From positions 551 to 62,167 of the forward strand of contig DETM01000043.1 in the NCBI GenBank assembly GCA_002361655.1: a DNA stretch of 61,617 nucleotides, read 5' to 3'. This stretch comes from Prevotella sp. UBA3288 (GTDB lineage: Bacteria > Bacteroidota > Bacteroidia > Bacteroidales > Bacteroidaceae). Position numbers and translations under genes: made by a program. Positions 1 through 61,617 of the stretch are shown here, piece by piece. Under the pieces are notes generated by a model that had not been told where the DNA came from, made no database searches, and worked only from the letters and a program-made list of their open reading frames with translations. Every line of letters begins with the position of its first letter. Position 1 is the stretch's first letter.

Positions 1-313
1 CCTTCACGGTGTCGTAGAACAGACGGTAGACCGAGTCGCCATCGTTCTGATAGCACTTAGCGGCATTGATACCACCCTGGGCAGCGATAGAGTGAGCACG
101 ACGGGGTGAGTCCTGAATGCACAGGTTGATCACATTGAAGCCCATCTCGCCGAGTGAAGCAGCAGCCGATGCACCTGCGAGACCGGTTCCTACGACAATT
201 ATGTCGAGTTTCAGTTTGTTCTTCGGGTTGACGAGACGCTGGTGAGCCTTATATTCTTTCCATTTTTCAGGTACTGGACCTGCGGGAATCTTTGAATCAA
301 TTACTTTAGCCAT
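1..313 (-). CDS. frdA: Fumarate reductase / succinate dehydrogenase flavoprotein subunit, N-terminal part
   Basis: Flavoprotein subunit of the membrane-bound fumarate reductase/succinate dehydrogenase, which interconverts fumarate and succinate on the cytoplasmic side of the inner membrane. Only the first 104 codons are in the window; the gene runs off the left edge. The start [12 protein letters not shown] is clear. A dinucleotide-binding motif [11 protein letters not shown] lies at about residues 42-52. The motif [15 protein letters not shown] contains the histidine that carries covalent FAD in this family. The gene lies 38 bases downstream of the cytochrome b gene and is probably cotranscribed with it. 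The family call is certain; whether the physiological direction is reduction or oxidation cannot be read here, though fumarate respiration is usual in these anaerobes. Confidence 0.96.
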
Positions 314-351
314 GATAATTTACAATTTGACCATTTACAATTTAGAATAAA

Positions 352-1050
352 TTAGCAACTTGCACCGCAGCAAAGGCTCGGAGCGCACTTGAAAGCAAAT
401 GCCAGCACAACAACAAGGAAACCGAGCATCAGCAGGGTGGTGTAGATGAAGCCTATTACCTTCCAGCGGCAGAACCACACTTTTCCGCTGACACCAAGTG
501 TCTGCATAGCAGACCAGAAGCCGTGGGTCAGGTGGAACCAGATGGCCACGATCCAGATGACGTAAAGCACTGCGTAGAGCGGCTGAGAGAATGTGTACTG
601 CATGATGCCGAAACCATCGGTAGGCTCAAAGCCCATTGTGGTGCCTACTAGTTCGGCAAACATCATCTTGTACCAGAAGTTAGCCAAGTGCAGAATCAGG
701 CCCAGCAGGATGATGATACCCAGCACAAGCATGTTCTTCGAAGCCCACTCCACCTTGCCGGCATTGACCGTCGTAGCCACTTCATAGCGATTGTCGCCAC
801 GAGCCTTACGGTTCTGAGCCGTCAGGATGAATGCATAGACAATGTGGAGCAAAGCCAGTCCGGCCAAGGCCATCGTTGCTACCACAGCATACCAGTTGGC
901 ACCCAACAGCGCGCAAATCATGTTGTAAGCCTCGCCAGAGAACAAAGCAACAAGATTCATGCAGCAGTGGAATGTCAAGAACAGAATAAGTGAGATGCCC
1001 GTTACCGACATCACCACTTTTCTACCAATTGTTGATTTAAATAACCACAT
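352..1050 (-). CDS. frdC: Succinate dehydrogenase/fumarate reductase cytochrome b subunit
   Basis: Membrane anchor of fumarate reductase/succinate dehydrogenase, expected to bind haem b and the quinone. The 232-residue product has about five hydrophobic segments. Histidines sit in or next to them (TFHCCMNL, ALLHIVYAF, LILHLANFWY, FHLTHGFWSA) as in the diheme b558 family. I start it at MWLFKSTIGRKVVMS because that is where homology to this family normally begins; an upstream in-frame start would add 17 residues. It is the first gene of the frd operon, preceded by a good Bacteroidetes promoter and followed 38 bases later by the flavoprotein gene. Confidence 0.93.
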   Translation of the reverse strand: MWLFKSTIGRKVVMSVTGISLILFLTFHCCMNLVALFSGEAYNMICALLGANWYAVVATMALAGLALLHIVYAFILTAQNRKARGDNRYEVATTVNAGKVEWASKNMLVLGIIILLGLILHLANFWYKMMFAELVGTTMGFEPTDGFGIMQYTFSQPLYAVLYVIWIVAIWFHLTHGFWSAMQTLGVSGKVWFCRWKVIGFIYTTLLMLGFLVVVLAFAFKCAPSLCCGASC

Positions 1051-1165
1051 AAATGATTGAAAATTAATTAATAATATTGATTTTAGATTTATTGTCAGCA
1101 ACGCCTACCCTCTCAGGCGGGCAAAAAATACTTATTTATAAGTACACACACGTACATTTGAGGGT

Positions 1166-1197
1166 ACAAAAGTACTAAAAAGTTATGAGAAATCAAA
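1166..1197 (-). promoter_or_regulatory. Promoter of the fumarate reductase operon
   Basis: On the minus strand TTTG (1194-1197) is followed after 19 bases by TACTTTTGT (1166-1174). This matches the Bacteroidetes -33/-7 consensus TTTG-N19-TAnnTTTG closely. It leaves an AT-rich leader of about 110 bases before the cytochrome b start. Confidence 0.75.
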
Positions 1198-1258
1198 CAC
1201 TTTTGAATAGAATTCTCATTTTTATGGCTTTATTTTTACGATTTCCATACAATTTTAG

Positions 1259-1267
1259 TAATTTTGC
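1259..1267 (+). promoter_or_regulatory. -7 element of the mnmG promoter
   Basis: TAATTTTGC fits TAnnTTTGC and ends 19 bases before the mnmG start. No clear TTTG -33 box is seen; the upstream sequence is T-rich. Confidence 0.6.
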
Positions 1268-1286
1268 AGTCGCTAATCTTTACTGA

Positions 1287-3224
1287 ATGGAAATGACTCT
1301 GAAATACGACGTGGTAGTCATAGGTGGCGGACATGCCGGTTGCGAGGCTGCTTGTGCTTCTGCCAACATAGGAGCAAAGACGCTGCTGGTGACAATGGAT
1401 ATGAACAAGATTGCACAAATGTCATGCAATCCTGCCGTTGGCGGTATTGCCAAAGGACAAATAGTACGTGAGATCGATGCGCTCGGTGGTCAGATGGGAA
1501 GGGTAACGGATGCCACGGCCATCCAGTTCAGAATGCTGAACGTAGGCAAGGGGCCTGCAGTATGGAGCCCTCGTGCCCAGTGCGACCGTGGAAAGTTTAT
1601 CTGGGAATGGAGACGAGTGCTCGATGAGACCGACAACCTGGATATCTGGCAAGACCAGGTGGAGGAACTGCTGGTGGAGGAAGTGAAGCATGGTGCGTTA
1701 GAATCACAACAAACAAAGCGCGTGATAGGCGTAAAAACCATCTGGGGGGCTGAGATCCATGCCCGCTGTGTAGTGATAACGGCAGGCACCTTTCTCAATG
1801 GTCTGATGCATATAGGACGAAAGATGGTTAAAGGCGGACGTATAGCCGAACCGGCTGCCGAACGTCTGACAGAGAGCATCACCCGGCACGGCATCCGCTC
1901 GTCACGGATGAAAACAGGAACACCTGTCCGTCTTGACAAGCGAAGCATCGACTTCAGCCAACTGAGACGACAAGACGGCGAACAGCGTACCTACCGCTTT
2001 TCATACTTCCCCTTAACTGACACATCAACAAAGCACCCGAAACCATCAGATCTACCACAACTGCCCTGTTGGGAATGCTACACCAATAGTGCAGTACATG
2101 AAATACTACGTTCTGGATTGTCCGAGTCCCCACTCTATAACGGACAGATACAATCAATAGGCCCCCGTTACTGCCCATCGATAGAAACAAAACTCGTCAC
2201 CTTCCCCGATCGCAACCAGCATCTGCTGTTTCTCGAACCGGAAGGTTCTGAAACCAACGAGATGTATTTAAACGGTTTTTCATCGTCGCTGCCGATGAAG
2301 GTGCAAATAGAAGCATTAAGAAAAATACCCGGATTAGAACAAGCAAAGGTGTACCGGCCAGGCTACGCTATCGAATATGATTTCTTCGACCCCACACAAC
2401 TGAGACACACGTTGGAATCGAAAATTATCGACGGACTGTTCTTTGCCGGCCAGGTCAACGGCACAACTGGCTATGAAGAGGCTGCCGGACAAGGACTGGT
2501 AGCGGGAGTTAATGCTGCATTAAAATGTGATGGAACCAAACAATTCATCATGCAACGTGATGAATCGTACATTGGCGTCCTCATCGATGACCTAGTAACA
2601 AAAGGTGTCGACGAACCATACCGAATGTTCACCTCGCGAGCCGAATACCGCATCCTGCTGCGCCAAGATGATGCCGATGCCCGACTTACAGAACGCTCCT
2701 ACGCAATAGGACTTGCCAAAAGAGACCGATACGAATGGTGGATGGAGAAAAAACAGCACATCGAAGAAATCATCGCTTTTTGCAAGAACTATCCCATCAA
2801 GCCCAAGGAAATCAATCCGGCCTTAGAGCAACTGGGCACTACCCCACTCCAGTTCGGTGTAAAACTAGAAGATCTCATTGCACGACCACAACTGACGCTG
2901 CAGAATCTGCAGACAATTATCCCCGAACTGAAAGAATTCATCGCCCGCACGCCTAACCGAAAGGAGGAAATTGCCGAGGCTGCTGAAATTCGTATCAAAT
3001 ACAAAGGGTATATTGATCGCGAACGGCTCGTGGCAGAGAAAATGCATCGACTGGAGAATATAAAAATCAAAGGACACTTTGACTATAACACCATACAGTC
3101 ACTCTCAACAGAGTGCCGGCAGAAACTAACAGCCATCGACCCTGAGACGCTGGCACAGGCCAGTCGCATTCCGGGCGTTTCGCCGAGTGACATCAATGTG
3201 CTGCTGGTTCTCATGGGTAGATAG
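1287..3224 (+). CDS. mnmG: tRNA uridine-5-carboxymethylaminomethyl(34) synthesis enzyme MnmG (GidA)
   Basis: FAD-dependent partner of MnmE; together they install the carboxymethylaminomethyl group on U34 of certain tRNAs in the cytoplasm. The 645-residue length is normal. The FAD motif VVVIGGGHAGCEAA lies near the N-terminus, followed by SCNPAVGGIAKGQIVREIDALGG, a family hallmark (here shortened in meaning to its first residues). The second motif GYEEAAGQGLVAG and the C-terminal helical domain ending GVSPSDINVLLVLMGR are intact. ATG 1287 is used; ATG 1293 is also possible. mnmG often lies near the replication origin, which agrees with the parS-like site overlapping its stop codon and the oriC candidate 24 kb away. 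Confidence 0.97.
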   Translation: MEMTLKYDVVVIGGGHAGCEAACASANIGAKTLLVTMDMNKIAQMSCNPAVGGIAKGQIVREIDALGGQMGRVTDATAIQFRMLNVGKGPAVWSPRAQCDRGKFIWEWRRVLDETDNLDIWQDQVEELLVEEVKHGALESQQTKRVIGVKTIWGAEIHARCVVITAGTFLNGLMHIGRKMVKGGRIAEPAAERLTESITRHGIRSSRMKTGTPVRLDKRSIDFSQLRRQDGEQRTYRFSYFPLTDTSTKHPKPSDLPQLPCWECYTNSAVHEILRSGLSESPLYNGQIQSIGPRYCPSIETKLVTFPDRNQHLLFLEPEGSETNEMYLNGFSSSLPMKVQIEALRKIPGLEQAKVYRPGYAIEYDFFDPTQLRHTLESKIIDGLFFAGQVNGTTGYEEAAGQGLVAGVNAALKCDGTKQFIMQRDESYIGVLIDDLVTKGVDEPYRMFTSRAEYRILLRQDDADARLTERSYAIGLAKRDRYEWWMEKKQHIEEIIAFCKNYPIKPKEINPALEQLGTTPLQFGVKLEDLIARPQLTLQNLQTIIPELKEFIARTPNRKEEIAEAAEIRIKYKGYIDRERLVAEKMHRLENIKIKGHFDYNTIQSLSTECRQKLTAIDPETLAQASRIPGVSPSDINVLLVLMGR

Positions 3225-3238
3225 TTTCACGTGAAACA
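3223..3238. promoter_or_regulatory. parS-like site 1
   Basis: AGTTTCACGTGAAACA matches the bacterial parS consensus TGTTTCACGTGAAACA at 15 of 16 positions. It overlaps the TAG stop codon of mnmG. ParB binds such sites to load condensin and segregate origins. Confidence 0.8.
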
Positions 3239-3293
3239 AATTAAAATTAGAGCGATTCACAAAAGTAATGAACACATAAAAAAAACAAAAAAA

Positions 3294-3821
3294 ATGAACA
3301 ACAAAGTATTATTGGAAAATCTTCGTTGTATCCCGGATTTTCCACAAAAAGGCATCAACTTCCGCGACGTAACCACACTTTACAAAAGCGGGGAGTGCAT
3401 GCAAATCATGCTCAATGAACTGTTCGAACTCTACAAGGACAAGGGCATCACTAAAATAGTCGGAATAGAAAGCCGTGGTTTTGTGATGGCTTCGGCCCTG
3501 GCCGGCAAACTAGGCTGCGGCGTTGTGCTGGCAAGAAAGCCGGGCAAACTACCCGCCACAGTCATTAAAGAATCATTCTCAAAAGAATATGGTATAGACA
3601 CCATAGAAATGCACATCGACTCCATCACAAAGAATGACGTAGTATTAATACACGACGACCTTTTGGCTACAGGAGGCACTGCTAAAGCAGCCTATAAACT
3701 GGTACAGCATTTCCATCCCAAGAAGACCTACATGAACTTTATCATTGAAATCAGGGACGAAGGACTTCACGGAAGAGACTTATTCGAAGGCATAGAACTG
3801 ACTACGCTCCTTACCATCTAA
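3294..3821 (+). CDS. apt: Adenine phosphoribosyltransferase
   Basis: Purine salvage enzyme that makes AMP from adenine and PRPP in the cytoplasm. From ATG 3294 the product is 175 residues, close to the usual length. The PRPP-binding loop VVLIHDDLLATGGTAKAA lies at about residues 119-136 and the N-terminal IPDFPQKGINFRDVT is characteristic. An in-frame start at 3231 would add 21 lysine-rich residues and overlap the parS-like site, so I prefer the A-rich leader followed by ATG 3294. It sits between two parS-like palindromes. Confidence 0.95.
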   Translation: MNNKVLLENLRCIPDFPQKGINFRDVTTLYKSGECMQIMLNELFELYKDKGITKIVGIESRGFVMASALAGKLGCGVVLARKPGKLPATVIKESFSKEYGIDTIEMHIDSITKNDVVLIHDDLLATGGTAKAAYKLVQHFHPKKTYMNFIIEIRDEGLHGRDLFEGIELTTLLTI

Positions 3822-3836
3822 GTTCCACGTGAAACA
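3821..3836. promoter_or_regulatory. parS-like site 2
   Basis: AGTTCCACGTGAAACA matches the parS consensus TGTTTCACGTGAAACA at 14 of 16 positions. It begins at the last base of the apt stop codon, 598 bases from site 1 and in the same relation to the preceding gene end. Confidence 0.65.
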
Positions 3837-3866
3837 AAAAACCGCAAACAACTGGAAAAACAGGAG

Positions 3867-5702
3867 ATGACAAAAGAAGAGGACGAAAAGAGACTGGCAT
3901 ACCTGAAAAGCATCGTGGCACGTCTGCCGGAGAAACCTGGCAGTTACCAATACTACGACGAGACGGGAACAATCATATACGTAGGAAAAGCGAAAAACCT
4001 CAAGTCGAGAGTATCTTCGTATTTCCACACAGAAGTAGACCGCCTCAAAACAAAATTGCTAGTCAGCAAAATCCGAGACATCTCCTATACAGTAGTCAAC
4101 ACTGAAGAAGACGCTCTACTGCTTGAAAACGAACTCATAAAAAAATACAACCCGCGCTACAACGTACTATTAAAGGACGGTAAGACCTACCCTTCCATCT
4201 GTATAACCAACGAGCCCTACCCTCGAATCTTCAAAACACGTACAATAAATAAGAAATGGGGAACCTATTACGGACCGTATTCACATATCTCATCAATGTA
4301 TGCAGTGCTCGAACTCATCAATAAACTTTACCACCCACGCACCTGCAGACAACCCATCACCAAAGAAGGCATAGAAGCCAAGAAATACCAGGTATGTCTG
4401 GAATACCATATTAAAAATTGTGACGGCCCATGCGTTGCGAAACAATCGTATAAAGCCTACCAAAAAAATATCGAACAGGCTCGTGAAATACTGAAGGGCA
4501 ATACCCGTCAGATACTGAACGAGATGAAAGAAGAGATGAAGCATTTAGCCGAAGAACTGCGATTCGAAGAGGCAGAGGAGATAAAACGGAAATACTTGCT
4601 CATCGATTCCTTCGTAAGCAAGAGCGAAGTAGTCAGCCACACCATCGACAACGTAGATGTATTCTCCATCACAAGCGACGAAAAAACGGCCTATATCAAT
4701 TTTATACACGTAGCAAATGGTGCCATCAACCAGTCGTTCACTATCGAATATAAAAAACGACTTAACGAGAGCGATGAAGAACTATTACAACTGGGTATTA
4801 TAGAACTGAGAGAACGCTTCAAAAGCAATGCCCGTGAAATTATTATACCAAAGCAGGTAAATGTGGAACTGGAAAACATAACCTTCACCATTCCACAAAG
4901 AGGCGACAAGAAGACCCTACTCGACCTGTCGATCATGAATGGCAAACAGTACAAGTTCGACCGTCTAAAGCAGGCAGAAAAGTTGAATCCAGAACAAAAG
5001 CAGACCCGTCTGATGAAGGAGTTACAGGAAAAATTAGGACTCCCGAAGATGCCATACCAGATTGAGTGTTTCGACAACTCAAACATCTCTGGAACGGACG
5101 CCGTTGCCTCGTGCGTTGTTTTCAAAGCCATGAAGCCCTCGAAAAAGGACTATAGACACTTCAACATCAAGACAGTAGTAGGCCCAAACGACTATGCTTC
5201 GATGAAGGAGGTGGTATATCGGCGTTATCACCGTCTGATAGAAGAAGCAGAACCCTTACCCGACCTCATCGTAGCAGATGGTGGCAAAGGTCAGATGGAG
5301 GTAATCCGTGAGGCCGTGCAAGATGAGTTAGGCCTCGATATTCCCATTGCCGGTTTGGCGAAGGACGACCGCCACCGCACCAACGAACTTCTCTACGGCT
5401 TCCCGCCAAGGGTCATAGGACTAAAGACAGACTCAGAACTATTTCATGTACTCACCAGACTACAAGACGAAGTACACCGCTTCGCCATAGAATTCCATCG
5501 AAACAAGCGCTCTAAACATCAGTTACACAGCGAGTTAGACGAAATAAAAGGTATTGGGCCAAAGACCCGCGATGTGTTGTTACAGAAACTCAGAAGCGTA
5601 AAACAAATCAAAGAGGCTGATATTCAGACAATTAGCGAAGTGATTGGCACAAGTAAGGCGCAGATTGTTTTCCTGCATTTCCATCCTGAAAAGGAAAAAT
5701 AA
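3867..5702 (+). CDS. uvrC: Excinuclease ABC subunit C
   Basis: Nuclease subunit of UvrABC nucleotide excision repair; it makes both incisions around the lesion. The product has 611 residues, full length. The N-terminal GIY-YIG domain shows GSYQYYDETGTIIYVGKAKN. A UVR (UvrB-contact) segment LAEELRFEEAEEIKRKY is at about residue 225. The C-terminal RNase H-like nuclease domain has ECFDNSNISGTDAVAS, and a helix-hairpin-helix (IKGIGPKTRDVLL) ends the protein. It follows apt with a 45-base gap that contains parS-like site 2, so it may be read through from apt. Confidence 0.97.
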   Translation: MTKEEDEKRLAYLKSIVARLPEKPGSYQYYDETGTIIYVGKAKNLKSRVSSYFHTEVDRLKTKLLVSKIRDISYTVVNTEEDALLLENELIKKYNPRYNVLLKDGKTYPSICITNEPYPRIFKTRTINKKWGTYYGPYSHISSMYAVLELINKLYHPRTCRQPITKEGIEAKKYQVCLEYHIKNCDGPCVAKQSYKAYQKNIEQAREILKGNTRQILNEMKEEMKHLAEELRFEEAEEIKRKYLLIDSFVSKSEVVSHTIDNVDVFSITSDEKTAYINFIHVANGAINQSFTIEYKKRLNESDEELLQLGIIELRERFKSNAREIIIPKQVNVELENITFTIPQRGDKKTLLDLSIMNGKQYKFDRLKQAEKLNPEQKQTRLMKELQEKLGLPKMPYQIECFDNSNISGTDAVASCVVFKAMKPSKKDYRHFNIKTVVGPNDYASMKEVVYRRYHRLIEEAEPLPDLIVADGGKGQMEVIREAVQDELGLDIPIAGLAKDDRHRTNELLYGFPPRVIGLKTDSELFHVLTRLQDEVHRFAIEFHRNKRSKHQLHSELDEIKGIGPKTRDVLLQKLRSVKQIKEADIQTISEVIGTSKAQIVFLHFHPEKEK

Positions 5703-5722
5703 GCAGAAAATATAACCTGTAA

Positions 5723-5750
5723 AAGAAACTTGCATATTACAGTGTTTCTT
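5723..5750 (+). terminator. Possible stem-loop terminator after uvrC
   Basis: AAGAAACT and AGTGTTTCTT can pair with one bulge across a loop of about ten bases, 20 bases after the uvrC stop. No long T-run follows, so this is only a candidate. Confidence 0.3.
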
Positions 5751-5834
5751 AGGCCCACGCCCACGTTCTTTTACTTGTATCAACGATGGTATAAAAAAAA
5801 AGAAGAAGAAATAACGATATTCAAAAAAAATGTG

Positions 5835-5843
5835 TATCTTTGC
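5835..5843 (+). promoter_or_regulatory. -7 element in front of dtd
   Basis: TATCTTTGC is a perfect TAnnTTTGC match ending three bases before the dtd ATG. If used, transcription would begin about at the start codon, giving a leaderless message. A clear TTTG -33 box is missing. Confidence 0.5.
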
Positions 5844-5846
5844 ACT

Positions 5847-6299
5847 ATGAGAATAGTTATTCAAAGGGTTTCAGAGGCCTCAGTAACCATCAACAGAACA
5901 GTGAAATCGAGTATCGGCAAGGGTTACCTGATACTACTTGGCGTGTGCAACGAAGACACGCTGGACGATGTGGAATGGTTGGTCAATAAAGTCGTCAACC
6001 TGCGAGTTTTTGACGATGAAAACGGCATCATGAACCGTTCTATCATGGATGTCGACGGTGAGGTGCTAGTGGTCAGCCAGTTTACGCTGTTTGCCTCTTA
6101 TAAAAAAGGCAATCGACCGTCATGGTTCAAGGCTGCGGGCCATGAAATCAGTATCCCCCTCTACGAAGCGTTCTGTAAACAACTTGAGAGCGCACTGCAT
6201 AAAACAATAGGAACCGGAGAATTTGGAGCCGATATGAAGGTGGCGCTCATCAACGACGGCCCCGTCACCATCTGTATGGACACGAAAAACAAAGAATAA
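5847..6299 (+). CDS. dtd: D-aminoacyl-tRNA deacylase
   Basis: Hydrolyses D-aminoacyl-tRNAs (and glycyl-tRNA-Ala) so that D-amino acids are not used in translation. The 150-residue product starts with the canonical MRIVIQRVSEASVTI. It contains the two motifs that form the cross-dimer active site: VVSQFTLFASYKKGNRPSW and the C-terminal FGADMKVALINDGPVTI. An upstream in-frame extension exists but would add residues that no member of this family has. It heads a compact run with a MazG-like gene and deoC. Confidence 0.96.
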   Translation: MRIVIQRVSEASVTINRTVKSSIGKGYLILLGVCNEDTLDDVEWLVNKVVNLRVFDDENGIMNRSIMDVDGEVLVVSQFTLFASYKKGNRPSWFKAAGHEISIPLYEAFCKQLESALHKTIGTGEFGADMKVALINDGPVTICMDTKNKE

Positions 6300-6348
6300 T
6301 AGCACTCAGTCTGATAGCATTCGTTCGAAAAAGTATAATATTAGGATC

Positions 6349-6696
6349 ATGACAATACAGGAAGCACAACGGGCAGTAGATGCCTGGATCAGGGAGTATG
6401 GCGTGAGATATTTCTCAGAACTGACCAACATGGCAGTACTGACCGAAGAGGTAGGCGAACTGGCACGAGTCATCAGCCGCAGATACGGCGAACAGTCGTG
6501 GAAAGCAGGCGACAAGCGAGCATTAGACAACGGCGAGAGTGCCCTTGGCGAAGAAATGGCCGACGTGCTGTGGGTGCTGCTCTGTCTGGCCAATCAGACA
6601 GGCGTAGACCTGACGGAAGAACTGCAAAAGTCGCTGGAAAAAAAGACGAATAGAGATTCGCTCAGACATATTGCTAACCCCAAACTGAAAGCATAA
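6349..6696 (+). CDS. MazG-like nucleotide pyrophosphohydrolase
   Basis: Small all-alpha NTP pyrophosphohydrolase of the MazG/dUTPase-like superfamily, probably a house-cleaning enzyme that hydrolyses unusual nucleoside triphosphates. The 115-residue product has the acidic metal-binding pattern of the family: EEVGELARVI (about residues 28-37) and, later, EEMADVLWVLLCLA (about 64-77). The exact substrate cannot be predicted. It lies between dtd and deoC on the same strand with short gaps, and these three genes are commonly adjacent in Bacteroidales, so an operon is likely. Confidence 0.85.
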   Translation: MTIQEAQRAVDAWIREYGVRYFSELTNMAVLTEEVGELARVISRRYGEQSWKAGDKRALDNGESALGEEMADVLWVLLCLANQTGVDLTEELQKSLEKKTNRDSLRHIANPKLKA

Positions 6697-6738
6697 AACT
6701 CCCCAAACGAAAAGAACCTGATAAAAATATTGAAGCGT

Positions 6739-7629
6739 ATGGCAGAAATGAACAAAATTGAGCAAGTGCTCAGCAAGTACAACCTCGATATTACCGACGA
6801 GGAAGTGAAGGAAGCGGTGAAGAACATCATTGCCGAGAAAGTGCATGAAAACGACACGGTAGAGGTAAAAAAATTCCTGATGGGCAGCGTGGAACTGACA
6901 ACCCTAAAGACCACCGACTCAGACGAATCCGTGCTTGCCTTTACAGAGAAAGTCAATCAGTTTGACGAGGCCTACCCCACCCTACCCCATGTAGCCACCA
7001 TTTGCGTCTATCCGAAATTCGCAAAAATCGTCAGCGAGACGCTAGAGGTTGACGGTGTAGAAATCGCCTGCGTATCGGGCAGTTTCCCCAGCAGTCAGAG
7101 TCTTATCGAGGTAAAGACCGTCGAGACATCGCTAGCCATTAAAGATGGGGCCACAGAAATAGATATCGTGATGCCAGTGGGCTCGTTTCTTTCCGGCGAC
7201 TACGACACCGTTGTAGACGAGATACAACAGCAGAAAGAGGCGTGCGGCGAACACGACATGAAGGTCATCCTTGAAACCGGTTGCCTGAAGACGGCTAAAA
7301 ACATCAAGACGGCCTCCGTACTGTCGATGTATGCCGGTGCCGACTATATCAAGACATCAACAGGCAAACTGGAACCTGCAGCCACACCTGAGGCCGCTTA
7401 CGTGATGTGTCAGGCTATCAAGGAATACTACGAAGAAACAGGCATTCAGATCGGTTTTAAGCCCGCTGGCGGCCTTAATTCCGTCATGGACGCACTGATA
7501 TACTACACCATTGTCAAAGAAGTCTTAGGCGATAAATGGCTCACAAACAAATATTTGCGGCTTGGCACTTCAAGACTTGCCAACCTGCTGTTGAGCGAGG
7601 TAATCGGTAAAGAAGTGAAGTTCTTCTAA
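6739..7629 (+). CDS. deoC: Deoxyribose-phosphate aldolase
   Basis: Cleaves 2-deoxyribose-5-phosphate to glyceraldehyde-3-phosphate and acetaldehyde in deoxynucleoside catabolism. The 296-residue product has the Schiff-base lysine motif ADYIKTSTGKL and the second lysine in IGFKPAGGL; EIDIVMPVG is also typical. I use ATG 6739; a TTG three codons upstream is less likely. The length is slightly above that of the E. coli enzyme owing to an N-terminal helical stretch, as usual in Bacteroidetes. A strong hairpin follows about 80 bases after the stop. Confidence 0.95.
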   Translation: MAEMNKIEQVLSKYNLDITDEEVKEAVKNIIAEKVHENDTVEVKKFLMGSVELTTLKTTDSDESVLAFTEKVNQFDEAYPTLPHVATICVYPKFAKIVSETLEVDGVEIACVSGSFPSSQSLIEVKTVETSLAIKDGATEIDIVMPVGSFLSGDYDTVVDEIQQQKEACGEHDMKVILETGCLKTAKNIKTASVLSMYAGADYIKTSTGKLEPAATPEAAYVMCQAIKEYYEETGIQIGFKPAGGLNSVMDALIYYTIVKEVLGDKWLTNKYLRLGTSRLANLLLSEVIGKEVKFF

Positions 7630-7709
7630 TCCGCTTAACAGAGAAACAAACAAATTCCGAGAAAGTAAAACGGACAATACAAGGAAAAAAACAAATAGTA
7701 AAAAGGAAA

Positions 7710-7740
7710 GAAACGAATTAGAATAAATCTAATTCGTTTC
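7710..7740. terminator. Hairpin terminator between deoC and the convergent gene
   Basis: A perfect 13-bp stem (GAAACGAATTAGA at 7710-7722, its complement at 7728-7740) closes a five-base loop ATAAA. A-rich sequence lies on the left and T-rich on the right, so it could stop transcription in both directions between deoC and the convergent membrane-protein gene. Confidence 0.75.
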
Positions 7741-7841
7741 TTAGTATTTCGGCAGATACATCTGCTCATTCAGCAAGTGTACTCAATCAGCAAGTTGACT
7801 ATAGATGTATTCAACTCTGTGCAAACCAAGGTTTCCAACGA

Positions 7842-8450
7842 TTATCTCAACTCCTCAATCGCGTTGACATCGCCTGTCGAAGCACTGATCCGCCCAACCG
7901 TATCATCACTTCCTATGGCTAACAGCACAAACACAACGAAACATAGCATCGTCAACACCAGTTTTGTGGTACTGGTTCTCCTACGCTCCACCCTATCCAC
8001 ATGACGGAAGCCAAGAGCATCAACAATATAAATATAGATAAATCCGGCAATTATCGCCAATAAATAAGCAAATACATCAGAAGAATCGTATGTGCCATGC
8101 ATGATGCTTAACCCTTGCAGGAATTCGTGAGGGATACAAATGAAAGGCATCACGAGAACAAACATCCAACAATCGCGTATTTTGAAATTCCAGATACACC
8201 CAATCAGGATGCTGTAGGCAAAGAGCCAGATGCCGTCAGGAAGATTATAGAGCATCCATCCAGGAACTCGAGCAGGATTTCGCTGCAAATCCTCCAGATA
8301 GTCCAGAAGACCGAAAACCTTGAACCAATGGAACATCTTCAGTGTGTCCGGACGGAATGATATGTACATCAATCCGCACATCAAGACACAAGTCAAAGCA
8401 ATAGCCACTGTCCCAGCCTTAAAAAGGAGTCGTTTTCTGCTGTCTGTCAT
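7842..8450 (-). CDS. Multi-pass membrane protein of unknown function (VanZ-like topology)
   Basis: A 202-residue protein with four to five hydrophobic segments: one near the N-terminus (GTVAIALTCVLMCGLMYI), paired segments in the middle (GIWLFAYSILIGCIW, CWMFVLVMPFICIP) and two near the C-terminus (YLLAIIAGFIYIYIVDALGF, LVLTMLCFVVFVLLAIG). The middle part, with PHEFLQGLSIMHGTYDSSDVFA, resembles the glutamine/aspartate-containing loop of VanZ-like and related small membrane proteins, but I cannot assign it firmly. I start at MTDSRKRLL; an upstream ATG would add seven residues. It stands alone on the minus strand between deoC and the prenyl synthase. Confidence 0.7.
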   Translation of the reverse strand: MTDSRKRLLFKAGTVAIALTCVLMCGLMYISFRPDTLKMFHWFKVFGLLDYLEDLQRNPARVPGWMLYNLPDGIWLFAYSILIGCIWNFKIRDCWMFVLVMPFICIPHEFLQGLSIMHGTYDSSDVFAYLLAIIAGFIYIYIVDALGFRHVDRVERRRTSTTKLVLTMLCFVVFVLLAIGSDDTVGRISASTGDVNAIEELR

Positions 8451-8538
8451 CGTTATTGTTAGATGGCACAAAGATAAACAATTTTTTTTAAATGTCTATC
8501 AAAATAGTATATAAAATGTGCAAAAATGATAGAAATTA

Positions 8539-9516
8539 CTACTTATTGCGCTGAATGACATAATCCAAATAGGCCGAAAATGCGGTACGAATCTCAGTGT
8601 CGTGGACCATATCTTCGAGAAAAGTAAGAGCCTTACTATGAAATTCCTCCATGCGCTGCTCAGCATAATCAATGCCCCCCTGCTGTTTGGTAAACTCCAC
8701 CAGAACCGCTATTTCATCTCTATTGATAGTACCCTCCTTTACCTTTTTCGCCAAATTGAGCATAGACTCAAAGTGTGAATGGTTCAAAGCGTAGATAACA
8801 GGGAGCGTCAACTTGCCTTCAGCCATATCATTACCCGTTGGTTTTCCTATCTCCTTCGAATCGTAATAATCGAAAATATCATCACGTATCTGGAACATGA
8901 TGCCAAGATTCTGACCGAACAGACTGGCTTGTTTAACAGCATCATCAGATGCGCCGGTCGAAAGTGCTCCAATAGCAGCACAAGACTCGAATAAAACGGC
9001 TGTTTTTTGCTTGATCACCTCATAGTAAATATCCTCCGAAATCTCCTTGTTGCTGATGTTCCACAACTGCAGCAGTTCCCCGGAAGCCAATGTACGGCCC
9101 AACTGTGCCAGATTCTCGATGATACGCTGATTATTAGTGTAAGAAACATTCAGTAAAGCAGTAGAAAGGATGAAATCGCCGACAAGTACCGCTGCTTTAT
9201 TATTATAGGTAGCATTGACCGAGGCCTGCCCCCTTCGCTCTTCACTTTCATCTACCACATCGTCATGCACGAGAGAAGCAGTGTGAAGTAATTCCAACCC
9301 AATGGCAGCACTCTGAGTGACCCGAGTTACTCCCCCAAAATTCTTGGCCATCAGCAACATCAAGATAGGACGCATCCGCTTTCCTCCACGCTGACGAATA
9401 TGTGTCAGTACATCAGAAAGTAGACGATCACCGTGCGTAAGAGACTGATTAAACAAGTCTATAAACTCGTTAAATTCGCGTTCAATTGGTCGTTTGATGA
9501 GCAATAATGGATCCAT
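8539..9516 (-). CDS. All-trans polyprenyl diphosphate synthase
   Basis: Condenses isopentenyl diphosphate units into a long prenyl diphosphate, most likely the side chain of menaquinone. The 325-residue product has both aspartate-rich motifs of E-type prenyl synthases: LVHDDVVDESEERRG (about residues 78-92) and FQIRDDIFDYYD (about 210-221), plus GGKRMRPILMLL for substrate binding. Chain length cannot be read off. It is divergent from polA; the 87-base gap holds a TACTTTTGT element for this gene at 9533-9541. Confidence 0.93.
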   Translation of the reverse strand: MDPLLLIKRPIEREFNEFIDLFNQSLTHGDRLLSDVLTHIRQRGGKRMRPILMLLMAKNFGGVTRVTQSAAIGLELLHTASLVHDDVVDESEERRGQASVNATYNNKAAVLVGDFILSTALLNVSYTNNQRIIENLAQLGRTLASGELLQLWNISNKEISEDIYYEVIKQKTAVLFESCAAIGALSTGASDDAVKQASLFGQNLGIMFQIRDDIFDYYDSKEIGKPTGNDMAEGKLTLPVIYALNHSHFESMLNLAKKVKEGTINRDEIAVLVEFTKQQGGIDYAEQRMEEFHSKALTFLEDMVHDTEIRTAFSAYLDYVIQRNK

Positions 9517-9552
9517 TTATCAGAATTTTGATACAAAAGTAATGAAAATCTC

Positions 9553-9583
9553 TTGATATTGGAAAATTTTTTAGTAATTTTAC
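9553..9583 (+). promoter_or_regulatory. Probable polA promoter
   Basis: CTTG (ends 9555) lies 19 bases before TAATTTTAC (9575-9583), a near match to the Bacteroidetes consensus with A instead of G in the last part. The polA start follows 20 bases later. Confidence 0.5.
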
Positions 9584-9603
9584 ACGAAAATTCTGAAATA
9601 ATT

Positions 9604-12372
9604 ATGGATAGACTCTTTTTACTTGACGCTTATGCCCTGATTTACAGGTCGTACTACGCCTTCATCAAAAACCCGCGCATTAACTCAAAGGGCCTCAACA
9701 CATCGGCCATCATAGGTTTTGTGAACACGTTGCAGGAAGTCCTCGAAAAAGAACAGCCTAAATACATCGGTGTGGCTTTCGACCCCCACGGTCCCACCTT
9801 CCGCAGTGAACAGTTTCCCGCCTACAAAGCCCAACGCGAAGCCACGCCTGAGGATATCCGCAAGGCAGTACCCATCATCAAAGAGTTGCTGCAGGCCTAT
9901 CGGATACCTGTTCTACAAGTGGACAGTTTCGAGGCAGACGACGTCATTGGTACACTGTCAAAAAAAGCAGAATCCATCGATGGAATCGAAACATTTATGC
10001 TGACTCCCGATAAAGACTATGGACAACTGGTCAGCGATCGCGTAAAAATCTATCGTCCCCGCCATGGAGGGGGCTACGAAGTGATGGGTCCGCAAGAAAT
10101 ATGTTCAAAATATGACATCACTACCCCACCCCAGATAATCGACCTGCTAGCATTGATGGGCGACTCGGCAGACAATTTTCCTGGTTGCCCAGGAGTCGGC
10201 GAGAAGACTGCATCCAAACTGATTAGAGAGTTTAATTCCGTTGAAGAATTACTTCAACGCACTCAAGAATTGAAAGGGGCCCTCAAGACCAAAGTGGAAG
10301 AACATGTCGAAGACATCCGTATGTCTTACTTCCTTGCAACGATCAGAACAGACGTCCCCATCGAACTCAACCTGTCTGACCTTATCCGAAAAGAGCCTGA
10401 CGAAGAAAAACTGTCACAACTCTTCGCCGACCTCGAATTCAAGGCCTTAAGCAATAGAGTTATTAAAAAAACTGAAAAGAAACAAAAAACAGATAATTCG
10501 GAACTCTCTCTATTTGAAGAATTTTCGACCGATGAGTCAGGCGATGAGAAATTTTCAAAATATGAGACCATAAAAACGACTCCTCATGAATACAAACTAA
10601 TTGATAATGAGGAAGATTTGATGAAATTATATGATTTTTTCAGGACAAAAGAATTTCTTGTTCTAGATACAGAAACCACTTCCACACAGGCCATCGAGGC
10701 AGAATTGGTCGGTTTGAGTTTCTCTGTCGAGGAACACAAAGCCTTTTATGTGCCCATTTCAGCCAATCGTGAAGAAGCGTTGCGTATTGTTAATATCTTT
10801 AAACCTCTTTTGGAAGACCCCAAAATTTTAAAGATTGGACAAAACCTAAAATACGATTTAGAAGTTTTAAGAAACTATAACATTCGTCTACAGGGACCCA
10901 TGTGGGACACGATGATAGCCCACTACCTGATCCAGCCCGAGTTGCATCATAACATGGACTACATGGCAGAGATTTATCTGAACTATCGGACAGTTCATAT
11001 AGACGAACTGATTGGACCGAAAGGAAAAAAACAAAAATCGATGCGCGACCTCTTCCCTACAGATGTTTATGAATATGCTTGCGAAGATGCAGACATCACA
11101 CTACAGTTAAAGAACAAACTGGAAACAGAACTGAAAGCACATGAATGTGAACGACTGTTTTATGATATCGAAATGCCACTGATGCCTGTATTGGCCGAGA
11201 TGGAAATCAACGGTGTCTGTCTGGACACAGAAGCGCTGAAAGAAACGTCAAAAGTTTTATCCGACCGTATGATTGAGTTAGAGACCCGTATATACAAACT
11301 CGCCGGCCAATCGTTCAATATCGCCTCGCCGAAACAAGTAGGCGAGATACTCTTCGACAAACTAAAAATAGTAGATAAAGCCAAGAAGACAAAGAATGGG
11401 CAGTACATCACGAGCGAAGAGGTGCTCCAACAACTGAAGCACAAACACGAGATTGTGGCAGACATCTTAGAACACAGAGGATTAAAGAAACTCATCGGCA
11501 CCTATATCGATGCCCTGCCAAAACTGATTAATCCCCGTACGGGTCATATCCATACCTCGTTCAATCAGTGCGTCACAGCCACAGGACGACTCTCCTCCTC
11601 CGATCCTAACTTGCAGAATATACCCATCCGGGGCGAGGATGGCAAAGAGATCAGGAAGGCATTTGTGCCAGAGCCTGGATGTCTGTTTTTTTCAGCAGAC
11701 TACAGTCAGATTGAATTGCGCGTGATGGCCCATCTTTCACAAGATGAAAACATGATTCGCGTGTTTCAGGAAGGTCACGACCTTCACGCTGCCACAGCCG
11801 CCAACATCTACAAGAAACCTATAGAACAGGTAACCCGCGACGAGCGTACCAAGTCGAAGCGTGCCAACTTCGGCATCATCTATGGCATCACCGTTTTTGG
11901 CCTGGCGGAGCGACTTGATATCAGCCGCGACGAGGCTAAAATGCTCATCGACGGCTACTTCGAGACCTTCCCACAGGTACACGACTATATGGAACGGTCG
12001 AAGCAGGTAGCACGCGAAAAAGGCTATGTCACTACCCTCTTCGGTCGTCGACGCTATCTGCCGGACATCAACTCACAGAACGCTACTGTTCGCGGCTTTG
12101 CCGAACGTAACGCCATCAATGCACCTATCCAGGGCACGGCTGCCGACATCATCAAGGTGGCCATGATTCGCATCTTCCAGCGTTTCCAAAAAGAAGGCAT
12201 CCGCAGTAAGATGATTCTTCAAGTGCACGACGAACTCAACTTCAGTGTCTATCCCGAAGAGAAAGAGCAGGTAGAGCGCATCGTGCTTGAAGAGATGCAG
12301 GGAGCCCTCGACATGAGGGTGCCGCTGGTAGCCGACTCCGGCTTTGGTAGCAACTGGTTGGAGGCACATTAA
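9604..12372 (+). CDS. polA: DNA polymerase I
   Basis: Replication and repair polymerase that removes RNA primers and fills gaps. From ATG 9604 (MDRLFLLDAYALIYRSYYAF) it has 922 residues. The N-terminal 5'-3' exonuclease shows SFEADDVIGTL and GDSADNFPGCPGVGEKTA. The middle domain keeps LVLDTETTS and a later YACEDADITLQL, so the 3'-5' proofreading exonuclease is probably active. The polymerase domain has ADYSQIELRVMAH (motif A), RAKRANFGIIYG-type motif B and LQVHDELNF (motif C). The start was moved inward from an upstream in-frame codon because the family begins at this methionine. Confidence 0.97.
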   Translation: MDRLFLLDAYALIYRSYYAFIKNPRINSKGLNTSAIIGFVNTLQEVLEKEQPKYIGVAFDPHGPTFRSEQFPAYKAQREATPEDIRKAVPIIKELLQAYRIPVLQVDSFEADDVIGTLSKKAESIDGIETFMLTPDKDYGQLVSDRVKIYRPRHGGGYEVMGPQEICSKYDITTPPQIIDLLALMGDSADNFPGCPGVGEKTASKLIREFNSVEELLQRTQELKGALKTKVEEHVEDIRMSYFLATIRTDVPIELNLSDLIRKEPDEEKLSQLFADLEFKALSNRVIKKTEKKQKTDNSELSLFEEFSTDESGDEKFSKYETIKTTPHEYKLIDNEEDLMKLYDFFRTKEFLVLDTETTSTQAIEAELVGLSFSVEEHKAFYVPISANREEALRIVNIFKPLLEDPKILKIGQNLKYDLEVLRNYNIRLQGPMWDTMIAHYLIQPELHHNMDYMAEIYLNYRTVHIDELIGPKGKKQKSMRDLFPTDVYEYACEDADITLQLKNKLETELKAHECERLFYDIEMPLMPVLAEMEINGVCLDTEALKETSKVLSDRMIELETRIYKLAGQSFNIASPKQVGEILFDKLKIVDKAKKTKNGQYITSEEVLQQLKHKHEIVADILEHRGLKKLIGTYIDALPKLINPRTGHIHTSFNQCVTATGRLSSSDPNLQNIPIRGEDGKEIRKAFVPEPGCLFFSADYSQIELRVMAHLSQDENMIRVFQEGHDLHAATAANIYKKPIEQVTRDERTKSKRANFGIIYGITVFGLAERLDISRDEAKMLIDGYFETFPQVHDYMERSKQVAREKGYVTTLFGRRRYLPDINSQNATVRGFAERNAINAPIQGTAADIIKVAMIRIFQRFQKEGIRSKMILQVHDELNFSVYPEEKEQVERIVLEEMQGALDMRVPLVADSGFGSNWLEAH

Positions 12373-12402
12373 AAGGTTAAAGGTTAAAGGTTAAGACATT
12401 AA

Positions 12403-13590
12403 GTGAAGAATAGGACGGCTATCATAGGCGGTGGAGCAGCGGGATTCTTTCTGGCCATCAATCTGAAAGAGATGCTACCGGAGATGGCAGTCACCATCTT
12501 CGAACGAGGCCAGCGCGTGCTCAGAAAGGTGGAGGTGTCGGGTGGGGGACGCTGCAACTGTACTAACTCGTTCGAGTCCGCCACCAACCTTCAGAGCGTC
12601 TATCCCCGCGGTCACCGACTGCTGAAACGCCTCTTCAATAGTTTCGACCAGCGTGATGCCTATGAGTGGTTTGAAAATCGAGGCGTGCCCCTGATAACAC
12701 AAAATGACCACTGTGTCTTCCCCCGTTCACAGGATGCCCACACCATCATCAACCTCTTTTTGAACGAGGTCAAACGGTTAGGTATCCATATCGCTACCCA
12801 TACCGTCATCGACTCGTTGGAACAGTTGAACGACTTCGATTATATCTGTGTGACTACCGGAGGGCAGCCACAGGCAGAAAATCTGTCGTGGCTACAGCAT
12901 CCTATCGAGAAGCCTGTGCCATCGCTCTTCACCTTTAGCATCGACGACCCGGCACTGAGAGCCCTCATGGGAACCGTCGTCGAAGAAGCCACAGCGATGA
13001 TTCCAGGCACCAAACTGCGAGCCTCGGGCCCACTGCTCATCACCCACTGGGGCATGAGCGGGCCATGCATCCTGCGACTGTCGAGTTATGCTGCCCGACT
13101 GCTGAACGAACACAACTATCATCTGCCTCTGACCATCAACTGGACAGATAGCACCGAGACCGCCGTCCACCAAGCGTTGGACAATATCCGCCAACAATAT
13201 CCGCAGAAAAAACTATCTACCATCCGCCCATTCAATCTCCCACAGCGACTATGGTCCTATCTGGTAGAGAAGAGTATGAAGGGTAGGGTAGAGGCCCGTT
13301 GGGGGAGCCTCAACCAGAAAGAGCAAAACAGGCTGGTCAACGTGCTGACGAACGATACGTACACCATCGCCGGCCGTGCAGCATTCAAAGACGAGTTCGT
13401 CACCTGTGGCGGCATCTCGCTGTCGGCAGTCAACACATCGACTCTGGAGAGCCGTCAGCGCCCCAACCTCTATTTCGCCGGCGAGGTGCTCGACATCGAT
13501 GGAGTGACCGGCGGCTTCAACTTTCAGGCAGCATGGACCACAGCCTATACGGTGGCTAAAGCCATTGCCGAAAAGTCTATAAGCCAATAG
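12403..13590 (+). CDS. BaiN/HI0933-family FAD-dependent oxidoreductase
   Basis: Flavoprotein of the HI0933/YhiN/BaiN family; its natural substrate is mostly unknown. The 395-residue product starts at GTG 12403 with the FAD motif TAIIGGGAAGFFLAINL. It has the family signature KVEVSGGGRCNCTNS and the C-terminal FAD-closing segment FAGEVLDIDGVTGGFNFQAAWTTA. The 30-base gap after polA consists of tandem AAAGGTT repeats, so the gene may be translated from the polA transcript. Annotated relatives include 3-dehydro-bile acid reductase (BaiN), but that activity should not be assumed here. Confidence 0.88.
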   Translation: MKNRTAIIGGGAAGFFLAINLKEMLPEMAVTIFERGQRVLRKVEVSGGGRCNCTNSFESATNLQSVYPRGHRLLKRLFNSFDQRDAYEWFENRGVPLITQNDHCVFPRSQDAHTIINLFLNEVKRLGIHIATHTVIDSLEQLNDFDYICVTTGGQPQAENLSWLQHPIEKPVPSLFTFSIDDPALRALMGTVVEEATAMIPGTKLRASGPLLITHWGMSGPCILRLSSYAARLLNEHNYHLPLTINWTDSTETAVHQALDNIRQQYPQKKLSTIRPFNLPQRLWSYLVEKSMKGRVEARWGSLNQKEQNRLVNVLTNDTYTIAGRAAFKDEFVTCGGISLSAVNTSTLESRQRPNLYFAGEVLDIDGVTGGFNFQAAWTTAYTVAKAIAEKSISQ

Positions 13591-13662
13591 CCGAAAAACC
13601 AGACTAAAAATGCAACTTAGGCATAACTTAAGATACCCTCAGGAAGATTTTAGCCAAAAGAT

Positions 13663-13694
13663 TTTGCAGTCTCGCCAAGAAATTGTATCTTTGC
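13663..13694 (+). promoter_or_regulatory. leuS promoter
   Basis: TTTG (13663-13666), a 19-base spacer and TATCTTTGC (13686-13694) form a textbook Bacteroidetes promoter. The leader to leuS is about 45 bases and A-rich. Confidence 0.85.
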
Positions 13695-13739
13695 AAATTG
13701 GATAATTATAAGTTGATTATAAAAAAACAATAAAGATAT

Positions 13740-16610
13740 ATGGAATACAACTTCAGAGAGATTGAAAAGAAATGGCAAAAGCGCTGGGTGGACAGCGGTA
13801 TTTACCATGTAGTAGAAGATGAGAAAAAGAAGAAATTCTATGTCCTCAATATGTTTCCTTATCCATCGGGAGCAGGACTTCATGTTGGCCACCCCTTAGG
13901 ATACATCGCTTCAGACATCTATGCCCGCTATAAGCGTCTCAAAGGCTTCAATGTGCTCAACCCCATGGGCTATGATGCCTATGGACTCCCTGCCGAGCAG
14001 TATGCCATCCAGACAGGTCAGCATCCGGCTATCACCACCGAACAGAACATTAATCGCTACCGTGAGCAGTTGGACAAGATAGGCTTCTCGTTCGACTGGG
14101 ACCGCGAGGTCAGAACCTGCGATCCTATTTACTATAAATGGACACAATGGGCGTTCCAGCGCATGTTCCGCAGTTACTTCAGTACCTCATCCAACAAGGC
14201 ACAGCCCACTATCAAACTGATAGAGCATTTCGAACTGATGGGTACAGAAGACTGTCATGCCCTTGGTACCGAAGAACTGCATTTCACAGCCTCCGACTGG
14301 GCTTCTTTCTCTGAGAAAAAGAAGCAAGAAGTGCTGATGAACTACCGCATAGCCTATCTGGCCGAGACCATGGTCAACTGGTGTCCCGCCCTGGGCACCG
14401 TGCTGGCTAACGACGAGGTTGTCAACGGTGTGTCAGAGCGCGGTGGCTACCCAGTGGAACAGAAGAAGATGCGCCAGTGGTGCCTGCGCACTTCAGCCTA
14501 TGCCCAGCGTCTGCTGGACGGTTTGGATACCATCGACTGGAGCGACTCGCTGAAAGAAGCCCAGCGCAACTGGATCGGACGCAGCGAGGGTACAGAGATG
14601 GAATTCCAAGTGGCTGACTCCGACCGTCATTTCACCATTTTCACTACTCGTGCCGACACCATCTTTGGTGTTACCTTCATGGTACTCGCCCCGGAATCAG
14701 AACTCGTTGCACAGTTGACCACTGCCGACCAGCAAGCCGCTGTCAACGAATATCTGTCTTATGTCAAGAAGCGCACAGAGCGTGAGCGCCAGATGGACCA
14801 CTCCGTCACCGGTGTCTTCTCCGGCTCCTATGCTGTCAATCCCTTCACCGGCGAGCGCATCCCCATTTGGATTGCCGAATATGTGCTGGCTGGCTACGGC
14901 ACCGGTGCTATCATGGCCGTACCTGCTCACGACAGTCGCGACTATGCCTTTGCCAAACATTTCAACCTGCCTATCGTGCCACTGATTGAAGGCGCCGATG
15001 TGTCGGAAGAGAGTTTTGACGCTAAGGAAGGTATCGTGATGAACTCGCCGGCGGCCGGCAAGACAGCCCTCGACGGTTTCTCGCTCAACGGGCTAACCAT
15101 CAAAGAGGCCATCGCCGCCACGAAGAAGTTCGTCACCGACCATCAACTGGGCCGTGTGAAGGTGAACTACCGTCTGCGTGATGCCATCTTCAGTCGTCAG
15201 CGCTATTGGGGCGAGCCATTCCCCATCTACTACAAGGACGACATGCCGTATATCATCCCCAAGGAATGCCTGCCCCTGCAGTTGCCAGAGATCGATGAAT
15301 ACAAGCCGACAGAAACCGGCGAGCCTCCTTTGGGACGTGCCAAGATGTGGGCGTGGGACACTAAGACGGACCAGGTGGTCTCTAAGGACCTTATCGACAA
15401 CAAGACCGTCTTTCCCCTCGAACTGAACACCATGCCGGGCTTTGCCGGTTCGAGTGCTTACTATCTGCGCTATATGGATCCCAAAAACGAGCAATGTCTA
15501 GTCAATAAGGACATCGATGAATATTGGCGCAATGTCGACCTTTACGTCGGAGGTAGCGAGCATGCCACCGGTCACTTGATCTACAGCCGCTTCTGGAACA
15601 AGTTCCTCTTCGACTGCGGCTATAGTTGCGAACAGGAGCCGTTCAAGAAACTGGTCAATCAGGGAATGATACAAGGATGGTCCAGTTTTGTGTTCCGCCT
15701 AAAAGGCACCAACCAATATGTCAGTTTCGACCTGCTTGACGCAAAGTACGACAATGAGTCGAAAAAGCAGCGCTACTTCTACAATGGACAAGAGGCAGAC
15801 CCCATATACACCGACATCAGCACAGTGGACGGCAAAGAACTGGACATCGAAAAGATACGTCAATGGATGCCTGAGTTCGAAGATGCTACATTCGTCATGA
15901 ATGCCGAGGGCAAGTATATCGTCTATCAGACCATCGAAAAGATGTCGAAATCGAAATACAATGTGGTGAACCCCGACGACATCTGCAACAACTATGGTGC
16001 TGACACGCTGCGTCTCTATGAGATGTTCCTCGGGCCCATCGAGCAGTCGAAGCCATGGGACGTAGCAGGTATCGACGGCTGCCACCGCTTCTTGAAGAAA
16101 CTATGGAACCTATACCAAAACGGTTTTGACGAGGGCAAGGCTACTGCTGACAATCTGAAAAGCATCCATAAACTCATCAAGAAGGTGTCGCAGGACATCG
16201 AGCAGTTCTCTTACAACACCTCTATCTCTGCCTTTATGATCTGTGTCAACGAACTGACGCAGCAGAAATGCAAGAACAAGGAGTTGCTCAAAGACCTTGT
16301 CATCCTCATCGCTCCGTTTGCGCCTCATATCGCTGAAGAGTTATGGGAAATCTTAGGCTGCGAGGGCAGCGTCTGCGATGCTCAGTGGCCTGAGTGGAAC
16401 GAGGACTATTTGGTCGAGAGCCAGGTGAAGATGGGTGTGGCCTTCAACGGCAAGACCCGTTTCGAGATTCAGTTGGCTGCCGATGCTGACAACCAAGCCA
16501 TTGAGCAGTTTGTCCGCAGCGATGAGCGCACGGCCAAATACGTGGAAGACAAACAGATTGTAAAGGTTATCATCGTCCCTAAGCGTATGGTGAACATCGT
16601 ATTGAAGTAA
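13740..16610 (+). CDS. leuS: Leucine-tRNA ligase
   Basis: Charges tRNA-Leu; cytoplasmic class I aminoacyl-tRNA synthetase. The product has 956 residues, usual for Bacteroidetes. The HIGH motif appears as HVGHPLGY near residue 50 and KMSKS as [12 protein letters not shown] near residue 735. A large editing (CP1) domain with the threonine-rich [12 protein letters not shown] and [17 protein letters not shown] segments lies between. The start [16 protein letters not shown] is canonical. The next gene begins immediately after its stop codon, so leuS probably heads an operon with the YitT-family gene and rdgB. Confidence 0.98.
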
Positions 16611-17600
16611 ATGACCATCAATCATAAACTCATACTGAAGGAGGTCGGGGATTATGTCTTCATAACCCTTGGCCTCCTTCTGTATTCTTTCGGCTTCACC
16701 GTGTTTCTCATGCCCTACCAGATTGTCACTGGAGGCGTGACGGGCATCGCGGCCATCATCTTCTACGCCACCGCCTTCCCTATCGAGTACACCTATTTCC
16801 TCATCAATGTCGTACTGGGACTCATCGCCCTTCGCATACTGGGCCTGAAGTTCCTCACCAAGACCATCTATGCCTTTACTATGCTGTCGTTCCTGCTGGG
16901 TGTCTTCCAGCAACTGATGCCCGTTGACGAACAAGGACATTTCGTGAAGATACTGGGTGAGGGCCAGAACTTCATGTCGCTGCTCATCGGGTGTATCATG
17001 ACAGGATCGGCTCTGGCCATCGTCTTCCTCAATAATGGCTCTACGGGGGGAACAGACATCATCGCTGCCTCTGTCAATAAATACCGTGATGTGTCGCTCG
17101 GCACCGTCCTGGGATTTCTCGACCTGATCATCATTGGCTCCTGTCTGCTCATTCCGCAGTTTGGCGAACCCCTGCAGCGAGCCCACATGGTCGTCTTCGG
17201 CCTTTGTACGATGGTGGTGGAGAACTTCATGCTCGACTATCTGATGAACCGCCAGCGACAGTCCGTACAGTTTCTGATCTTCTCCGGTAAATGGCAGGAG
17301 ATAGCCAATGCCATCGGCACCAAGATGGACCATGGCGTCACCATACTCGACGGCCACGGCTGGTACACCGGCGAACAGCGCAAGGTGCTCTGCATACTGG
17401 CTAAGAAACGCGAGAGCGTAGCCATCTTCCGACTGATAAAAATGATCGACCCACAAGCCTTTGTCTCACAGTCGAGCGTCATCGGTGTCTATGGCGAGGG
17501 CTTCGACGATATAAAGGTTAAAATAAAACAACATGAAAATAGTATTCGCAACCAACAACCGGCACAAACTGGAGGAGATACGCCAGATTCTGGGCAATAG
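16611..17600 (+). CDS. YitT family membrane protein (DUF161/DUF2179)
   Basis: Inner-membrane protein of the YitT family, function unknown. The 329-residue product has about five hydrophobic segments in its first 210 residues, including a glycine-rich [13 protein letters not shown] segment typical of the repeat unit, and a soluble C-terminal DUF2179 domain ending near [11 protein letters not shown]. Its ATG directly follows the leuS TAA. The 3' end is odd: its last 68 bases overlap the start of rdgB in another frame, adding roughly 22 polar residues ([16 protein letters not shown]) beyond the usual end of the family. Loss of an earlier stop codon may explain this. Confidence 0.9.
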
Positions 17601-18180
17601 CATCGAAGTACTCTCACTAAGCGACATCCATTGCGATGTCGATATTCCGGAGACAGGACAGACACTGCAAGAGAATGCTCTGCAGAAGGCACGCTATGTC
17701 TACAACCACTACCATATTGACTGCTTTGCCGACGACACTGGCTTGGAAGTAGAGGCCCTGCAGGGTGCCCCCGGCATCTATAGCGCCCGCTATGCCTCGA
17801 TGGAGGACAAACGGTGTCAGCCTCACGACAGCGAGGCCAACATGAGCCGTCTGTTGCGCGAATTAGGAGAAAATAACAATCGGCGTGCAAGATTTCGCAC
17901 CGTCATTGCGTTAATACAAAAGAAGGATGTCTGTCCCTGTGGATGCACCAGTATCAAACAGGAACATCTGTTCGAAGGCATCGTCGAGGGTGACATCACC
18001 CGTGAGCGGAGCGGGGCAGAGGGCTTCGGCTATGACCCTGTCTTCAAACCCGAAGGCTACGACAAAACCTTTGCCGAACTGGGAGCCGACATCAAAAACC
18101 AAATCAGCCATCGGGCACGAGCCACTCAGAAACTGGCAGAATACCTTTTAAAGTGGAAAAGTGAAAAGGTGGAAAAGTAA
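17533..18180 (+). CDS. rdgB: dITP/XTP pyrophosphatase (RdgB/HAM1 family)
   Basis: Hydrolyses dITP, dXTP and their ribo forms so that deaminated purines do not enter nucleic acids. The 215-residue product starts with the family signature [19 protein letters not shown] and has [23 protein letters not shown] and GFGYDPVF, which line the active site. The lysine-rich C-terminal tail (KWKSEKVEK) arises from an AAAGTGG/AAAAGG-rich simple sequence that continues past the stop. It overlaps the end of the YitT gene by 68 bases, implying translational coupling. Confidence 0.95.
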
Positions 18181-18200
18181 AAAGTAAAAAAGGTAAAACA

Positions 18201-20261
18201 ATGAAAACGATGAAAACGATGATTCAACCGTGGAGTGCAAAGATAGTGAAATGGTGTTTTCCCTTTTGCTTTATGATGCTTTTACCACTTACCATATATG
18301 CACAAATAGGCTCTTGGAAGGCCTATATGTCCTACTATGAGCCACAACAGATTGTCAAGGCACAGAACACCCTCTTTGTGCGTGCCAGCAACAATCTCTA
18401 TCAGTACAACCTCAACGACCACTCCATCGTCACCTACGATAAGACCAATGCACTCAGCGACAACAACATCCGGCTGATCGGTTGGAACAACGAAGCCAAA
18501 CGGCTGCTCATCGTCTACGACAATTCCAACTTCGACATCATGGATATCAACGGCAACGTGAACAATTTAAGTGCGCTCTACAATAAATCAATGACGCAGT
18601 CGAAAGGCATCAACCATATCTATATGGATGGCGTCTATGCCTATCTGGCCACCGACTTCGGAGTCATGAAGGTCAACATGCAACGCTATGAAATCAGCGA
18701 GACTTACAACCTGAAGCAAACGATTTCTGCCGTGGGCATCAACAACGGCAATATCTACGCCAGAACAGCCGATGCTGTAATCGCTGCACCACTGACTGCC
18801 AATCTCATTAACCCCTCCAGTTGGAACACAACAACTGACTATCCTACCAACATCTTCGACCAAGACCTGACCGACTGGAACGAATATCTACAGGTGGTCA
18901 GCACCTTGAAACCTGGCGGCCCGAAATCAAAGTATTTCGGATTCATGAAGTTCATGAACAACCGCCTGTACACCTGTGCAGGTTTCCTTGCTCAGAATAT
19001 TCCCGGAGACATCCAGATTCTTAAAGATAATGAATGGGAGATATACCAGACTGACAACATCTCCGAACAGACTGGCATTGGTTTTTATAATGTCTATTGC
19101 CTCGACTACGACCCCTTGGACGATACCCATGTCTTTGCCGGTGCACGAAGCGGACTCTATGAATTCAGAAACGGACAGTTCGTCAATTTCTTCAATAATG
19201 ATAATAGCCCGATAGAACCATTTGATGGAACAAACAAAGACTACCAATTGGTTACCGGCGTGAAATTCGATACGAAAGGCCATCTGTGGATACTCAACAG
19301 TGAGGGCATCACGCAGTCGCTGATAGAACTCAACACCAACAGGCAGTTCATCTCGCATTCCGTACCGGAACTGATGAAACTCGACAATACGGGCTTCAAG
19401 AACAAGAGTAATCCCGCACTGCTCAATATGATGATTGACAGTCAGGGATACCTCTGGTTCGTCAACGACGACTGGCGCATACCTGCTGCCTACCGCTATA
19501 ACTTGACGACCGGAAATATTAATGTCTATAGCGACTTCCACAATCAGGACGGCGTGGACATCGCTGTTGGCGGCGGCGTCAGATGTATCGCCGAAGACCA
19601 GAACAAGAATATATGGCTGGGCACCAACGTAGGACCCATCCTCATCGAAAACAACCAAATAGACAGTTCGTCACCTGTCTATACACAGGTTAAAGTGCCA
19701 CGCAACGACGGAACCGACTATGCCGACTACCTCTTGTCGGGCGTCGACATCAAAAGCATGGCCATCGATGGTGGCGGACGCAAATGGTTTGGTACCTATG
19801 GCAATGGCGTCTATCTCATCAGTAGTGACAATATGCAGCAAATCCATCATTTCACTACTCAAAATAGCCCACTCCTGTCTGATAATGTGCTCTCCATAGC
19901 CATCAACAACACCACGGGCGAAGTGTTCTTCGGCACTTCAGATGGCCTTTGTTCGTATATGGGTGATGCAGTGACAGCGGTCGAAACAATGACTAAAGAC
20001 GATGTCTATGCCTATCCTAATCCCGTCGTCAGTGGCTACGACGGACTGATCACCATCGTGGGCTTGTCGATGGATGCCGACGTGAAGATTGTATCCACCA
20101 GCGGACAACTAGTGGCTCAGGGACGCTCCAACGGAGGTACCTTCACCTGGAATGGCTGCGACCGCTCCGGCCGGCGTGTCGCCAGCGGTGTCTATATGGT
20201 CGTCACCGCCACCAGCGACGGCTCGAAAGGCACAGTCTGCAAGATTGCTATCATCAAATAA
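18201..20261 (+). CDS. PorZ-like beta-propeller protein of the type IX secretion system
   Basis: Secreted, probably cell-surface protein. A signal peptide (FCFMMLLPLTIYAQ) precedes GSWKAYMSYYEPQQI. Repeated propeller blades follow, with NNLYQYNL, LWFVNDD, IWLGTNVGPI and KWFGTYGNGVYLI patterns as in two-component-regulator propellers. The last 85 residues (VYAYPNPVVS... GVYMVVTATSDG...) form a type IX secretion C-terminal domain. This layout and the 686-residue size match PorZ, which binds A-LPS in the attachment complex of the type IX system; the call rests on architecture, not alignment. The next genes concern surface glycans, which would fit that role. Confidence 0.7.
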   Translation: MKTMKTMIQPWSAKIVKWCFPFCFMMLLPLTIYAQIGSWKAYMSYYEPQQIVKAQNTLFVRASNNLYQYNLNDHSIVTYDKTNALSDNNIRLIGWNNEAKRLLIVYDNSNFDIMDINGNVNNLSALYNKSMTQSKGINHIYMDGVYAYLATDFGVMKVNMQRYEISETYNLKQTISAVGINNGNIYARTADAVIAAPLTANLINPSSWNTTTDYPTNIFDQDLTDWNEYLQVVSTLKPGGPKSKYFGFMKFMNNRLYTCAGFLAQNIPGDIQILKDNEWEIYQTDNISEQTGIGFYNVYCLDYDPLDDTHVFAGARSGLYEFRNGQFVNFFNNDNSPIEPFDGTNKDYQLVTGVKFDTKGHLWILNSEGITQSLIELNTNRQFISHSVPELMKLDNTGFKNKSNPALLNMMIDSQGYLWFVNDDWRIPAAYRYNLTTGNINVYSDFHNQDGVDIAVGGGVRCIAEDQNKNIWLGTNVGPILIENNQIDSSSPVYTQVKVPRNDGTDYADYLLSGVDIKSMAIDGGGRKWFGTYGNGVYLISSDNMQQIHHFTTQNSPLLSDNVLSIAINNTTGEVFFGTSDGLCSYMGDAVTAVETMTKDDVYAYPNPVVSGYDGLITIVGLSMDADVKIVSTSGQLVAQGRSNGGTFTWNGCDRSGRRVASGVYMVVTATSDGSKGTVCKIAIIK

Positions 20262-20303
20262 TCATTCTTAAGTATGCAAAAACATCTATTCTTATAAAAA
20301 AAG

Positions 20304-21716
20304 ATGGTTGGCTCTTTTCTCAAGAAATACATATCCCTTATCTTCATCACCATCGCAACGCCTATCATCTGTTGGGCCGCAGCGGCCATTCTCCCTACTT
20401 TCGACGATTGGACGGCAACAACAAGTCCCGACTTCAGCCCGTTCTTCATCAAAGAGCGATTTCTCTTCTACGGTTATCACTGGCGACCGTTCGATGCCAT
20501 CACCGGCTATATCGTCGGTCGCAACCCACAAGCGCTCTATCCGACGTTTAACCACTGCTGTGTCGTCGTAGGACATTGTGTCAACGCCATACTCATATTC
20601 GTCGTTTGCAGCAAACTAAAATTCAGCCCGACGGCTACCAATGTCACAACACTCTTCTTCTTTATCACACCGGCTGCAATGGCCACCGTACTCGCTGTCG
20701 ACGGTCTCAACCAGACCTATTCGCTATTATGGGGGATGGTGGCATTCCTGATTTACATCAGCCGTATCAGAGCAAAATACTTACTATGGATTCTGGCCAT
20801 TGTTCTGGCTGCAATGTGCAAGGAGAACGGACTCATGTGGGCACTCATCTGTCCTGTCATCGCCTATGGATTCAACCTTACCGGAAAAGCCGCATTCCGA
20901 AAAGATATCCTAATCGGCGTAGCCATCATGGGCTGCTATGCCATCGCTATTTTTATACTGCCGAAAGATATTACAATTCATGAAGAATATGTGCCGACCA
21001 TCACTAAAATAGCCAATAACATCGTCAAATTCCTGTTCACGTCTTTCATCACTGTCGACTATGTCTGGCTACTCCACCAAACAAGCAGAAACCTATGGCT
21101 GGCCGCCATCACTTTCCTGCTTGCACTACCGTTCCTCTATGCCATTTTTATTAAAAACAGTGCCGTCTATAAACAAAAGAAGACCCTATGCTTGCTCTTA
21201 GCGCTGCTCATTGCCGTTACTCCCCACATAGGTACTGTCTTCAGCATGATGCACACCTATGCCGGACTGTCTGTCATTGCTCTCCTCATCGCTGGCGGCA
21301 TCGACCAATATGGGCGGCATCGTAAATTCTACTTTCTCTATTTTCCACTTTTCATCTTAAGTGCCGTCATCATCGACAGCCATTTATACTATACATCCAG
21401 AGAATCGGGCTTAACAGGCAAACGTATGGCTCAGCAAGCCATCAGCAAGACCGGTGAACCCGTTGATAGCGCATTTGTACTCATCGTAGACAATGGCTAT
21501 CCACGCCTTTCTTCTTTTTGTGTCGTTCCTTCCGATGCATTCGGATGGGGCATCGCTGCTAAATATGAGACAAACTACCAATGGCCAAAAGTGACAAGAG
21601 ACTCCACCATACAGTCAGCCCATTCAGCCCATGCCGTCGCCGAAGAAATATTGTCAAGCGGAACATTCGACTGCGTGTGGATTGTAAACAACACCGATAT
21701 TGAAGTCATCAAATAA
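20304..21716 (+). CDS. Polytopic membrane protein, probable GT-C type glycosyltransferase
   Basis: A 470-residue protein with about ten hydrophobic segments. The first luminal loop after TM1 carries acidic residues (PTFDDWTATTSPDF) followed by FFIKERFLFYGYHWRPFDAITGY, the sort of loop that holds catalytic acidic residues in GT-C enzymes using lipid-linked sugars. The C-terminal soluble tail is short. I cannot name the substrate. It lies 12 bases before a DPM1-like GT2 gene, which typically makes a polyprenyl-phosphate sugar for such transferases; together they may glycosylate a surface polymer. Confidence 0.65.
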   Translation: MVGSFLKKYISLIFITIATPIICWAAAAILPTFDDWTATTSPDFSPFFIKERFLFYGYHWRPFDAITGYIVGRNPQALYPTFNHCCVVVGHCVNAILIFVVCSKLKFSPTATNVTTLFFFITPAAMATVLAVDGLNQTYSLLWGMVAFLIYISRIRAKYLLWILAIVLAAMCKENGLMWALICPVIAYGFNLTGKAAFRKDILIGVAIMGCYAIAIFILPKDITIHEEYVPTITKIANNIVKFLFTSFITVDYVWLLHQTSRNLWLAAITFLLALPFLYAIFIKNSAVYKQKKTLCLLLALLIAVTPHIGTVFSMMHTYAGLSVIALLIAGGIDQYGRHRKFYFLYFPLFILSAVIIDSHLYYTSRESGLTGKRMAQQAISKTGEPVDSAFVLIVDNGYPRLSSFCVVPSDAFGWGIAAKYETNYQWPKVTRDSTIQSAHSAHAVAEEILSSGTFDCVWIVNNTDIEVIK

Positions 21717-21728
21717 TAACACACGACT

Positions 21729-22649
21729 ATGAAGACTATCACCATACTGCTACCGGCTTACAACGAGGAAGACTCGTTCGGCGAAATCAGACAGGCTATG
21801 AACCAGGTGCTCATCGACAATCCGAACTACCAGTGGCAGTTTCTCATCATCAACGATGGCAGCACCGATCATACACTCGAAAAGGCTATCTGCCTCTGCA
21901 ACGAAGATAGCCACTACCACTATCTCGACCTCTCGCGCAACTATGGCAAAGAGATAGCCATCATGGCCGGCATTGACCATACGCAGACTGATGCGCTCAT
22001 CATTATGGATGCCGACATGCAACATCCAGTCAGCGTCATACCTGAGATGATCAGATACTGGGAGGAAGGCTTCGACGATGTCTATGCTCAGCGCAGCGCA
22101 TCAGAAGAGTCGTGGCTCAAGCGCATCACCTCTAAAGCCTACTACAACATCCTGCAGTGCTCTACCAGCATAGCCATTCAGAAAGACACCGGCGACTTCC
22201 GACTTCTCGACCGTAAATGTATCGAAGCGCTCAAAAACATGCGTGAGACCGACCGCAACAACAAAGGTATGTTCTCCTGGATAGGATTCAAGAAGAAAGG
22301 CATCGTCTATCAGCAGAAAAAACGGATGCACGGTAAGACGAAGTGGAACTTCTACACACTCCTCAACCTGGCGCTCAACGGCATCACGTCGTTCACCACC
22401 ACACCGCTCCGACTGGCATCGGTCTTCGGCATCGCCGTCTCAGCATTCGCATTCCTCTATCTCTTCTACATCATCATCAAGACCATCATCTTCGGCGACC
22501 CCGTACGCGGCTATCCTACCATCATGGTTACCATACTCTTCCTCGGAGGCATACAACTCATCGCCATCGGCATCATAGGCGAATATCTCAGCCATATCTT
22601 CAACGAGACGAAAAAGCGGCCGGGCTACTTTGTCAGAGAGTATAAGTAG
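21729..22649 (+). CDS. GT2 glycosyltransferase, polyprenyl-phosphate sugar synthase type
   Basis: Likely transfers a sugar from a nucleotide donor to undecaprenyl phosphate. The 306-residue product has the GT2 fold with ITILLPAYNEED at the start, IINDGSTD and MDADMQHP (the DxD-type metal motif at about residues 97-101). QQKKRMHGKTKW follows, and two C-terminal membrane segments (FGIAVSAFAFLYLFYIII, MVTILFLGGIQLIAIGIIGEYL) are as in GtrB/ArnC-like enzymes. The gene sits between a GT-C-like protein and an acyltransferase with gaps of 12 and 6 bases, so one operon is likely. Confidence 0.9.
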   Translation: MKTITILLPAYNEEDSFGEIRQAMNQVLIDNPNYQWQFLIINDGSTDHTLEKAICLCNEDSHYHYLDLSRNYGKEIAIMAGIDHTQTDALIIMDADMQHPVSVIPEMIRYWEEGFDDVYAQRSASEESWLKRITSKAYYNILQCSTSIAIQKDTGDFRLLDRKCIEALKNMRETDRNNKGMFSWIGFKKKGIVYQQKKRMHGKTKWNFYTLLNLALNGITSFTTTPLRLASVFGIAVSAFAFLYLFYIIIKTIIFGDPVRGYPTIMVTILFLGGIQLIAIGIIGEYLSHIFNETKKRPGYFVREYK

Positions 22650-22655
22650 AAAAAC

Positions 22656-23633
22656 ATGCAGAACAGAATGCCATATATCGACAAACTGAAAGCAGTAGCC
22701 ATGCTTTTGGTTGTCATGGGCCATACACTTTTTTTCTCTACCTATCATGAGCAGAAAGCCGTCGACCCGGTGCTCAGCGTCATCTGCACGTTCCACGTAC
22801 CGCTGTTTTTCTTCCTTTCAGGTTTTGTCATCTCCCAGGCTCCTACGATTAAGAAATTCCTGAAAAAAGCCTATAGGTTTCTTACTCCTATGCTAGTGGT
22901 CGGACTTATCAACGCGATGTTGATTGACAAGGTCAGCGACTTCTTTCTGAACGACGGACATAATGGCTATTGGTACCTGCTGACGCTCACCATTTTCTAT
23001 CTGCTCCTCGTGCCATATCGACTGACGCATGAGAAAAGGGACATCCGAACATTTATCATCGACAGTGCTATGACATTGTTCGTCTGGGCTATACTGTATG
23101 TGGCTACCCACCCTTCAGATAGCATACTGATTTCAGCACTCAACCCTTGGGCATGCTTCGCCTACTGGCCGTTCTTTATTCTGGGATATCTGTGTCGTAA
23201 ATACGGATTGACAGACACATTTTCCGACAAACGATGGGCAACGGTTGTTCTGCCTGCAACCTATCTGACACTGCTGTTTGTCTGCTTTCCCAACATCGAC
23301 CGTCTGCCCATCCTGATCGACTTTACAATCGCCGCTATGGCCATTGCAGCACTGCTGTCTGTCTTCAGAACGTATTTCAACAACAGCGAAACATTAGTAG
23401 ACAGGCAATTGCTATACATCGGCAACAACACGCTCAGTGTCTATATCTATCACTACTTCTTCATTCGCTTCATCAACTTGGACTTCCTCACCACCGAAAG
23501 CCTTCCCATCAAACTGATGGTCACCATAACGCTTACCATCGCTATCACCTACGCCTCTATTGCCATCGCACACATCGTACACTATATCACCCAGACGGCG
23601 CATAATGTTTGTCGTCGGACAGGTGAACACTAA
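22656..23633 (+). CDS. Acyltransferase family 3 membrane protein (fucose O-acetylase-like)
   Basis: Integral membrane acyltransferase that probably O-acetylates a surface sugar. The 325-residue product begins RMPYIDKLKAVAMLLVVMGHT, with the histidine of the family's first membrane helix, and has CTFHVPLFFFLSGFVIS, which is the second conserved block. About ten hydrophobic segments follow. It ends the plus-strand glycan operon. Its last 222 bases are also the end of a minus-strand gene (DUF6056-like), an extensive tail-to-tail overlap. Confidence 0.88.
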   Translation: MQNRMPYIDKLKAVAMLLVVMGHTLFFSTYHEQKAVDPVLSVICTFHVPLFFFLSGFVISQAPTIKKFLKKAYRFLTPMLVVGLINAMLIDKVSDFFLNDGHNGYWYLLTLTIFYLLLVPYRLTHEKRDIRTFIIDSAMTLFVWAILYVATHPSDSILISALNPWACFAYWPFFILGYLCRKYGLTDTFSDKRWATVVLPATYLTLLFVCFPNIDRLPILIDFTIAAMAIAALLSVFRTYFNNSETLVDRQLLYIGNNTLSVYIYHYFFIRFINLDFLTTESLPIKLMVTITLTIAITYASIAIAHIVHYITQTAHNVCRRTGEH

Positions 23634-25190
23634 GTAGGAGCGTCCCGACACATTCACGATGCTGTAGCGATAGTCGTCCAATTCATACGTGTCGGCACGA
23701 TAGGCCAACAGACGCTGGTGGGGTAGTAGGGTAGAGGGGTCTTCAGGCTTCAGCAGAAACCTCAGCCTTTTGACCGCCGTGCCCTCAGGCAACCGCCACA
23801 CAAACAGTTTCTGATGCTCATCCTGTTCATAGTGTCGATAAGCAGTGCTGTCGGTCGCTATGCGACTGACGACATCCTCAGGCAGAAACACCATCCGCGA
23901 CTTACCATACAGGGCTGCTGCTTCACGCATATTGATGTCTTCGGCGTTGAAAGCCATATAGCAGCAATAGAAACCGAATTCGGCCGTCGGATTGACATAG
24001 CGGCGGCGCAGATAGTCCATCACCACATTTGTGCCTACAGGGGGTTGTCTGACGGAAATAAGTTCCTTTCCCGGTTGCTGCATCTGGGCAGATATGTAAC
24101 GATAACAGTCAATATTCTGCTGACGCAACACAACAACAGGCACATAGACAGTAAACATGATAACACTGAAAAAGATGGTCACACGCGTCTTCCATCTGTC
24201 TGTGCTCAACACTATCCACAGTCTGACGAGCAACAACAGGGCTATGAAGTCGGCAAAGAACACCACGCGGTCAAGATTGGTACCGCAAAGGAATACAATG
24301 CCCAATGCAATCGTCAGACAGAGATATACATAACGATTCTGTTTCAGTTCTAACTTACAATGTGACTTGTCTTTTATAAAAAGGTAAATCAGCGTCAACA
24401 GCAACAGCCACGATATCTTTAGATTGAACACTATATTGACCACGCCGCTCAACAGTCTACTGAACAGCGTGATGCCTCCGTCGGCACGCAACCAAAGGGC
24501 CGGCGACGCCAGACAGGTGAACATGCCAGCGATATACCATACCATAAACAGAAAAACCGGTTGGTGCACTACGGTCTTCCGGTTGTTCAGTATATAGACC
24601 ATAAAAGTGATGCTGATAGGCAGCGAGATGGCTTCATGACTATTGCCAACGAGCAGCGAGAGGGGAGCGATCAACCAATGAACGGTTTTCGTCTCCTTGC
24701 CCAGTCGGCGGAGAGACAGCAAAAACAATAAGGTGAAAAACGTAACCCACAGATAATTGAAAGTGCCCATGCTCCATAGCATCGTCGTACTTACACCACT
24801 CGATACCACAAACAGAAGAAAACAGATGCTGACAGCAGCGAACAGCCTGTCTCGCTGATGTGCTCCGATCAGTTGTACGCTCATCATGAGCACCATAACG
24901 TACATCAACGCACTGATCACCTGATATACTACCGGCGATGTCAGACACAGAAAAAACTGCCCAAGCGTATGAAACACCCACCGACCGTTCACTATTTGAT
25001 AGTGCACCCATTGCGACTGCAGCAGGTCACTGATACTGCTCACCATCGTCAGCGCTTCTTCTTCATCTGACTGCCATACGAAACGATATGCCATATCGTC
25101 GCTCAATGTCGGCGCATCGAGCCATTGCAGCCAGAGCATGCCCAGAGCCGACAGTACTAAAAACGATAGATAGTGCCTGTTTCCACTCAT
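23412..25190 (-). CDS. DUF6056-like polytopic membrane protein
   Basis: A 592-residue membrane protein with about nine hydrophobic segments. The N-terminus (MLWLQWLDAPTLSDDMAYRF) and the following periplasmic loop with VHYQIVNGRWVFHTL resemble DUF6056 and the 'glucosyltransferase GtrII-like' group; NSHEAIS in a loop is also typical. Function is unknown, probably glycan transfer. The last 74 residues (from about NIMRRLGDIV) are rich in D, E, G and V and are encoded antisense to the acyltransferase gene, so the original end was probably near 23630 and the stop has been lost or moved. It overlaps the start of... the next upstream gene by four bases, giving translational coupling. Confidence 0.75.
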   Translation of the reverse strand: MSGNRHYLSFLVLSALGMLWLQWLDAPTLSDDMAYRFVWQSDEEEALTMVSSISDLLQSQWVHYQIVNGRWVFHTLGQFFLCLTSPVVYQVISALMYVMVLMMSVQLIGAHQRDRLFAAVSICFLLFVVSSGVSTTMLWSMGTFNYLWVTFFTLLFLLSLRRLGKETKTVHWLIAPLSLLVGNSHEAISLPISITFMVYILNNRKTVVHQPVFLFMVWYIAGMFTCLASPALWLRADGGITLFSRLLSGVVNIVFNLKISWLLLLTLIYLFIKDKSHCKLELKQNRYVYLCLTIALGIVFLCGTNLDRVVFFADFIALLLLVRLWIVLSTDRWKTRVTIFFSVIMFTVYVPVVVLRQQNIDCYRYISAQMQQPGKELISVRQPPVGTNVVMDYLRRRYVNPTAEFGFYCCYMAFNAEDINMREAAALYGKSRMVFLPEDVVSRIATDSTAYRHYEQDEHQKLFVWRLPEGTAVKRLRFLLKPEDPSTLLPHQRLLAYRADTYELDDYRYSIVNVSGRSYLVFTCPTTNIMRRLGDIVYDVCDGNRGVGDSDGKRYGDHQFDGKAFGGEEVQVDEANEEVVIDIDTERVVADV

Positions 25191-26098
25191 CGTATGGTGT
25201 TGCTTATCAGTGAATAGAGTTTCCTAAGTCTGACCGACGGCAACGAGAAAAACAGACGCTTCTTCATTGGCATCTTCATACCGCTGATTCTCATGTCGTC
25301 AATAATGTCCTGATAGTATCGGCTACCTTTCCATTTATTTTTCTTTTCACATACAGCCACGGCAAACAAATTAGCCAGACGGTCGTCTAGCATATCCAAC
25401 ATATAGTCATCATGCATTTCAATAGGTATCGAAGCCTTCCTCAGTTCATTAAGTTCGTAGCAGTAGTCGCTTGTCCACATGAATATGTTGCTCGTATGCT
25501 CCTCGCCTTTGTTGTACACAGGCTCGAACACCACTGCTACTGCACGCTCTGTGGCAAACACCAGCCGGAGCCAGAACAGATAGTCTTCACCATTATAAAT
25601 ACGACGAGGCACGTCGAACATCCAGCGTGTAAGCACCCGCCGCCTGTACAGACTGCCCCACGGCACACCAATCGTACCTTCGCCTCGCACCGCCAAATGC
25701 CGAAACTCACTCATCGGTATCAACCGGCGTTCCTCGCCACGCAATGTATAACCATTGCCGAACACTATGTCTGTAGTCTTTGAAATACTGCCACACAGCA
25801 ACGACAGTGCAGAGTGGGGTAGGGTATCGTCAGAATCGACAAAACACACCCATTCGCCAGTGGCCAGAGACACACCTCTCCAACGGGCCTCCGAACGGCC
25901 TTTGTTTTCTTGATGTACTACCTTTATTCTGCGGTCTCTCGCAGCATAGTCATCACAGATGCGTCCGCTACCGTCCGTACTGCCATCATCAACCAGTATC
26001 AGTTCCCAGTCTGTAAACGTCTGACCGAGCACACTCTCAATACAAGCACTGATCGTGTCCTCTGAATGATAGATGGGTATGACGACGGAAACTGTCAT
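25187..26098 (-). CDS. GT2 family glycosyltransferase
   Basis: Cytoplasmic GT-A fold glycosyltransferase. The 303-residue product has VSVVIPIYHSEDTI at the start, LVDDGSTDGSG, then CFVDSDDTLP carrying the DxD-type metal motif at about residues 91-97. The C-terminal region is basic and lacks membrane segments. The acceptor is unknown. Its stop overlaps the start of the DUF6056-like gene by four bases (ATGA type), so the two minus-strand genes form an operon facing the plus-strand glycan genes. Confidence 0.88.
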   Translation of the reverse strand: MTVSVVIPIYHSEDTISACIESVLGQTFTDWELILVDDGSTDGSGRICDDYAARDRRIKVVHQENKGRSEARWRGVSLATGEWVCFVDSDDTLPHSALSLLCGSISKTTDIVFGNGYTLRGEERRLIPMSEFRHLAVRGEGTIGVPWGSLYRRRVLTRWMFDVPRRIYNGEDYLFWLRLVFATERAVAVVFEPVYNKGEEHTSNIFMWTSDYCYELNELRKASIPIEMHDDYMLDMLDDRLANLFAVAVCEKKNKWKGSRYYQDIIDDMRISGMKMPMKKRLFFSLPSVRLRKLYSLISNTIR

Positions 26099-26102
26099 TT
26101 TC

Positions 26103-26199
26103 TCAACTCAAGCATTCTGCTAACTCAAGTATTCTGCTAACTCAACTCAAGCATTCTGTTAACTCAAGCATTCCGCTAACTCAACTCAAGCATTCTGTT
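26103..26199. repeat. Tandem repeats built from the 3' end of nadA
   Basis: Five units of 17 or 22 bases, consensus AACTCAAGCATTCTGCT with an optional extra AACTC. The innermost unit is the coding end of nadA (minus strand, encoding NRMLELS and the stop); the others lie in the spacer before the GT2 gene. Several units would each supply a stop codon. Confidence 0.8.
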
Positions 26200-27168
26200 G
26201 ATAGGTTTCACGGCATCTTTCGCAATGGCAGGGTCTATCTCTATATGCGGCCACTCATATCGCAACGTGTTGTATATCTTCAACAGTGTGTTCATCTTCA
26301 TATACTGACACTCATTGCACGAACACTCTAAACCGCTCTCGCTGATCTCAGGTGGCACAGGGATAAACTGCTTGTCAGGACACACACGCTCCATCTCATG
26401 CAGTATGCCGGCCTCTGTGGCTACGATAAACTGTGATGCACGGTTTTCCCGTGCATACCGCAACATATCAGCCGTACTGCCCTTCACGTCAGCCAACGCC
26501 AAAACAGCACTCTTACACTCTAGGTGCGCCATCACCACTGCATCGGGATAACGCTCCTTCAATTCCACTATCTTTGCCACTGAAAACCGCTCATGTACAT
26601 GGCAACCGCCATTCCACAGCAGCATCTGCCGTCCCGTCACCTCGTTGATATAGTTACCAAGATTATAGTCAGGACCAAAAATCAGTTTGGCATCTTTAGG
26701 CAACTGGTCCACTACTTTCTTAGCATTGCCGCTCGTCACCACCACATCCGTCAATGCCTTTACGGCTGCCGTCGTGTTCACATACGACACTACCTGATAA
26801 CCCGGATGCTCATCCTTGTATTTCTTCAAGTCCTCTGCCCTACAAGAGTCGGCCAGAGAACAGCCGGCATTCAAGTCCGGACACAGTACCGTCTTCTCAG
26901 GCGACAGCAGTTTGCAGGTCTCAGCCATGAAGTGCACGCCGCACATCACCATCATCTTGGCATCTGTCTCCGCTGCCTTGCGGGCCAGAGCCAGCGAGTC
27001 GCCCACAAAGTCGGCCACCTCCTGTATGTCTCCCACCGTATAGTAATGGGCTAGAATAATTGCATCTTTCTCCTTACAGAGTCTACGAATCTCTTGTTTC
27101 AGGTCAGTCCCTTTTTCTGCAGGCTCATCTATGTATCCCTGCTTCTTCCATTCGTTTTTCAACACCAT
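26176..27168 (-). CDS. nadA: Quinolinate synthase
   Basis: Iron-sulphur enzyme of NAD biosynthesis that condenses iminoaspartate with dihydroxyacetone phosphate to quinolinate. From ATG 27168 the product has 330 residues. Motifs include AIILAHYYTVGDIQEVADFVGDS (only its core is diagnostic), MCGVHFMAETCKLL and ECSCNECQYMKMN, which hold the cysteines of the 4Fe-4S cluster, and GGCHVHERF. An upstream in-frame extension of 27 residues through a lysine-rich stretch is improbable. The gene borders the oriC candidate. Its 3' end is repeated in tandem downstream. Confidence 0.95.
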   Translation of the reverse strand: MVLKNEWKKQGYIDEPAEKGTDLKQEIRRLCKEKDAIILAHYYTVGDIQEVADFVGDSLALARKAAETDAKMMVMCGVHFMAETCKLLSPEKTVLCPDLNAGCSLADSCRAEDLKKYKDEHPGYQVVSYVNTTAAVKALTDVVVTSGNAKKVVDQLPKDAKLIFGPDYNLGNYINEVTGRQMLLWNGGCHVHERFSVAKIVELKERYPDAVVMAHLECKSAVLALADVKGSTADMLRYARENRASQFIVATEAGILHEMERVCPDKQFIPVPPEISESGLECSCNECQYMKMNTLLKIYNTLRYEWPHIEIDPAIAKDAVKPINRMLELS

Positions 27169-27236
27169 ATCATTTATTTTATTTTTTCTTTTTTTCTTAA
27201 AAAATAGAAATGAGTAGTATGATGTTCCGTTTATAA

Positions 27237-27545
27237 GTGCAAAACTCACAACCTTTTTCCTTGCTCATCCCGTTCTCCACTCGTGGTTTTTCTCTATCCA
27301 CACCCATTGTGTATTCTTTCTCATTGATAATGAGAGAAGTGCGGACATTATCCACAATTTTACATTTCGGTGCAAAATTACAAAGTTTATATCTTTTTTC
27401 AGTAAAAAAGCGTGGAAAAGTTTCAAAAAACTCATGAAAAACTTGGTGGATATCTACACTCCTTCTGCCTCTATGGTATTTCCACTCACTTATCCACTAT
27501 GTTTTCCACAGAGTTATCCACAATTTTATGCCTTTATTGCCGCTT
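27237..27545. other. oriC: Probable chromosomal replication origin (oriC)
   Basis: Gene-free, AT-rich interval between nadA and the ligase operon. DnaA boxes TTATCCACA are perfect at 27348-27356 and 27514-27522. One-mismatch boxes lie at 27294-27302 (CTATCCACA), 27490-27498 (TTATCCACT) and 27502-27510 (TTTTCCACA). Weaker reverse matches are at 27445-27453 and near 27411. An A/T stretch around 27373-27410 could serve as the unwinding element. In hand-counted 60-base blocks the plus strand is mostly C-rich on the left (C/G 23/10 at 20341, 25/13 at 22381, 22/13 at 2641; one balanced block, 16/15, at 21781) and G-rich on the right (G/C 17/11 at 29401, 19/11 at 49501, 25/10 at 59581), the skew change expected at an origin. 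Confidence 0.85.
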
Positions 27546-28862
27546 CTATCTAAATGAATGATAATATTTTCGGTTGGTCTTGCCGTTAAAGGTGCGTTCT
27601 ACTTGGTTGATTTCGGCGTATAGGATAGGCACCTTGTAGGGTTCCAGTCTCGACTTCATATGAAGGGCCAGTGCCTTTTGGTTAAGTATCTTTCCATCTT
27701 TCATGACGACCAGCAGTTTCAGAGCCTTGCCCGTTATCGGGTGGTCAACCGCCGTGCAGACACAATCAAGAACATCCGGAAAGGCAAGGGCAGCATCTTC
27801 CACTTCCGTCGGAGCCACCTTAAAGCCTGCCACATTGATCACATCGTCTTCGCGACCTAGCAGATGCAACATGCCTTCATCATCGAGCATGCCGAGATCC
27901 GACGTGTAGACGACCCCCTCGAACAAGCCTTCACCACCCCCTATGTAGCCGGTCATCACGGTTTTGCCTTTGCATGCGATAAGGCCCTTTTCTGTGATGA
28001 ACACCTGTGAATGTTTCATAGGCCTGCCCAGACAACCAACCACGCACCTGCCGTCATTGAAATTGTAGGTACTGATGATGCCCGTTTCCGTTGAGGCGTA
28101 GGTGTTGTATAGGCGCGTCTTTGGCAGCAGGCGGCACAGCGTCAGCATGTCATCATGAGCAATGGCTGCTGCGCCAGTCTCTATAAAGTCTATCTTGTCG
28201 GAAAGTGCTGTCAGGCGTTCTGCACCTAACTGAAGGATAATGCGAATACTGGCGGGCACAAGAAAAGTGGCCGTCCTGGCGTCAGGATAGTCTAAGGCCT
28301 CAAAGAAGCGGTTTAGGTCTTTCAAGCCATCAACAAGGATGACGGTGCCTCCCAGCATGAACACCGGATGGATTTTCGACAGACTGCCGATATGGTTTAA
28401 AGGGCCATTCACCACAAAGGCCAATTCGCTTGTGTAGCCTTGGCCGTCAATCAGATTCTCGGCATTGGCAATGATGGCCTGATGGCTTACGATGACCCCC
28501 TTCGACCGTCCCGTCGTACCCGTGGTATAAAGGATGTCGGCCGTGCCGCTTGCTACAGTATGGGCACACAATTCACCGCTTATGCTTACGAATGCAGACT
28601 CAGGCAGACGGCTGTCCAGAGGAGCCACCACACAGCCGGCAAGATGGCAGGCAAAATATAACACTAGATATTCAACTGTAGATTGCGCCTTCAGACAGAC
28701 AATCTGTCCTTCGTGATAGTCCTTCGCCTGTAGGTCGGCAACCTTCCTGACGACACGCTCGTGCAGTTCCCGGTAAGTCAGGAGATCTTCTCCGCAGACA
28801 ATGGCCACCTTGTCCGGACATTGTGCCGCATAGTGTGCTATATAGTGCTCTATCATCATCAT
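27546..28862 (-). CDS. AMP-dependent acyl-CoA/acyl-ACP ligase
   Basis: Adenylate-forming enzyme that activates a carboxylic acid, probably the starter or an intermediate of the lipid made by this operon. The 438-residue product is short for the family but has the P-loop ILYTTGTTGRSKGVIVSHQA, the adenine motif YNTYASTETG and the C-terminal hinge and lysine (TSDLGMLDDEGMLHLLGREDDVIN ... ERTFNGKTNRK). Three methionine codons in a row begin the gene. It is the last gene of the minus-strand operon, 32 bases after the MMPL gene, and its end borders oriC. Confidence 0.88.
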   Translation of the reverse strand: MMMIEHYIAHYAAQCPDKVAIVCGEDLLTYRELHERVVRKVADLQAKDYHEGQIVCLKAQSTVEYLVLYFACHLAGCVVAPLDSRLPESAFVSISGELCAHTVASGTADILYTTGTTGRSKGVIVSHQAIIANAENLIDGQGYTSELAFVVNGPLNHIGSLSKIHPVFMLGGTVILVDGLKDLNRFFEALDYPDARTATFLVPASIRIILQLGAERLTALSDKIDFIETGAAAIAHDDMLTLCRLLPKTRLYNTYASTETGIISTYNFNDGRCVVGCLGRPMKHSQVFITEKGLIACKGKTVMTGYIGGGEGLFEGVVYTSDLGMLDDEGMLHLLGREDDVINVAGFKVAPTEVEDAALAFPDVLDCVCTAVDHPITGKALKLLVVMKDGKILNQKALALHMKSRLEPYKVPILYAEINQVERTFNGKTNRKYYHSFR

Positions 28863-28894
28863 CGTCTCTGCTTTTTTTTATTTTCTTTTGACGC

Positions 28895-31297
28895 TTATTC
28901 CTTCTCGTTCAGTTTCTTTTCTACGAGGGCTACGATGCTGTCGAGGGTTTTGAGGTTTCGGGGTGTCGCATCCGTGGCTTCCAACTTGATGCCAAAGGCA
29001 TCTGAGAGCGTCATCATAATAGTGGTGACACCGAGTGAATCCAACTCAGCAAACAGAAAGTCGGAATCGAAGTCGACCAGTGGGAGTACTTCTTCAAGCA
29101 TGGTTCTAATCTCTTCTTTCATATCTTTTACAAATGTAATATTAGTTACTCGCCCTTCAGCCACGTTTCTGGCCACGCATCGTCTGTCCGCATCCCGCTC
29201 GATGACCACAAACCGCAAATCGGGTCTTTGCAGAGCCATACAGATGGCCGTCTCACCCCAGCCGCTGTTCATGCATAGCACCGTCGTGGTACCGGGCAGC
29301 AGATTTTTCTCTATCAGTCTCTGCCATCTCTCTTTCTGACTGTTGCGAAGATTTTTTTTCACCTCTCGGCTTATTTCCAAGCCCCGGTAGCGGTAGCAGT
29401 CTGAGACAAAGGCAGAGACACTACCCTTGAAGGGAAGGTAGTGTAAAGAGTTGTCCTTTCCCCAAATAGGGATGGATTGGAGTATGTTTCTGAGGGTAAT
29501 GGGGCGTAGTCGCTCCTTGCCATGGTCGTAGACCAGCCTGCGGAAAATGAATGTCGGCAGAAGCCAGGCCATCAGCACTACTGAGAACATACCTATGATA
29601 GTCACCTCGGCCAGCGAATGCAGCGCCGGGTGCTTGGCGATGATTAAGGCACCGATGCCGATAAACATAATCAGTGCCGAGATGATGATGCTGTATTTAT
29701 AAGAGTCGAGCATACGTCGTCGGTAGGCATATTCGTACTGGCAGCCTTCAGTCATGAAGATGGTATAGTCGTCGCCCTGTCCGAAGATAAACGTGGCCAG
29801 GATGATGTTCACTACGTTAAACTGCACCCCCAGCAGCGACATCAGGCCCAGTATCCACACCCAACTGACCGCCATGGGCAGGAAAGAGAGCAGGGCCAGT
29901 TCGATGCTGCCCATGGAGAACCAGAGGAAGACGAACACGATACAGGCGCAGGCCCAGCCGATATAGTTGAAATTGTCAGTCAGGTTGTTGACGATAGCAG
30001 ACATGAGCAACGGTTCTCTACCCTCAGGCTTGTCAATCTCCTGCATTACAGATTCCACCATTTCCATGTCCTGCCGCTGTGCTTCTGTCATGTAGTTGAT
30101 GTTGTGCAGGTCGGAATCGAAAGAGGCCTGCAGACTGAAATAGCCCAGCACGACTGTTAGGACGACGACCGCCCATACCAGCCACGGCTTATTCTCAAGT
30201 CTAAGCGTTCCGATGCGCTCAAACACGTTTTGTGTTTTTGTAGGTCGTTCAAACGTGTTTTGCGTTGTCTTGTGCCGCCCGCTGCACTGATTGTTCACCA
30301 GGTGGGGCAACCAAAGAAGCACAAAGACTATTGTACCCACCAGCAGGAAGGCACTGAAAAGTCCCAGGTCGCGCAAGGCTACCGAATTAAGGGGGACGAG
30401 CGTCAGAAAGGCACCGACGGTGGTCACATTGCCCACCACCAGCGGCATCACAATCTCTTTCAGGGCCGTACGCATGCTGTCCACTCTCTTCTCCTCATGG
30501 TGACAGCCCCCACTTTCTACTTCCCTCTCCTCAAGGGTAAGTGTTGGGTCTGCATTACCGGTATGCGACAGATGGGCAATGAGATGCAGCGGATAGTTGA
30601 CGGCGATGCCCAATATCACCGACGAGATGCCTATCACGATGATAGATACATCATGGTGAACCAGCGACAGACAGCCCATGGCAAAGAGCCATCCCCATGC
30701 GATGCTAACGGCGATGAGTGTCAGGTGACGCACACTGCGAAAAGCAATCCACAGTAGCAGCAAGATGAGCACGCCGGCCAGCGAAACAGAGTAAATGCTG
30801 TCGGTCTTGATCTGCTTCGCATTGCCCACGGCGATGACGGGGCCGCCGGTCAGTCGGATGTCCACATCAGGATACTTGTTGCTGACGCTGTCGCCAATCG
30901 CCTCCAACATCTCTACGAGCCGACCGTTGCGCGCCGTCTCGTTGGCACCGTAAGGTGACTCGACTACTACTGTCGTCTCGTTGGCTATCACGTAGTCAGC
31001 ATGATGAATAGTATCTTCCTCGTCCAATAGGTCGCAGTAGAGGTCTGTCGCCTCCTCATAATTTCCGGCAGTATCACTGAAGATGACAAAAACGCACTGG
31101 GCCCCGCTACTCTCCAGATACTCTCGGAAAGTTTCCTCCTGGCCGTCGCTAAGGGGCAGGAAGTCGGCGATGTCTTCCCGGTATGTCTGGCCGCTCATCA
31201 GCACTAGCAGTACGACAGTGGTCGCCACGAGCGATGTCCACCGCACCAGCCTGTGCCTGCCCAGCACATCGTAGAGATATAGCACAAACTTAGACAT
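28895..31297 (-). CDS. MMPL-family lipid exporter fused to a partial Rossmann domain and an acyl carrier protein
   Basis: RND/MMPL transporter, expected to move a lipid out of the inner membrane. Residues 1-640 hold two sets of one plus five membrane helices with large periplasmic loops; the second set contains GQGDDYTIFMTEG. Residues about 660-725 carry a SAM-methyltransferase-like beginning (TTVLCMNSGWGETAICMAL ... VVIERDADRR) that stops before a catalytic half. Residues 726-800 are an acyl carrier domain with the phosphopantetheine serine in AELDSLGV (Ser754). The carrier part starts at an in-frame ATG (29122) as a free ACP would, so the protein may be a recent in-frame fusion. It overlaps the upstream GT2-PlsC gene by eight bases. 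Confidence 0.85.
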   Translation of the reverse strand: MSKFVLYLYDVLGRHRLVRWTSLVATTVVLLVLMSGQTYREDIADFLPLSDGQEETFREYLESSGAQCVFVIFSDTAGNYEEATDLYCDLLDEEDTIHHADYVIANETTVVVESPYGANETARNGRLVEMLEAIGDSVSNKYPDVDIRLTGGPVIAVGNAKQIKTDSIYSVSLAGVLILLLLWIAFRSVRHLTLIAVSIAWGWLFAMGCLSLVHHDVSIIVIGISSVILGIAVNYPLHLIAHLSHTGNADPTLTLEEREVESGGCHHEEKRVDSMRTALKEIVMPLVVGNVTTVGAFLTLVPLNSVALRDLGLFSAFLLVGTIVFVLLWLPHLVNNQCSGRHKTTQNTFERPTKTQNVFERIGTLRLENKPWLVWAVVVLTVVLGYFSLQASFDSDLHNINYMTEAQRQDMEMVESVMQEIDKPEGREPLLMSAIVNNLTDNFNYIGWACACIVFVFLWFSMGSIELALLSFLPMAVSWVWILGLMSLLGVQFNVVNIILATFIFGQGDDYTIFMTEGCQYEYAYRRRMLDSYKYSIIISALIMFIGIGALIIAKHPALHSLAEVTIIGMFSVVLMAWLLPTFIFRRLVYDHGKERLRPITLRNILQSIPIWGKDNSLHYLPFKGSVSAFVSDCYRYRGLEISREVKKNLRNSQKERWQRLIEKNLLPGTTTVLCMNSGWGETAICMALQRPDLRFVVIERDADRRCVARNVAEGRVTNITFVKDMKEEIRTMLEEVLPLVDFDSDFLFAELDSLGVTTIMMTLSDAFGIKLEATDATPRNLKTLDSIVALVEKKLNEKE

Positions 31298-32885
31298 CCT
31301 GTTCTATCCTATTGGCCATTTGTTCGTATTTTGCGATATAGTGTTTCCTTATGTATGAGGCCTGTGCCTTGGTATTGCCTATCTGCGCCAACTGTTCTCT
31401 CGTGATGGGGGTGCCCACTTCCAAGTATATCTGTCCGCGTCGCAGACGGTACGAGCCTTTAGGCAGCACTCGTCCCGGTCCGTAGAGATACATCGGCACA
31501 ATGTCGAGTCCCAGTTGCTCTGCTATATGAAATGCGCCCTTGTGGAAAGGCCCTATCTGGCAGTTCTTCGACCGTGTGCCTTCGGGATAGACGGCGATGC
31601 TATAGCCCCGCTCTACCAGCGACCGCAGTTTCGGCATCAGTGTGTCGATGCCTTCCGCCACCGAGTAGTACTCCGCCTCACGTATTAGCAGTCCGTAGAG
31701 TGGACTGTTCCACTCCCGCTCTTTAGTCAGGAAGACAACATCCGGCGTCAACATCATTTGGCACGGCAAGTCGATGTGCGACTGGTGATTGCAGATGATG
31801 ACGGCGGGTTTTGCAAAAGCACTCACATTGGTCCTATTGGCCCCATTGGCCCCATTAGCCCCATTAGCCTCATTGGCCCCATCAGCCCCATTGGCCCCAT
31901 CATAATAGGTGAAGGTCGTGCCCGGTATGCCGTGTCTGAGCATCAGAAAACGACAGGCATGATATATCAGCCTGTGCAGATTCCGTCGTTTCTTCTCTGT
32001 TATCTTTCCTATTTTTACATAAAACCAGACGGCTGGCGTGATGACGCACACACAGGCCGTCAATACCAGCAGTAGTGTGTAGACTGTTCTCGTCACATCG
32101 GCCAGCAACCGCCATAGCCGCATCGGCCAGCCATAGACAATGGCGAGCAGGCACAGCACCGTGTTGAGCACGCTGATGCGGGCAAAGTCCTTCAACGGAC
32201 GGAAATGGCTCACCCGCTGTTCCATCGGCGGATAATACACACGGACAGGCATCGAGACTATCTCCACGCCGTGCCACGAGGCAAAGACTAGCAGTTCCAG
32301 TTCTGCCTCATAGCGAGAGGTCAGTAGCCTGCTCAGGCTCAGCAGTCCCAACAGCCTCAGCGCGTGCAGTTTCCTGAGCGGATACAAACGGTAGCCGCTC
32401 TGCGTGTCGGGCAGCCGGCAACCGGTCTGTATGAAGAACCAGAAATTAGAGAAGCCATTAGCAAAACTGCTGCCCCACGACCGCTCTATGCCGTCCATTT
32501 GTCTGTTGCCTATAATCAGGCAACCTGGATGCTGCTGGTTAGCCTTTAGGAAGAGGCTGATATCGTCATGATAGTGCTGGCCGTCACCGTCGAGTGTGAT
32601 GGCATAGGCAAAGCCCATCTGTAAAGCCTGCCGAAAACCGTGTTTCAGTGCCGATCCCTTGCCCCGATTCTCAGCGTATTCGACGATGGTGATTCCACCG
32701 ATGGCATGGAGTATCTCTGAAGTGTCGTCAGTCGAGCCGTCGTTCACCACGATGACATCACGACATTCCGTAAGTGTGGCCTTCACCACAGCAGCAATCG
32801 TCCCACCATTGTTATAGGTGGGTATCACGACACAGATGCCTCTGTCGCTAAGTTGCTGTCGCTGTTTCTCTTTAGGGTCTGTCAT
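31290..32885 (-). CDS. GT2 glycosyltransferase fused to a PlsC-type acyltransferase
   Basis: Two enzymes in one chain of 531 residues. Residues about 15-250 are a DPM1-like GT2 (CVVIPTYNNGG, VVNDGSTDDTSE, ITLDGDGQHYHDD) with a membrane-associated segment. Residues about 345-500 are a 1-acylglycerol-3-phosphate-type acyltransferase with VIICNHQSHIDLP (HX4D), YPEGTRS and GPFHKGAFHIA. A hydrophobic segment (VYTLLLVLTACVCVITPAVWF) separates them. The linker before the acyltransferase is a (G/E/D)AN tripeptide repeat. Such fusions occur in aryl-polyene and related clusters; the enzyme probably builds the lipid end of the product. Confidence 0.88.
   Translation of the reverse strand: MTDPKEKQRQQLSDRGICVVIPTYNNGGTIAAVVKATLTECRDVIVVNDGSTDDTSEILHAIGGITIVEYAENRGKGSALKHGFRQALQMGFAYAITLDGDGQHYHDDISLFLKANQQHPGCLIIGNRQMDGIERSWGSSFANGFSNFWFFIQTGCRLPDTQSGYRLYPLRKLHALRLLGLLSLSRLLTSRYEAELELLVFASWHGVEIVSMPVRVYYPPMEQRVSHFRPLKDFARISVLNTVLCLLAIVYGWPMRLWRLLADVTRTVYTLLLVLTACVCVITPAVWFYVKIGKITEKKRRNLHRLIYHACRFLMLRHGIPGTTFTYYDGANGADGANEANGANGANGANRTNVSAFAKPAVIICNHQSHIDLPCQMMLTPDVVFLTKEREWNSPLYGLLIREAEYYSVAEGIDTLMPKLRSLVERGYSIAVYPEGTRSKNCQIGPFHKGAFHIAEQLGLDIVPMYLYGPGRVLPKGSYRLRRGQIYLEVGTPITREQLAQIGNTKAQASYIRKHYIAKYEQMANRIEQDV
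31818..31905 (-). repeat. In-frame 9-base tandem repeat encoding (G/E/D)AN in the GT2-PlsC linker
   Basis: Units of the type GGGGCCAAT (minus-strand sense) code for NGA/NEA/NDA tripeptides, about nine units, directly before the acyltransferase domain. The same unit fills a linker in the pseudouridine synthase at 60.4 kb. Confidence 0.85.
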
Positions 32886-32901
32886 CGTCGTCTCTCCGTT
32901 T

Positions 32902-33255
32902 TTATTTTGCTATTAACATACAACCCAAAACAATCAGTATTACGCCCGTCCACCGGACTGCCGACACCTCTTCATGGAAAAAGAACATGGCTGCCACCAT
33001 GCCAAACACGTAACTCAGGCTGACCATGGGGTAGGCCACGCTGAAGGGGAAGGTCTTCACCATATACATCCATAGCAGGGAGGCCAGGGCGAACAGCAGG
33101 CCGCAGGCGGCAAACTGCCAGTTCAGTAGCAGACTCCACCAGAACTGGCGCGACCATGCAAATGGCGGCATACCGGTCATGGCAAACTTCAGGAGCACCT
33201 GAGCGGCAGTGAGCACCAGGCTCTGCAGGATGGCGTAGGGTATTATCTTCCACAT
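32902..33255 (-). CDS. Small EamA/SMR-like membrane transporter
   Basis: A 117-residue protein with four hydrophobic segments (AILQSLVLTAAQVLLKFAM, FAACGLLFALASLLWMYMV, YPMVSLSYVFGMVAAMFFF, GVILIVLGCMLIA). The pattern, with LWMYMVKTFPFSVAYPMVSLSYV, is that of the small multidrug resistance/ArnE-ArnF type, which often flip lipid-linked compounds. It lies inside the operon, overlaps the ketosynthase gene by 13 bases and ends 16 bases before the GT2-PlsC gene. It may help move a lipid precursor across the membrane. Confidence 0.85.
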   Translation of the reverse strand: MWKIIPYAILQSLVLTAAQVLLKFAMTGMPPFAWSRQFWWSLLLNWQFAACGLLFALASLLWMYMVKTFPFSVAYPMVSLSYVFGMVAAMFFFHEEVSAVRWTGVILIVLGCMLIAK

Positions 33256-35024
33256 GACATGACGATGGCTTTAGCGTATATCGTTGGTACATCTCCGTAT
33301 CCCAGATGTTGCATCATCCGACGGAACAGCGGGGTTGTCTCATTGTGACAGCCCACGAGCACCGTCTGACATCGGCCGCTCCTCAGCAACTGCTCGGCAT
33401 CGTGCATTGCCCACCGCATCGAGTCGTCGTCCTGGCTGTAGGTGATGTTATACCCGTGACAGCCCAGACGGATGGCAATATGGCTGCCGATGGTGTTGTG
33501 GGTGCTCTGCATGAATCGGGTGGGACTGACCGTCGTCTCTCCCTCGTTCGTGAGTTGCAGCAGCAGTTGCTCCGAGTCTTCCAGACACCCATGGACGGTG
33601 GCGGTGATGATGGCATCGGGCTGACTGACACCTGCCTGTTTGAGGGCCTTCAGCGAGGCCAGCAGCGAGGCCTTCATGAGTTTACCCATGCGCCGTGCCT
33701 CCAGGGGTTTGACGTAGTCGCGAATCTCGGCGAGTTGCCCTTCTGTCGTGATTTCTATTTCTGCCAGGGTGTGTATGGGGCGACTGGGGCTACTGGGGCT
33801 ACTGGTGGGGCTACTGGTGGGGCTACTAACTGAAAAGATGAGCGATGTGTCGTTACCTCCAAATCCGAAGGCGTTGCAGACCACGTGGTGCAGTTCGCAC
33901 TCGTCTTTTCCCAACGTAGGCACGATGCCTTCAGCCATGGGTTGCGACCATCCCAGATTGGCAGGCAAGAAGTGGTGCCTTAGGGCCAGGATGCAAATCA
34001 CTGCCTCGATGCTGCCTGAGGCACTCGTCGTATGTCCGGTAAACGCCTTTGTCGAACTGACCTGGGGCATCTGTGTGCCGAAGACACGCTTCAGGGCGAC
34101 GCTTTCCGACTGGTCGTTGTTCGCCGTTCCTGTCCCGTGGGCATTGACATATTGTATGTCGGCAGGTTTCAGCCCTGCCATATTGAGCGCTTCGGTCATG
34201 GCGCGATAGGCACCTTCGCCGTTGGCCGACGAGGCCGTCTGGTGAAACGCATCACAGGCGTTGCCATAGCCGGTCAGGTAGGCATGTGGCTCTACGCCTC
34301 GCTTTCGTGACCCCTCTTCTGTCTCCATGACGACAAAGGCAGCACCCTCGCCCAGGTTCAGTCCGCCACGTGTGTCATCGAAGGGTCGGCAGCGCTCATG
34401 GTCGAGTATCATCAGTGAGCGGAAACCGTTGAGATGGAAGCGCGATAGAGCCTCGCTGCCGCCACAGACGGCGATGTCTGCCTCGCCGTCGGCCAGCATA
34501 CGGGCACCCAGCATCAGGGCGTTGGCAGCCGACGAGCAGGCGGTGGAGACCGTGGTATAGTCGGCGAAGAGGTCAAAATAGTCGGCTATCATACGGGTGC
34601 AACTGCCGGCACTATGGTATTTCAGGCACTGACGGGCCTCTGCCGACTCTTCCAACCTACAGAACAGGCGTTCGGTGATGTCCATACCGGCAACGGTGGT
34701 GCCGGAAATCAGTACTAGTCGCAAAGCGTGCTTCTTCACATGCGCCTTGTCGATATGGGCATCGGCCAACGCCTGTCTGACTGCCAACATCCCCATCAGG
34801 GTGGTGCGGTTCACGAATGGCGCATTGGCAAGACCGAGCAGGCGGCGCATATCTTCGTTCGACAGGGGTACTTCTCCTACCGGCAACTCCTGATGGACAG
34901 ACTGCAGATGCTTCATCACGCCGATGCCCGACCGCTGCGCTCTCAGCGACCTCAGCACGCCCTGCTTGTCCTGCCCGATGGCACAGAGAATGCCCTCACC
35001 TGTTATGACGATGTTCTGTTTCAT
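33243..35024 (-). CDS. Beta-ketoacyl synthase fused to a chain-length-factor-like domain
   Basis: Condensing enzyme for chain elongation on an acyl carrier protein. Residues 1-410 form a complete FabF-like synthase with the catalytic cysteine in VSTACSSAAN (Cys163) and both histidines (NAHGTGTANN, KAFTGHTTSASG). After a serine/proline repeat linker (SPTSSPTSSPSSPS), residues about 430-593 resemble the 'beta-ketoacyl synthase-like, N-terminal' family (PF13723): ARRMGKLMKASLLA, STHNTIGSHIAIRLG, without a catalytic cysteine. The two are separate genes in many aryl-polyene clusters. Its start follows the acyl carrier gene by 24 bases. Confidence 0.88.
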   Translation of the reverse strand: MKQNIVITGEGILCAIGQDKQGVLRSLRAQRSGIGVMKHLQSVHQELPVGEVPLSNEDMRRLLGLANAPFVNRTTLMGMLAVRQALADAHIDKAHVKKHALRLVLISGTTVAGMDITERLFCRLEESAEARQCLKYHSAGSCTRMIADYFDLFADYTTVSTACSSAANALMLGARMLADGEADIAVCGGSEALSRFHLNGFRSLMILDHERCRPFDDTRGGLNLGEGAAFVVMETEEGSRKRGVEPHAYLTGYGNACDAFHQTASSANGEGAYRAMTEALNMAGLKPADIQYVNAHGTGTANNDQSESVALKRVFGTQMPQVSSTKAFTGHTTSASGSIEAVICILALRHHFLPANLGWSQPMAEGIVPTLGKDECELHHVVCNAFGFGGNDTSLIFSVSSPTSSPTSSPSSPSRPIHTLAEIEITTEGQLAEIRDYVKPLEARRMGKLMKASLLASLKALKQAGVSQPDAIITATVHGCLEDSEQLLLQLTNEGETTVSPTRFMQSTHNTIGSHIAIRLGCHGYNITYSQDDDSMRWAMHDAEQLLRSGRCQTVLVGCHNETTPLFRRMMQHLGYGDVPTIYAKAIVMSCGR

Positions 35025-35048
35025 CTGCTTCTGCGATTTTCTTATCTG

Positions 35049-35306
35049 CTATTTGGTTCGGTGTTCGTTGACATATTCCGCTATGCTGCGTATACTTTTG
35101 AATATCGCCCTTCCTTCTGCTGGGCTTGCTAATTTGATGCCGTAGTTTTTCTCTAGCATCACGATGAGTTCCAGCGTGTCTATGGAGTCAAGGCCCAGGC
35201 CGTCGCCAAACAGGGGACTGTCGGCATCAAGGTCATCGGGGGTCATCTCTTCCAGATTTAGGACCTCAATGATTTTTGTTTTCAGTTCTAAAATAAGTTC
35301 TTCCAT
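35049..35306 (-). CDS. Acyl carrier protein
   Basis: Carries the growing chain for the ketosynthases on either side. The 85-residue acidic product has the phosphopantetheine serine in LGLDSIDTLELIV, here at about residue 41. I start it at ATG 35306 (MEELILELKTKIIEV); a TTG two codons upstream is less likely. It is distinct from the primary-metabolism AcpP by its sequence around DADSPLFGDGLG, typical of carrier proteins in aryl-polyene-like clusters. Confidence 0.92.
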   Translation of the reverse strand: MEELILELKTKIIEVLNLEEMTPDDLDADSPLFGDGLGLDSIDTLELIVMLEKNYGIKLASPAEGRAIFKSIRSIAEYVNEHRTK

Positions 35307-35361
35307 ATTCAAAATTATTTCTTCTATTTCTTATATCTATACCTTAATTAATTTCTTATAT

Positions 35362-37197
35362 CTATACCTTATAAATAATTTTAAAGTCTGCTTCGAATGT
35401 ATTCTCGTCTTCATAGTCTATCCAACCTGCCACCATGCTTTGCAGCGTCGTGTCGCAAAAGGTGGAGCGCACCACGCGGCGTATCATCGCCTCGTCTTTC
35501 TCATGCATTATGTAGAAAGAGGTCTCTCCCCGATAACCGTTGCGCAGGGCTATCTCGCCGCACACCACGTTGGGCAGCGTATAGACAAATAGCGACGGAC
35601 TGGGATAGTATTCGCTGCCGGGAATGATGGTTTTGGCGTAAGCCCGGTCGGACCATACTGACGAGGTGCGGCAGAAGAGCACAACGGCCCTCTCCGTACA
35701 GTCTCTTCCTCGTGGGTTCTCCTTTGCGGTCTCTCCGAACTGTCTCTCCTGACTTAGCAGCAGTTCGCTGGCCACAAAGCCCAGTTGGCTCAATCTGTCC
35801 ATCTTGTAGTATCTGGGATAGTCGCCAATATGTTGCTTATAGATAGCCGTCAGCATCCTATCGCCCATCTTTCCCACATTTTCCGTCCTTCCCGCATTTT
35901 CCGTCCTTCCCTCATTTTCCGGCCTTCCCTCATTTTCCGTCCTTTCCTCATTTTCCGGCCTTCCCGCATTTTCCGGCCTTCCCACATTTTCCGGCCTTTC
36001 GTCAATCCATACCCCGTGCGGCGTCATCCTTACCCGATGTGCCACCACATACTCCGACAGTGCCTTGCGGTTTTCCCGCAAGGAATAATCTCCCCGTCTG
36101 CAATATATCGCAGCACTACCACCACCGAAACCAGACACAATCTTCACGAAAGAGGAGTGGCTGACGGCGAGGGGATGCGACGAAATGTTCACTCGTCCTG
36201 ACACGCCTCTTTCTTGAAAACCGAGCGTGCCGGGGAGCAGGCGGTGGTCTATGGCGTGCATGGTGAGGATGGTCTCCAGTAGTCCCGAGGCACCCAGCGT
36301 ATGACCGAAATAGCCCTTCAGACTGTTTAGGGGTACGGCCGACAGCCCCGCTGCTTCAACGGCTTTCGACTCCATCTGGTCGTTATACAGTGTCCCAGTG
36401 CCATGAGCGTTCACCGCGCCTATTGTTGATGGGTCCACACCGGCCGTCACATAGCGGATGGCACTGCAGCAGCCCTCGCCCTTGGGCGAAGGACTGCTAA
36501 TATGAAAGGCATCGTTGCGCACCGCACCTTCCGCAATCTGCCAACCTGTGGCAGCACCGTCTGCTTCAGTAGACAATATCAGGGTGGCGGCACCCTCGCC
36601 GAGGTTCATGCCGGTGCGCTCCATGTCGAACGGCCGACACGCCGTTGCCGACAAGGCTTTCAACGACTGGAAACCAGACACCACGAAATGGGTCACCACA
36701 TCGCAGCCCGTTACGATGGCCGTGTCGTAACAGCCTGTCTCCAACAGCCGCCGGGCAGTCACGATGGCGGCAACACCGGAGATGCAGGCATTACACACCA
36801 CCAGTGGTTCCGTGGTAACACCGATACGACGGGCTATCCTGATGGCCGACGTCCCAGGCAGCCACTGACTATTGTCGCCCGATGCCAGATAGTCAATGTT
36901 GCCCTTCGTCGTACTGACGATAAGCAGCGTACGTTCGTTGCCCACATCGATTGTGCAGTCGGCAATGGCGGCCTTCACACTCTGGCATACCAACGACTCA
37001 AACCACGTCAGGCCGTCCACCATCAGCATGTTCCGTTGGGCCTCGCTGAATCTGGAGGCACAGTAGTCATCCTCCTTCCGGCCCGAAGCACTTCCATAGC
37101 GCTGCAGCGAAGAGCGCCCATCAAACAAGGCGCGACAGTTCTCCGCTGTGGTAAGACCAAGCGGCGAGAGGACATTATCTGCTATTCGGAACACCAT
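35362..37197 (-). CDS. Second beta-ketoacyl synthase with repeat linker and PF13723-like tail
   Basis: Ketosynthase of 611 residues. The N-terminal 390 residues have the cysteine in CNACISGVAA (Cys138) and histidines in NAHGTGTLYN and YFGHTLGASG, so it should be catalytically active. GFGGGSAA closes the fold. A linker made of six-residue repeats (RPENVG, RTENEG and similar) follows. The last 170 residues (SQLGFVASELLLSQ, PSPSLFVYTLPNVVCGEIALR) resemble the chain-length-factor-like family and lack the active cysteine. The gene overlaps the LpxL-like gene by 16 bases. The pair of fused synthases suggests heteromeric elongation complexes. Confidence 0.88.
   Translation of the reverse strand: MVFRIADNVLSPLGLTTAENCRALFDGRSSLQRYGSASGRKEDDYCASRFSEAQRNMLMVDGLTWFESLVCQSVKAAIADCTIDVGNERTLLIVSTTKGNIDYLASGDNSQWLPGTSAIRIARRIGVTTEPLVVCNACISGVAAIVTARRLLETGCYDTAIVTGCDVVTHFVVSGFQSLKALSATACRPFDMERTGMNLGEGAATLILSTEADGAATGWQIAEGAVRNDAFHISSPSPKGEGCCSAIRYVTAGVDPSTIGAVNAHGTGTLYNDQMESKAVEAAGLSAVPLNSLKGYFGHTLGASGLLETILTMHAIDHRLLPGTLGFQERGVSGRVNISSHPLAVSHSSFVKIVSGFGGGSAAIYCRRGDYSLRENRKALSEYVVAHRVRMTPHGVWIDERPENVGRPENAGRPENEERTENEGRPENEGRTENAGRTENVGKMGDRMLTAIYKQHIGDYPRYYKMDRLSQLGFVASELLLSQERQFGETAKENPRGRDCTERAVVLFCRTSSVWSDRAYAKTIIPGSEYYPSPSLFVYTLPNVVCGEIALRNGYRGETSFYIMHEKDEAMIRRVVRSTFCDTTLQSMVAGWIDYEDENTFEADFKIIYKV
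35878..36003 (-). repeat. 18-base tandem repeat in the second ketosynthase
   Basis: Seven units of 18 bases, plus-strand consensus TTTTCCGGCCTTCCCGCA with single-base variants. In the gene they encode the hexapeptide (R)(P/T)EN(V/A/E)G repeated between the two domains. Confidence 0.9.
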
Positions 37198-38075
37198 ACA
37201 TTATAATAGTTATACCATTGGGTGGGATACATTTCGAGCACACGCTCCAGTTCTTTAGCATAGGCCTGCGCCAGTTGTGCCGTCTGAACCCGTCGAGGGG
37301 CCTGACGGTCGTAGTGCAGCGGACGGACATATATCTTGTAGCGAGTTGCTCCTCGCTTCATCACGTTCACTGCCAGGACCTCGAGACCGTGCGACGTGGC
37401 AACGGCGAAGGGACCCAACGGCAGGCGTACAGGGGCACCAAGCAGTGATGTAACAACTGATTTCTGTGAACCGAACATCCGGTCGGCCGGCATGCTGACT
37501 ATCTCGCCGCTACGTATCGCACGCTCTATCTCGTACAGATGACTCATGTCCTCCCTCACGGCTATCATACGGATGTTTCTGTCCGCAAAAATCTTTGTCC
37601 TATTCTCCATCACCGTCTGCTTCTCGCCATCAAATACCAAGGCGTTGATGGACTTCGAGGCCTTAAGGCTATAGCCCGCCAGTTCGTAATTGCCGACATG
37701 GGCGCTCAACTGTATAAAGGCCTCCTCGCGGCTCGCCAAGGTGTCATAGTATTCTCCGCCGTCAATGTCTACACGAAACCGTTTACCACCATATATCGCA
37801 AAACGGTCTATCACCACCTGACCGAACAGGCAGTGGTTGCGATAGGCACTACAGAAGGCTTTCATACGACCCATGCCTCGGCGCTCACGGAAATAACGGT
37901 AGATGAACCTAAACCCGGGCAGAAACATGCAAGGGGGGATGACGAAGACGGCGGTAAAGACATAGACGATGCGAATGTCGATGACGCGCAGCAACTTGAC
38001 AAGCCACTTGTGCATCAGGCTGTTACCATAAGTAGTGCCTGCCCACTTCCTTCCGTTCCTTTGCTGTTTTGTCAT
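37182..38075 (-). CDS. LpxL/HtrB-like lysophospholipid acyltransferase
   Basis: Membrane-anchored acyltransferase of the lipid A late-acyltransferase family. The 297-residue product has one N-terminal hydrophobic segment (VIDIRIVYVFTAVFVIPPCMF). The core shows LSAHVGNYELAGY, where the family's HX4D/E motif appears as HVGNYE, then MPADRMFGSQ and ending AKELERVLEMYPTQWYNYYNVW. In aryl-polyene clusters such enzymes attach a fatty acid or the polyene to the membrane lipid. It lies between the methyltransferase and the ketosynthase. Confidence 0.9.
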   Translation of the reverse strand: MTKQQRNGRKWAGTTYGNSLMHKWLVKLLRVIDIRIVYVFTAVFVIPPCMFLPGFRFIYRYFRERRGMGRMKAFCSAYRNHCLFGQVVIDRFAIYGGKRFRVDIDGGEYYDTLASREEAFIQLSAHVGNYELAGYSLKASKSINALVFDGEKQTVMENRTKIFADRNIRMIAVREDMSHLYEIERAIRSGEIVSMPADRMFGSQKSVVTSLLGAPVRLPLGPFAVATSHGLEVLAVNVMKRGATRYKIYVRPLHYDRQAPRRVQTAQLAQAYAKELERVLEMYPTQWYNYYNVWCSE

Positions 38076-38097
38076 CGCTGCTGCCTTCTTAATGGGA

Positions 38098-39201
38098 TTA
38101 CTCCAGTTTGCACACTACGACAGAATGGCCCTGCCCCAAATGGTCGTAAATCTTCTCTATCAGCAACCCCGACCTCTCGATACACCACTCCAGGTCCGAC
38201 GTGTGGTACATCTTACTCTTACCATTGGCCAAGGCGGCAAAATACATACTGGTCATCGTCAGGCAAAAAGCAGCGGTCTCAAAGCGCTGACGGTCCCACA
38301 AGGTCTCCATGATGTAGAGGCGAGTCTGAGAGGTCATGGCTCGTTTCGCTCGGCGCAGTATGCTGACAATGTCGTCCATGCTGAAGCAGTCGAGGAACTG
38401 GCTCATCCAGATAGCGTCAAGGCCTCCCTGGCGTACGGGGAATGTCGCTGAGGGGTCGAGCAGGTTGATGCCAACGCCATTAATGCGCTCTGCTCCCTGC
38501 CGGCCACTGATGTTCTTCTCCATCAGCCTGATCTGCTGGGGCAGGTCGAGAACAGTCACCTCAACATCAGCATCGTGACTGACGCATAGAAGGGCCCATT
38601 TGCCGGTGTTGCCGCCCACGTCGTAGAGGCTTTTCACGTGATGCTCGTCGAACAGGATTGACAATGCCTCAGGAAACGAAGAGTCGCTGTAGAAATGGTC
38701 GAAGCCGAACCAACTCTTCTGTACCTGCGGCGGCAGACTTGAGAGGCCTTCGTATATGGTGGACCATTCGCCAAAAAGTTTCAGCCCCTCAGGCTTGCCG
38801 TTGACCAGCGACTCTTCCAGACGATACCACCCTTGGTAGTTCACGTCGTGGTTGAAGTCGATGTTCACCCGTGTGGCCGGGTCGTTCAGCAGAAACCATC
38901 CCGTCTTGGACAGCGTGAATCGCTCCGTCTCGGTGTCCACCAGCAGTGTGCCGATAGAGAGCGAGGCTTCCAGCAGGCACTTCACGGCATAGTCGGAAAG
39001 ACCGGTGCGCTCGCAAATTTCTGCCTGCGTCAGTCCATCGGCAGCGTTTCTGATCATCTCGAAGATGCCACGCTTCAGCATGATTCGCGATACCTGGAAG
39101 ACCACGGGGCCCCAGGCTATCGCCTCTGCTGCTCTTTGTGCCTCGAGGGCAGAGAGCCTTTCCTGCGTATATCGCTGTTCTAGTGATGGTGATAGTTTCA
39201 T
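38098..39201 (-). CDS. SAM-dependent methyltransferase with N-terminal dimerisation/winged-helix domain
   Basis: O-methyltransferase-type enzyme, first gene of the operon. The 367-residue product (start MKLSPSLEQRY) has a winged-helix dimerisation domain at about residues 25-105 (TQAEICERTGLSDYAVKCLLEAS). The SAM domain follows with DVGGNTGKWALLCV (motif I) and VTVLDLPQQI, then LDAIWMSQFLDCFSMDD, as in plant- and Streptomyces-type O-methyltransferases. It may methylate the aromatic head group of an aryl polyene. An upstream in-frame start would add 20 residues but overlaps the promoter. Confidence 0.9.
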   Translation of the reverse strand: MKLSPSLEQRYTQERLSALEAQRAAEAIAWGPVVFQVSRIMLKRGIFEMIRNAADGLTQAEICERTGLSDYAVKCLLEASLSIGTLLVDTETERFTLSKTGWFLLNDPATRVNIDFNHDVNYQGWYRLEESLVNGKPEGLKLFGEWSTIYEGLSSLPPQVQKSWFGFDHFYSDSSFPEALSILFDEHHVKSLYDVGGNTGKWALLCVSHDADVEVTVLDLPQQIRLMEKNISGRQGAERINGVGINLLDPSATFPVRQGGLDAIWMSQFLDCFSMDDIVSILRRAKRAMTSQTRLYIMETLWDRQRFETAAFCLTMTSMYFAALANGKSKMYHTSDLEWCIERSGLLIEKIYDHLGQGHSVVVCKLE

Positions 39202-39229
39202 ACTTTTGCAAAGTTTAGAATTATTCGCG

Positions 39230-39262
39230 GCAAAGGTACTGATTTCGGTACTGATATGCAAA
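39230..39262 (-). promoter_or_regulatory. Promoter of the lipid-biosynthesis operon
   Basis: On the minus strand TTTG (39259-39262), a 20-base spacer and TACCTTTGC (39230-39238) match the Bacteroidetes consensus. The leader is about 25 bases. No other convincing promoter is seen in the following 11.6 kb, so the nine genes probably form one operon. Confidence 0.75.
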
Positions 39263-39280
39263 TTATTCCACCACTTTCTG

Positions 39281-39331
39281 CATCTTTTTAATAAATAGGT
39301 GACGAAATAGAAATAATTTTTGTACTTTTGC
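39281..39331 (+). repeat. 51-bp promoter-like cassette, copy 1
   Basis: Identical over 51 bases to copy 2 at 40101. It ends in TGTACTTTTGC, containing TACTTTTGC (a TAnnTTTGC element) directed rightwards. It points into the 3' end of the minus-strand PIN gene, so no gene now uses it in sense; the cognate gene may have been lost. Confidence 0.85.
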
Positions 39332-39351
39332 CTTCTGTAAACAAAACCTAT

Positions 39352-39762
39352 TTACTGTATTTTTCCCAAAAATTCAGCTGCCGTCATAAAAGGCAGTTCA
39401 CAGAATGGTGCAAAGTCTTTCCCGTTATTAGTTACGATGACATCGCAATTGGCTGCTTTGGCACACTCATACTGGAGCGCATCCTCAAAATCGTCAGCAT
39501 AGAGAGCCAAGCCCTCGTCAAGTTGAATGCTGTCAGTAGGAAGAACCAGAATATCTTCGCGCATCAGTTGAATGAGGTCGTAGATTTCCCTCTTTGGATG
39601 ATGGCGGAGAATAAAACCCATATTGGCATAGGAGAGATAGGACGCACATACCTCGATGACCCCCTTCAGACCCAAGGCAAGAATCTTCTCTGCGTCGTCT
39701 GCATGCTCTCGTCCGAGTCCAAAGTCAAGCAGGATATTGGTATCAAGAAACACGCGCATCAT
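39352..39762 (-). CDS. PIN-domain ribonuclease toxin (VapC-like)
   Basis: Probable RNase toxin of a type II toxin-antitoxin pair. The 136-residue product has the PIN acidic residues: RVFLDTNILLDF at the start, and later ALQYECAKAANCDVIVTNNGKDF, with the aspartates/glutamates that bind metal. SLYADDFEDALQ precedes them. The start codon overlaps the antitoxin stop (ATGA); the second of two consecutive ATGs (39759) is equally possible. The target RNA is unknown. Confidence 0.9.
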   Translation of the reverse strand: MMRVFLDTNILLDFGLGREHADDAEKILALGLKGVIEVCASYLSYANMGFILRHHPKREIYDLIQLMREDILVLPTDSIQLDEGLALYADDFEDALQYECAKAANCDVIVTNNGKDFAPFCELPFMTAAEFLGKIQ

Positions 39763-40010
39763 CTGTTCACGATATACTGTATTCTTTCATCCTTCATGTC
39801 CTCCTCCGTTAAGTGGATGCAGCCACGCTTACGACGCAGCTTTTCAGGAATCTCCAAATCGTCCAATCTGATTTTCGGACTGTCGTTGGCAGACTGTGAT
39901 TCTGACGATATAGTTCTTAGGAAAACCAGAACTTTCCTGATGGCCGTGTTATTGTCGAGCAACGGATTAATCTCGCGAAACAACTCTTCACGCAACTGAA
40001 CATTTGTCAT
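39759..40010 (-). CDS. Antitoxin partner of the PIN toxin
   Basis: Small 83-residue protein encoded just upstream of and overlapping the PIN toxin, the usual antitoxin position. It has a helical N-terminal part (LREELFREINPLLDNNTAIRKVLVFLRTI), a flexible middle and a charged C-terminal part (KLRRKRGCIHLTEEDMKDERIQY) expected to block the toxin. The DNA-binding fold is not obvious. A likely promoter is TAAATTTGT at 40039-40047 on the minus strand. Confidence 0.85.
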   Translation of the reverse strand: MTNVQLREELFREINPLLDNNTAIRKVLVFLRTISSESQSANDSPKIRLDDLEIPEKLRRKRGCIHLTEEDMKDERIQYIVNR

Positions 40011-40100
40011 AACTATAAATATTTATTTGATTCCGGCTACAAATTTACACAAATTCCGTCAGTTTCCAAGCCTTTTGGCCGGTAATTCTGCATTTTCCCA

Positions 40101-40151
40101 CATCTTTTTAATAAATAGGTGACGAAATAGAAATAATTTTTGTACTTTTGC
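40101..40151 (+). repeat. 51-bp promoter-like cassette, copy 2, upstream of mod
   Basis: Same 51 bases as copy 1, ending TGTACTTTTGC; the -7 element TACTTTTGC is at 40143-40151. The conserved core GGTGACGAAATAGAAATAAT replaces a normal TTTG -33 box. It is the probable mod promoter, 355 bases before the start codon. Confidence 0.85.
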
Positions 40152-40184
40152 AGGTGCATTGCGTCTGTTGCCCAAGTCGTAGAG

Positions 40185-40271
40185 ATGAAGAGGACGACAC
40201 GAAAGGATGCGGTGCAAGACATCGTGGGTATCAAAAGAAGAACTCGTGTTCTCTTGTCGAATGACGTTTGA
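40185..40271 (+). CDS. Possible leader peptide upstream of mod
   Basis: A 28-codon ORF beginning MKRTTRKDAVQDIVG, strongly basic, 33 bases after the promoter cassette. Its TGA lies inside the left arm of the long hairpin that follows. I do not recognise the peptide. Translation could control folding of the hairpin, as in attenuation, but this is inference from position. Confidence 0.4.
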   Translation: MKRTTRKDAVQDIVGIKRRTRVLLSNDV

Positions 40272-40415
40272 AGTATAAAGGCTCCTACCAAAAGCAAATT
40301 GTACTAAATCAAAAGACAACCGTTCGAGAGAGTCACGTCTGTATAGGCGTGCTCTTTCTATGTGTTTGTCTTTTGGGCTATCTGTGGTAGGAGCGGCCTA
40401 TACTTCGAATACATT
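40260..40415 (+). promoter_or_regulatory. Long imperfect hairpin in the mod leader
   Basis: Arms 40260-40290 and 40385-40415 pair through GAAGTATA/TATACTTC and GCTCCTACCA/TGGTAGGAGC. Inside, CAAAAGACAA (40310-40319) pairs perfectly with 40366-40375, and an inner stem forms around 40326-40358. The structure is 156 bases long and ends 90 bases before the mod start. Confidence 0.65.
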
Positions 40416-40505
40416 GGAAAGATGTTACGCCTTCTTTTTGTGCCCTGGTGTGACATAGAGAGACTGAAAACCAGATTGCTAACAGATTTAAAGCTCCTAC
40501 CAAGC

Positions 40506-42302
40506 ATGAAGAATCTAATTGACAAATCTGAACTCATCAGCAAGTTGCAGACCTTGGAGGGTCTCAGCAACGACGAGCGTAGCAGCCTCATCGGACTGTT
40601 GCGTGAGCACAAGAAGTATGGGCTGGTGTGGGAAGACAAACCGGAAGACGTAGAGGAACGGCTGCGCGAGTCGCTGCCCGTACTGCGCGAAGTGAAGGAC
40701 AAGGCGATATTGAGCGACGAGCCTGATGCGCCTAACCATATACTGATTGAGGGTGACAACCTGGAAGCCATCACTGCCCTCAGCTATACCCATGAGGGCA
40801 AGATAGATGTCATCTACATCGATCCGCCGTATAATACGGGCAACAAGGACTTCGTCTATAACGATTCGTTTGTGGACTCGGAGGACAGCTACCGTCACTC
40901 CAAGTGGCTCTCGTTTATGAGCAAGCGCCTGAAGATTGCCAAGAAACTGCTGTCGGACAAAGGCGTTATCTTTATTTCTATTGATGATAATGAGCAGGCG
41001 CAGTTGAAACTTCTGTGCGATGAAGTGTTTGGAAGAAATCAAGAGGTTGCTCATTTGATTTGGCAAAAGAGAAAAGGCGGAGGAAATGATTCCGTCTTCG
41101 TTGGTACTGACCATGAATACATTCTCGCTTACAAAAAAAGAACAGAAGCAAACGAAGCAAAATGGAGAGTTCCCTATGATGCAGAATACCTAAAGAGATA
41201 TAAGTTTGAAGACAACCGTGGACGATATTATTATGACACGCTATCGAGGCCTGGACTAAATAATCCTATTATTTACGATGTTGTTTGTCCTGACGGGTCT
41301 ATCATTAAAGATGGAACATGGCAGATATCAAAAGAAACATTTGATGAGGGGTTAAAAACTGGAGAGGTGGACTTTGTTAGGAACAAAAACGGAGGTTTTA
41401 CTGTAATGAGAAAAGTACGTGTACCTGAAGAAGGTAAGGTGTTCAGAAGTATTATTACAAATGTTTCCAATAAAGATGCTGCTGATGATATGGAGAGGGT
41501 GCTTGGTAACAAAAAGGCGTTCTCAAATCCTAAACCCCAAGTCCTTGTATCTCAATTATTAGAATTGCCTTTTAATTCCAAGGACTTGACCATCCTCGAC
41601 TTCTTCGCCGGCTCCGGTACCACGCTCCATGCGACGATGCAGTTGAATGCCGAGGATGGAGGGCACAGGCAATGCATCCTCGTGACGAATAACGAGAATA
41701 ACATCTGCGAGGAGGTGACCTACGAACGGAACAAGCGGGTGATACAGGGCTACACCACGCCCAAGGGGCAGAAGGTGGAAGGACTGAAGCAGAACTCGCT
41801 GCGCTACTACAAGACGGACTTCATCTCTCGCGACAGGACGCAGAAGAACATGCGCGATTTGGTGGCTGCTGCCACCGACCTGCTGTGCATCAAGGAAGAC
41901 CTGTATGAGGAGCAGGAAACGTTTGGGCGGTTTAAGCTGAAACCTCAGCTGGCCCGATACTTTCGCTCCAGCTCCGCTGGCTTGCAAGGCAAGAATGATG
42001 GGCAAAAGCACATGCTGATTATCTATCGCGAGGAACTGATAGACGAAATAGCGGAGGAAATAAAGCACCTTGACTTTGGCGGCAAGTGCCTGAAAATCTA
42101 TGTATTTTCACCAGGCCGCTATCCGTTTACCGACAATTTCCGCGAGGTGGCCGACAAGGTGGAACTGGTGGCGCTGCCTGCAGCCATCTACGATGCCTAT
42201 CAGAAGGTGTTGCCCAAGCGCAAAGAGAAGTTGTTTGCAGAAGCATCAGAGGAACAGGAAACAAAAATCCCTGCCGACCTATTTGAGGGGCAGGGAGTAT
42301 AA
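40506..42302 (+). CDS. Type III-like (beta-class) DNA methyltransferase, Mod subunit
   Basis: Adenine N6 methyltransferase. The 598-residue product has the catalytic motif IDVIYIDPPYNTGN at about residues 98-111 and the SAM-binding motif LDFFAGSGTTLHA at about 361-373, the beta-class order used by type III Mod subunits. The recognition domain between them (about residues 158-355) is clearly AT-richer (about 38-40% G+C in sampled blocks) than both flanks (53-58%), as if exchanged by recombination. I start at ATG 40506 (MKNLIDKSELISKLQ). A res gene should follow but only a fragment exists, with a toxin-antitoxin pair in between; the enzyme may act as an orphan or serve the BREX operon. Confidence 0.92.
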   Translation: MKNLIDKSELISKLQTLEGLSNDERSSLIGLLREHKKYGLVWEDKPEDVEERLRESLPVLREVKDKAILSDEPDAPNHILIEGDNLEAITALSYTHEGKIDVIYIDPPYNTGNKDFVYNDSFVDSEDSYRHSKWLSFMSKRLKIAKKLLSDKGVIFISIDDNEQAQLKLLCDEVFGRNQEVAHLIWQKRKGGGNDSVFVGTDHEYILAYKKRTEANEAKWRVPYDAEYLKRYKFEDNRGRYYYDTLSRPGLNNPIIYDVVCPDGSIIKDGTWQISKETFDEGLKTGEVDFVRNKNGGFTVMRKVRVPEEGKVFRSIITNVSNKDAADDMERVLGNKKAFSNPKPQVLVSQLLELPFNSKDLTILDFFAGSGTTLHATMQLNAEDGGHRQCILVTNNENNICEEVTYERNKRVIQGYTTPKGQKVEGLKQNSLRYYKTDFISRDRTQKNMRDLVAAATDLLCIKEDLYEEQETFGRFKLKPQLARYFRSSSAGLQGKNDGQKHMLIIYREELIDEIAEEIKHLDFGGKCLKIYVFSPGRYPFTDNFREVADKVELVALPAAIYDAYQKVLPKRKEKLFAEASEEQETKIPADLFEGQGV

Positions 42303-42343
42303 TGACAGAAGAGATGACATACTTAGGCTCTTACAACAATCAA

Positions 42344-42673
42344 TTAGAGATTTTGAATAATTTGGTCAATATATTGATCAGATACGCTGGAGATTTCTTT
42401 CTTGTCGTAAATTGTAAGAAGGTTAACGCAAGTATCCGAAACCTCAACGACGGCATTCAGAGTAATAACCCGAAGCCCGCCTCTTTTACCACTGCCTTTA
42501 CTTTGAACGCCGAGACGGATCTTGCGCTTACCGCCTCCAAGCGAAACTCCTATTTCAGGGTTCTTCATCAACTCGTGCTGAAGACGATTGATGTCATCAG
42601 CAAGCGAACGATAACGCTTGGCCAGGCGTTTGGCTTGACGGCGGAACTCTTCCGTATAGTTGAAAGTCACCAT
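42344..42673 (-). CDS. RelE/ParE-superfamily toxin
   Basis: Likely ribosome-dependent mRNA endonuclease toxin. The 109-residue basic product has the RelE-type pattern: NYTEEFRRQAKRLAKRYRSLADDINRLQHEL at the start, GGGKRKIRLGV in the middle and NAVVEVSDTCVNLLTIYDKKEISSVSD near the end, where YDKKEISSV is a typical signature of one Bacteroidetes subgroup. It is encoded six bases downstream of its antitoxin and runs tail-to-tail with mod. Confidence 0.88.
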   Translation of the reverse strand: MVTFNYTEEFRRQAKRLAKRYRSLADDINRLQHELMKNPEIGVSLGGGKRKIRLGVQSKGSGKRGGLRVITLNAVVEVSDTCVNLLTIYDKKEISSVSDQYIDQIIQNL

Positions 42674-42679
42674 ACTGTA

Positions 42680-42925
42680 TTATGCCTCTGCTCTCAGTTC
42701 TTCAACAAGTGCGTCGAGATTCGAAAGGTTCTTACCTGCAAAGCGACCTTCTTGAGCCTCGCGATACCCTCTCGTAATAGTCCCTTCAATAAAAGCCTTC
42801 TCTTCGTCAACAATAGATGTGGACGTAACCAATTTGTCAATGGTAACGCCTTTGATTGCACCCAAAATCTGTTTCAAACTTGGAACAAGGCTTGCATCTT
42901 CAATATTCAAAACAATCTGCGTCAT
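42680..42925 (-). CDS. Antitoxin of the RelE-like pair
   Basis: An 81-residue acidic protein directly upstream of the toxin. It begins TQIVLNIEDASLVPSLKQILGAIKGV and ends in a helical, acidic segment (RFAGKNLSNLDALVEELRAE) that probably wraps the toxin. A promoter (CTTG, 20 bases, TAATTTTGC at 42952-42960, minus strand) is right upstream. A relative with the same N-terminal pattern stands without a toxin at 58096-58329. Confidence 0.87.
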   Translation of the reverse strand: MTQIVLNIEDASLVPSLKQILGAIKGVTIDKLVTSTSIVDEEKAFIEGTITRGYREAQEGRFAGKNLSNLDALVEELRAEA

Positions 42926-42991
42926 AACTCAACGTATTTTGATTTCTCGCTGCAAAATTAACAATAAATCCCGAATAAAACAAGAAAAGCG

Positions 42992-43231
42992 ATGAAAGAT
43001 TCGATTAAGAGAGAGCAAAACGAGTTTAATGGTTTTGCCGAGCGTGTGAATCTTCGCACGAAGTGCAAAGAAATAAAATATCAACAGAAGTATGTGCGCA
43101 AGTTGGTGGACGAGACCATCGACCTGCTGCGCCTTAGCGGCCACAGGAAGACTTTGATATAGCCATACGCCATCATCGACCAAAAATCCTTTGACGCAGA
43201 GATTCAGAATTTGAAGAAAAAAAACCGCTGA
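42992..43231 (+). pseudogene. Remnant of a type III restriction (Res) or helicase gene
   Basis: ATG 42992 opens 56 codons (MKDSIKREQNEFNGFAER ... KEIKYQQKYVRKLVDETIDLLRLSGHRKTLI in parts) that look like the beginning of a DEAD/DEAH-type Res helicase, ending in a stop just where the Walker A loop should follow. After the TAG the same frame continues with PYAIIDQKSFDAEIQNLKKK and a second stop, which may be the original C-terminus. A large internal deletion would explain this. The first six codons and the region before them recur at 57.9 kb. Confidence 0.6.
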
Positions 43232-43425
43232 ACTGATTTGCTAACCCGATTACGGTGCTACTCTTTCATTTCAGCGGGAGGAATGTGTTTCCTTTCAGTT
43301 TGCAACTGATACGAACTTATTTCCATACTTCCAAATTTTGGAGCAGCGAAAACAGAGAAAAATTCATTTTTCTTTGTTGAGTCGCGACAAAATTCGCTGA
43401 AAGCACATTTTTCCGCCCATTTCCG

Positions 43426-43476
43426 CATCTTTTTTATAATAAGGTGGCGAAATAGAAATAATTTTTGTACTTTTGC
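43426..43476 (+). repeat. 51-bp promoter-like cassette, copy 3
   Basis: Four mismatches to copies 1 and 2 over 51 bases. The upstream flank (TTTTTCCGCCC, TTTCCG) is also shared with copy 4. It reads into a short gene fragment. Confidence 0.85.
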
Positions 43477-43478
43477 AA

Positions 43479-43598
43479 GCATTAAAGGATGCCCGTGAGG
43501 TGTTGATTTTGAAAAGCAACAAGTTTCTGTCCGTGTCCCGACAATTCGTAGAAGGGCGCGACTACATCAAGATGTTTATGAAGCGGTACCTGAAATAG
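43479..43598 (+). pseudogene. 3' gene fragment directly after cassette copy 3
   Basis: An open frame of 39 codons without a start (ALKDAREVLILKSNKFLSV ... IKMFMKRYLK) begins two bases after the promoter cassette and ends at TAG. The composition looks like real protein, probably the C-terminal end of a lost gene of unknown family. From 43599 to 43752 I see no gene. That stretch has hairpin-forming sequence and, on the minus strand, a TATCTTTGC element at about 43706-43714. Confidence 0.4.
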
Positions 43599-43752
43599 AA
43601 AAGAGCCGCAATGTAGCGACTCCTTCAAAATGGGTAGTGTCGATTTAGTCTTGCCCTCTCGGGATTCTGCCCGGATAGCCAAGAGTTCTCTTCTTGACGC
43701 TGCAAAGATACGCATTTTTTCCTTATCTTCCTAATTTTTCCGCCCCTTTCCG

Positions 43753-43803
43753 CATCTTTTTTGTAAATCGGTGACGAAATAGAAATAATTTTTGTACTTT
43801 TGC
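43753..43803 (+). repeat. 51-bp promoter-like cassette, copy 4, upstream of the BREX operon
   Basis: Three mismatches to copy 1. TACTTTTGC is at 43795-43803. It is the likely promoter of the BREX operon, 314 bases before brxP. Confidence 0.85.
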
Positions 43804-43830
43804 AAGCGGTTCCGGGAGAAATCCGGACCG

Positions 43831-43860
43831 ATGATGCATGGCTTATTGATACGCACTTAA
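43831..43860 (+). CDS. Possible leader peptide upstream of brxP
   Basis: A nine-codon ORF (MMHGLLIRT, stop TAA 43858-43860) starts 27 bases after cassette copy 4. Its stop lies within the left arm of the long leader hairpin, exactly as in the mod leader. Function inferred from position only. Confidence 0.35.
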   Translation: MMHGLLIRT

Positions 43861-44034
43861 CCGAAAGACGTCGGAAATCTATTAGGGAATAGTTCGTACT
43901 TTGAGCAGAGGAAGACCAAGGAGATTGGTTTCCCCACTCGCATATAATAGCTTTGCACACGCCTATGGCGTGTTGCAGCCTTATTTGCGAGCGGGGGTTC
44001 CCAATTTCCGACGTCTACCCCTCAGGTTAAGTGC
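43853..44034 (+). promoter_or_regulatory. Long nested hairpin in the BREX operon leader
   Basis: Perfect outer pairs GCACTTAACC (43853) with GGTTAAGTGC (44025-44034) and AGACGTCGGAAAT (43866-43878) with its complement at 44004-44016. Inner pairs form between about 43923-43943 and 43985-44006. An apical stem GCACACGCC/GGCGTGTTGC lies at 43955-43976. Almost the whole 182-base segment folds into one rod, ending 83 bases before brxP. Confidence 0.75.
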
Positions 44035-44117
44035 ATAAGGATGACTTCACGCCATTTTTGTGTCCTTTTCCTTTTGCCGTTTTTTGAGAAGGAACTTAAA
44101 ACAATGAGTACGAACGA

Positions 44118-46625
44118 ATGTATAAGATAACGTGGGACAAAGAGACGGGCGGTGTGTTGCTGCACTCGCGGATTGTTGAGGGCACGCTGGGCGTGTCGCC
44201 TCGTCCTGTGTTCTTCGAAGAACTTGATTTGCTGAAGCTGAACGAGCTGGGCTGGGAATACCCTCACTCGAAGGAGCCGTTGCTTTGGGCTGTCAACAAG
44301 CAGTATTGGTATCGGGGTGAACTGATGTTCGAGGCCAAGGACGCCAATATCTATGATGCCGCTACGGTGGTGTTCCAGCCAGGACGGGAGAAGATGACGC
44401 TAAAGCCAGTGGATGTGAAGACGATGCTGGCAAAGAACCACGACTTCATGTTCCTCTTGGAGAGCGAAGCCATTGAGTTCATCCGTGAGACGTTTAGCCA
44501 GTATGCCGGAGCAAGAAAGAGTGTGGAGCGAGTCGCTGCCAACCAGATGGACTATGAGGCTTTGGCTAAGCGCATGGAGAAAAAGACCAAGCAGAAGATG
44601 GCCATCGTGAAGGAAGATTGCGACAGCTTTGAGATTATGCCACTCAATACTGCTGAGGAGCAAGGGAAAAAGGTGTTCCATACCACGAAGATAGATAAGT
44701 TTCTGGCCTCTTTCTCTGGCGGCAAGGACAGTCAGGTGGTACTTGACCTCTGCACACGAGCCATTCCCAGCACCGAGTTTGAAGTCATCTATAGTGATAC
44801 CGGCTACGAACTACCTCCCTCTTTGAAGCTCTATGAGCAGGTTCAAGAGCATTACCATAAACTGTTTCCCGACTTGAAGTTTTCAATGGTTCGAAATCAT
44901 GAGAGTGTGCTGAACTACTGGGATAAGATTGGTACGCCAAGTGATACTCATAGGTGGTGTTGTACTATCATGAAAACCGCACCATTATATCGCTCTTTGA
45001 AAATCGAAGGAACCAACAAGCAGGCTAGAGTTCTTACATTTGATGGAGTAAGGTCGGAAGAGAGTGTAAGAAGAGGAGGATATGCAAGAGAAGGTAAAGG
45101 CAAACACACTTCAATCTATAATGCGCATCCCATTCTCAACTGGAATTCCGTTGAAATCTTCATGTACCTGTTTAGACACAAACTTCCTATAAATCTTGCT
45201 TACCGATTTGGTAAAGCTCGAGTCGGTTGCGTCATCTGCCCATTCTCAACGAAATGGGATGACATGATTTCGTCTAAGCTGTACCAAAACGAATTAGCAC
45301 CATTTACCAATAGACTTATCGCTTGGTCAAAGAGAGCCAATATCACTAAGACAGATGAGTTCATGAAAGAACGAAACTGGAAACTAAAGGCTATTGGTGA
45401 TACTCATCTCCTTCTGACCAAAGTTTTTTTTACCGACGGTAAAGGTCAATTCGTCGCAAATGTAAAAGCATCACAACATTCTATCTATGATTGGTTGTTT
45501 GCCTTATGTGAGTATTCACTAATCAAAGAAGGCAAAAAAGAAAGAGGAACTCTAAGATTTGGTGACGTATCATACAATTTTGAAGTCGTATATGGTGATA
45601 AAGATGGAGATTACACATTAACAGTAAATGACGTTGCAGACCCCAAACTAACCTATTTGCTACGAAGAGTAGTTTATAAAAGTTCGTTTTGCGTTCATTG
45701 CGAGGTCTGTGAGGTAGATTGTCCAACAGGCGCTTTAAGTATATTGCCAGATACGATAATCAACAGAAGCACATGTATCCATTGTCACAAATGCTTAGAA
45801 CTTCATGATAATGGATGCATAGCTGCAGATTGTATAAGAATGATTAGAAATATGAACAATAATATGGAAACAAAAATTCAAGGTTATAAAACTTTTGGTA
45901 TGAGACAAGAGTGGTTGGATGAATTCCTAACAGACCCAGAATATTTTTGGAAGGATAACACTCTTGGAACAGCTCAAGTTGATGGCTTTAAGGCGTGGCT
46001 TAAGGATTCAGAAATAACCGACTCAAAGAATAATTTGACTGAGTTAGGAAAGTTCATCAGAGATGTTAAAGACGATGAATTGAATCTTGTGTGGGAGATT
46101 ATCGTTACAAATCTATGCTACAATTCATTTATTTTCAGATGGTTCGTGAATAACATAAAACCTGCTCATCCATTTGATCGTAAGTTGTTAGAAGCATTAA
46201 TCAATGAGCAGGGATATGGAAGTTCAGGCAAGACAGTTGCAAATGCAGTCGCTGCTTTTCTCCAAACCTGCGAATACTCCCCTGTCGGGGATGTTTTGGG
46301 CTATGCTTTACCATTGGACGCAAAGAAAATGGAACGTGGCATCTATAGTGAGATAACCAATGCAGGTTTGGCATATAATCTTTACAAATATGCAGAAAAG
46401 AGAAATGTACGCTCTCTTAGAGTTGCTGATTTTTATTCTGATGAATGTGAAAACGGGCCTGCAAAAGCTCTGGGAATTAGCAAAACTACATTTGTTAATG
46501 CATTAAAATCCCTTAATTCTCTTGACAATCGAGTCCTTATAGCAGAATTAAACATGGGGCTTGACAGCATAACCCTAAGGGAAGATTTGAATAGCCTCTC
46601 TTGTCTTAAATCACTCATATGTTGA
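44118..46625 (+). CDS. brxP: BREX type 4 PAPS-reductase-like protein BrxP with ferredoxin and DUF4007 domains
   Basis: First gene of the BREX type 4 operon; its biochemical role is unknown, but the PP-loop ATPase fold suggests sulphur or nucleotide chemistry on DNA. The 835-residue product has the PP-loop FSGGKDSQVV (SGGKDS at 200-205) and a zinc/cluster-type HRWCCTIMK. It then has a 2[4Fe-4S] ferredoxin-like part at about 524-575 (CVHCEVCEVDCPTGA ... CIHCHKCLE) and a DUF4007 domain at about 585-835. The first 780 bases are G+C-rich (62% in a sampled block); from about 44.9 kb the gene is AT-rich (38%), a sharp internal change. Its stop overlaps the next start. Confidence 0.85.
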   Translation: MYKITWDKETGGVLLHSRIVEGTLGVSPRPVFFEELDLLKLNELGWEYPHSKEPLLWAVNKQYWYRGELMFEAKDANIYDAATVVFQPGREKMTLKPVDVKTMLAKNHDFMFLLESEAIEFIRETFSQYAGARKSVERVAANQMDYEALAKRMEKKTKQKMAIVKEDCDSFEIMPLNTAEEQGKKVFHTTKIDKFLASFSGGKDSQVVLDLCTRAIPSTEFEVIYSDTGYELPPSLKLYEQVQEHYHKLFPDLKFSMVRNHESVLNYWDKIGTPSDTHRWCCTIMKTAPLYRSLKIEGTNKQARVLTFDGVRSEESVRRGGYAREGKGKHTSIYNAHPILNWNSVEIFMYLFRHKLPINLAYRFGKARVGCVICPFSTKWDDMISSKLYQNELAPFTNRLIAWSKRANITKTDEFMKERNWKLKAIGDTHLLLTKVFFTDGKGQFVANVKASQHSIYDWLFALCEYSLIKEGKKERGTLRFGDVSYNFEVVYGDKDGDYTLTVNDVADPKLTYLLRRVVYKSSFCVHCEVCEVDCPTGALSILPDTIINRSTCIHCHKCLELHDNGCIAADCIRMIRNMNNNMETKIQGYKTFGMRQEWLDEFLTDPEYFWKDNTLGTAQVDGFKAWLKDSEITDSKNNLTELGKFIRDVKDDELNLVWEIIVTNLCYNSFIFRWFVNNIKPAHPFDRKLLEALINEQGYGSSGKTVANAVAAFLQTCEYSPVGDVLGYALPLDAKKMERGIYSEITNAGLAYNLYKYAEKRNVRSLRVADFYSDECENGPAKALGISKTTFVNALKSLNSLDNRVLIAELNMGLDSITLREDLNSLSCLKSLIC

Positions 46626-47074
46626 TGGGGTTGAAAGTTTCATACTACACAAATCTAATTCTCTCAACTGGTAGAGGATATAACAAGGGCTTACCTTCTA
46701 ACGCAAAGCCTTTATATCTTATCGCCATTATAGATGGAATCTCATGTGGTGACATCATGGGGAATAAATTACATTTTAATGAAACTCTTTTGAGCCTGTA
46801 TATAAATACATGTAAGAAATTAGAACCTTGGAGAGAAGCAGCAAAGTTTTATAAGCCGTTCTTTCATATGAAAAGCGAGCCTTATTACTTCATAAAATGG
46901 AAAGATGGAGTAAAGAATATCAATGCAAGTCAAACCCCTTCCGCCAAGTACCTTCGTGAGAACGTGGAATATGCCTGTTTAGACGATGAGTTGTGGGAAC
47001 TGCTACAAGATTCAGAGACGAGAAACGAACTGCGAGAAGCCATCATTCAGCATTTCATAAAACAAAGAACGTAA
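46619..47074 (+). CDS. Small BREX-operon protein resembling the N-terminal domain of McrA-like HNH nucleases
   Basis: A 151-residue protein overlapping the end of brxP by seven bases, so translationally coupled. The part NAKPLYLIAIIDGISCGDI ... YKPFFHMKSEPYYFIKW follows the pattern 'KP.LLLA.ID.I..G.I ... PF.HL....FW.L' seen in the N-terminal region of HNH/McrA-type restriction proteins that read modified DNA. There is no HNH motif here. It may be a DNA-reading subunit of the system, but I do not know the family. It shares the AT-rich composition of the second part of brxP. Confidence 0.6.
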   Translation: MLMGLKVSYYTNLILSTGRGYNKGLPSNAKPLYLIAIIDGISCGDIMGNKLHFNETLLSLYINTCKKLEPWREAAKFYKPFFHMKSEPYYFIKWKDGVKNINASQTPSAKYLRENVEYACLDDELWELLQDSETRNELREAIIQHFIKQRT

Positions 47075-47104
47075 AGAATAAGAACAAATCAAACGACAAT
47101 AGCT

Positions 47105-50100
47105 ATGCCTTATAGTAAGATAGTGACGCTTCGCAACATGCGTCCAGCATACAACATCAAGGAAGAAGGTCAGGGTGAATGGAAATCGTTCATTGCCAAC
47201 GACCAGTTCAACGACATATTGATGAAGACTATCCGTGCTGTGCGCAACAATGATGCAGACACACACAAGTCGATATGGATAGCAGGAACATACGGAACGG
47301 GAAAGTCACACGCCGGATCGGTGATACAGCACCTGTTGTGTGACCCCGTAGATGACATCCGAGAGTATGTGGAGGAAGAATACCAGAAGTCGAAGTATGA
47401 CATCCTGCGCGATTCGTTACTGCAATTACGACAGACCAAGCGACTCTTCCCCGTCAACATGTATGGTCAGCAGAGCATAGCACACGAAGAGGACTTGTCG
47501 TTACAACTGCAAAGGGAAATCAAGCGCTCCTTGATATCAGCCGGTATAGACCTGACTGTACATACAGACTTCGATATGTATGTGCAGCATATTGAGAGCC
47601 AGCCCGTGTTCTGGGAGAACCTGATAGAGCAGAACGCGCAACTGGCGAGCGTAGCACCAGATGTTCATAAGCTAAAGCAGCGACTGACAGCAGCAGATAC
47701 CGATGTGCTCGACTATGTACGTCAGGCATTACGTAAAGGAGGCTACGACATCCGGCTGCAGAGTAACAATCTTAAGCAATGGATTTTCGAGGTGCAGGAA
47801 GCCCTTCGTGAAAAGACCAATTACAATGGATTGCTTATTATTTGGGACGAGTTTACCGAAGTCATGACCTCTGCCATCGGTTCACGCCTGTTGGTACAGC
47901 TCCAGGAAATATCAGAGGCCATGATGAACGAAGAGAACGACTCTTATTTCTTGTTCATCTCACATCCCTCTGCGCTGAACTCACTGAAAGAAGAAGAGCG
48001 CGAGAAGACTAAAGGCCGCTACCACTATGTGACATACAACATGGAGCCTGTCTCGGCATTCAAAATCATGTCGAAGAAGTTCAAGATAGTGAACCCGTCA
48101 CTCTATGCGATGCGACAGGAACGTTTCTTTGGCATTCACCCAGAACTGCTTGACTTGTTTAGCACCACCAGTGCGGACACAGAGCAGACCAAGGAAAATA
48201 TCAAGAACCTTTTCCCTCTGCATCCTTGTACGGCTAACCTTGCCACCTACTATGCGCGAGAGGCTGGCAGCAGTAGCCGCAGCGTGTTCGAATTTATTGC
48301 CAGCGACTCTGTGAGGAACTTCTTGGAGGATGAGGATGCTTATAACCAAGATAGGACCATTACAGCAGATTATCTGTGGGACTATGTGCAGGAGTATTTC
48401 GAGAGCGATGCAGCAAAGTTTGGTGCCGTCACCGAACGCTACAACAGTCACCATCTGTCTGTTGAGAGTCAAGGGGAGAACTATCTGAAGGTGTTCAAAG
48501 GCATCCTGCTGCTGAATGCTCTAAACAACATTGCCAACAGCGACACCGTCACCCCCAGTACAGAGAACATCGAAAACCTGTTCTTGGGAACAGAGGTGGA
48601 AGGACAGCTGGAAGAGATACTCGACTTCTTCAACGACAAGAGTATCATACAGCGTCAGCCCAATGGAAACTTCTCCATCCTATTCACCGCCCTGCCTGGC
48701 GATGAGATACAGAAAATCAAGGAACAGCTGAAAGCCTCCAGTTTCCTTTATACCGACCAAGTCATCAAGTTTGGTACTACGGCAGAGAACTTCTTCATGA
48801 GAAACTTCTCGCAGGTGGCACGTCCGTTCAGTTTCCAGTTCTTCAGCATACAAGGCAATGAATATACGCTGATGAACCGTATAGAGAATGCCAAGCGGAT
48901 GGCACAGCCCTACGAGACTTTCATGGTCATCATGGTAGGGCGCGACACACAAGAGCTGATACAGTTGAAAGACATTGCAGAAAGGAATAGTGAAGACGAG
49001 CGTTACCAGACTATTGCTTTTGTGGTGATGGAAACAGAAATGGGTACCAAAGAGTATGAGCGGTTTATAGAATACCAGGCCAACGCCCAGGTAGCACAGA
49101 GCCACAACTTGCCCCAACAGCACCAGACATACACCAAACAGGCGTCAGAAATGATTCAGCAATGGGTAAACAAGATGCGAGGCAAAAACGTGACGTTCTA
49201 TCTGAACGGAGAAAGCATGACCATCGTAGGCAGCAAGATGACAAGTACCATCAATGCTGCCATAGCCCCAGCTATATTCACCAGCGGACCTGAATCTTTG
49301 GAGTCTATCAGAACCAAGAGTAGCACCACTTATTGGAAGAAAGCATCGGTTAAGGCTACGGTGGATGCTGTGCTGAACTATAACACGAAGCAAGACATTC
49401 TGGATCGTTGTGGCGGACCTGCCCGACATGTGGAGTTCCTGCTGCAAGACAGCGTGGACGACAACCTGCAATGGAAAGACACCGTATCGCCCAAGCACCC
49501 GCTGAAAATGGTGTGCGACTATGTGGACGAATGGCTTAGCGGCAGACATACCAGCAAGAACCAGAGTTTTAATCTGGGTGAGAAGTTGATAGGACTGACG
49601 GAACCTCCTTTCGGACTGTTCCAGAGTTATGCGCCTATGGCAATGGTGGCCTTCGCCATGCGGAAATACGTCAACGTCATCTTCGACACCAACGGCAAGC
49701 AACGTACAGCCCAGCATTTGGTAGACGACGTGGTGGAACTCTTCAAAGCATGGGAGAGTGGCAAGACCAGCAATAAGCTGAACTTTATCTTTGAGAGCAA
49801 GGAGGCAGGTCGCGTCAGCAAGAGCCTCATCAGGATGTTCGGGCTAAACAAGTTGAAAGGCTATTCAGACATAAGCAGTCTGAAGGATGCCCGTTGGGCG
49901 GTGCTCCATGTATATTCGAAAGAGAAAGGCTATCCTCTGTGGTCGCTGAAATATACCAGCGACTGCACGGGCGACATGAAGGAGTTTATCGACAACCTGA
50001 TGAAGGTGGTGACAGACCCAGAGAGCATGAAGAACCCCAAACTGCTGGAAGCCACCATCAATGGGTATGACATGCTGAAGACAGACTTTGGAAATCTGCT

Positions 50101-50536
50101 GTTGCCTCAGGAGAATAACTTCCAGAAAGGCTTTGTGACCTACATGAAAGGTGTGGAAATCGTAGATGTGAAAGAGGAAGAAGTTGAAGCCGCCATCAAA
50201 TACCTGCACGGACACTTGGAAAGCGAAGTGGGTATGTGGACGGAAGAAGAGGTGAAGGACAAACTGAAGGACTGGCGAATGACCACCATCCAGCCTGTAC
50301 AACCGGTGCAACCCTTCCAACCAGCATCCATGCCAGGAGCGCCCCAACAACAACCCACAAGTCTTGGAACACAATCCATAGTCCCCGCTCCCGTTATTAG
50401 TCCAGACGACCTGAAGAAGAAACGTAACAAAGCCATCAACCGCGTGAACAATAGCGACGACCTGCGTCAGGCTATAGAGAACATGATTAATGCAGAAGAC
50501 AGCAACGTAATAGACATTCTGTTGAAATATGTATAA
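47105..50536 (+). CDS. brxC: BREX ATPase BrxC/PglY
   Basis: Large P-loop ATPase present in all BREX types, probably the engine that couples phage DNA recognition with block of replication. The product has 1143 residues. Walker A is GTYGTGKS at residues 61-68 and a Walker B-like LLIIWDEFTEVM lies near residue 247. The long C-terminal part is helical with a proline/glutamine-rich linker (QPVQPVQPFQPASMPGAPQQQP) near residue 1070. It overlaps pglZ by eight bases. Composition is again G+C-richer (about 55% in one block), unlike the preceding gene. Confidence 0.9.
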   Translation: MPYSKIVTLRNMRPAYNIKEEGQGEWKSFIANDQFNDILMKTIRAVRNNDADTHKSIWIAGTYGTGKSHAGSVIQHLLCDPVDDIREYVEEEYQKSKYDILRDSLLQLRQTKRLFPVNMYGQQSIAHEEDLSLQLQREIKRSLISAGIDLTVHTDFDMYVQHIESQPVFWENLIEQNAQLASVAPDVHKLKQRLTAADTDVLDYVRQALRKGGYDIRLQSNNLKQWIFEVQEALREKTNYNGLLIIWDEFTEVMTSAIGSRLLVQLQEISEAMMNEENDSYFLFISHPSALNSLKEEEREKTKGRYHYVTYNMEPVSAFKIMSKKFKIVNPSLYAMRQERFFGIHPELLDLFSTTSADTEQTKENIKNLFPLHPCTANLATYYAREAGSSSRSVFEFIASDSVRNFLEDEDAYNQDRTITADYLWDYVQEYFESDAAKFGAVTERYNSHHLSVESQGENYLKVFKGILLLNALNNIANSDTVTPSTENIENLFLGTEVEGQLEEILDFFNDKSIIQRQPNGNFSILFTALPGDEIQKIKEQLKASSFLYTDQVIKFGTTAENFFMRNFSQVARPFSFQFFSIQGNEYTLMNRIENAKRMAQPYETFMVIMVGRDTQELIQLKDIAERNSEDERYQTIAFVVMETEMGTKEYERFIEYQANAQVAQSHNLPQQHQTYTKQASEMIQQWVNKMRGKNVTFYLNGESMTIVGSKMTSTINAAIAPAIFTSGPESLESIRTKSSTTYWKKASVKATVDAVLNYNTKQDILDRCGGPARHVEFLLQDSVDDNLQWKDTVSPKHPLKMVCDYVDEWLSGRHTSKNQSFNLGEKLIGLTEPPFGLFQSYAPMAMVAFAMRKYVNVIFDTNGKQRTAQHLVDDVVELFKAWESGKTSNKLNFIFESKEAGRVSKSLIRMFGLNKLKGYSDISSLKDARWAVLHVYSKEKGYPLWSLKYTSDCTGDMKEFIDNLMKVVTDPESMKNPKLLEATINGYDMLKTDFGNLLLPQENNFQKGFVTYMKGVEIVDVKEEEVEAAIKYLHGHLESEVGMWTEEEVKDKLKDWRMTTIQPVQPVQPFQPASMPGAPQQQPTSLGTQSIVPAPVISPDDLKKKRNKAINRVNNSDDLRQAIENMINAEDSNVIDILLKYV

Positions 50537-52949
50537 AGAACCGTTCAGAGATTTAGAGGACCTGAAGCGTCATGTGGAAGAGGACAAGCAGGCGAAAGGT
50601 GTGGGAGCGGCAACGCTGGACCGATACCCTATACGCTTTGTGCTGTTCGACAACTTCCGTGAATGTTTTGATTTCGTGGAGTATCTGCAAAGTGAGCGAG
50701 GTGCCCATGTGGAGAGTGTTGACCGATGGATAGACACAAACTATCCCGACCTGATGATAACGCATGTGGAACTGGCAGAAAGAATACAAGAACACATCAA
50801 GAAGAAGAGTCCGCACGACTGCGTGATAGCCCCCTTCTCTGAACTGGCCCGTTTCTACGATAACGACAAGAAAAAATCGTTTGACGCCCTGCTGAAAACC
50901 ATCAAGGCTATACAGGCCAGTGGCGAAGGCGTGGAAAGCCATCAACGCGTCTATATTCCGCTGGTAGGTTTGGAAGGCAAGATGGAAGCCTTCAAGGAAG
51001 ATACGCAGATCAACATCTGGCGACTGGTATCGAAAGAGAAAGACTTGACCTACAAACTGATACTAACCGACAGACAAGACTTCGGAGTGAAAGGTCTGGA
51101 GGCCAATTATACCATCGTGAACAACATACGCGAATGGCTGAACATCTGGAAAGACAGCAAGCAGCAGGTGTCGCCCCAGATTATATGCAAGTCGCGTGCT
51201 ATATACGCCAATGCCGTGTATGCGCAGCCCGACAATGCTTTCAGCTATGAGACCTGCCGCAATGCCTACGAGTTTCTGGCACATGGCCTGGGACTCAATT
51301 TCGGAGGCATACAGCCACTGATGAGCGACGGCGACAATTGGGAACGTCTGGCAGAAGAGATAGATGTCAGTACAGGGTTCAGCTTTACGAAGTTTGTGAA
51401 ACAGCATTTCGGTATTGACGATATAGAGAACCACAAGGACTTTATCCGTCTGTGGTTTAGTCATCCGGCCATCTTCGACCGATGGCTATTGGCCCGCTAT
51501 TATGACAACAAGGAGAATGGTCAAGGTTACCTGTGCCGTGTGCTGAAAGCGACAACCAACTACGGCACGAACGAACTGTTAGAGGCGATGGCAGGAGACA
51601 TTTCAGAGATTACAGCAGAGATGGACATACGCCGTTATTGCCTGAAATACGCAGCCCAACAGAATGTGCTACTGACGGAAGCGGCAGAAAGCATGGTGGC
51701 GAAGACACTCCAGGCACTACCCGAGAGAATGGGCTATACGAGTGCGCTGCGATATTTCACCGGCATTACGCGCAAGGAGAAAGAAATCGCCTTGCAATGG
51801 TTGGGTCAAGGAAAAATCATGGCAGACGACTTGGAGAGTTTCTTCCCAGACTTGTATTGCTATGCCGCAGAAGGAATCGGAGTCAGCGCAGGTGTGCCAG
51901 ACTGGGTGAATGGCTACATCGAGAAATACAAACGGGCCAAGTTGGCCAATCGCTATACAGAAGAAATCAGCCAGAGCATACAACAACTGAACGAGACAGA
52001 GTCGAAGTTCGATCTGTGGTATAACAGCTTTAGTCCTGTTTATACGCTGCTGAAGAACCGTGGCGACATCGAAGTTTTCTATTGGATTGACGGTCTCGGT
52101 ATCGACTGGATACCGCTGGTGAAGCAAATCGTAGCAGAGCATAAAGAACAGCAGATATATCTGAACGAAATAAAAATAGCAAGAGCCAAGTTACCTACCA
52201 AGACCGACATCAACAAAGCGGAGTTGCAACGACTGTTGCCAGAAGGACAGGTGCTGGAGAAATACGGAGACCTGGATGCTCAGGCACATCGTACGGACAA
52301 CATCAGCCCCTTTACCGTTATCAAAGAAATAGAACTGGTGAGGAAGAGCATTGAGAACATCCTGCAATTATATATAGGTAAAAAGATAGCCATTATTTCA
52401 GACCACGGACTGACCTACCTCTCACAGATGCAGAGTGGCAAGAACCTGACGGGAGTGGATAGTGACCATCACGGGCGAATAGCCATCAGGAAAAAGGCCG
52501 GAAACGATGCAGACAACAGCTATTTCCGACTAGAAGACGGCAAAACGCTTTGTGCGTTGAAGCACGAATCGCTATGCGCAAAGGTTCCTGCAAACCAAGG
52601 AGCACATGGTGGCTGCACACCTGAAGAGGTGCTGGTGCCCATCTTTATCATCAGTAGTGCGCCTGCACCCACGAATTGGTCGGCACAGTTGCTTACCTAC
52701 GAGATAAGCGGTTCTAACCCCAAGGCACAGATTGAGATTAAGAACCTGCCATCTACCGATGTACCACACGTCAATTATAATGGTAAGGTATATCAATTGC
52801 ATCATCTTGGAGGAGATGTGTACGAGACCGATGACTTGATACTGGATGCGAACTGTCAGGATATGTCTTTGCACATCGGTGACGTAGAGCGCCCGATGAA
52901 GATAAAAGTCAGCACGGGCGTTCAGGAAGACGATTTGTTTGGTTTTTAA
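50529..52949 (+). CDS. pglZ: BREX alkaline-phosphatase-like protein PglZ
   Basis: Second universal BREX component, a phosphatase-fold protein. The 806-residue product has an N-terminal helical region and a phosphatase domain from about residue 515: VFYWIDGLGIDWIPLV with a metal-binding aspartate, IAIISDHGLTYLSQ, and SDHHGRIA and GAHGGCTPEEVLVPI with further metal histidines. The C-terminal 90 residues form a beta-rich domain (SNPKAQIEIKNLPS). It overlaps brxC and is followed by brxL after 12 bases. Confidence 0.92.
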   Translation: MYKEPFRDLEDLKRHVEEDKQAKGVGAATLDRYPIRFVLFDNFRECFDFVEYLQSERGAHVESVDRWIDTNYPDLMITHVELAERIQEHIKKKSPHDCVIAPFSELARFYDNDKKKSFDALLKTIKAIQASGEGVESHQRVYIPLVGLEGKMEAFKEDTQINIWRLVSKEKDLTYKLILTDRQDFGVKGLEANYTIVNNIREWLNIWKDSKQQVSPQIICKSRAIYANAVYAQPDNAFSYETCRNAYEFLAHGLGLNFGGIQPLMSDGDNWERLAEEIDVSTGFSFTKFVKQHFGIDDIENHKDFIRLWFSHPAIFDRWLLARYYDNKENGQGYLCRVLKATTNYGTNELLEAMAGDISEITAEMDIRRYCLKYAAQQNVLLTEAAESMVAKTLQALPERMGYTSALRYFTGITRKEKEIALQWLGQGKIMADDLESFFPDLYCYAAEGIGVSAGVPDWVNGYIEKYKRAKLANRYTEEISQSIQQLNETESKFDLWYNSFSPVYTLLKNRGDIEVFYWIDGLGIDWIPLVKQIVAEHKEQQIYLNEIKIARAKLPTKTDINKAELQRLLPEGQVLEKYGDLDAQAHRTDNISPFTVIKEIELVRKSIENILQLYIGKKIAIISDHGLTYLSQMQSGKNLTGVDSDHHGRIAIRKKAGNDADNSYFRLEDGKTLCALKHESLCAKVPANQGAHGGCTPEEVLVPIFIISSAPAPTNWSAQLLTYEISGSNPKAQIEIKNLPSTDVPHVNYNGKVYQLHHLGGDVYETDDLILDANCQDMSLHIGDVERPMKIKVSTGVQEDDLFGF

Positions 52950-52961
52950 CTTGAAAGACGT

Positions 52962-54425
52962 ATGAAAGAAGAAATATGCAATAAAATTAGGCAGCACTTT
53001 TCTGCCATGTCCATCTATAAAGACCCTGCATCTACGGGTAGTCTGTTTGTAGGTCGTAATCTTCCTGCCTTCGTGAAGGACTTCCTGCTAAAGCGTTATC
53101 TGAATGTTCAGACGGGAGAGGTAGACAAGTTGGCCTTGACGCAGTTTCTCGACAAGGTGATACCTTCGCAACAAGGTAGCGTGAAGGACCGCTTACAGAA
53201 TGGTGAAGAAGTCACCTTGCTGGCACGTTTCACAGTGTATATCGACATCATCAAGAACGAGCGACAGTTTGCCATACCCGACTACAGCATAAAATTGCGA
53301 GAGGGTATCATTCCCGAATATGTCTATTCGAAGAACTCTGGAGATTTCGTGGATGGCGAACGCTGGGGCATCATTAAACTCTGTCTGCTGCCAGACAGTA
53401 ACGGTAAGACCAGCCATATACAGATGGTGGACTATAAGCCGTTCAAGCCCTATAGTTCTGTGGATGTTGGCTATTTGGCTGATGCTCGCCAGTATTTCAC
53501 TACGCAGGAGTGGATAGACGTGCTGCTGTCAGCTATGGAGTACGACCCTGACGGCTTTGCCTCATTGACACAGAAGCTGGAGTTCCTGACTCGTCTGCTG
53601 ATATTCATCGAGCCAAGGCTGAACGTGATTGAATTGGCTCCAAAGGGAACGGGTAAGAGTTTTGTGTTTGGCAATCTGTCAAAGTATGGCTGGTTGGTAA
53701 GCGGCGGCAAGGTGACACGCGCCAAACTGTTCTTCGACAAAACCAAGCAGCAGAACGGCATCATCAAGAATCACGACTTTACGGTGTTTGACGAGATACA
53801 GACCATTGTGTTCCAGGAACCGGCAGAGATACAGGCTGCCTTGAAGTCATATCTGGAAAGCGGTAAGACGACTATCGACAATAATGAATTTACCTCAGAA
53901 TGTGGGTTGATGCTGATGGGTAATATCCCCTTGTCAGCGCATAATGTTCCGTTGTCACAGATGTATTTCAGCAACTTGCCAAAGAATTTCCAAGAGTCAG
54001 CATTGCTTGACCGCTTCCATTGCTTCATCGAAGGTTGGCTGTTACCACGAGTGGATAAGAGTATGATCTTCAAGGGATGGACTATCAATGTAGAGTATTT
54101 CTCAGAGATTCTTCACTCCATGCGAACGCAAAATACCTACGGACTGCTTTTCGATCAATTGGTCAAGTTCGAAGAGAAAGCAGATGTCCGTGACAGTAAT
54201 GCCATCAAGCGCATAGCAACTGCCTATATGAAACTGCTCTTCCCCCATTGGCACAGGATAGAGGATGTCAATGAAGATGAGTTCCGTATGTATTGTCTTG
54301 ACCCCGCCATTCATAGACGTGGCATCGTAAAGACACAATGCCACAACATAGACCCTGAGTTCAAGACTCGTATGCCGGTTGTAGATATTGTAGAACGAGG
54401 ATTTACAGAAAATAAGCTTTTCTAA
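52962..54425 (+). CDS. brxL: BREX AAA+ protein BrxL, short form
   Basis: Lon-related AAA+ protein that, in characterised systems, forms a DNA-encircling multimer. The 487-residue product has Walker A APKGTGKSFVFG at about 226-237 and Walker B FTVFDEIQTI at about 271-280. NNEFTSECGLMLMGNIPLS and LLDRFHCFIEGWLLPR (sensor/arginine-finger region) follow. It lacks the additional C-terminal peptidase-like domain of the ~680-residue BrxL of type 1 systems; short BrxL forms are known in type 4, so I do not call it truncated. The next gene starts three bases after its stop. Confidence 0.88.
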   Translation: MKEEICNKIRQHFSAMSIYKDPASTGSLFVGRNLPAFVKDFLLKRYLNVQTGEVDKLALTQFLDKVIPSQQGSVKDRLQNGEEVTLLARFTVYIDIIKNERQFAIPDYSIKLREGIIPEYVYSKNSGDFVDGERWGIIKLCLLPDSNGKTSHIQMVDYKPFKPYSSVDVGYLADARQYFTTQEWIDVLLSAMEYDPDGFASLTQKLEFLTRLLIFIEPRLNVIELAPKGTGKSFVFGNLSKYGWLVSGGKVTRAKLFFDKTKQQNGIIKNHDFTVFDEIQTIVFQEPAEIQAALKSYLESGKTTIDNNEFTSECGLMLMGNIPLSAHNVPLSQMYFSNLPKNFQESALLDRFHCFIEGWLLPRVDKSMIFKGWTINVEYFSEILHSMRTQNTYGLLFDQLVKFEEKADVRDSNAIKRIATAYMKLLFPHWHRIEDVNEDEFRMYCLDPAIHRRGIVKTQCHNIDPEFKTRMPVVDIVERGFTENKLF

Positions 54426-54428
54426 CTG

Positions 54429-56390
54429 ATGGTTGTCTATTATCTCAATAAGGTGAGCGAGAAACTGACAGACTATCGCTATCCGATCAAGGAAGGCGAC
54501 ATCTGTATGCTGTATGATGGAGATGTCGTTAAGACTATTTATGTGGATAGCGAGACGGAGACAGATTCCATCTGGCGTGACTTCAAGTTCATAGATTCCA
54601 AGTCTTTGAAGAGTTATCATCTTCCCAAGACAGATAGCGTGCTTTGCGCTCCTGTTGGCGACAAGCATGCCATTGGCGATACAGCGCTGTTGACTCAGTT
54701 GATTCAAGAGTGTAAAGGGGAGTGGCTTTTGGATTTTCTGAATGAGACATCAGCAGTTCTCTCTGGATTTGTGGATTACTGGGACTTGATGGTATTGAGA
54801 CGTCTTACTGGAGATGATGATATTGAGATAGCATACGGAGACGAAGAAGCTTTATCTGCTTTTATAGACGAACCCGATGAAGATGACGAGGATGAAGAAT
54901 TGGAAGATGAATACGAGGAAGAATATACAGACGTTGACATCTTGCCAAAAAGCTATGATATCAAGTGGTTCTGCCTTTCAGCCTTGAGTTGTATAGAAGG
55001 TCTGATGGACAAGCGTAGCTATCAGATACTTCATGATACGTTGCAAGGCGATTCGAGAAGTGATATAGCGTCTCGCTTTCATCTTACCCAAGAACGGATT
55101 CGACAGATTGTTGTGAAAGCGACTAAACAGGCCAAGGAGCTGCTCATAGAACAACGTCAAAGCCTTGAAGAAGCGAAAGCGGAGAATGCGAAGCTGAGGG
55201 TGCAGATGAATCTTCTGAGAGAAGATTTAGAAGGGTTAAAGAAACTTGTCCCTCAAAATGTGTTTATATATAAATCGGAAGAAGGGGATATAAATGCAGA
55301 ATTAACAGAGTTGCTGGAAACCCCTTTGAAAGATATAAACCTACCCGTACGGGCTACCAATATACTCCTATTTATGAAAGTTAGCAAGTTCGCGGATATA
55401 CCACAAATAGAGAGTTCTATGAAACTGTTGAAGGTAAGGAATAGTGGTAGGAAGACTCTTCTCGATGTTTCGCATTTATTGGAAGACTTTCATCTAGATT
55501 TCGGTATGTCATTAACGGAAATTATCGACGTTTTAAAGAAGGCTGATTGGCATGATGCCAAGAGGAAGTGGATGGAAAAAGGCGAAGAGGAGAATCGTAA
55601 AGAGCGTGATGGATATGAAAATAATCGTCGGGAAGAGAAATATAGCAATGGTAACTTCGGAAAAGAGTCTCATCCAATTTCGAATGGAGAAGACAAGAGG
55701 ATTGGCTGGACTGTGAGATTGTTCCCGTCTCAGCAGATAGGTGTCATAGTAAAGGTGAGGACTGATGAAAAAGGAATGAAGAAGCTGGTCGTTAAAACCA
55801 ACGAAGGCAATACGATGGTGATTGACGATGTTCTATATCTTTATGAGGTATTGAGGAAAAGTCCAAAACCAACAGCAGAGGTCGGCATTGTGAAGCAGAA
55901 AGAAACAGAGAATGTAAAGACGGAAGAAGCGACTATCGTACTCACGAAAGAGATAATCGAAGCTGCACGGACACCTAATGGTGGATTTACAAGAAGTCAG
56001 TTGGCCGCTATTGGGATAGACTGGCCTGCGCCTCAGGACTGGATAGAGGAAAAGGTGGGAACGATGATTACGCCTTCCCAGTTGGCTGAATTTAACCGTA
56101 TTGAATATGTGGCAAAGCCACAGAAGCAATTCATCCAAAGTGAAAGTTCGACAACTTATAAAAATGTTGCTTTCAATTCGGATGACCGAAGAAAGATGGA
56201 GGCTATCTTACAGGCGATGACTCATTTCTATGCGCCTGCTACTCCTCGTGACATTTCCCGAACCATCAGCCGTTCTGCATGGGGCGACGAAGCAATACGA
56301 GAAGATACTGTGGACTCGATATTGAAACGTCTACCTGAGGTCGAATATATAAAATGGGGTAAGTATATCCTTAAAAGTAGAAACAAGTGA
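54429..56390 (+). CDS. Unusual putative transcription regulator: sigma-region-4-like HTH plus RNA polymerase alpha-CTD-like domain
   Basis: Last gene of the BREX operon, 653 residues, not a known BREX core gene. Seen in order: an N-terminal part of unknown fold (1-145); a very acidic stretch (146-168); a helix-turn-helix like sigma-70 region 4 (RSYQILHDTLQGDSRSDIA, LTQERIRQIVVKA; about 196-238); a coiled coil (238-273); and a helix-hairpin-helix domain like the alpha-subunit C-terminal domain (LLETPLKDINLPVRATNILLF ... LLKVRNSGRKTLLDV; 293-362). A charged linker comes next, then a small domain (about 395-480), and a C-terminal winged-helix-like segment (about 585-653, MTHFYAPATPRDISRTISR). 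It could bind DNA and RNA polymerase and regulate the operon or a phage promoter. Confidence 0.7.
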   Translation: MVVYYLNKVSEKLTDYRYPIKEGDICMLYDGDVVKTIYVDSETETDSIWRDFKFIDSKSLKSYHLPKTDSVLCAPVGDKHAIGDTALLTQLIQECKGEWLLDFLNETSAVLSGFVDYWDLMVLRRLTGDDDIEIAYGDEEALSAFIDEPDEDDEDEELEDEYEEEYTDVDILPKSYDIKWFCLSALSCIEGLMDKRSYQILHDTLQGDSRSDIASRFHLTQERIRQIVVKATKQAKELLIEQRQSLEEAKAENAKLRVQMNLLREDLEGLKKLVPQNVFIYKSEEGDINAELTELLETPLKDINLPVRATNILLFMKVSKFADIPQIESSMKLLKVRNSGRKTLLDVSHLLEDFHLDFGMSLTEIIDVLKKADWHDAKRKWMEKGEEENRKERDGYENNRREEKYSNGNFGKESHPISNGEDKRIGWTVRLFPSQQIGVIVKVRTDEKGMKKLVVKTNEGNTMVIDDVLYLYEVLRKSPKPTAEVGIVKQKETENVKTEEATIVLTKEIIEAARTPNGGFTRSQLAAIGIDWPAPQDWIEEKVGTMITPSQLAEFNRIEYVAKPQKQFIQSESSTTYKNVAFNSDDRRKMEAILQAMTHFYAPATPRDISRTISRSAWGDEAIREDTVDSILKRLPEVEYIKWGKYILKSRNK

Positions 56391-56403
56391 CTCGGGGATA
56401 GGT

Positions 56404-56646
56404 ATGGAGAAAAAGTTTGTCTCCTTGTGGGACTTGCAGGTTGAGATGCGAGACGAGGAGATCATGGATGGTTCAAGGTGAAGGGTTTAAGGTGAAGGGT
56501 TCAAGGTTAATGGTTCAAGGTCCTTGGGCTCACCACGGGTTGACTGGCTGCCGGCCCTGCGGCGCGTGACAGACGGCAGGATAATGGTGGTGAGGGAGGA
56601 CGAAGCCACTTGGCAAAGAAGCATAGAGTGGGTCATCCCCGCCTGA
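56404..56646 (+). pseudogene. Gene remnant interrupted by simple repeats
   Basis: An ORF of 25 codons (MEKKFVSLWDLQVEMRDEEI...) runs into a GGTTCAAGGTGAAGG-type simple repeat and stops. A further open frame (SPRVDWLPALRRVTDG ... SIEWVIPA, stop at 56644) lies beyond it. Together they look like the ends of one short gene split by repeat expansion. Family not recognised. Apart from this and the 76-bp repeat, 56391-56706 holds nothing I can identify. Confidence 0.35.
56505..56580 (+). repeat. 76-bp direct repeat, copy A
   Basis: Matches 58002-58077 with three mismatches in 76 bases. It contains the segment coding WLPALRRVT in the remnant above. The copies bracket 1.4 kb with the HigA gene and several gene fragments. 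Confidence 0.85.
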
Positions 56647-56706
56647 CCTTGGGGGCTTTTACCCTGCCTTCTTTCTGAAGTGATTCCAAATCAAGTCTGA
56701 AGTGGG

Positions 56707-57084
56707 TTATGCCAGTACTACGTCTGCCGGTACTCCGAGCACTTTGTGAAGGCTGCGGGCAACATCGAAGCTCAGCGGGCGACGACCATGAAGCAGATCG
56801 CTGAAGGTGGTGGCACTGATGCCTATCATGCGGGCTGCATCTTTTTGCTTCAGACCTCGCTCTTTTACTTGGCTCAGGATGGCTTCGGTGAGCAGTGTGC
56901 TCATCCGTCCGGGTAGCGGATGGTAGGCGCGGCCATATTCGTTGAGGGCTTCGCTCAACTTCGTGAACTCTGCCTTCTCATCGTCGCTGAGCAGTTCCAT
57001 GTCGCCCAACGCGGTACCTCTCGTAATCAGATGCTCTATTCGAGCCTCGTAGTCCTGATATTCCTTTTCGTTCTTGATGGTCAT
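56707..57084 (-). CDS. HigA-like helix-turn-helix antitoxin, no toxin partner visible
   Basis: A 125-residue protein with an acidic N-terminal half and a C-terminal XRE-type helix-turn-helix (QKDAARMIGISATTFSDLLHG, about residues 80-100) followed by SFDVARSLHKVLGVPADVVL, as in the HigA2/'HTH XRE' antitoxins that follow HigB toxins. No HigB-like ORF lies next to it; the neighbouring DNA holds remnants, so it seems to be an orphan. It has its own promoter. Confidence 0.85.
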   Translation of the reverse strand: MTIKNEKEYQDYEARIEHLITRGTALGDMELLSDDEKAEFTKLSEALNEYGRAYHPLPGRMSTLLTEAILSQVKERGLKQKDAARMIGISATTFSDLLHGRRPLSFDVARSLHKVLGVPADVVLA

Positions 57085-57151
57085 ATCCTAAATATTTTTG
57101 ATGTCTTTATACCCACAAAATCTGCCGATGGGAAGTCTGCCTTTCTTTTCT

Positions 57152-57184
57152 GCAAAAGTACGATATTTATACGGAATTACCAAA
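57152..57184 (-). promoter_or_regulatory. Promoter of the HigA-like gene
   Basis: Minus strand: TTTG (57181-57184), 20 bases, TACTTTTGC (57152-57160). The leader is about 65 bases. Confidence 0.7.
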
Positions 57185-57210
57185 GGATTTTTGTAAATTC
57201 TTCACAAATT

Positions 57211-57379
57211 CATGAACTTTTGAGATTAAGTACAGGAGAATTGGAAAAAGATTCAGTTTGTCGGAAATTCCGACGAACTGCTGCTGATGGTAAGGAATAC
57301 AATACACAATATTATAATCTCGATGCCATCATCGCTGTAGGCTACCGTGTGAACAGCATCCGCGCCACGCAGTTCCGGC
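57211..57379 (+). pseudogene. Fragment of a RhuM-family virulence/defence-island gene
   Basis: An open frame of about 55 codons reads HELLRLSTGELEKDSVCRKF ... TAADGKEYNTQYYNLD, AIIAVGYRVNSIRATQFR. This is the N-terminal signature of RhuM proteins (YNLD.II.VGYRV.S..ATQFR). The match stops abruptly at 57379, where sequence homologous to the end of mod begins in another frame. No start codon or remainder exists. RhuM genes are frequent inside restriction-modification loci. Confidence 0.7.
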
Positions 57380-57523
57380 AAGGTGGAACTGGTGGCACTG
57401 CCCACAGCTATCTACGATGCCTATCAGAAGGTGCTGCCTAAGCGCAGGGAGAAACTATTGGCAGAAGAAGAAATAATAATCCCTACTAATCTGTTCGAGG
57501 GAATTGTAGAGGACGAATCATGA
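57380..57523 (+). pseudogene. C-terminal fragment of a second mod gene
   Basis: Codes for KVELVALPTAIYDAYQKVLP and on to LFEGIVEDES, clearly homologous to the last 48 residues of the intact Mod (KVELVALPAAIYDAYQKVLP ... LFEGQGV). Several substitutions and a three-residue length difference show that this is a diverged relative rather than a recent copy. Everything upstream is deleted and replaced by the RhuM fragment. Confidence 0.85.
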
Positions 57524-57531
57524 GAAAGGAA

Positions 57532-57603
57532 TCATTTATCATCGTAATGGCCGTAGGCAGAGAGAACATTCACCTGGTCGGAAAGCCTTACTTCATACAT
57601 CAT
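57532..57603 (-). pseudogene. Internally deleted YoeB/Txe-like toxin
   Basis: Starting at ATG 57603 or 57600 inside the antitoxin end, the frame reads MMYEVRLSDQVNVLSAYGHYDDK and stops (split here: first ten residues resemble a toxin N-terminus, the last about twelve, SAYGHYDDK, the conserved YoeB-type C-terminus with its catalytic HY). The whole middle of about 60-80 residues is missing in frame, so the toxin cannot be active. Confidence 0.6.
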
Positions 57604-57850
57604 AGCCCAGTCTCCTCAGATGAGTTGTTAAGTCTTCACCAGGAAGCAAAACGGAATACTCTCCACGTGCTGCTTGCTGTTCAGCACGCTCAATCTTTGC
57701 AAAGAATTCCTCCTTTGTCATCAAGGTTGGGTCTTCTTTCTCCTTCACCAACTTTCGCAAATATTTCGCCACACGTTTCATCATGGGCTCGCTGTCGGCA
57801 AGGATACTCATGTCGCGCCAAATCTGTGCATTTAATTGTACTGTTGTCAT
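57593..57850 (-). CDS. Antitoxin left beside a deleted toxin
   Basis: An 85-residue protein (MTTVQLNAQIWRDMSILADS ... LLPGEDLTTHLRRLGYDV) with a helical N-terminus and a C-terminal tail, of a Bacteroidetes antitoxin group found with YoeB/Txe-type toxins. It resembles the 39.8-40.0 kb antitoxin in its TNVQL/TTVQL beginning. The stop codon overlaps the start of the degenerate toxin. Promoter: TTTG (57901-57904), 19 bases, TAATTTTGC (57873-57881), minus strand. Confidence 0.8.
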   Translation of the reverse strand: MTTVQLNAQIWRDMSILADSEPMMKRVAKYLRKLVKEKEDPTLMTKEEFFAKIERAEQQAARGEYSVLLPGEDLTTHLRRLGYDV

Positions 57851-57910
57851 ATCTTCAATCTGTTTTGTGGTTGCAAAATTAAGAAATTATTCTGAATAAA
57901 CAAAGAAAAC

Positions 57911-58006
57911 GATGAAAGATTCGATTAAGACGTGTCAGGGGGACAGATGGTTCTTGCGTCCCTTCGGTAGCAAGCGAGCGGAACTCGAGCGCAGTGTTCA
58001 GGGTTA
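57911..58006 (+). pseudogene. Start of a second res gene, joined to unrelated sequence
   Basis: The bases GATGAAAGATTCGATTAAG and the preceding 50 bases match those at the start of the res remnant at 42.99 kb. After six codons (MKDSIK) homology ends and an unrelated frame (TCQGDRWFLRPFGS...) runs to a stop. This marks a deletion end point. Confidence 0.55.
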
Positions 58007-58077
58007 ATGGTTCAAGGTCCTTGGGCTCACCACGGGTTGACTGGCTGCCGGCCCTGCGGCGTGTGACTGCCGGCAGG
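58002..58077 (+). repeat. 76-bp direct repeat, copy B
   Basis: Partner of 56505-56580, three mismatches. Same orientation. Confidence 0.85.
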
Positions 58078-58095
58078 GCAACTTATATTTCGTGC

Positions 58096-58329
58096 TCATC
58101 CTTCAATTTCTTTAATCAGGTCGTTGAGGCTGTCGTATTCATATACACGCCCTTCGTCAAGGTCGCGCAGTGAACGTTCGTAGGAAGACAGGCGCATGGC
58201 GGGCGTGATGGTGTTGCCGTCGCCGATGGTGGCTACACGTACCGATGCCACACCACGTATCAGTTTCAGAGCCTTTTTGATGTCGGCTATGAGCGCGTTG
58301 TCTTCCAGCGTGATAATCATCTGTGTCAT
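58096..58329 (-). CDS. Orphan antitoxin-like protein
   Basis: A 77-residue protein, MTQMIITLEDNALIADIKKA ... YEYDSLNDLIKEIEG. Its N-terminal pattern (MTQ, acidic IxLED/NIED, helical repression segment with IRGVASV) matches the RelE-partner antitoxin at 42.7-42.9 kb (IKGVTID). No toxin ORF follows; the downstream sequence is the direct repeat. It is probably a relic or an anti-addiction orphan. Confidence 0.75.
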   Translation of the reverse strand: MTQMIITLEDNALIADIKKALKLIRGVASVRVATIGDGNTITPAMRLSSYERSLRDLDEGRVYEYDSLNDLIKEIEG

Positions 58330-58340
58330 CTTTGAGAAAT

Positions 58341-58772
58341 TTTGCTAAAAAAGTCGAAAAACCTACACCTTTTGTTCTAACCATCTGTGTGTAAGGTGTT
58401 TAGAGGGTGTATGTTGGTCGAAAAAACGAGGGCAAACATACACCTTTTGAATTTTCTTGTACATGTTTGACAAAATCTAGGAGTGCTTCTGATTTTGTTT
58501 CACTACCGTTTCTAAAATTGAAACAAACAGTTTCCGCAGTAGAAACAGTTTGTTTCTATAGTGGAAACAAATAGTTTCTATTTGATATGTCATTGTGAAA
58601 CTGCCTCATAATCAGATAGATAAGTGCTTTAAGTGTATAAAAATCTTGTAAAGAGCGCCCAAAAGGTGTATGTTTCCCCTCCAAAAAACACCAAACATAC
58701 ACCCTCTAAATGCATTATGTACAGAGTGTTAGCGCAAAAGGTGTAGGTTTTTACGAAAATTAGCACAAAAAT
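58341..58772. repeat. Nested inverted-repeat element of about 430 bp
   Basis: Outer arms 58341-58416 and 58687-58772 are near-perfect complements over about 60 bases (for example AACCTACACCTTTTG with CAAAAGGTGTAGGTT, and TTAGAGGGTGTATGTTGG with its partner). Inside, CAAACATACACCTTTTG (58434-58450) pairs with 58659-58675. The centre (58517-58580) has alternating GAAACA/TGTTTC blocks (GAAACAAACAGTTTC, AGAAACAGTTTGTTTCT, GGAAACAAATAGTTTCT). No ORF of note is inside. It may be a MITE, a regulatory array or a transfer-related site. Confidence 0.75.
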
Positions 58773-58903
58773 AAAATCGTGTAACATCGTGTCCGACATC
58801 TTTGTACATAAAATGTTTGTAGTGATGTCCATGAGCGTCTTTAAGGGCGCAAGCGTTCAAATGGTGCATTGAATGTGTATGGACAAAAAATCTTTTTAAT
58901 TTC

Positions 58904-58935
58904 TTGCGGATATTGAGAATTTTGACTAATTTTGC
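58904..58935 (+). promoter_or_regulatory. Promoter of the cupin gene
   Basis: TTG (58904-58906), 20 bases, TAATTTTGC (58927-58935). The leader is about 26 bases. Confidence 0.7.
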
Positions 58936-58961
58936 TCACGATAATTTAATTACGAGTAACA

Positions 58962-59435
58962 ATGCAAAAGATGCTTAGTTGGGTGCTTGCCGCCACCCTT
59001 GTTAGCGGCCTCAGCATGATGACCTCATGCAAGAAATCGAATGCTGAAACGATTGATGAAAATCAGGTCAATCAAGTGGTCAGTACCGAACTGATTCGTA
59101 CCAGCCAAAGTTGGGACGGCGTGGAGTTGCCCGACTATTTCGAGGGGCGGCCGGAACTGGTTGCCGTGAAGTATGTGTTTCCTGCCGGTCAGAAGTTGGG
59201 CTGGCACCACCACCCGGTGATGAACTACGGCGTGCTGGTTCAGGGCGAACTGACCATCATCGGACAGGACGGCAATGAGAAGGTGGTGCACGAGGGCGAG
59301 GCTGTGGTGGAGATGGTGAACACCATCCACCATGGTGAGAACCGCGGCACGAAGCCCGTCGTCCTCTATATGTTCTACCTCTCGCAGAAAGACCTGCCCC
59401 TGGCAGTGCAACATCCGGAGATTCCTCTGGATTAG
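58962..59435 (+). CDS. Cupin-domain lipoprotein
   Basis: A 157-residue protein with a lipoprotein signal (LVSGLSMMTSC, cysteine at residue 22), so probably anchored to the periplasmic or outer-membrane face. The cupin core has the metal-binding pattern GWHHHPVMNYGVLVQGEL (histidines at about 87-89) and a second motif with HHGENRG. The reaction is unknown; single-domain cupins of this type are often annotated as dioxygenase- or isomerase-like. The next gene starts a few bases after its stop. Confidence 0.88.
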   Translation: MQKMLSWVLAATLVSGLSMMTSCKKSNAETIDENQVNQVVSTELIRTSQSWDGVELPDYFEGRPELVAVKYVFPAGQKLGWHHHPVMNYGVLVQGELTIIGQDGNEKVVHEGEAVVEMVNTIHHGENRGTKPVVLYMFYLSQKDLPLAVQHPEIPLD

Positions 59436-59440
59436 TGGTG

Positions 59441-61180
59441 ATGTCGGACGACAATCTGCTGTTTCATCCGCTGGCGACAGACCGGCCGCTACCGGAACGG
59501 ATGAACGACCCGCTAAACTATGAGCCGCATCCACTTTGCAGGGAGGCGGCTCAATTGGTATGCTGCTATCTGGCACAGCGTGAGGACTGGACCGACGAGG
59601 TGGCTGCCGGTAAGATGTTTGGTGTGCTGGTGTGCCGTAACCGGGAGGGGCAGGTGGGCTTCCTGGCGGCCTATAGCGGACAGATACAGGGGCGTTCGGA
59701 CTGGCCTTGGTTTGTGCCTGCCGTCTTCGACTATCTGCGGCCTGCCGGCTATTTTAAGCAAGAAGAGGCGCGCATCACAGCCATGAACCACCGGATAGCG
59801 GCCATCGAGACCTCCGGGCAGTTGCGGTCGCTGACCGAGACACTACAGCAGACGAGGGCAGAGGGTGATGCTGCGATTGCGGCCTACAAGGACCTGATGC
59901 GGGCATCGAAGAGCCGTCGACAGGCCATGAGGTCAAATGGCGAGATGCTGTCTGCCGGTACTAAGGAGGCACTGATACGTGAGAGCCAGTTTCAGAAGGC
60001 AGAACTGCACCGGCTGAAACAGCGATGGCGTGAACGTGCGGCCGAAGCCGAAGCCCGCTTGCGGCCGCTGGCCGACGAGGTAGAACGTCTGCGTGAGGAG
60101 CGCAAGCAGCGTTCGGACCGTCTGCAGCGCTGGCTGTTCGACCGTTTTGAGATGTTGAACGGGCGTGGTGACCGCCGCACGCTGACTGACATCTTCCGGG
60201 AGACGCCCCAGGGGGTGCCGCCAGCCGGTTCCGGTGAGTGCTGCGCTCCCAAACTGTTGCAGTATGCCTACGGTCATGGGCTGCAGCCGCTGGCCATTGC
60301 CGAGTTTTGGCAGGGCCGTTCGCCACGCATGGAGATTCGGCATCAGGGGCAGTTCTATACTGCCTGTCGGGGGAAGTGCAAGCCTATACTTGAGTGGATG
60401 CTGGGAGGGGCCAATGGGGCTAATGGGGCCAATGGGGCTGATGGGGCTAATGGGGCTAATGAGGCTAATGGGGCCAATGAGGCCAATGAGGCCAATGAGG
60501 CTAATGAGGCCAATGAGGCCAATGGGGCCAATGAGATTTTGGGGGAGGGCTTGAAGACGCTGTACGCAGACGCTTCACTTCTGGTCGTTGAAAAGCCGGC
60601 AGGACTGCTCAGCGTGCCTGGTCGTGAAGAGGCACCATCGGTGGAGAGCCTGCTGCGGCAACAATATAAAGAGGTGTATATGGTGCACCGCCTCGATATG
60701 GACACCAGCGGGCTGATGGTGGTGGCTCTGACGCAGACGGCTTATCACCATCTGCAGAAGCAATTCATCGCGCGTACCTTATTTAAAAAGTATATCGCCC
60801 TGCTTGATGGCATGGTCAGCGGAGAGGGCACCATCAGGCTGCCACTGCGCCCTGACCCTTTGGACCGCCCGCGTCAGGTGGTCGACCTTGAGCAAGGCAA
60901 GTCGGCCATTACCGATTATCGGGTCTTAGGAACGCGGGATGAGGGGCAGACTCTGGTGGAACTGATTCCCCACACCGGGCGTACCCATCAGTTGCGGGTG
61001 CACTGTGCCCACCAGGCGGGTTTGAACTGCCCTATCGTCGGCGACCGCCTATACGGAAGACCAGTCGGAAGCCTATACGGAAAGCCAGCCCGGCGGCTTT
61101 GTCTTCATGCCGCAGAACTGGCTTTCTGTCATCCTGCTACCGGCGAGCGTCTCTCGTTTAGTAGTCCTGTTCCGTTCTGA
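59441..61180 (+). CDS. RluA-family pseudouridine synthase with long N-terminal region and expanded repeat linker
   Basis: Isomerises uridine to pseudouridine in rRNA or tRNA. The 579-residue product has an N-terminal region (1-320) with a coiled coil (SRRQAMRSNGEM ... RWRERAAEAEARLRPLADEVERL in parts), a domain layout known for large RluA members in Bacteroidetes and Vibrio. The catalytic domain (about 370-579) has VHRLDMDTSGLMVVALT with the catalytic aspartate and LIPHTGRTHQLRVHCAH. A (G/E/D)AN repeat of about 44 residues separates the two parts. I start at ATG 59441; GTG codons just upstream overlap the cupin stop. Confidence 0.9.
   Translation: MSDDNLLFHPLATDRPLPERMNDPLNYEPHPLCREAAQLVCCYLAQREDWTDEVAAGKMFGVLVCRNREGQVGFLAAYSGQIQGRSDWPWFVPAVFDYLRPAGYFKQEEARITAMNHRIAAIETSGQLRSLTETLQQTRAEGDAAIAAYKDLMRASKSRRQAMRSNGEMLSAGTKEALIRESQFQKAELHRLKQRWRERAAEAEARLRPLADEVERLREERKQRSDRLQRWLFDRFEMLNGRGDRRTLTDIFRETPQGVPPAGSGECCAPKLLQYAYGHGLQPLAIAEFWQGRSPRMEIRHQGQFYTACRGKCKPILEWMLGGANGANGANGADGANGANEANGANEANEANEANEANEANGANEILGEGLKTLYADASLLVVEKPAGLLSVPGREEAPSVESLLRQQYKEVYMVHRLDMDTSGLMVVALTQTAYHHLQKQFIARTLFKKYIALLDGMVSGEGTIRLPLRPDPLDRPRQVVDLEQGKSAITDYRVLGTRDEGQTLVELIPHTGRTHQLRVHCAHQAGLNCPIVGDRLYGRPVGSLYGKPARRLCLHAAELAFCHPATGERLSFSSPVPF
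60405..60536 (+). repeat. In-frame 9-base tandem repeat in the pseudouridine synthase
   Basis: About 14-15 units of GGGGCCAAT, GGGGCTAAT or GAGGCTAAT encode NGA/NEA tripeptides in the linker. Same unit as at 31.8 kb in an unrelated gene. The reverse frames give collagen-like shadows that are not genes. Confidence 0.9.
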
Positions 61181-61244
61181 TGCTTGTCTTGTTCGGAAGT
61201 CCTGTTCCGTTCTGATGCTTGTCTCGTTCGGAAGTTCTGTCTCG
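61163..61244 (+). repeat. 35-bp tandem repeat spanning the pseudouridine-synthase stop codon
   Basis: Unit AGTCCTGTTCCGTTCTGATGC... (35 bases) occurs at 61163-61197 and 61198-61232 with one mismatch, followed by shorter partial copies. The first unit contains the coding end PVPF and the TGA. Confidence 0.8.
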
Positions 61245-61267
61245 TTCGGAAGTTCTGTTGCGATACT

Positions 61268-61617
61268 TTACTTCACATACTCCGAGAAATCGGTGAGGTG
61301 CATGTCGCCCTTGCGGGCCAGCGAGTCGTGCATGGCGAAGGCGGCCGTGAGGTTATGACGGGTCTGTCCCATCTTCGTCAGGCTGAGATATTCGCGCAGC
61401 AGGGGCCGATAGTCGGGGTGTGCGCAATTCTCGATGATGATTTCAGCGCGCTGTGCCGGCGACTTGCCTCGCAAGTCGGCGATGCCCTGTTCGGTGACGA
61501 TGATGTTGACATCGTGCTCCGACGAGTCCTGATGGCTGACGAAGGGCACGATGCTCGAGATGAGTCCGCCCTTGGCCGTCGATGGGCATGTAAAGATGGA
61601 GAGGTAGGCGTTGCGGA
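61268..61617 (-). CDS. Acetyl-CoA hydrolase/transferase family protein, C-terminal part
   Basis: C-terminal 116 residues of a class I CoA-transferase, probably an acetate/propionate:succinate CoA-transferase of anaerobic acid production. The frame is open to the window edge (RNAYLSIFTCPSTAKGGLIS). It has SIVPFVSHQDSSEHDVNIIVTEQGIADLRGKSP in parts, the family's hallmark: TEQG and ADLRG. HPDYRPLLREYL closes it. The start is outside the window. Succinate-propionate metabolism also fits the fumarate reductase genes at the other end. Confidence 0.92.
   Translation of the reverse strand, partial: RNAYLSIFTCPSTAKGGLISSIVPFVSHQDSSEHDVNIIVTEQGIADLRGKSPAQRAEIIIENCAHPDYRPLLREYLSLTKMGQTRHNLTAAFAMHDSLARKGDMHLTDFSEYVK

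Follow-up and report, generated by a model that had tools for sequence, protein, structure and literature searches.

The window analysed here, a stretch of 61,617 nucleotides from a Prevotella genome (sp. UBA3288, contig DETM01000043.1), carries a type-4 (phosphorothioate) BREX operon, of which the last gene is an open reading frame for a 653-aa protein. The genes for the type-4 core components BrxP, BrxC, PglZ and BrxL are all located upstream from this gene; in contrast to that core, the operon also includes the terminal gene itself and a stand-alone sulfur-binding-domain gene between brxP and brxC. The operon is aligned as follows.

44118..46625, plus strand: brxP (PADLOC BrxP, 888.3 bits over residues 1-834; PAPS_reduct, 105 bits; Fe-S)
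46619..47074, plus strand: gene for a 151-aa protein homologous, by profile match, to a solved sulfur-binding domain
47105..50536, plus strand: brxC (2234.7 bits)
50529..52949, plus strand: pglZ (1405.4 bits)
52962..54425, plus strand: brxL (743.5 bits), with its stop codon 3 nt ahead of the start of the next gene
54429..56390, plus strand: the terminal gene, 653 aa

Residues 739-830 of BrxP gave a sub-threshold match to DUF4007 (BrxA-like; 23.5 bits, cut-off 27). The 151-aa product showed no Pfam match; its profile of 19 rows matched SBDHga1 (8h0l) with an E value of 1.5e-28, and as judged from sequence the gene is homologous to the sulfur-binding domain.

The original prediction had described, for the terminal gene, a sigma-4-like helix-turn-helix (HTH), a coiled coil, an RNA polymerase alpha-CTD-like domain, an acidic stretch and a C-terminal winged helix. 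All five are borne out by profile and fold matches and by the structural model, and three further parts, not named there, were recognised: an N-terminal domain (N-domain, or platform N), a small barrel and one more module.

54429..54836, plus strand: N-domain, residues 1-136 (residues 1-145 modelled alone: pLDDT 85, pTM 0.79)
54828..54944, plus strand: acidic linker, residues 134-172, mostly of low confidence in the model
54951..55133, plus strand: sigma-70 region-4-like HTH, residues 175-235 (E222, R223, R225 and Q226 invariant in 142/142 relatives)
55134..55250, plus strand: coiled coil, residues 236-274
55290..55544, plus strand: RNA polymerase alpha-CTD-like domain, residues 288-372 (R308, G340, K342 and T343 invariant in 142/142; N311 in 134/142)
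55686..55862, plus strand: module K, residues 420-478, a predicted small beta barrel
55908..56087, plus strand: module G, residues 494-553, small, mostly helical and shuffled among relatives
56154..56381, plus strand: module W, residues 576-651, a winged helix

The alpha-CTD part matched both the CTD profile and the CTD fold. The sigma-70 region 4 HTH scored 17.3 against 24.1 in the window protein, and 25.0 and 25.9 in two relatives; compared with RpoD, the sigma-4 part of the window protein gave an E value of 0.0026. The fold search also returned winged-helix resemblances for module W, the fold rows being winged helices other than HARE-HTH, for which a Pfam match was absent. CAP-Gly/Tudor-type rows from Foldseek, which were returned without a query range, presumably belong to module K. 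For the N-domain, a clear fold match was not found among the candidates considered by fold and sequence profile, including the PUA-like readers EVE, ASCH and YTH. A duplication of the N-domain in a 488-aa short form of the protein was considered and set aside as weak (single-sequence blastp, E 3.7e-6 to 3.7e-4; hmmsearch, 2.6e-4 at best; hhalign, 5%). Up to an E value of 10, the Pfam matches of the window protein include neither a WYL domain nor sigma region 2, the part for core and -10 binding. The alpha-NTD is absent as well, since the matches are confined to the C-terminal part of the alpha models (best score 29.7 bits against a cut-off of 302).

The predicted link with BREX and with brxL was confirmed in other genomes. 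Using two short peptide patterns and the family alignment, a scan of genome_contigs (84,980 species per its description) yielded 21 stretches, of which 11 were confirmed; as the finding of candidates relied on the two patterns, relatives without either of them were missed. In all 11 loci brxL was located directly upstream from the family gene, with the same spacing of 3 nt as in the window. The pglZ gene was also present in 11/11, and brxC and brxP in 10/11, the locus L053 being cut by a contig end. The match was in two or more separate pieces for brxC of P. falsenii (L044/L057), for brxC and pglZ of P. aurantiaca (L051/L059) and for brxP of P. disiens (L061), and thus the BREX operons of these three may be damaged or their assemblies faulty. 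The source genome, 69% complete, holds a single family copy. No family match was found in plasmids, none of 24 pattern matches in viral_contigs was confirmed as a relative, and the phage records gave one remote match (MT835636).

Within the genus, sampled as two sets of 398 genomes with the same handles where listed, the N-domain was detected in 6/398 and BrxL in 28/398. The six N-domain genomes are those with BrxL at 89-100% identity, the remaining 22 BrxL genomes being at 82% or less. Seven genomes (G164, G074, G425, G266, G547, G253 and G578) are the same as those of seven of the 11 named loci and were counted once. A family-level search with residues 1-384 was swamped by RNA polymerase alpha (221/251 genomes matched) and is unusable as a family count; among the matches listed for this search, the N-domain was included only in G000, G164 and G074. 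With this pattern of occurrence, a chance neighbour, that is an unrelated gene lying beside BREX, is extremely improbable: rarity in the genus (6/398) is all that speaks for it, and it is already contradicted by the constant order and 3-nt spacing in 11/11 loci and by the coincidence of the N-domain with the closest BrxL group in 6/6 genomes.

Other type-4 BREX operons are without the family protein, and other genes occupy its place. A survey was made of 20 of the 22 other BrxL loci (all except G291 and G533) together with five from the order (brxL being absent from one of these), and ten products were scanned. The slot product of L105, which was scanned, is an SMC/Rad50-like ATPase. The L103 product resembles it by eye; for L102 and L106 the SMC label is based on ORF sizes and order, and for L104, cut at a contig end, on its 90-aa gene together with a BrxL the same as in L103. 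The slot product of L107 (3784-5760) has 658 aa and includes a GHKL ATPase domain, and that of L110 is a Schlafen/AlbA_2 protein with a winged HTH. In L118, L119, L120 and L073, the slot proteins start with a second conserved N-terminal segment, platform S (the SPILEYA segment), followed by modules from the shared set: K in three and W in one, both of which also occur in the window protein, and F and I in L073, of which F also occurs on platform N proteins. In L108, L109, L111 and L116 no same-strand ORF of at least 90 aa was found close behind brxL. The position after brxL is a variable accessory slot. By appearance, the C-terminal part of the L107 GHKL protein looks nuclease-like. In L118 and L120, a sulfur-binding domain is located behind brxL, fused to platform S.

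Platforms N and S are alternatives, each confined to one BrxL clade among the loci read. On a BrxL tree of 36 rows (L071, without brxL, was left out), the platform N operons form one clade of 12 rows and the platform S operons one clade of 4 rows, both with support of 100/100; near-copies make labels cluster on this tree, and the tool warns that long branches meet close to the S clade. The SMC label requires two changes on the same tree. The association of platform type with BrxL clade can arise from shared descent.

The modular organisation of the protein was analysed by searching 12 modules in the window protein, 148 of its relatives and 7 slot proteins, 156 in all, the relatives coming from homologue searches that listed the best 120 of 217, the best 120 of 215 and all 82 matches. 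A total of 38 architectures was obtained, the frequencies of modules being biased because the set was gathered with an N-type query. Platform N or S begins 154/156 proteins, and the two occur together in none. The sigma-4/coiled-coil/alpha-CTD unit is present on 125/125 platform N proteins and on 19/29 platform S proteins; these 19 are known as sequences without genomic context, and the unit is missing from all 7 platform S proteins read in loci. Behind the unit, the modules K, G, W, a SANT/Myb-like module Y (a sub-threshold Pfam match) and others follow in many orders. As to whether these modules are readers, the fold is supported for W and weak for K and Y.

Over residues 1-382 the window protein is 98% identical to the relative P0024, but past that point the likeness is confined to residues 589-649, at 44%; the swapping of C-terminal halves thus looks recent from this alignment. 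L053 compared with the window shows 98% identity for PglZ and BrxL, 93% for the N-domain, 75% for the sigma-4/coiled-coil part and 59% for the alpha-CTD. In 7 of the 11 loci (L056-L062) the protein is a short form without C-terminal modules, so these modules are dispensable. About a third of the relatives are near-identical short forms (45 by pattern).

Conservation of individual residues was counted in 142 of the 148 relatives, namely those aligning across the unit, the other six having fewer than 170 aligned columns. The 142 sequences are mutually related; grouped at about 80% identity they make 73 clusters, of which 71 retain all three parts of the motif by a loose pattern test and two are without the R..N part. 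The four invariant residues of the recognition helix match DNA contacts of E. coli sigma-70. In E. coli alpha the DNA contacts are R265, N268, C269, G296, K298, S299 and E302, and the kept family residues, including N338 (139/142) beside those already given, match this 265 determinant. The match is not identity throughout: at the position of alpha 299, T replaces S in 142/142, the C269 position holds I in 66 and V in 64 of 142, and at the E302 position 118 sequences have D and 19 have E. When five alpha-CTD columns were drawn at random 100,000 times, 26 draws were as conserved as R308, N311, G340, K342 and T343 jointly, a test in which the C269 and E302 positions of the determinant were omitted as non-identical. 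Beyond the presumed contacts, R196 and I200 (142/142) and G207, A214, L219, T220 and K230 (138-140/142) are also conserved; positions of the R196 and I200 type are taken as structural. Both of the tested positions (D302 and N304) that correspond to the sigma-contact site of alpha are variable.

Retention of DNA-contact residues is not automatic outside RNA polymerase, since in a protein of L179 (G564, contig C45) an alpha-CTD-like domain (E 5.4e-11 to P0058) has the R, N and K replaced, as aligned by eye. This protein, encoded some 7 kb from its brxL, appears RecQ-like by eye. Taken together, the conserved residues favour DNA binding through both the sigma-4 and the alpha-CTD faces; they suit a plain transcription regulator as well as they suit the adaptor proposed below.

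Both folds have been noted before in other defence proteins. A 2026 BREX survey (PMC12839542) reports that BrxL contains a sigma-HTH and that PglW has a domain like the alpha-CTD, and PMC10853773 reports a sigma-HTH for DndH. In PglW of type-2 BREX, as the survey gives it, winged helices and a variable C-terminus come after the alpha-CTD-like domain, an arrangement shared with the window protein; PglW, however, has nuclease, kinase and iSTAND parts, none of which was recognised in the window protein, while the latter has the sigma-4 part and the N-platform. Section 34 of the survey names the type-4 components, this protein not being among those given there, the survey reports a cysteine desulfurase for type-4 BREX in 56% of taxa, and its main text contains neither "SBD" nor "sulfur-binding". 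In the running text of open-licence papers, neither the family protein nor its slot was found described, nor was a prior description of type-4 BREX with a modular accessory subunit.

The phage protein MT835636 (L122:5716-6714), from an unannotated faecal phage record, carries sigma-4 and alpha-CTD in the same order as the family, with 28.6% identity over residues 175-365, but has an N-terminal HTH_17 where the family has the N-domain; the sigma-4/alpha-CTD unit thus also lives outside BREX. By a precomputed annotation, the family member P0056 also carries HTH_17.

Based on these observations, we propose, at about even odds, that the protein is a dedicated accessory subunit of Bacteroidales type-4 BREX, acting as a modular DNA-reading adaptor. 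Both in the window and in the 11 loci of the genome scan, its gene closes the operon and follows brxL directly. The conserved N-domain would dock onto one of the BREX core proteins, with BrxL as first candidate since the type of platform follows the BrxL clade, and the coiled coil would dimerise the protein. As suggested by residue conservation, the sigma-4 helix and the alpha-CTD would bind DNA in their ancestral ways, the former on a major-groove -35-like sequence and the latter on the adjacent A/T-rich minor groove. Further reading of DNA or ligands may be added by the exchangeable modules of the C-terminal half (barrel, winged helix, SANT-like and others), which may turn over under phage pressure. 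Once bound, the adaptor would guide BrxL/PglZ/BrxC to those parts of incoming DNA that resemble promoters, or steady the restriction complex at these sites.

In a more specific form, which we put forward only tentatively, a clade-specific platform after brxL and exchangeable readers would make up a plug-in targeting layer, with the sigma-4/alpha-CTD unit homing on the strong sigma-A-type promoters of the invader. On this view promoter architecture and swapped readers would determine specificity alongside the phosphorothioate motif. Should the protein be a reader, targeting in BREX would have a swappable layer, with a logic like that by which restriction enzymes exchange their target-recognition domains. 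Here one phosphorothioate BREX clade has a constant partner that joins two promoter-contacting domains to shuffled modules, and the family thereby touches the wider question of the role of variable BREX accessory genes.

Three alternatives involve the transcription machinery. The known BREX regulators, BrxR, are WYL proteins; like BrxR, the family protein is BREX-linked and predicted to bind DNA, but it has no WYL match and its gene is last in the operon. As a stand-in for BrxR, it would sit on promoters through sigma-4 and alpha-CTD and repress or tune the BREX operon in competition with RNA polymerase. Both promoter-type DNA faces are kept, the gene lies within the operon that it would control, and the phage protein with HTH_17, sigma-4 and alpha-CTD fits an origin from a regulator. 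Nevertheless, a rapidly swapped C-terminal half is needless for a local regulator, and three of the scanned products of sister slots are SMC-, GHKL- or Schlafen-like and not regulators, though the last does have a winged HTH, so that we consider this role rather unlikely.

Phages are known to attack RNA polymerase, AsiA acting on sigma-4 and Alt/ModA on an arginine of the alpha-CTD, and the protein could be a decoy or guard against such a take-over, showing two polymerase surfaces and triggering BREX once bound or modified. The arginine matching alpha R265 is invariant (142/142), and the recognition helix is similar to the one in the sigma-4 protein that scores best in the source genome, presumably RpoD. 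A decoy, however, should track the host protein more widely than is seen: compared with 27 Bacteroidaceae RpoA, the alpha-CTD shares no more than 39-44% identity, and neither of the two positions tested in the sigma-contact site is constant, which leaves this explanation improbable.

The original prediction had also proposed that the protein might recruit or hijack RNA polymerase, or sense a phage that targets it; recruitment could, for example, drive defence genes in infection. The resemblance to polymerase parts stands: the CTD fold, the DNA-contact residues and the region 4 recognition helix are common to the window protein and to RNA polymerase alpha and primary sigma. Unlike these, the window protein scores well short of the subunit cut-off (29.7 against 302 bits) and is without sigma region 2 and alpha-NTD, and so has no recognised part for binding the core. 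The same folds are also reported for BrxL, PglW and DndH in the papers cited above. The recruiting, hijacking or sensing part of the claim received no specific support, the DNA-contact residues being kept while the sigma-contact positions vary, and we regard recruitment of the polymerase as doubtful at best.

An adaptor of the kind preferred here could also be imagined to set the phosphorothioate motif, a role examined by comparing operons. The family proteins of P. falsenii, HJM029 and P. aurantiaca are 97-100% identical. Between P. falsenii and HJM029, the family protein is 98-100% identical while the C-part of BrxP is at 45% and the sulfur-binding domain at 41%; for HJM029 against P. falsenii or P. 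aurantiaca, the values are 44-45% and 41-49%. On the assumption that the BrxP C-part and the sulfur-binding domain set the motif, these presumed motif genes have been exchanged independently of a near-identical family protein, which is therefore unlikely to be its setter.

Other genes are located around the operon in the window. Upstream from it, a type III-like DNA methyltransferase gene (40362-42302) is followed by a 219-aa gene without Pfam match. Just past the operon (56707-57441), an XRE-type HTH ORF lies on the minus strand, overlapped by a plus-strand ORF with a partial match of 46 residues to the RhuM family.
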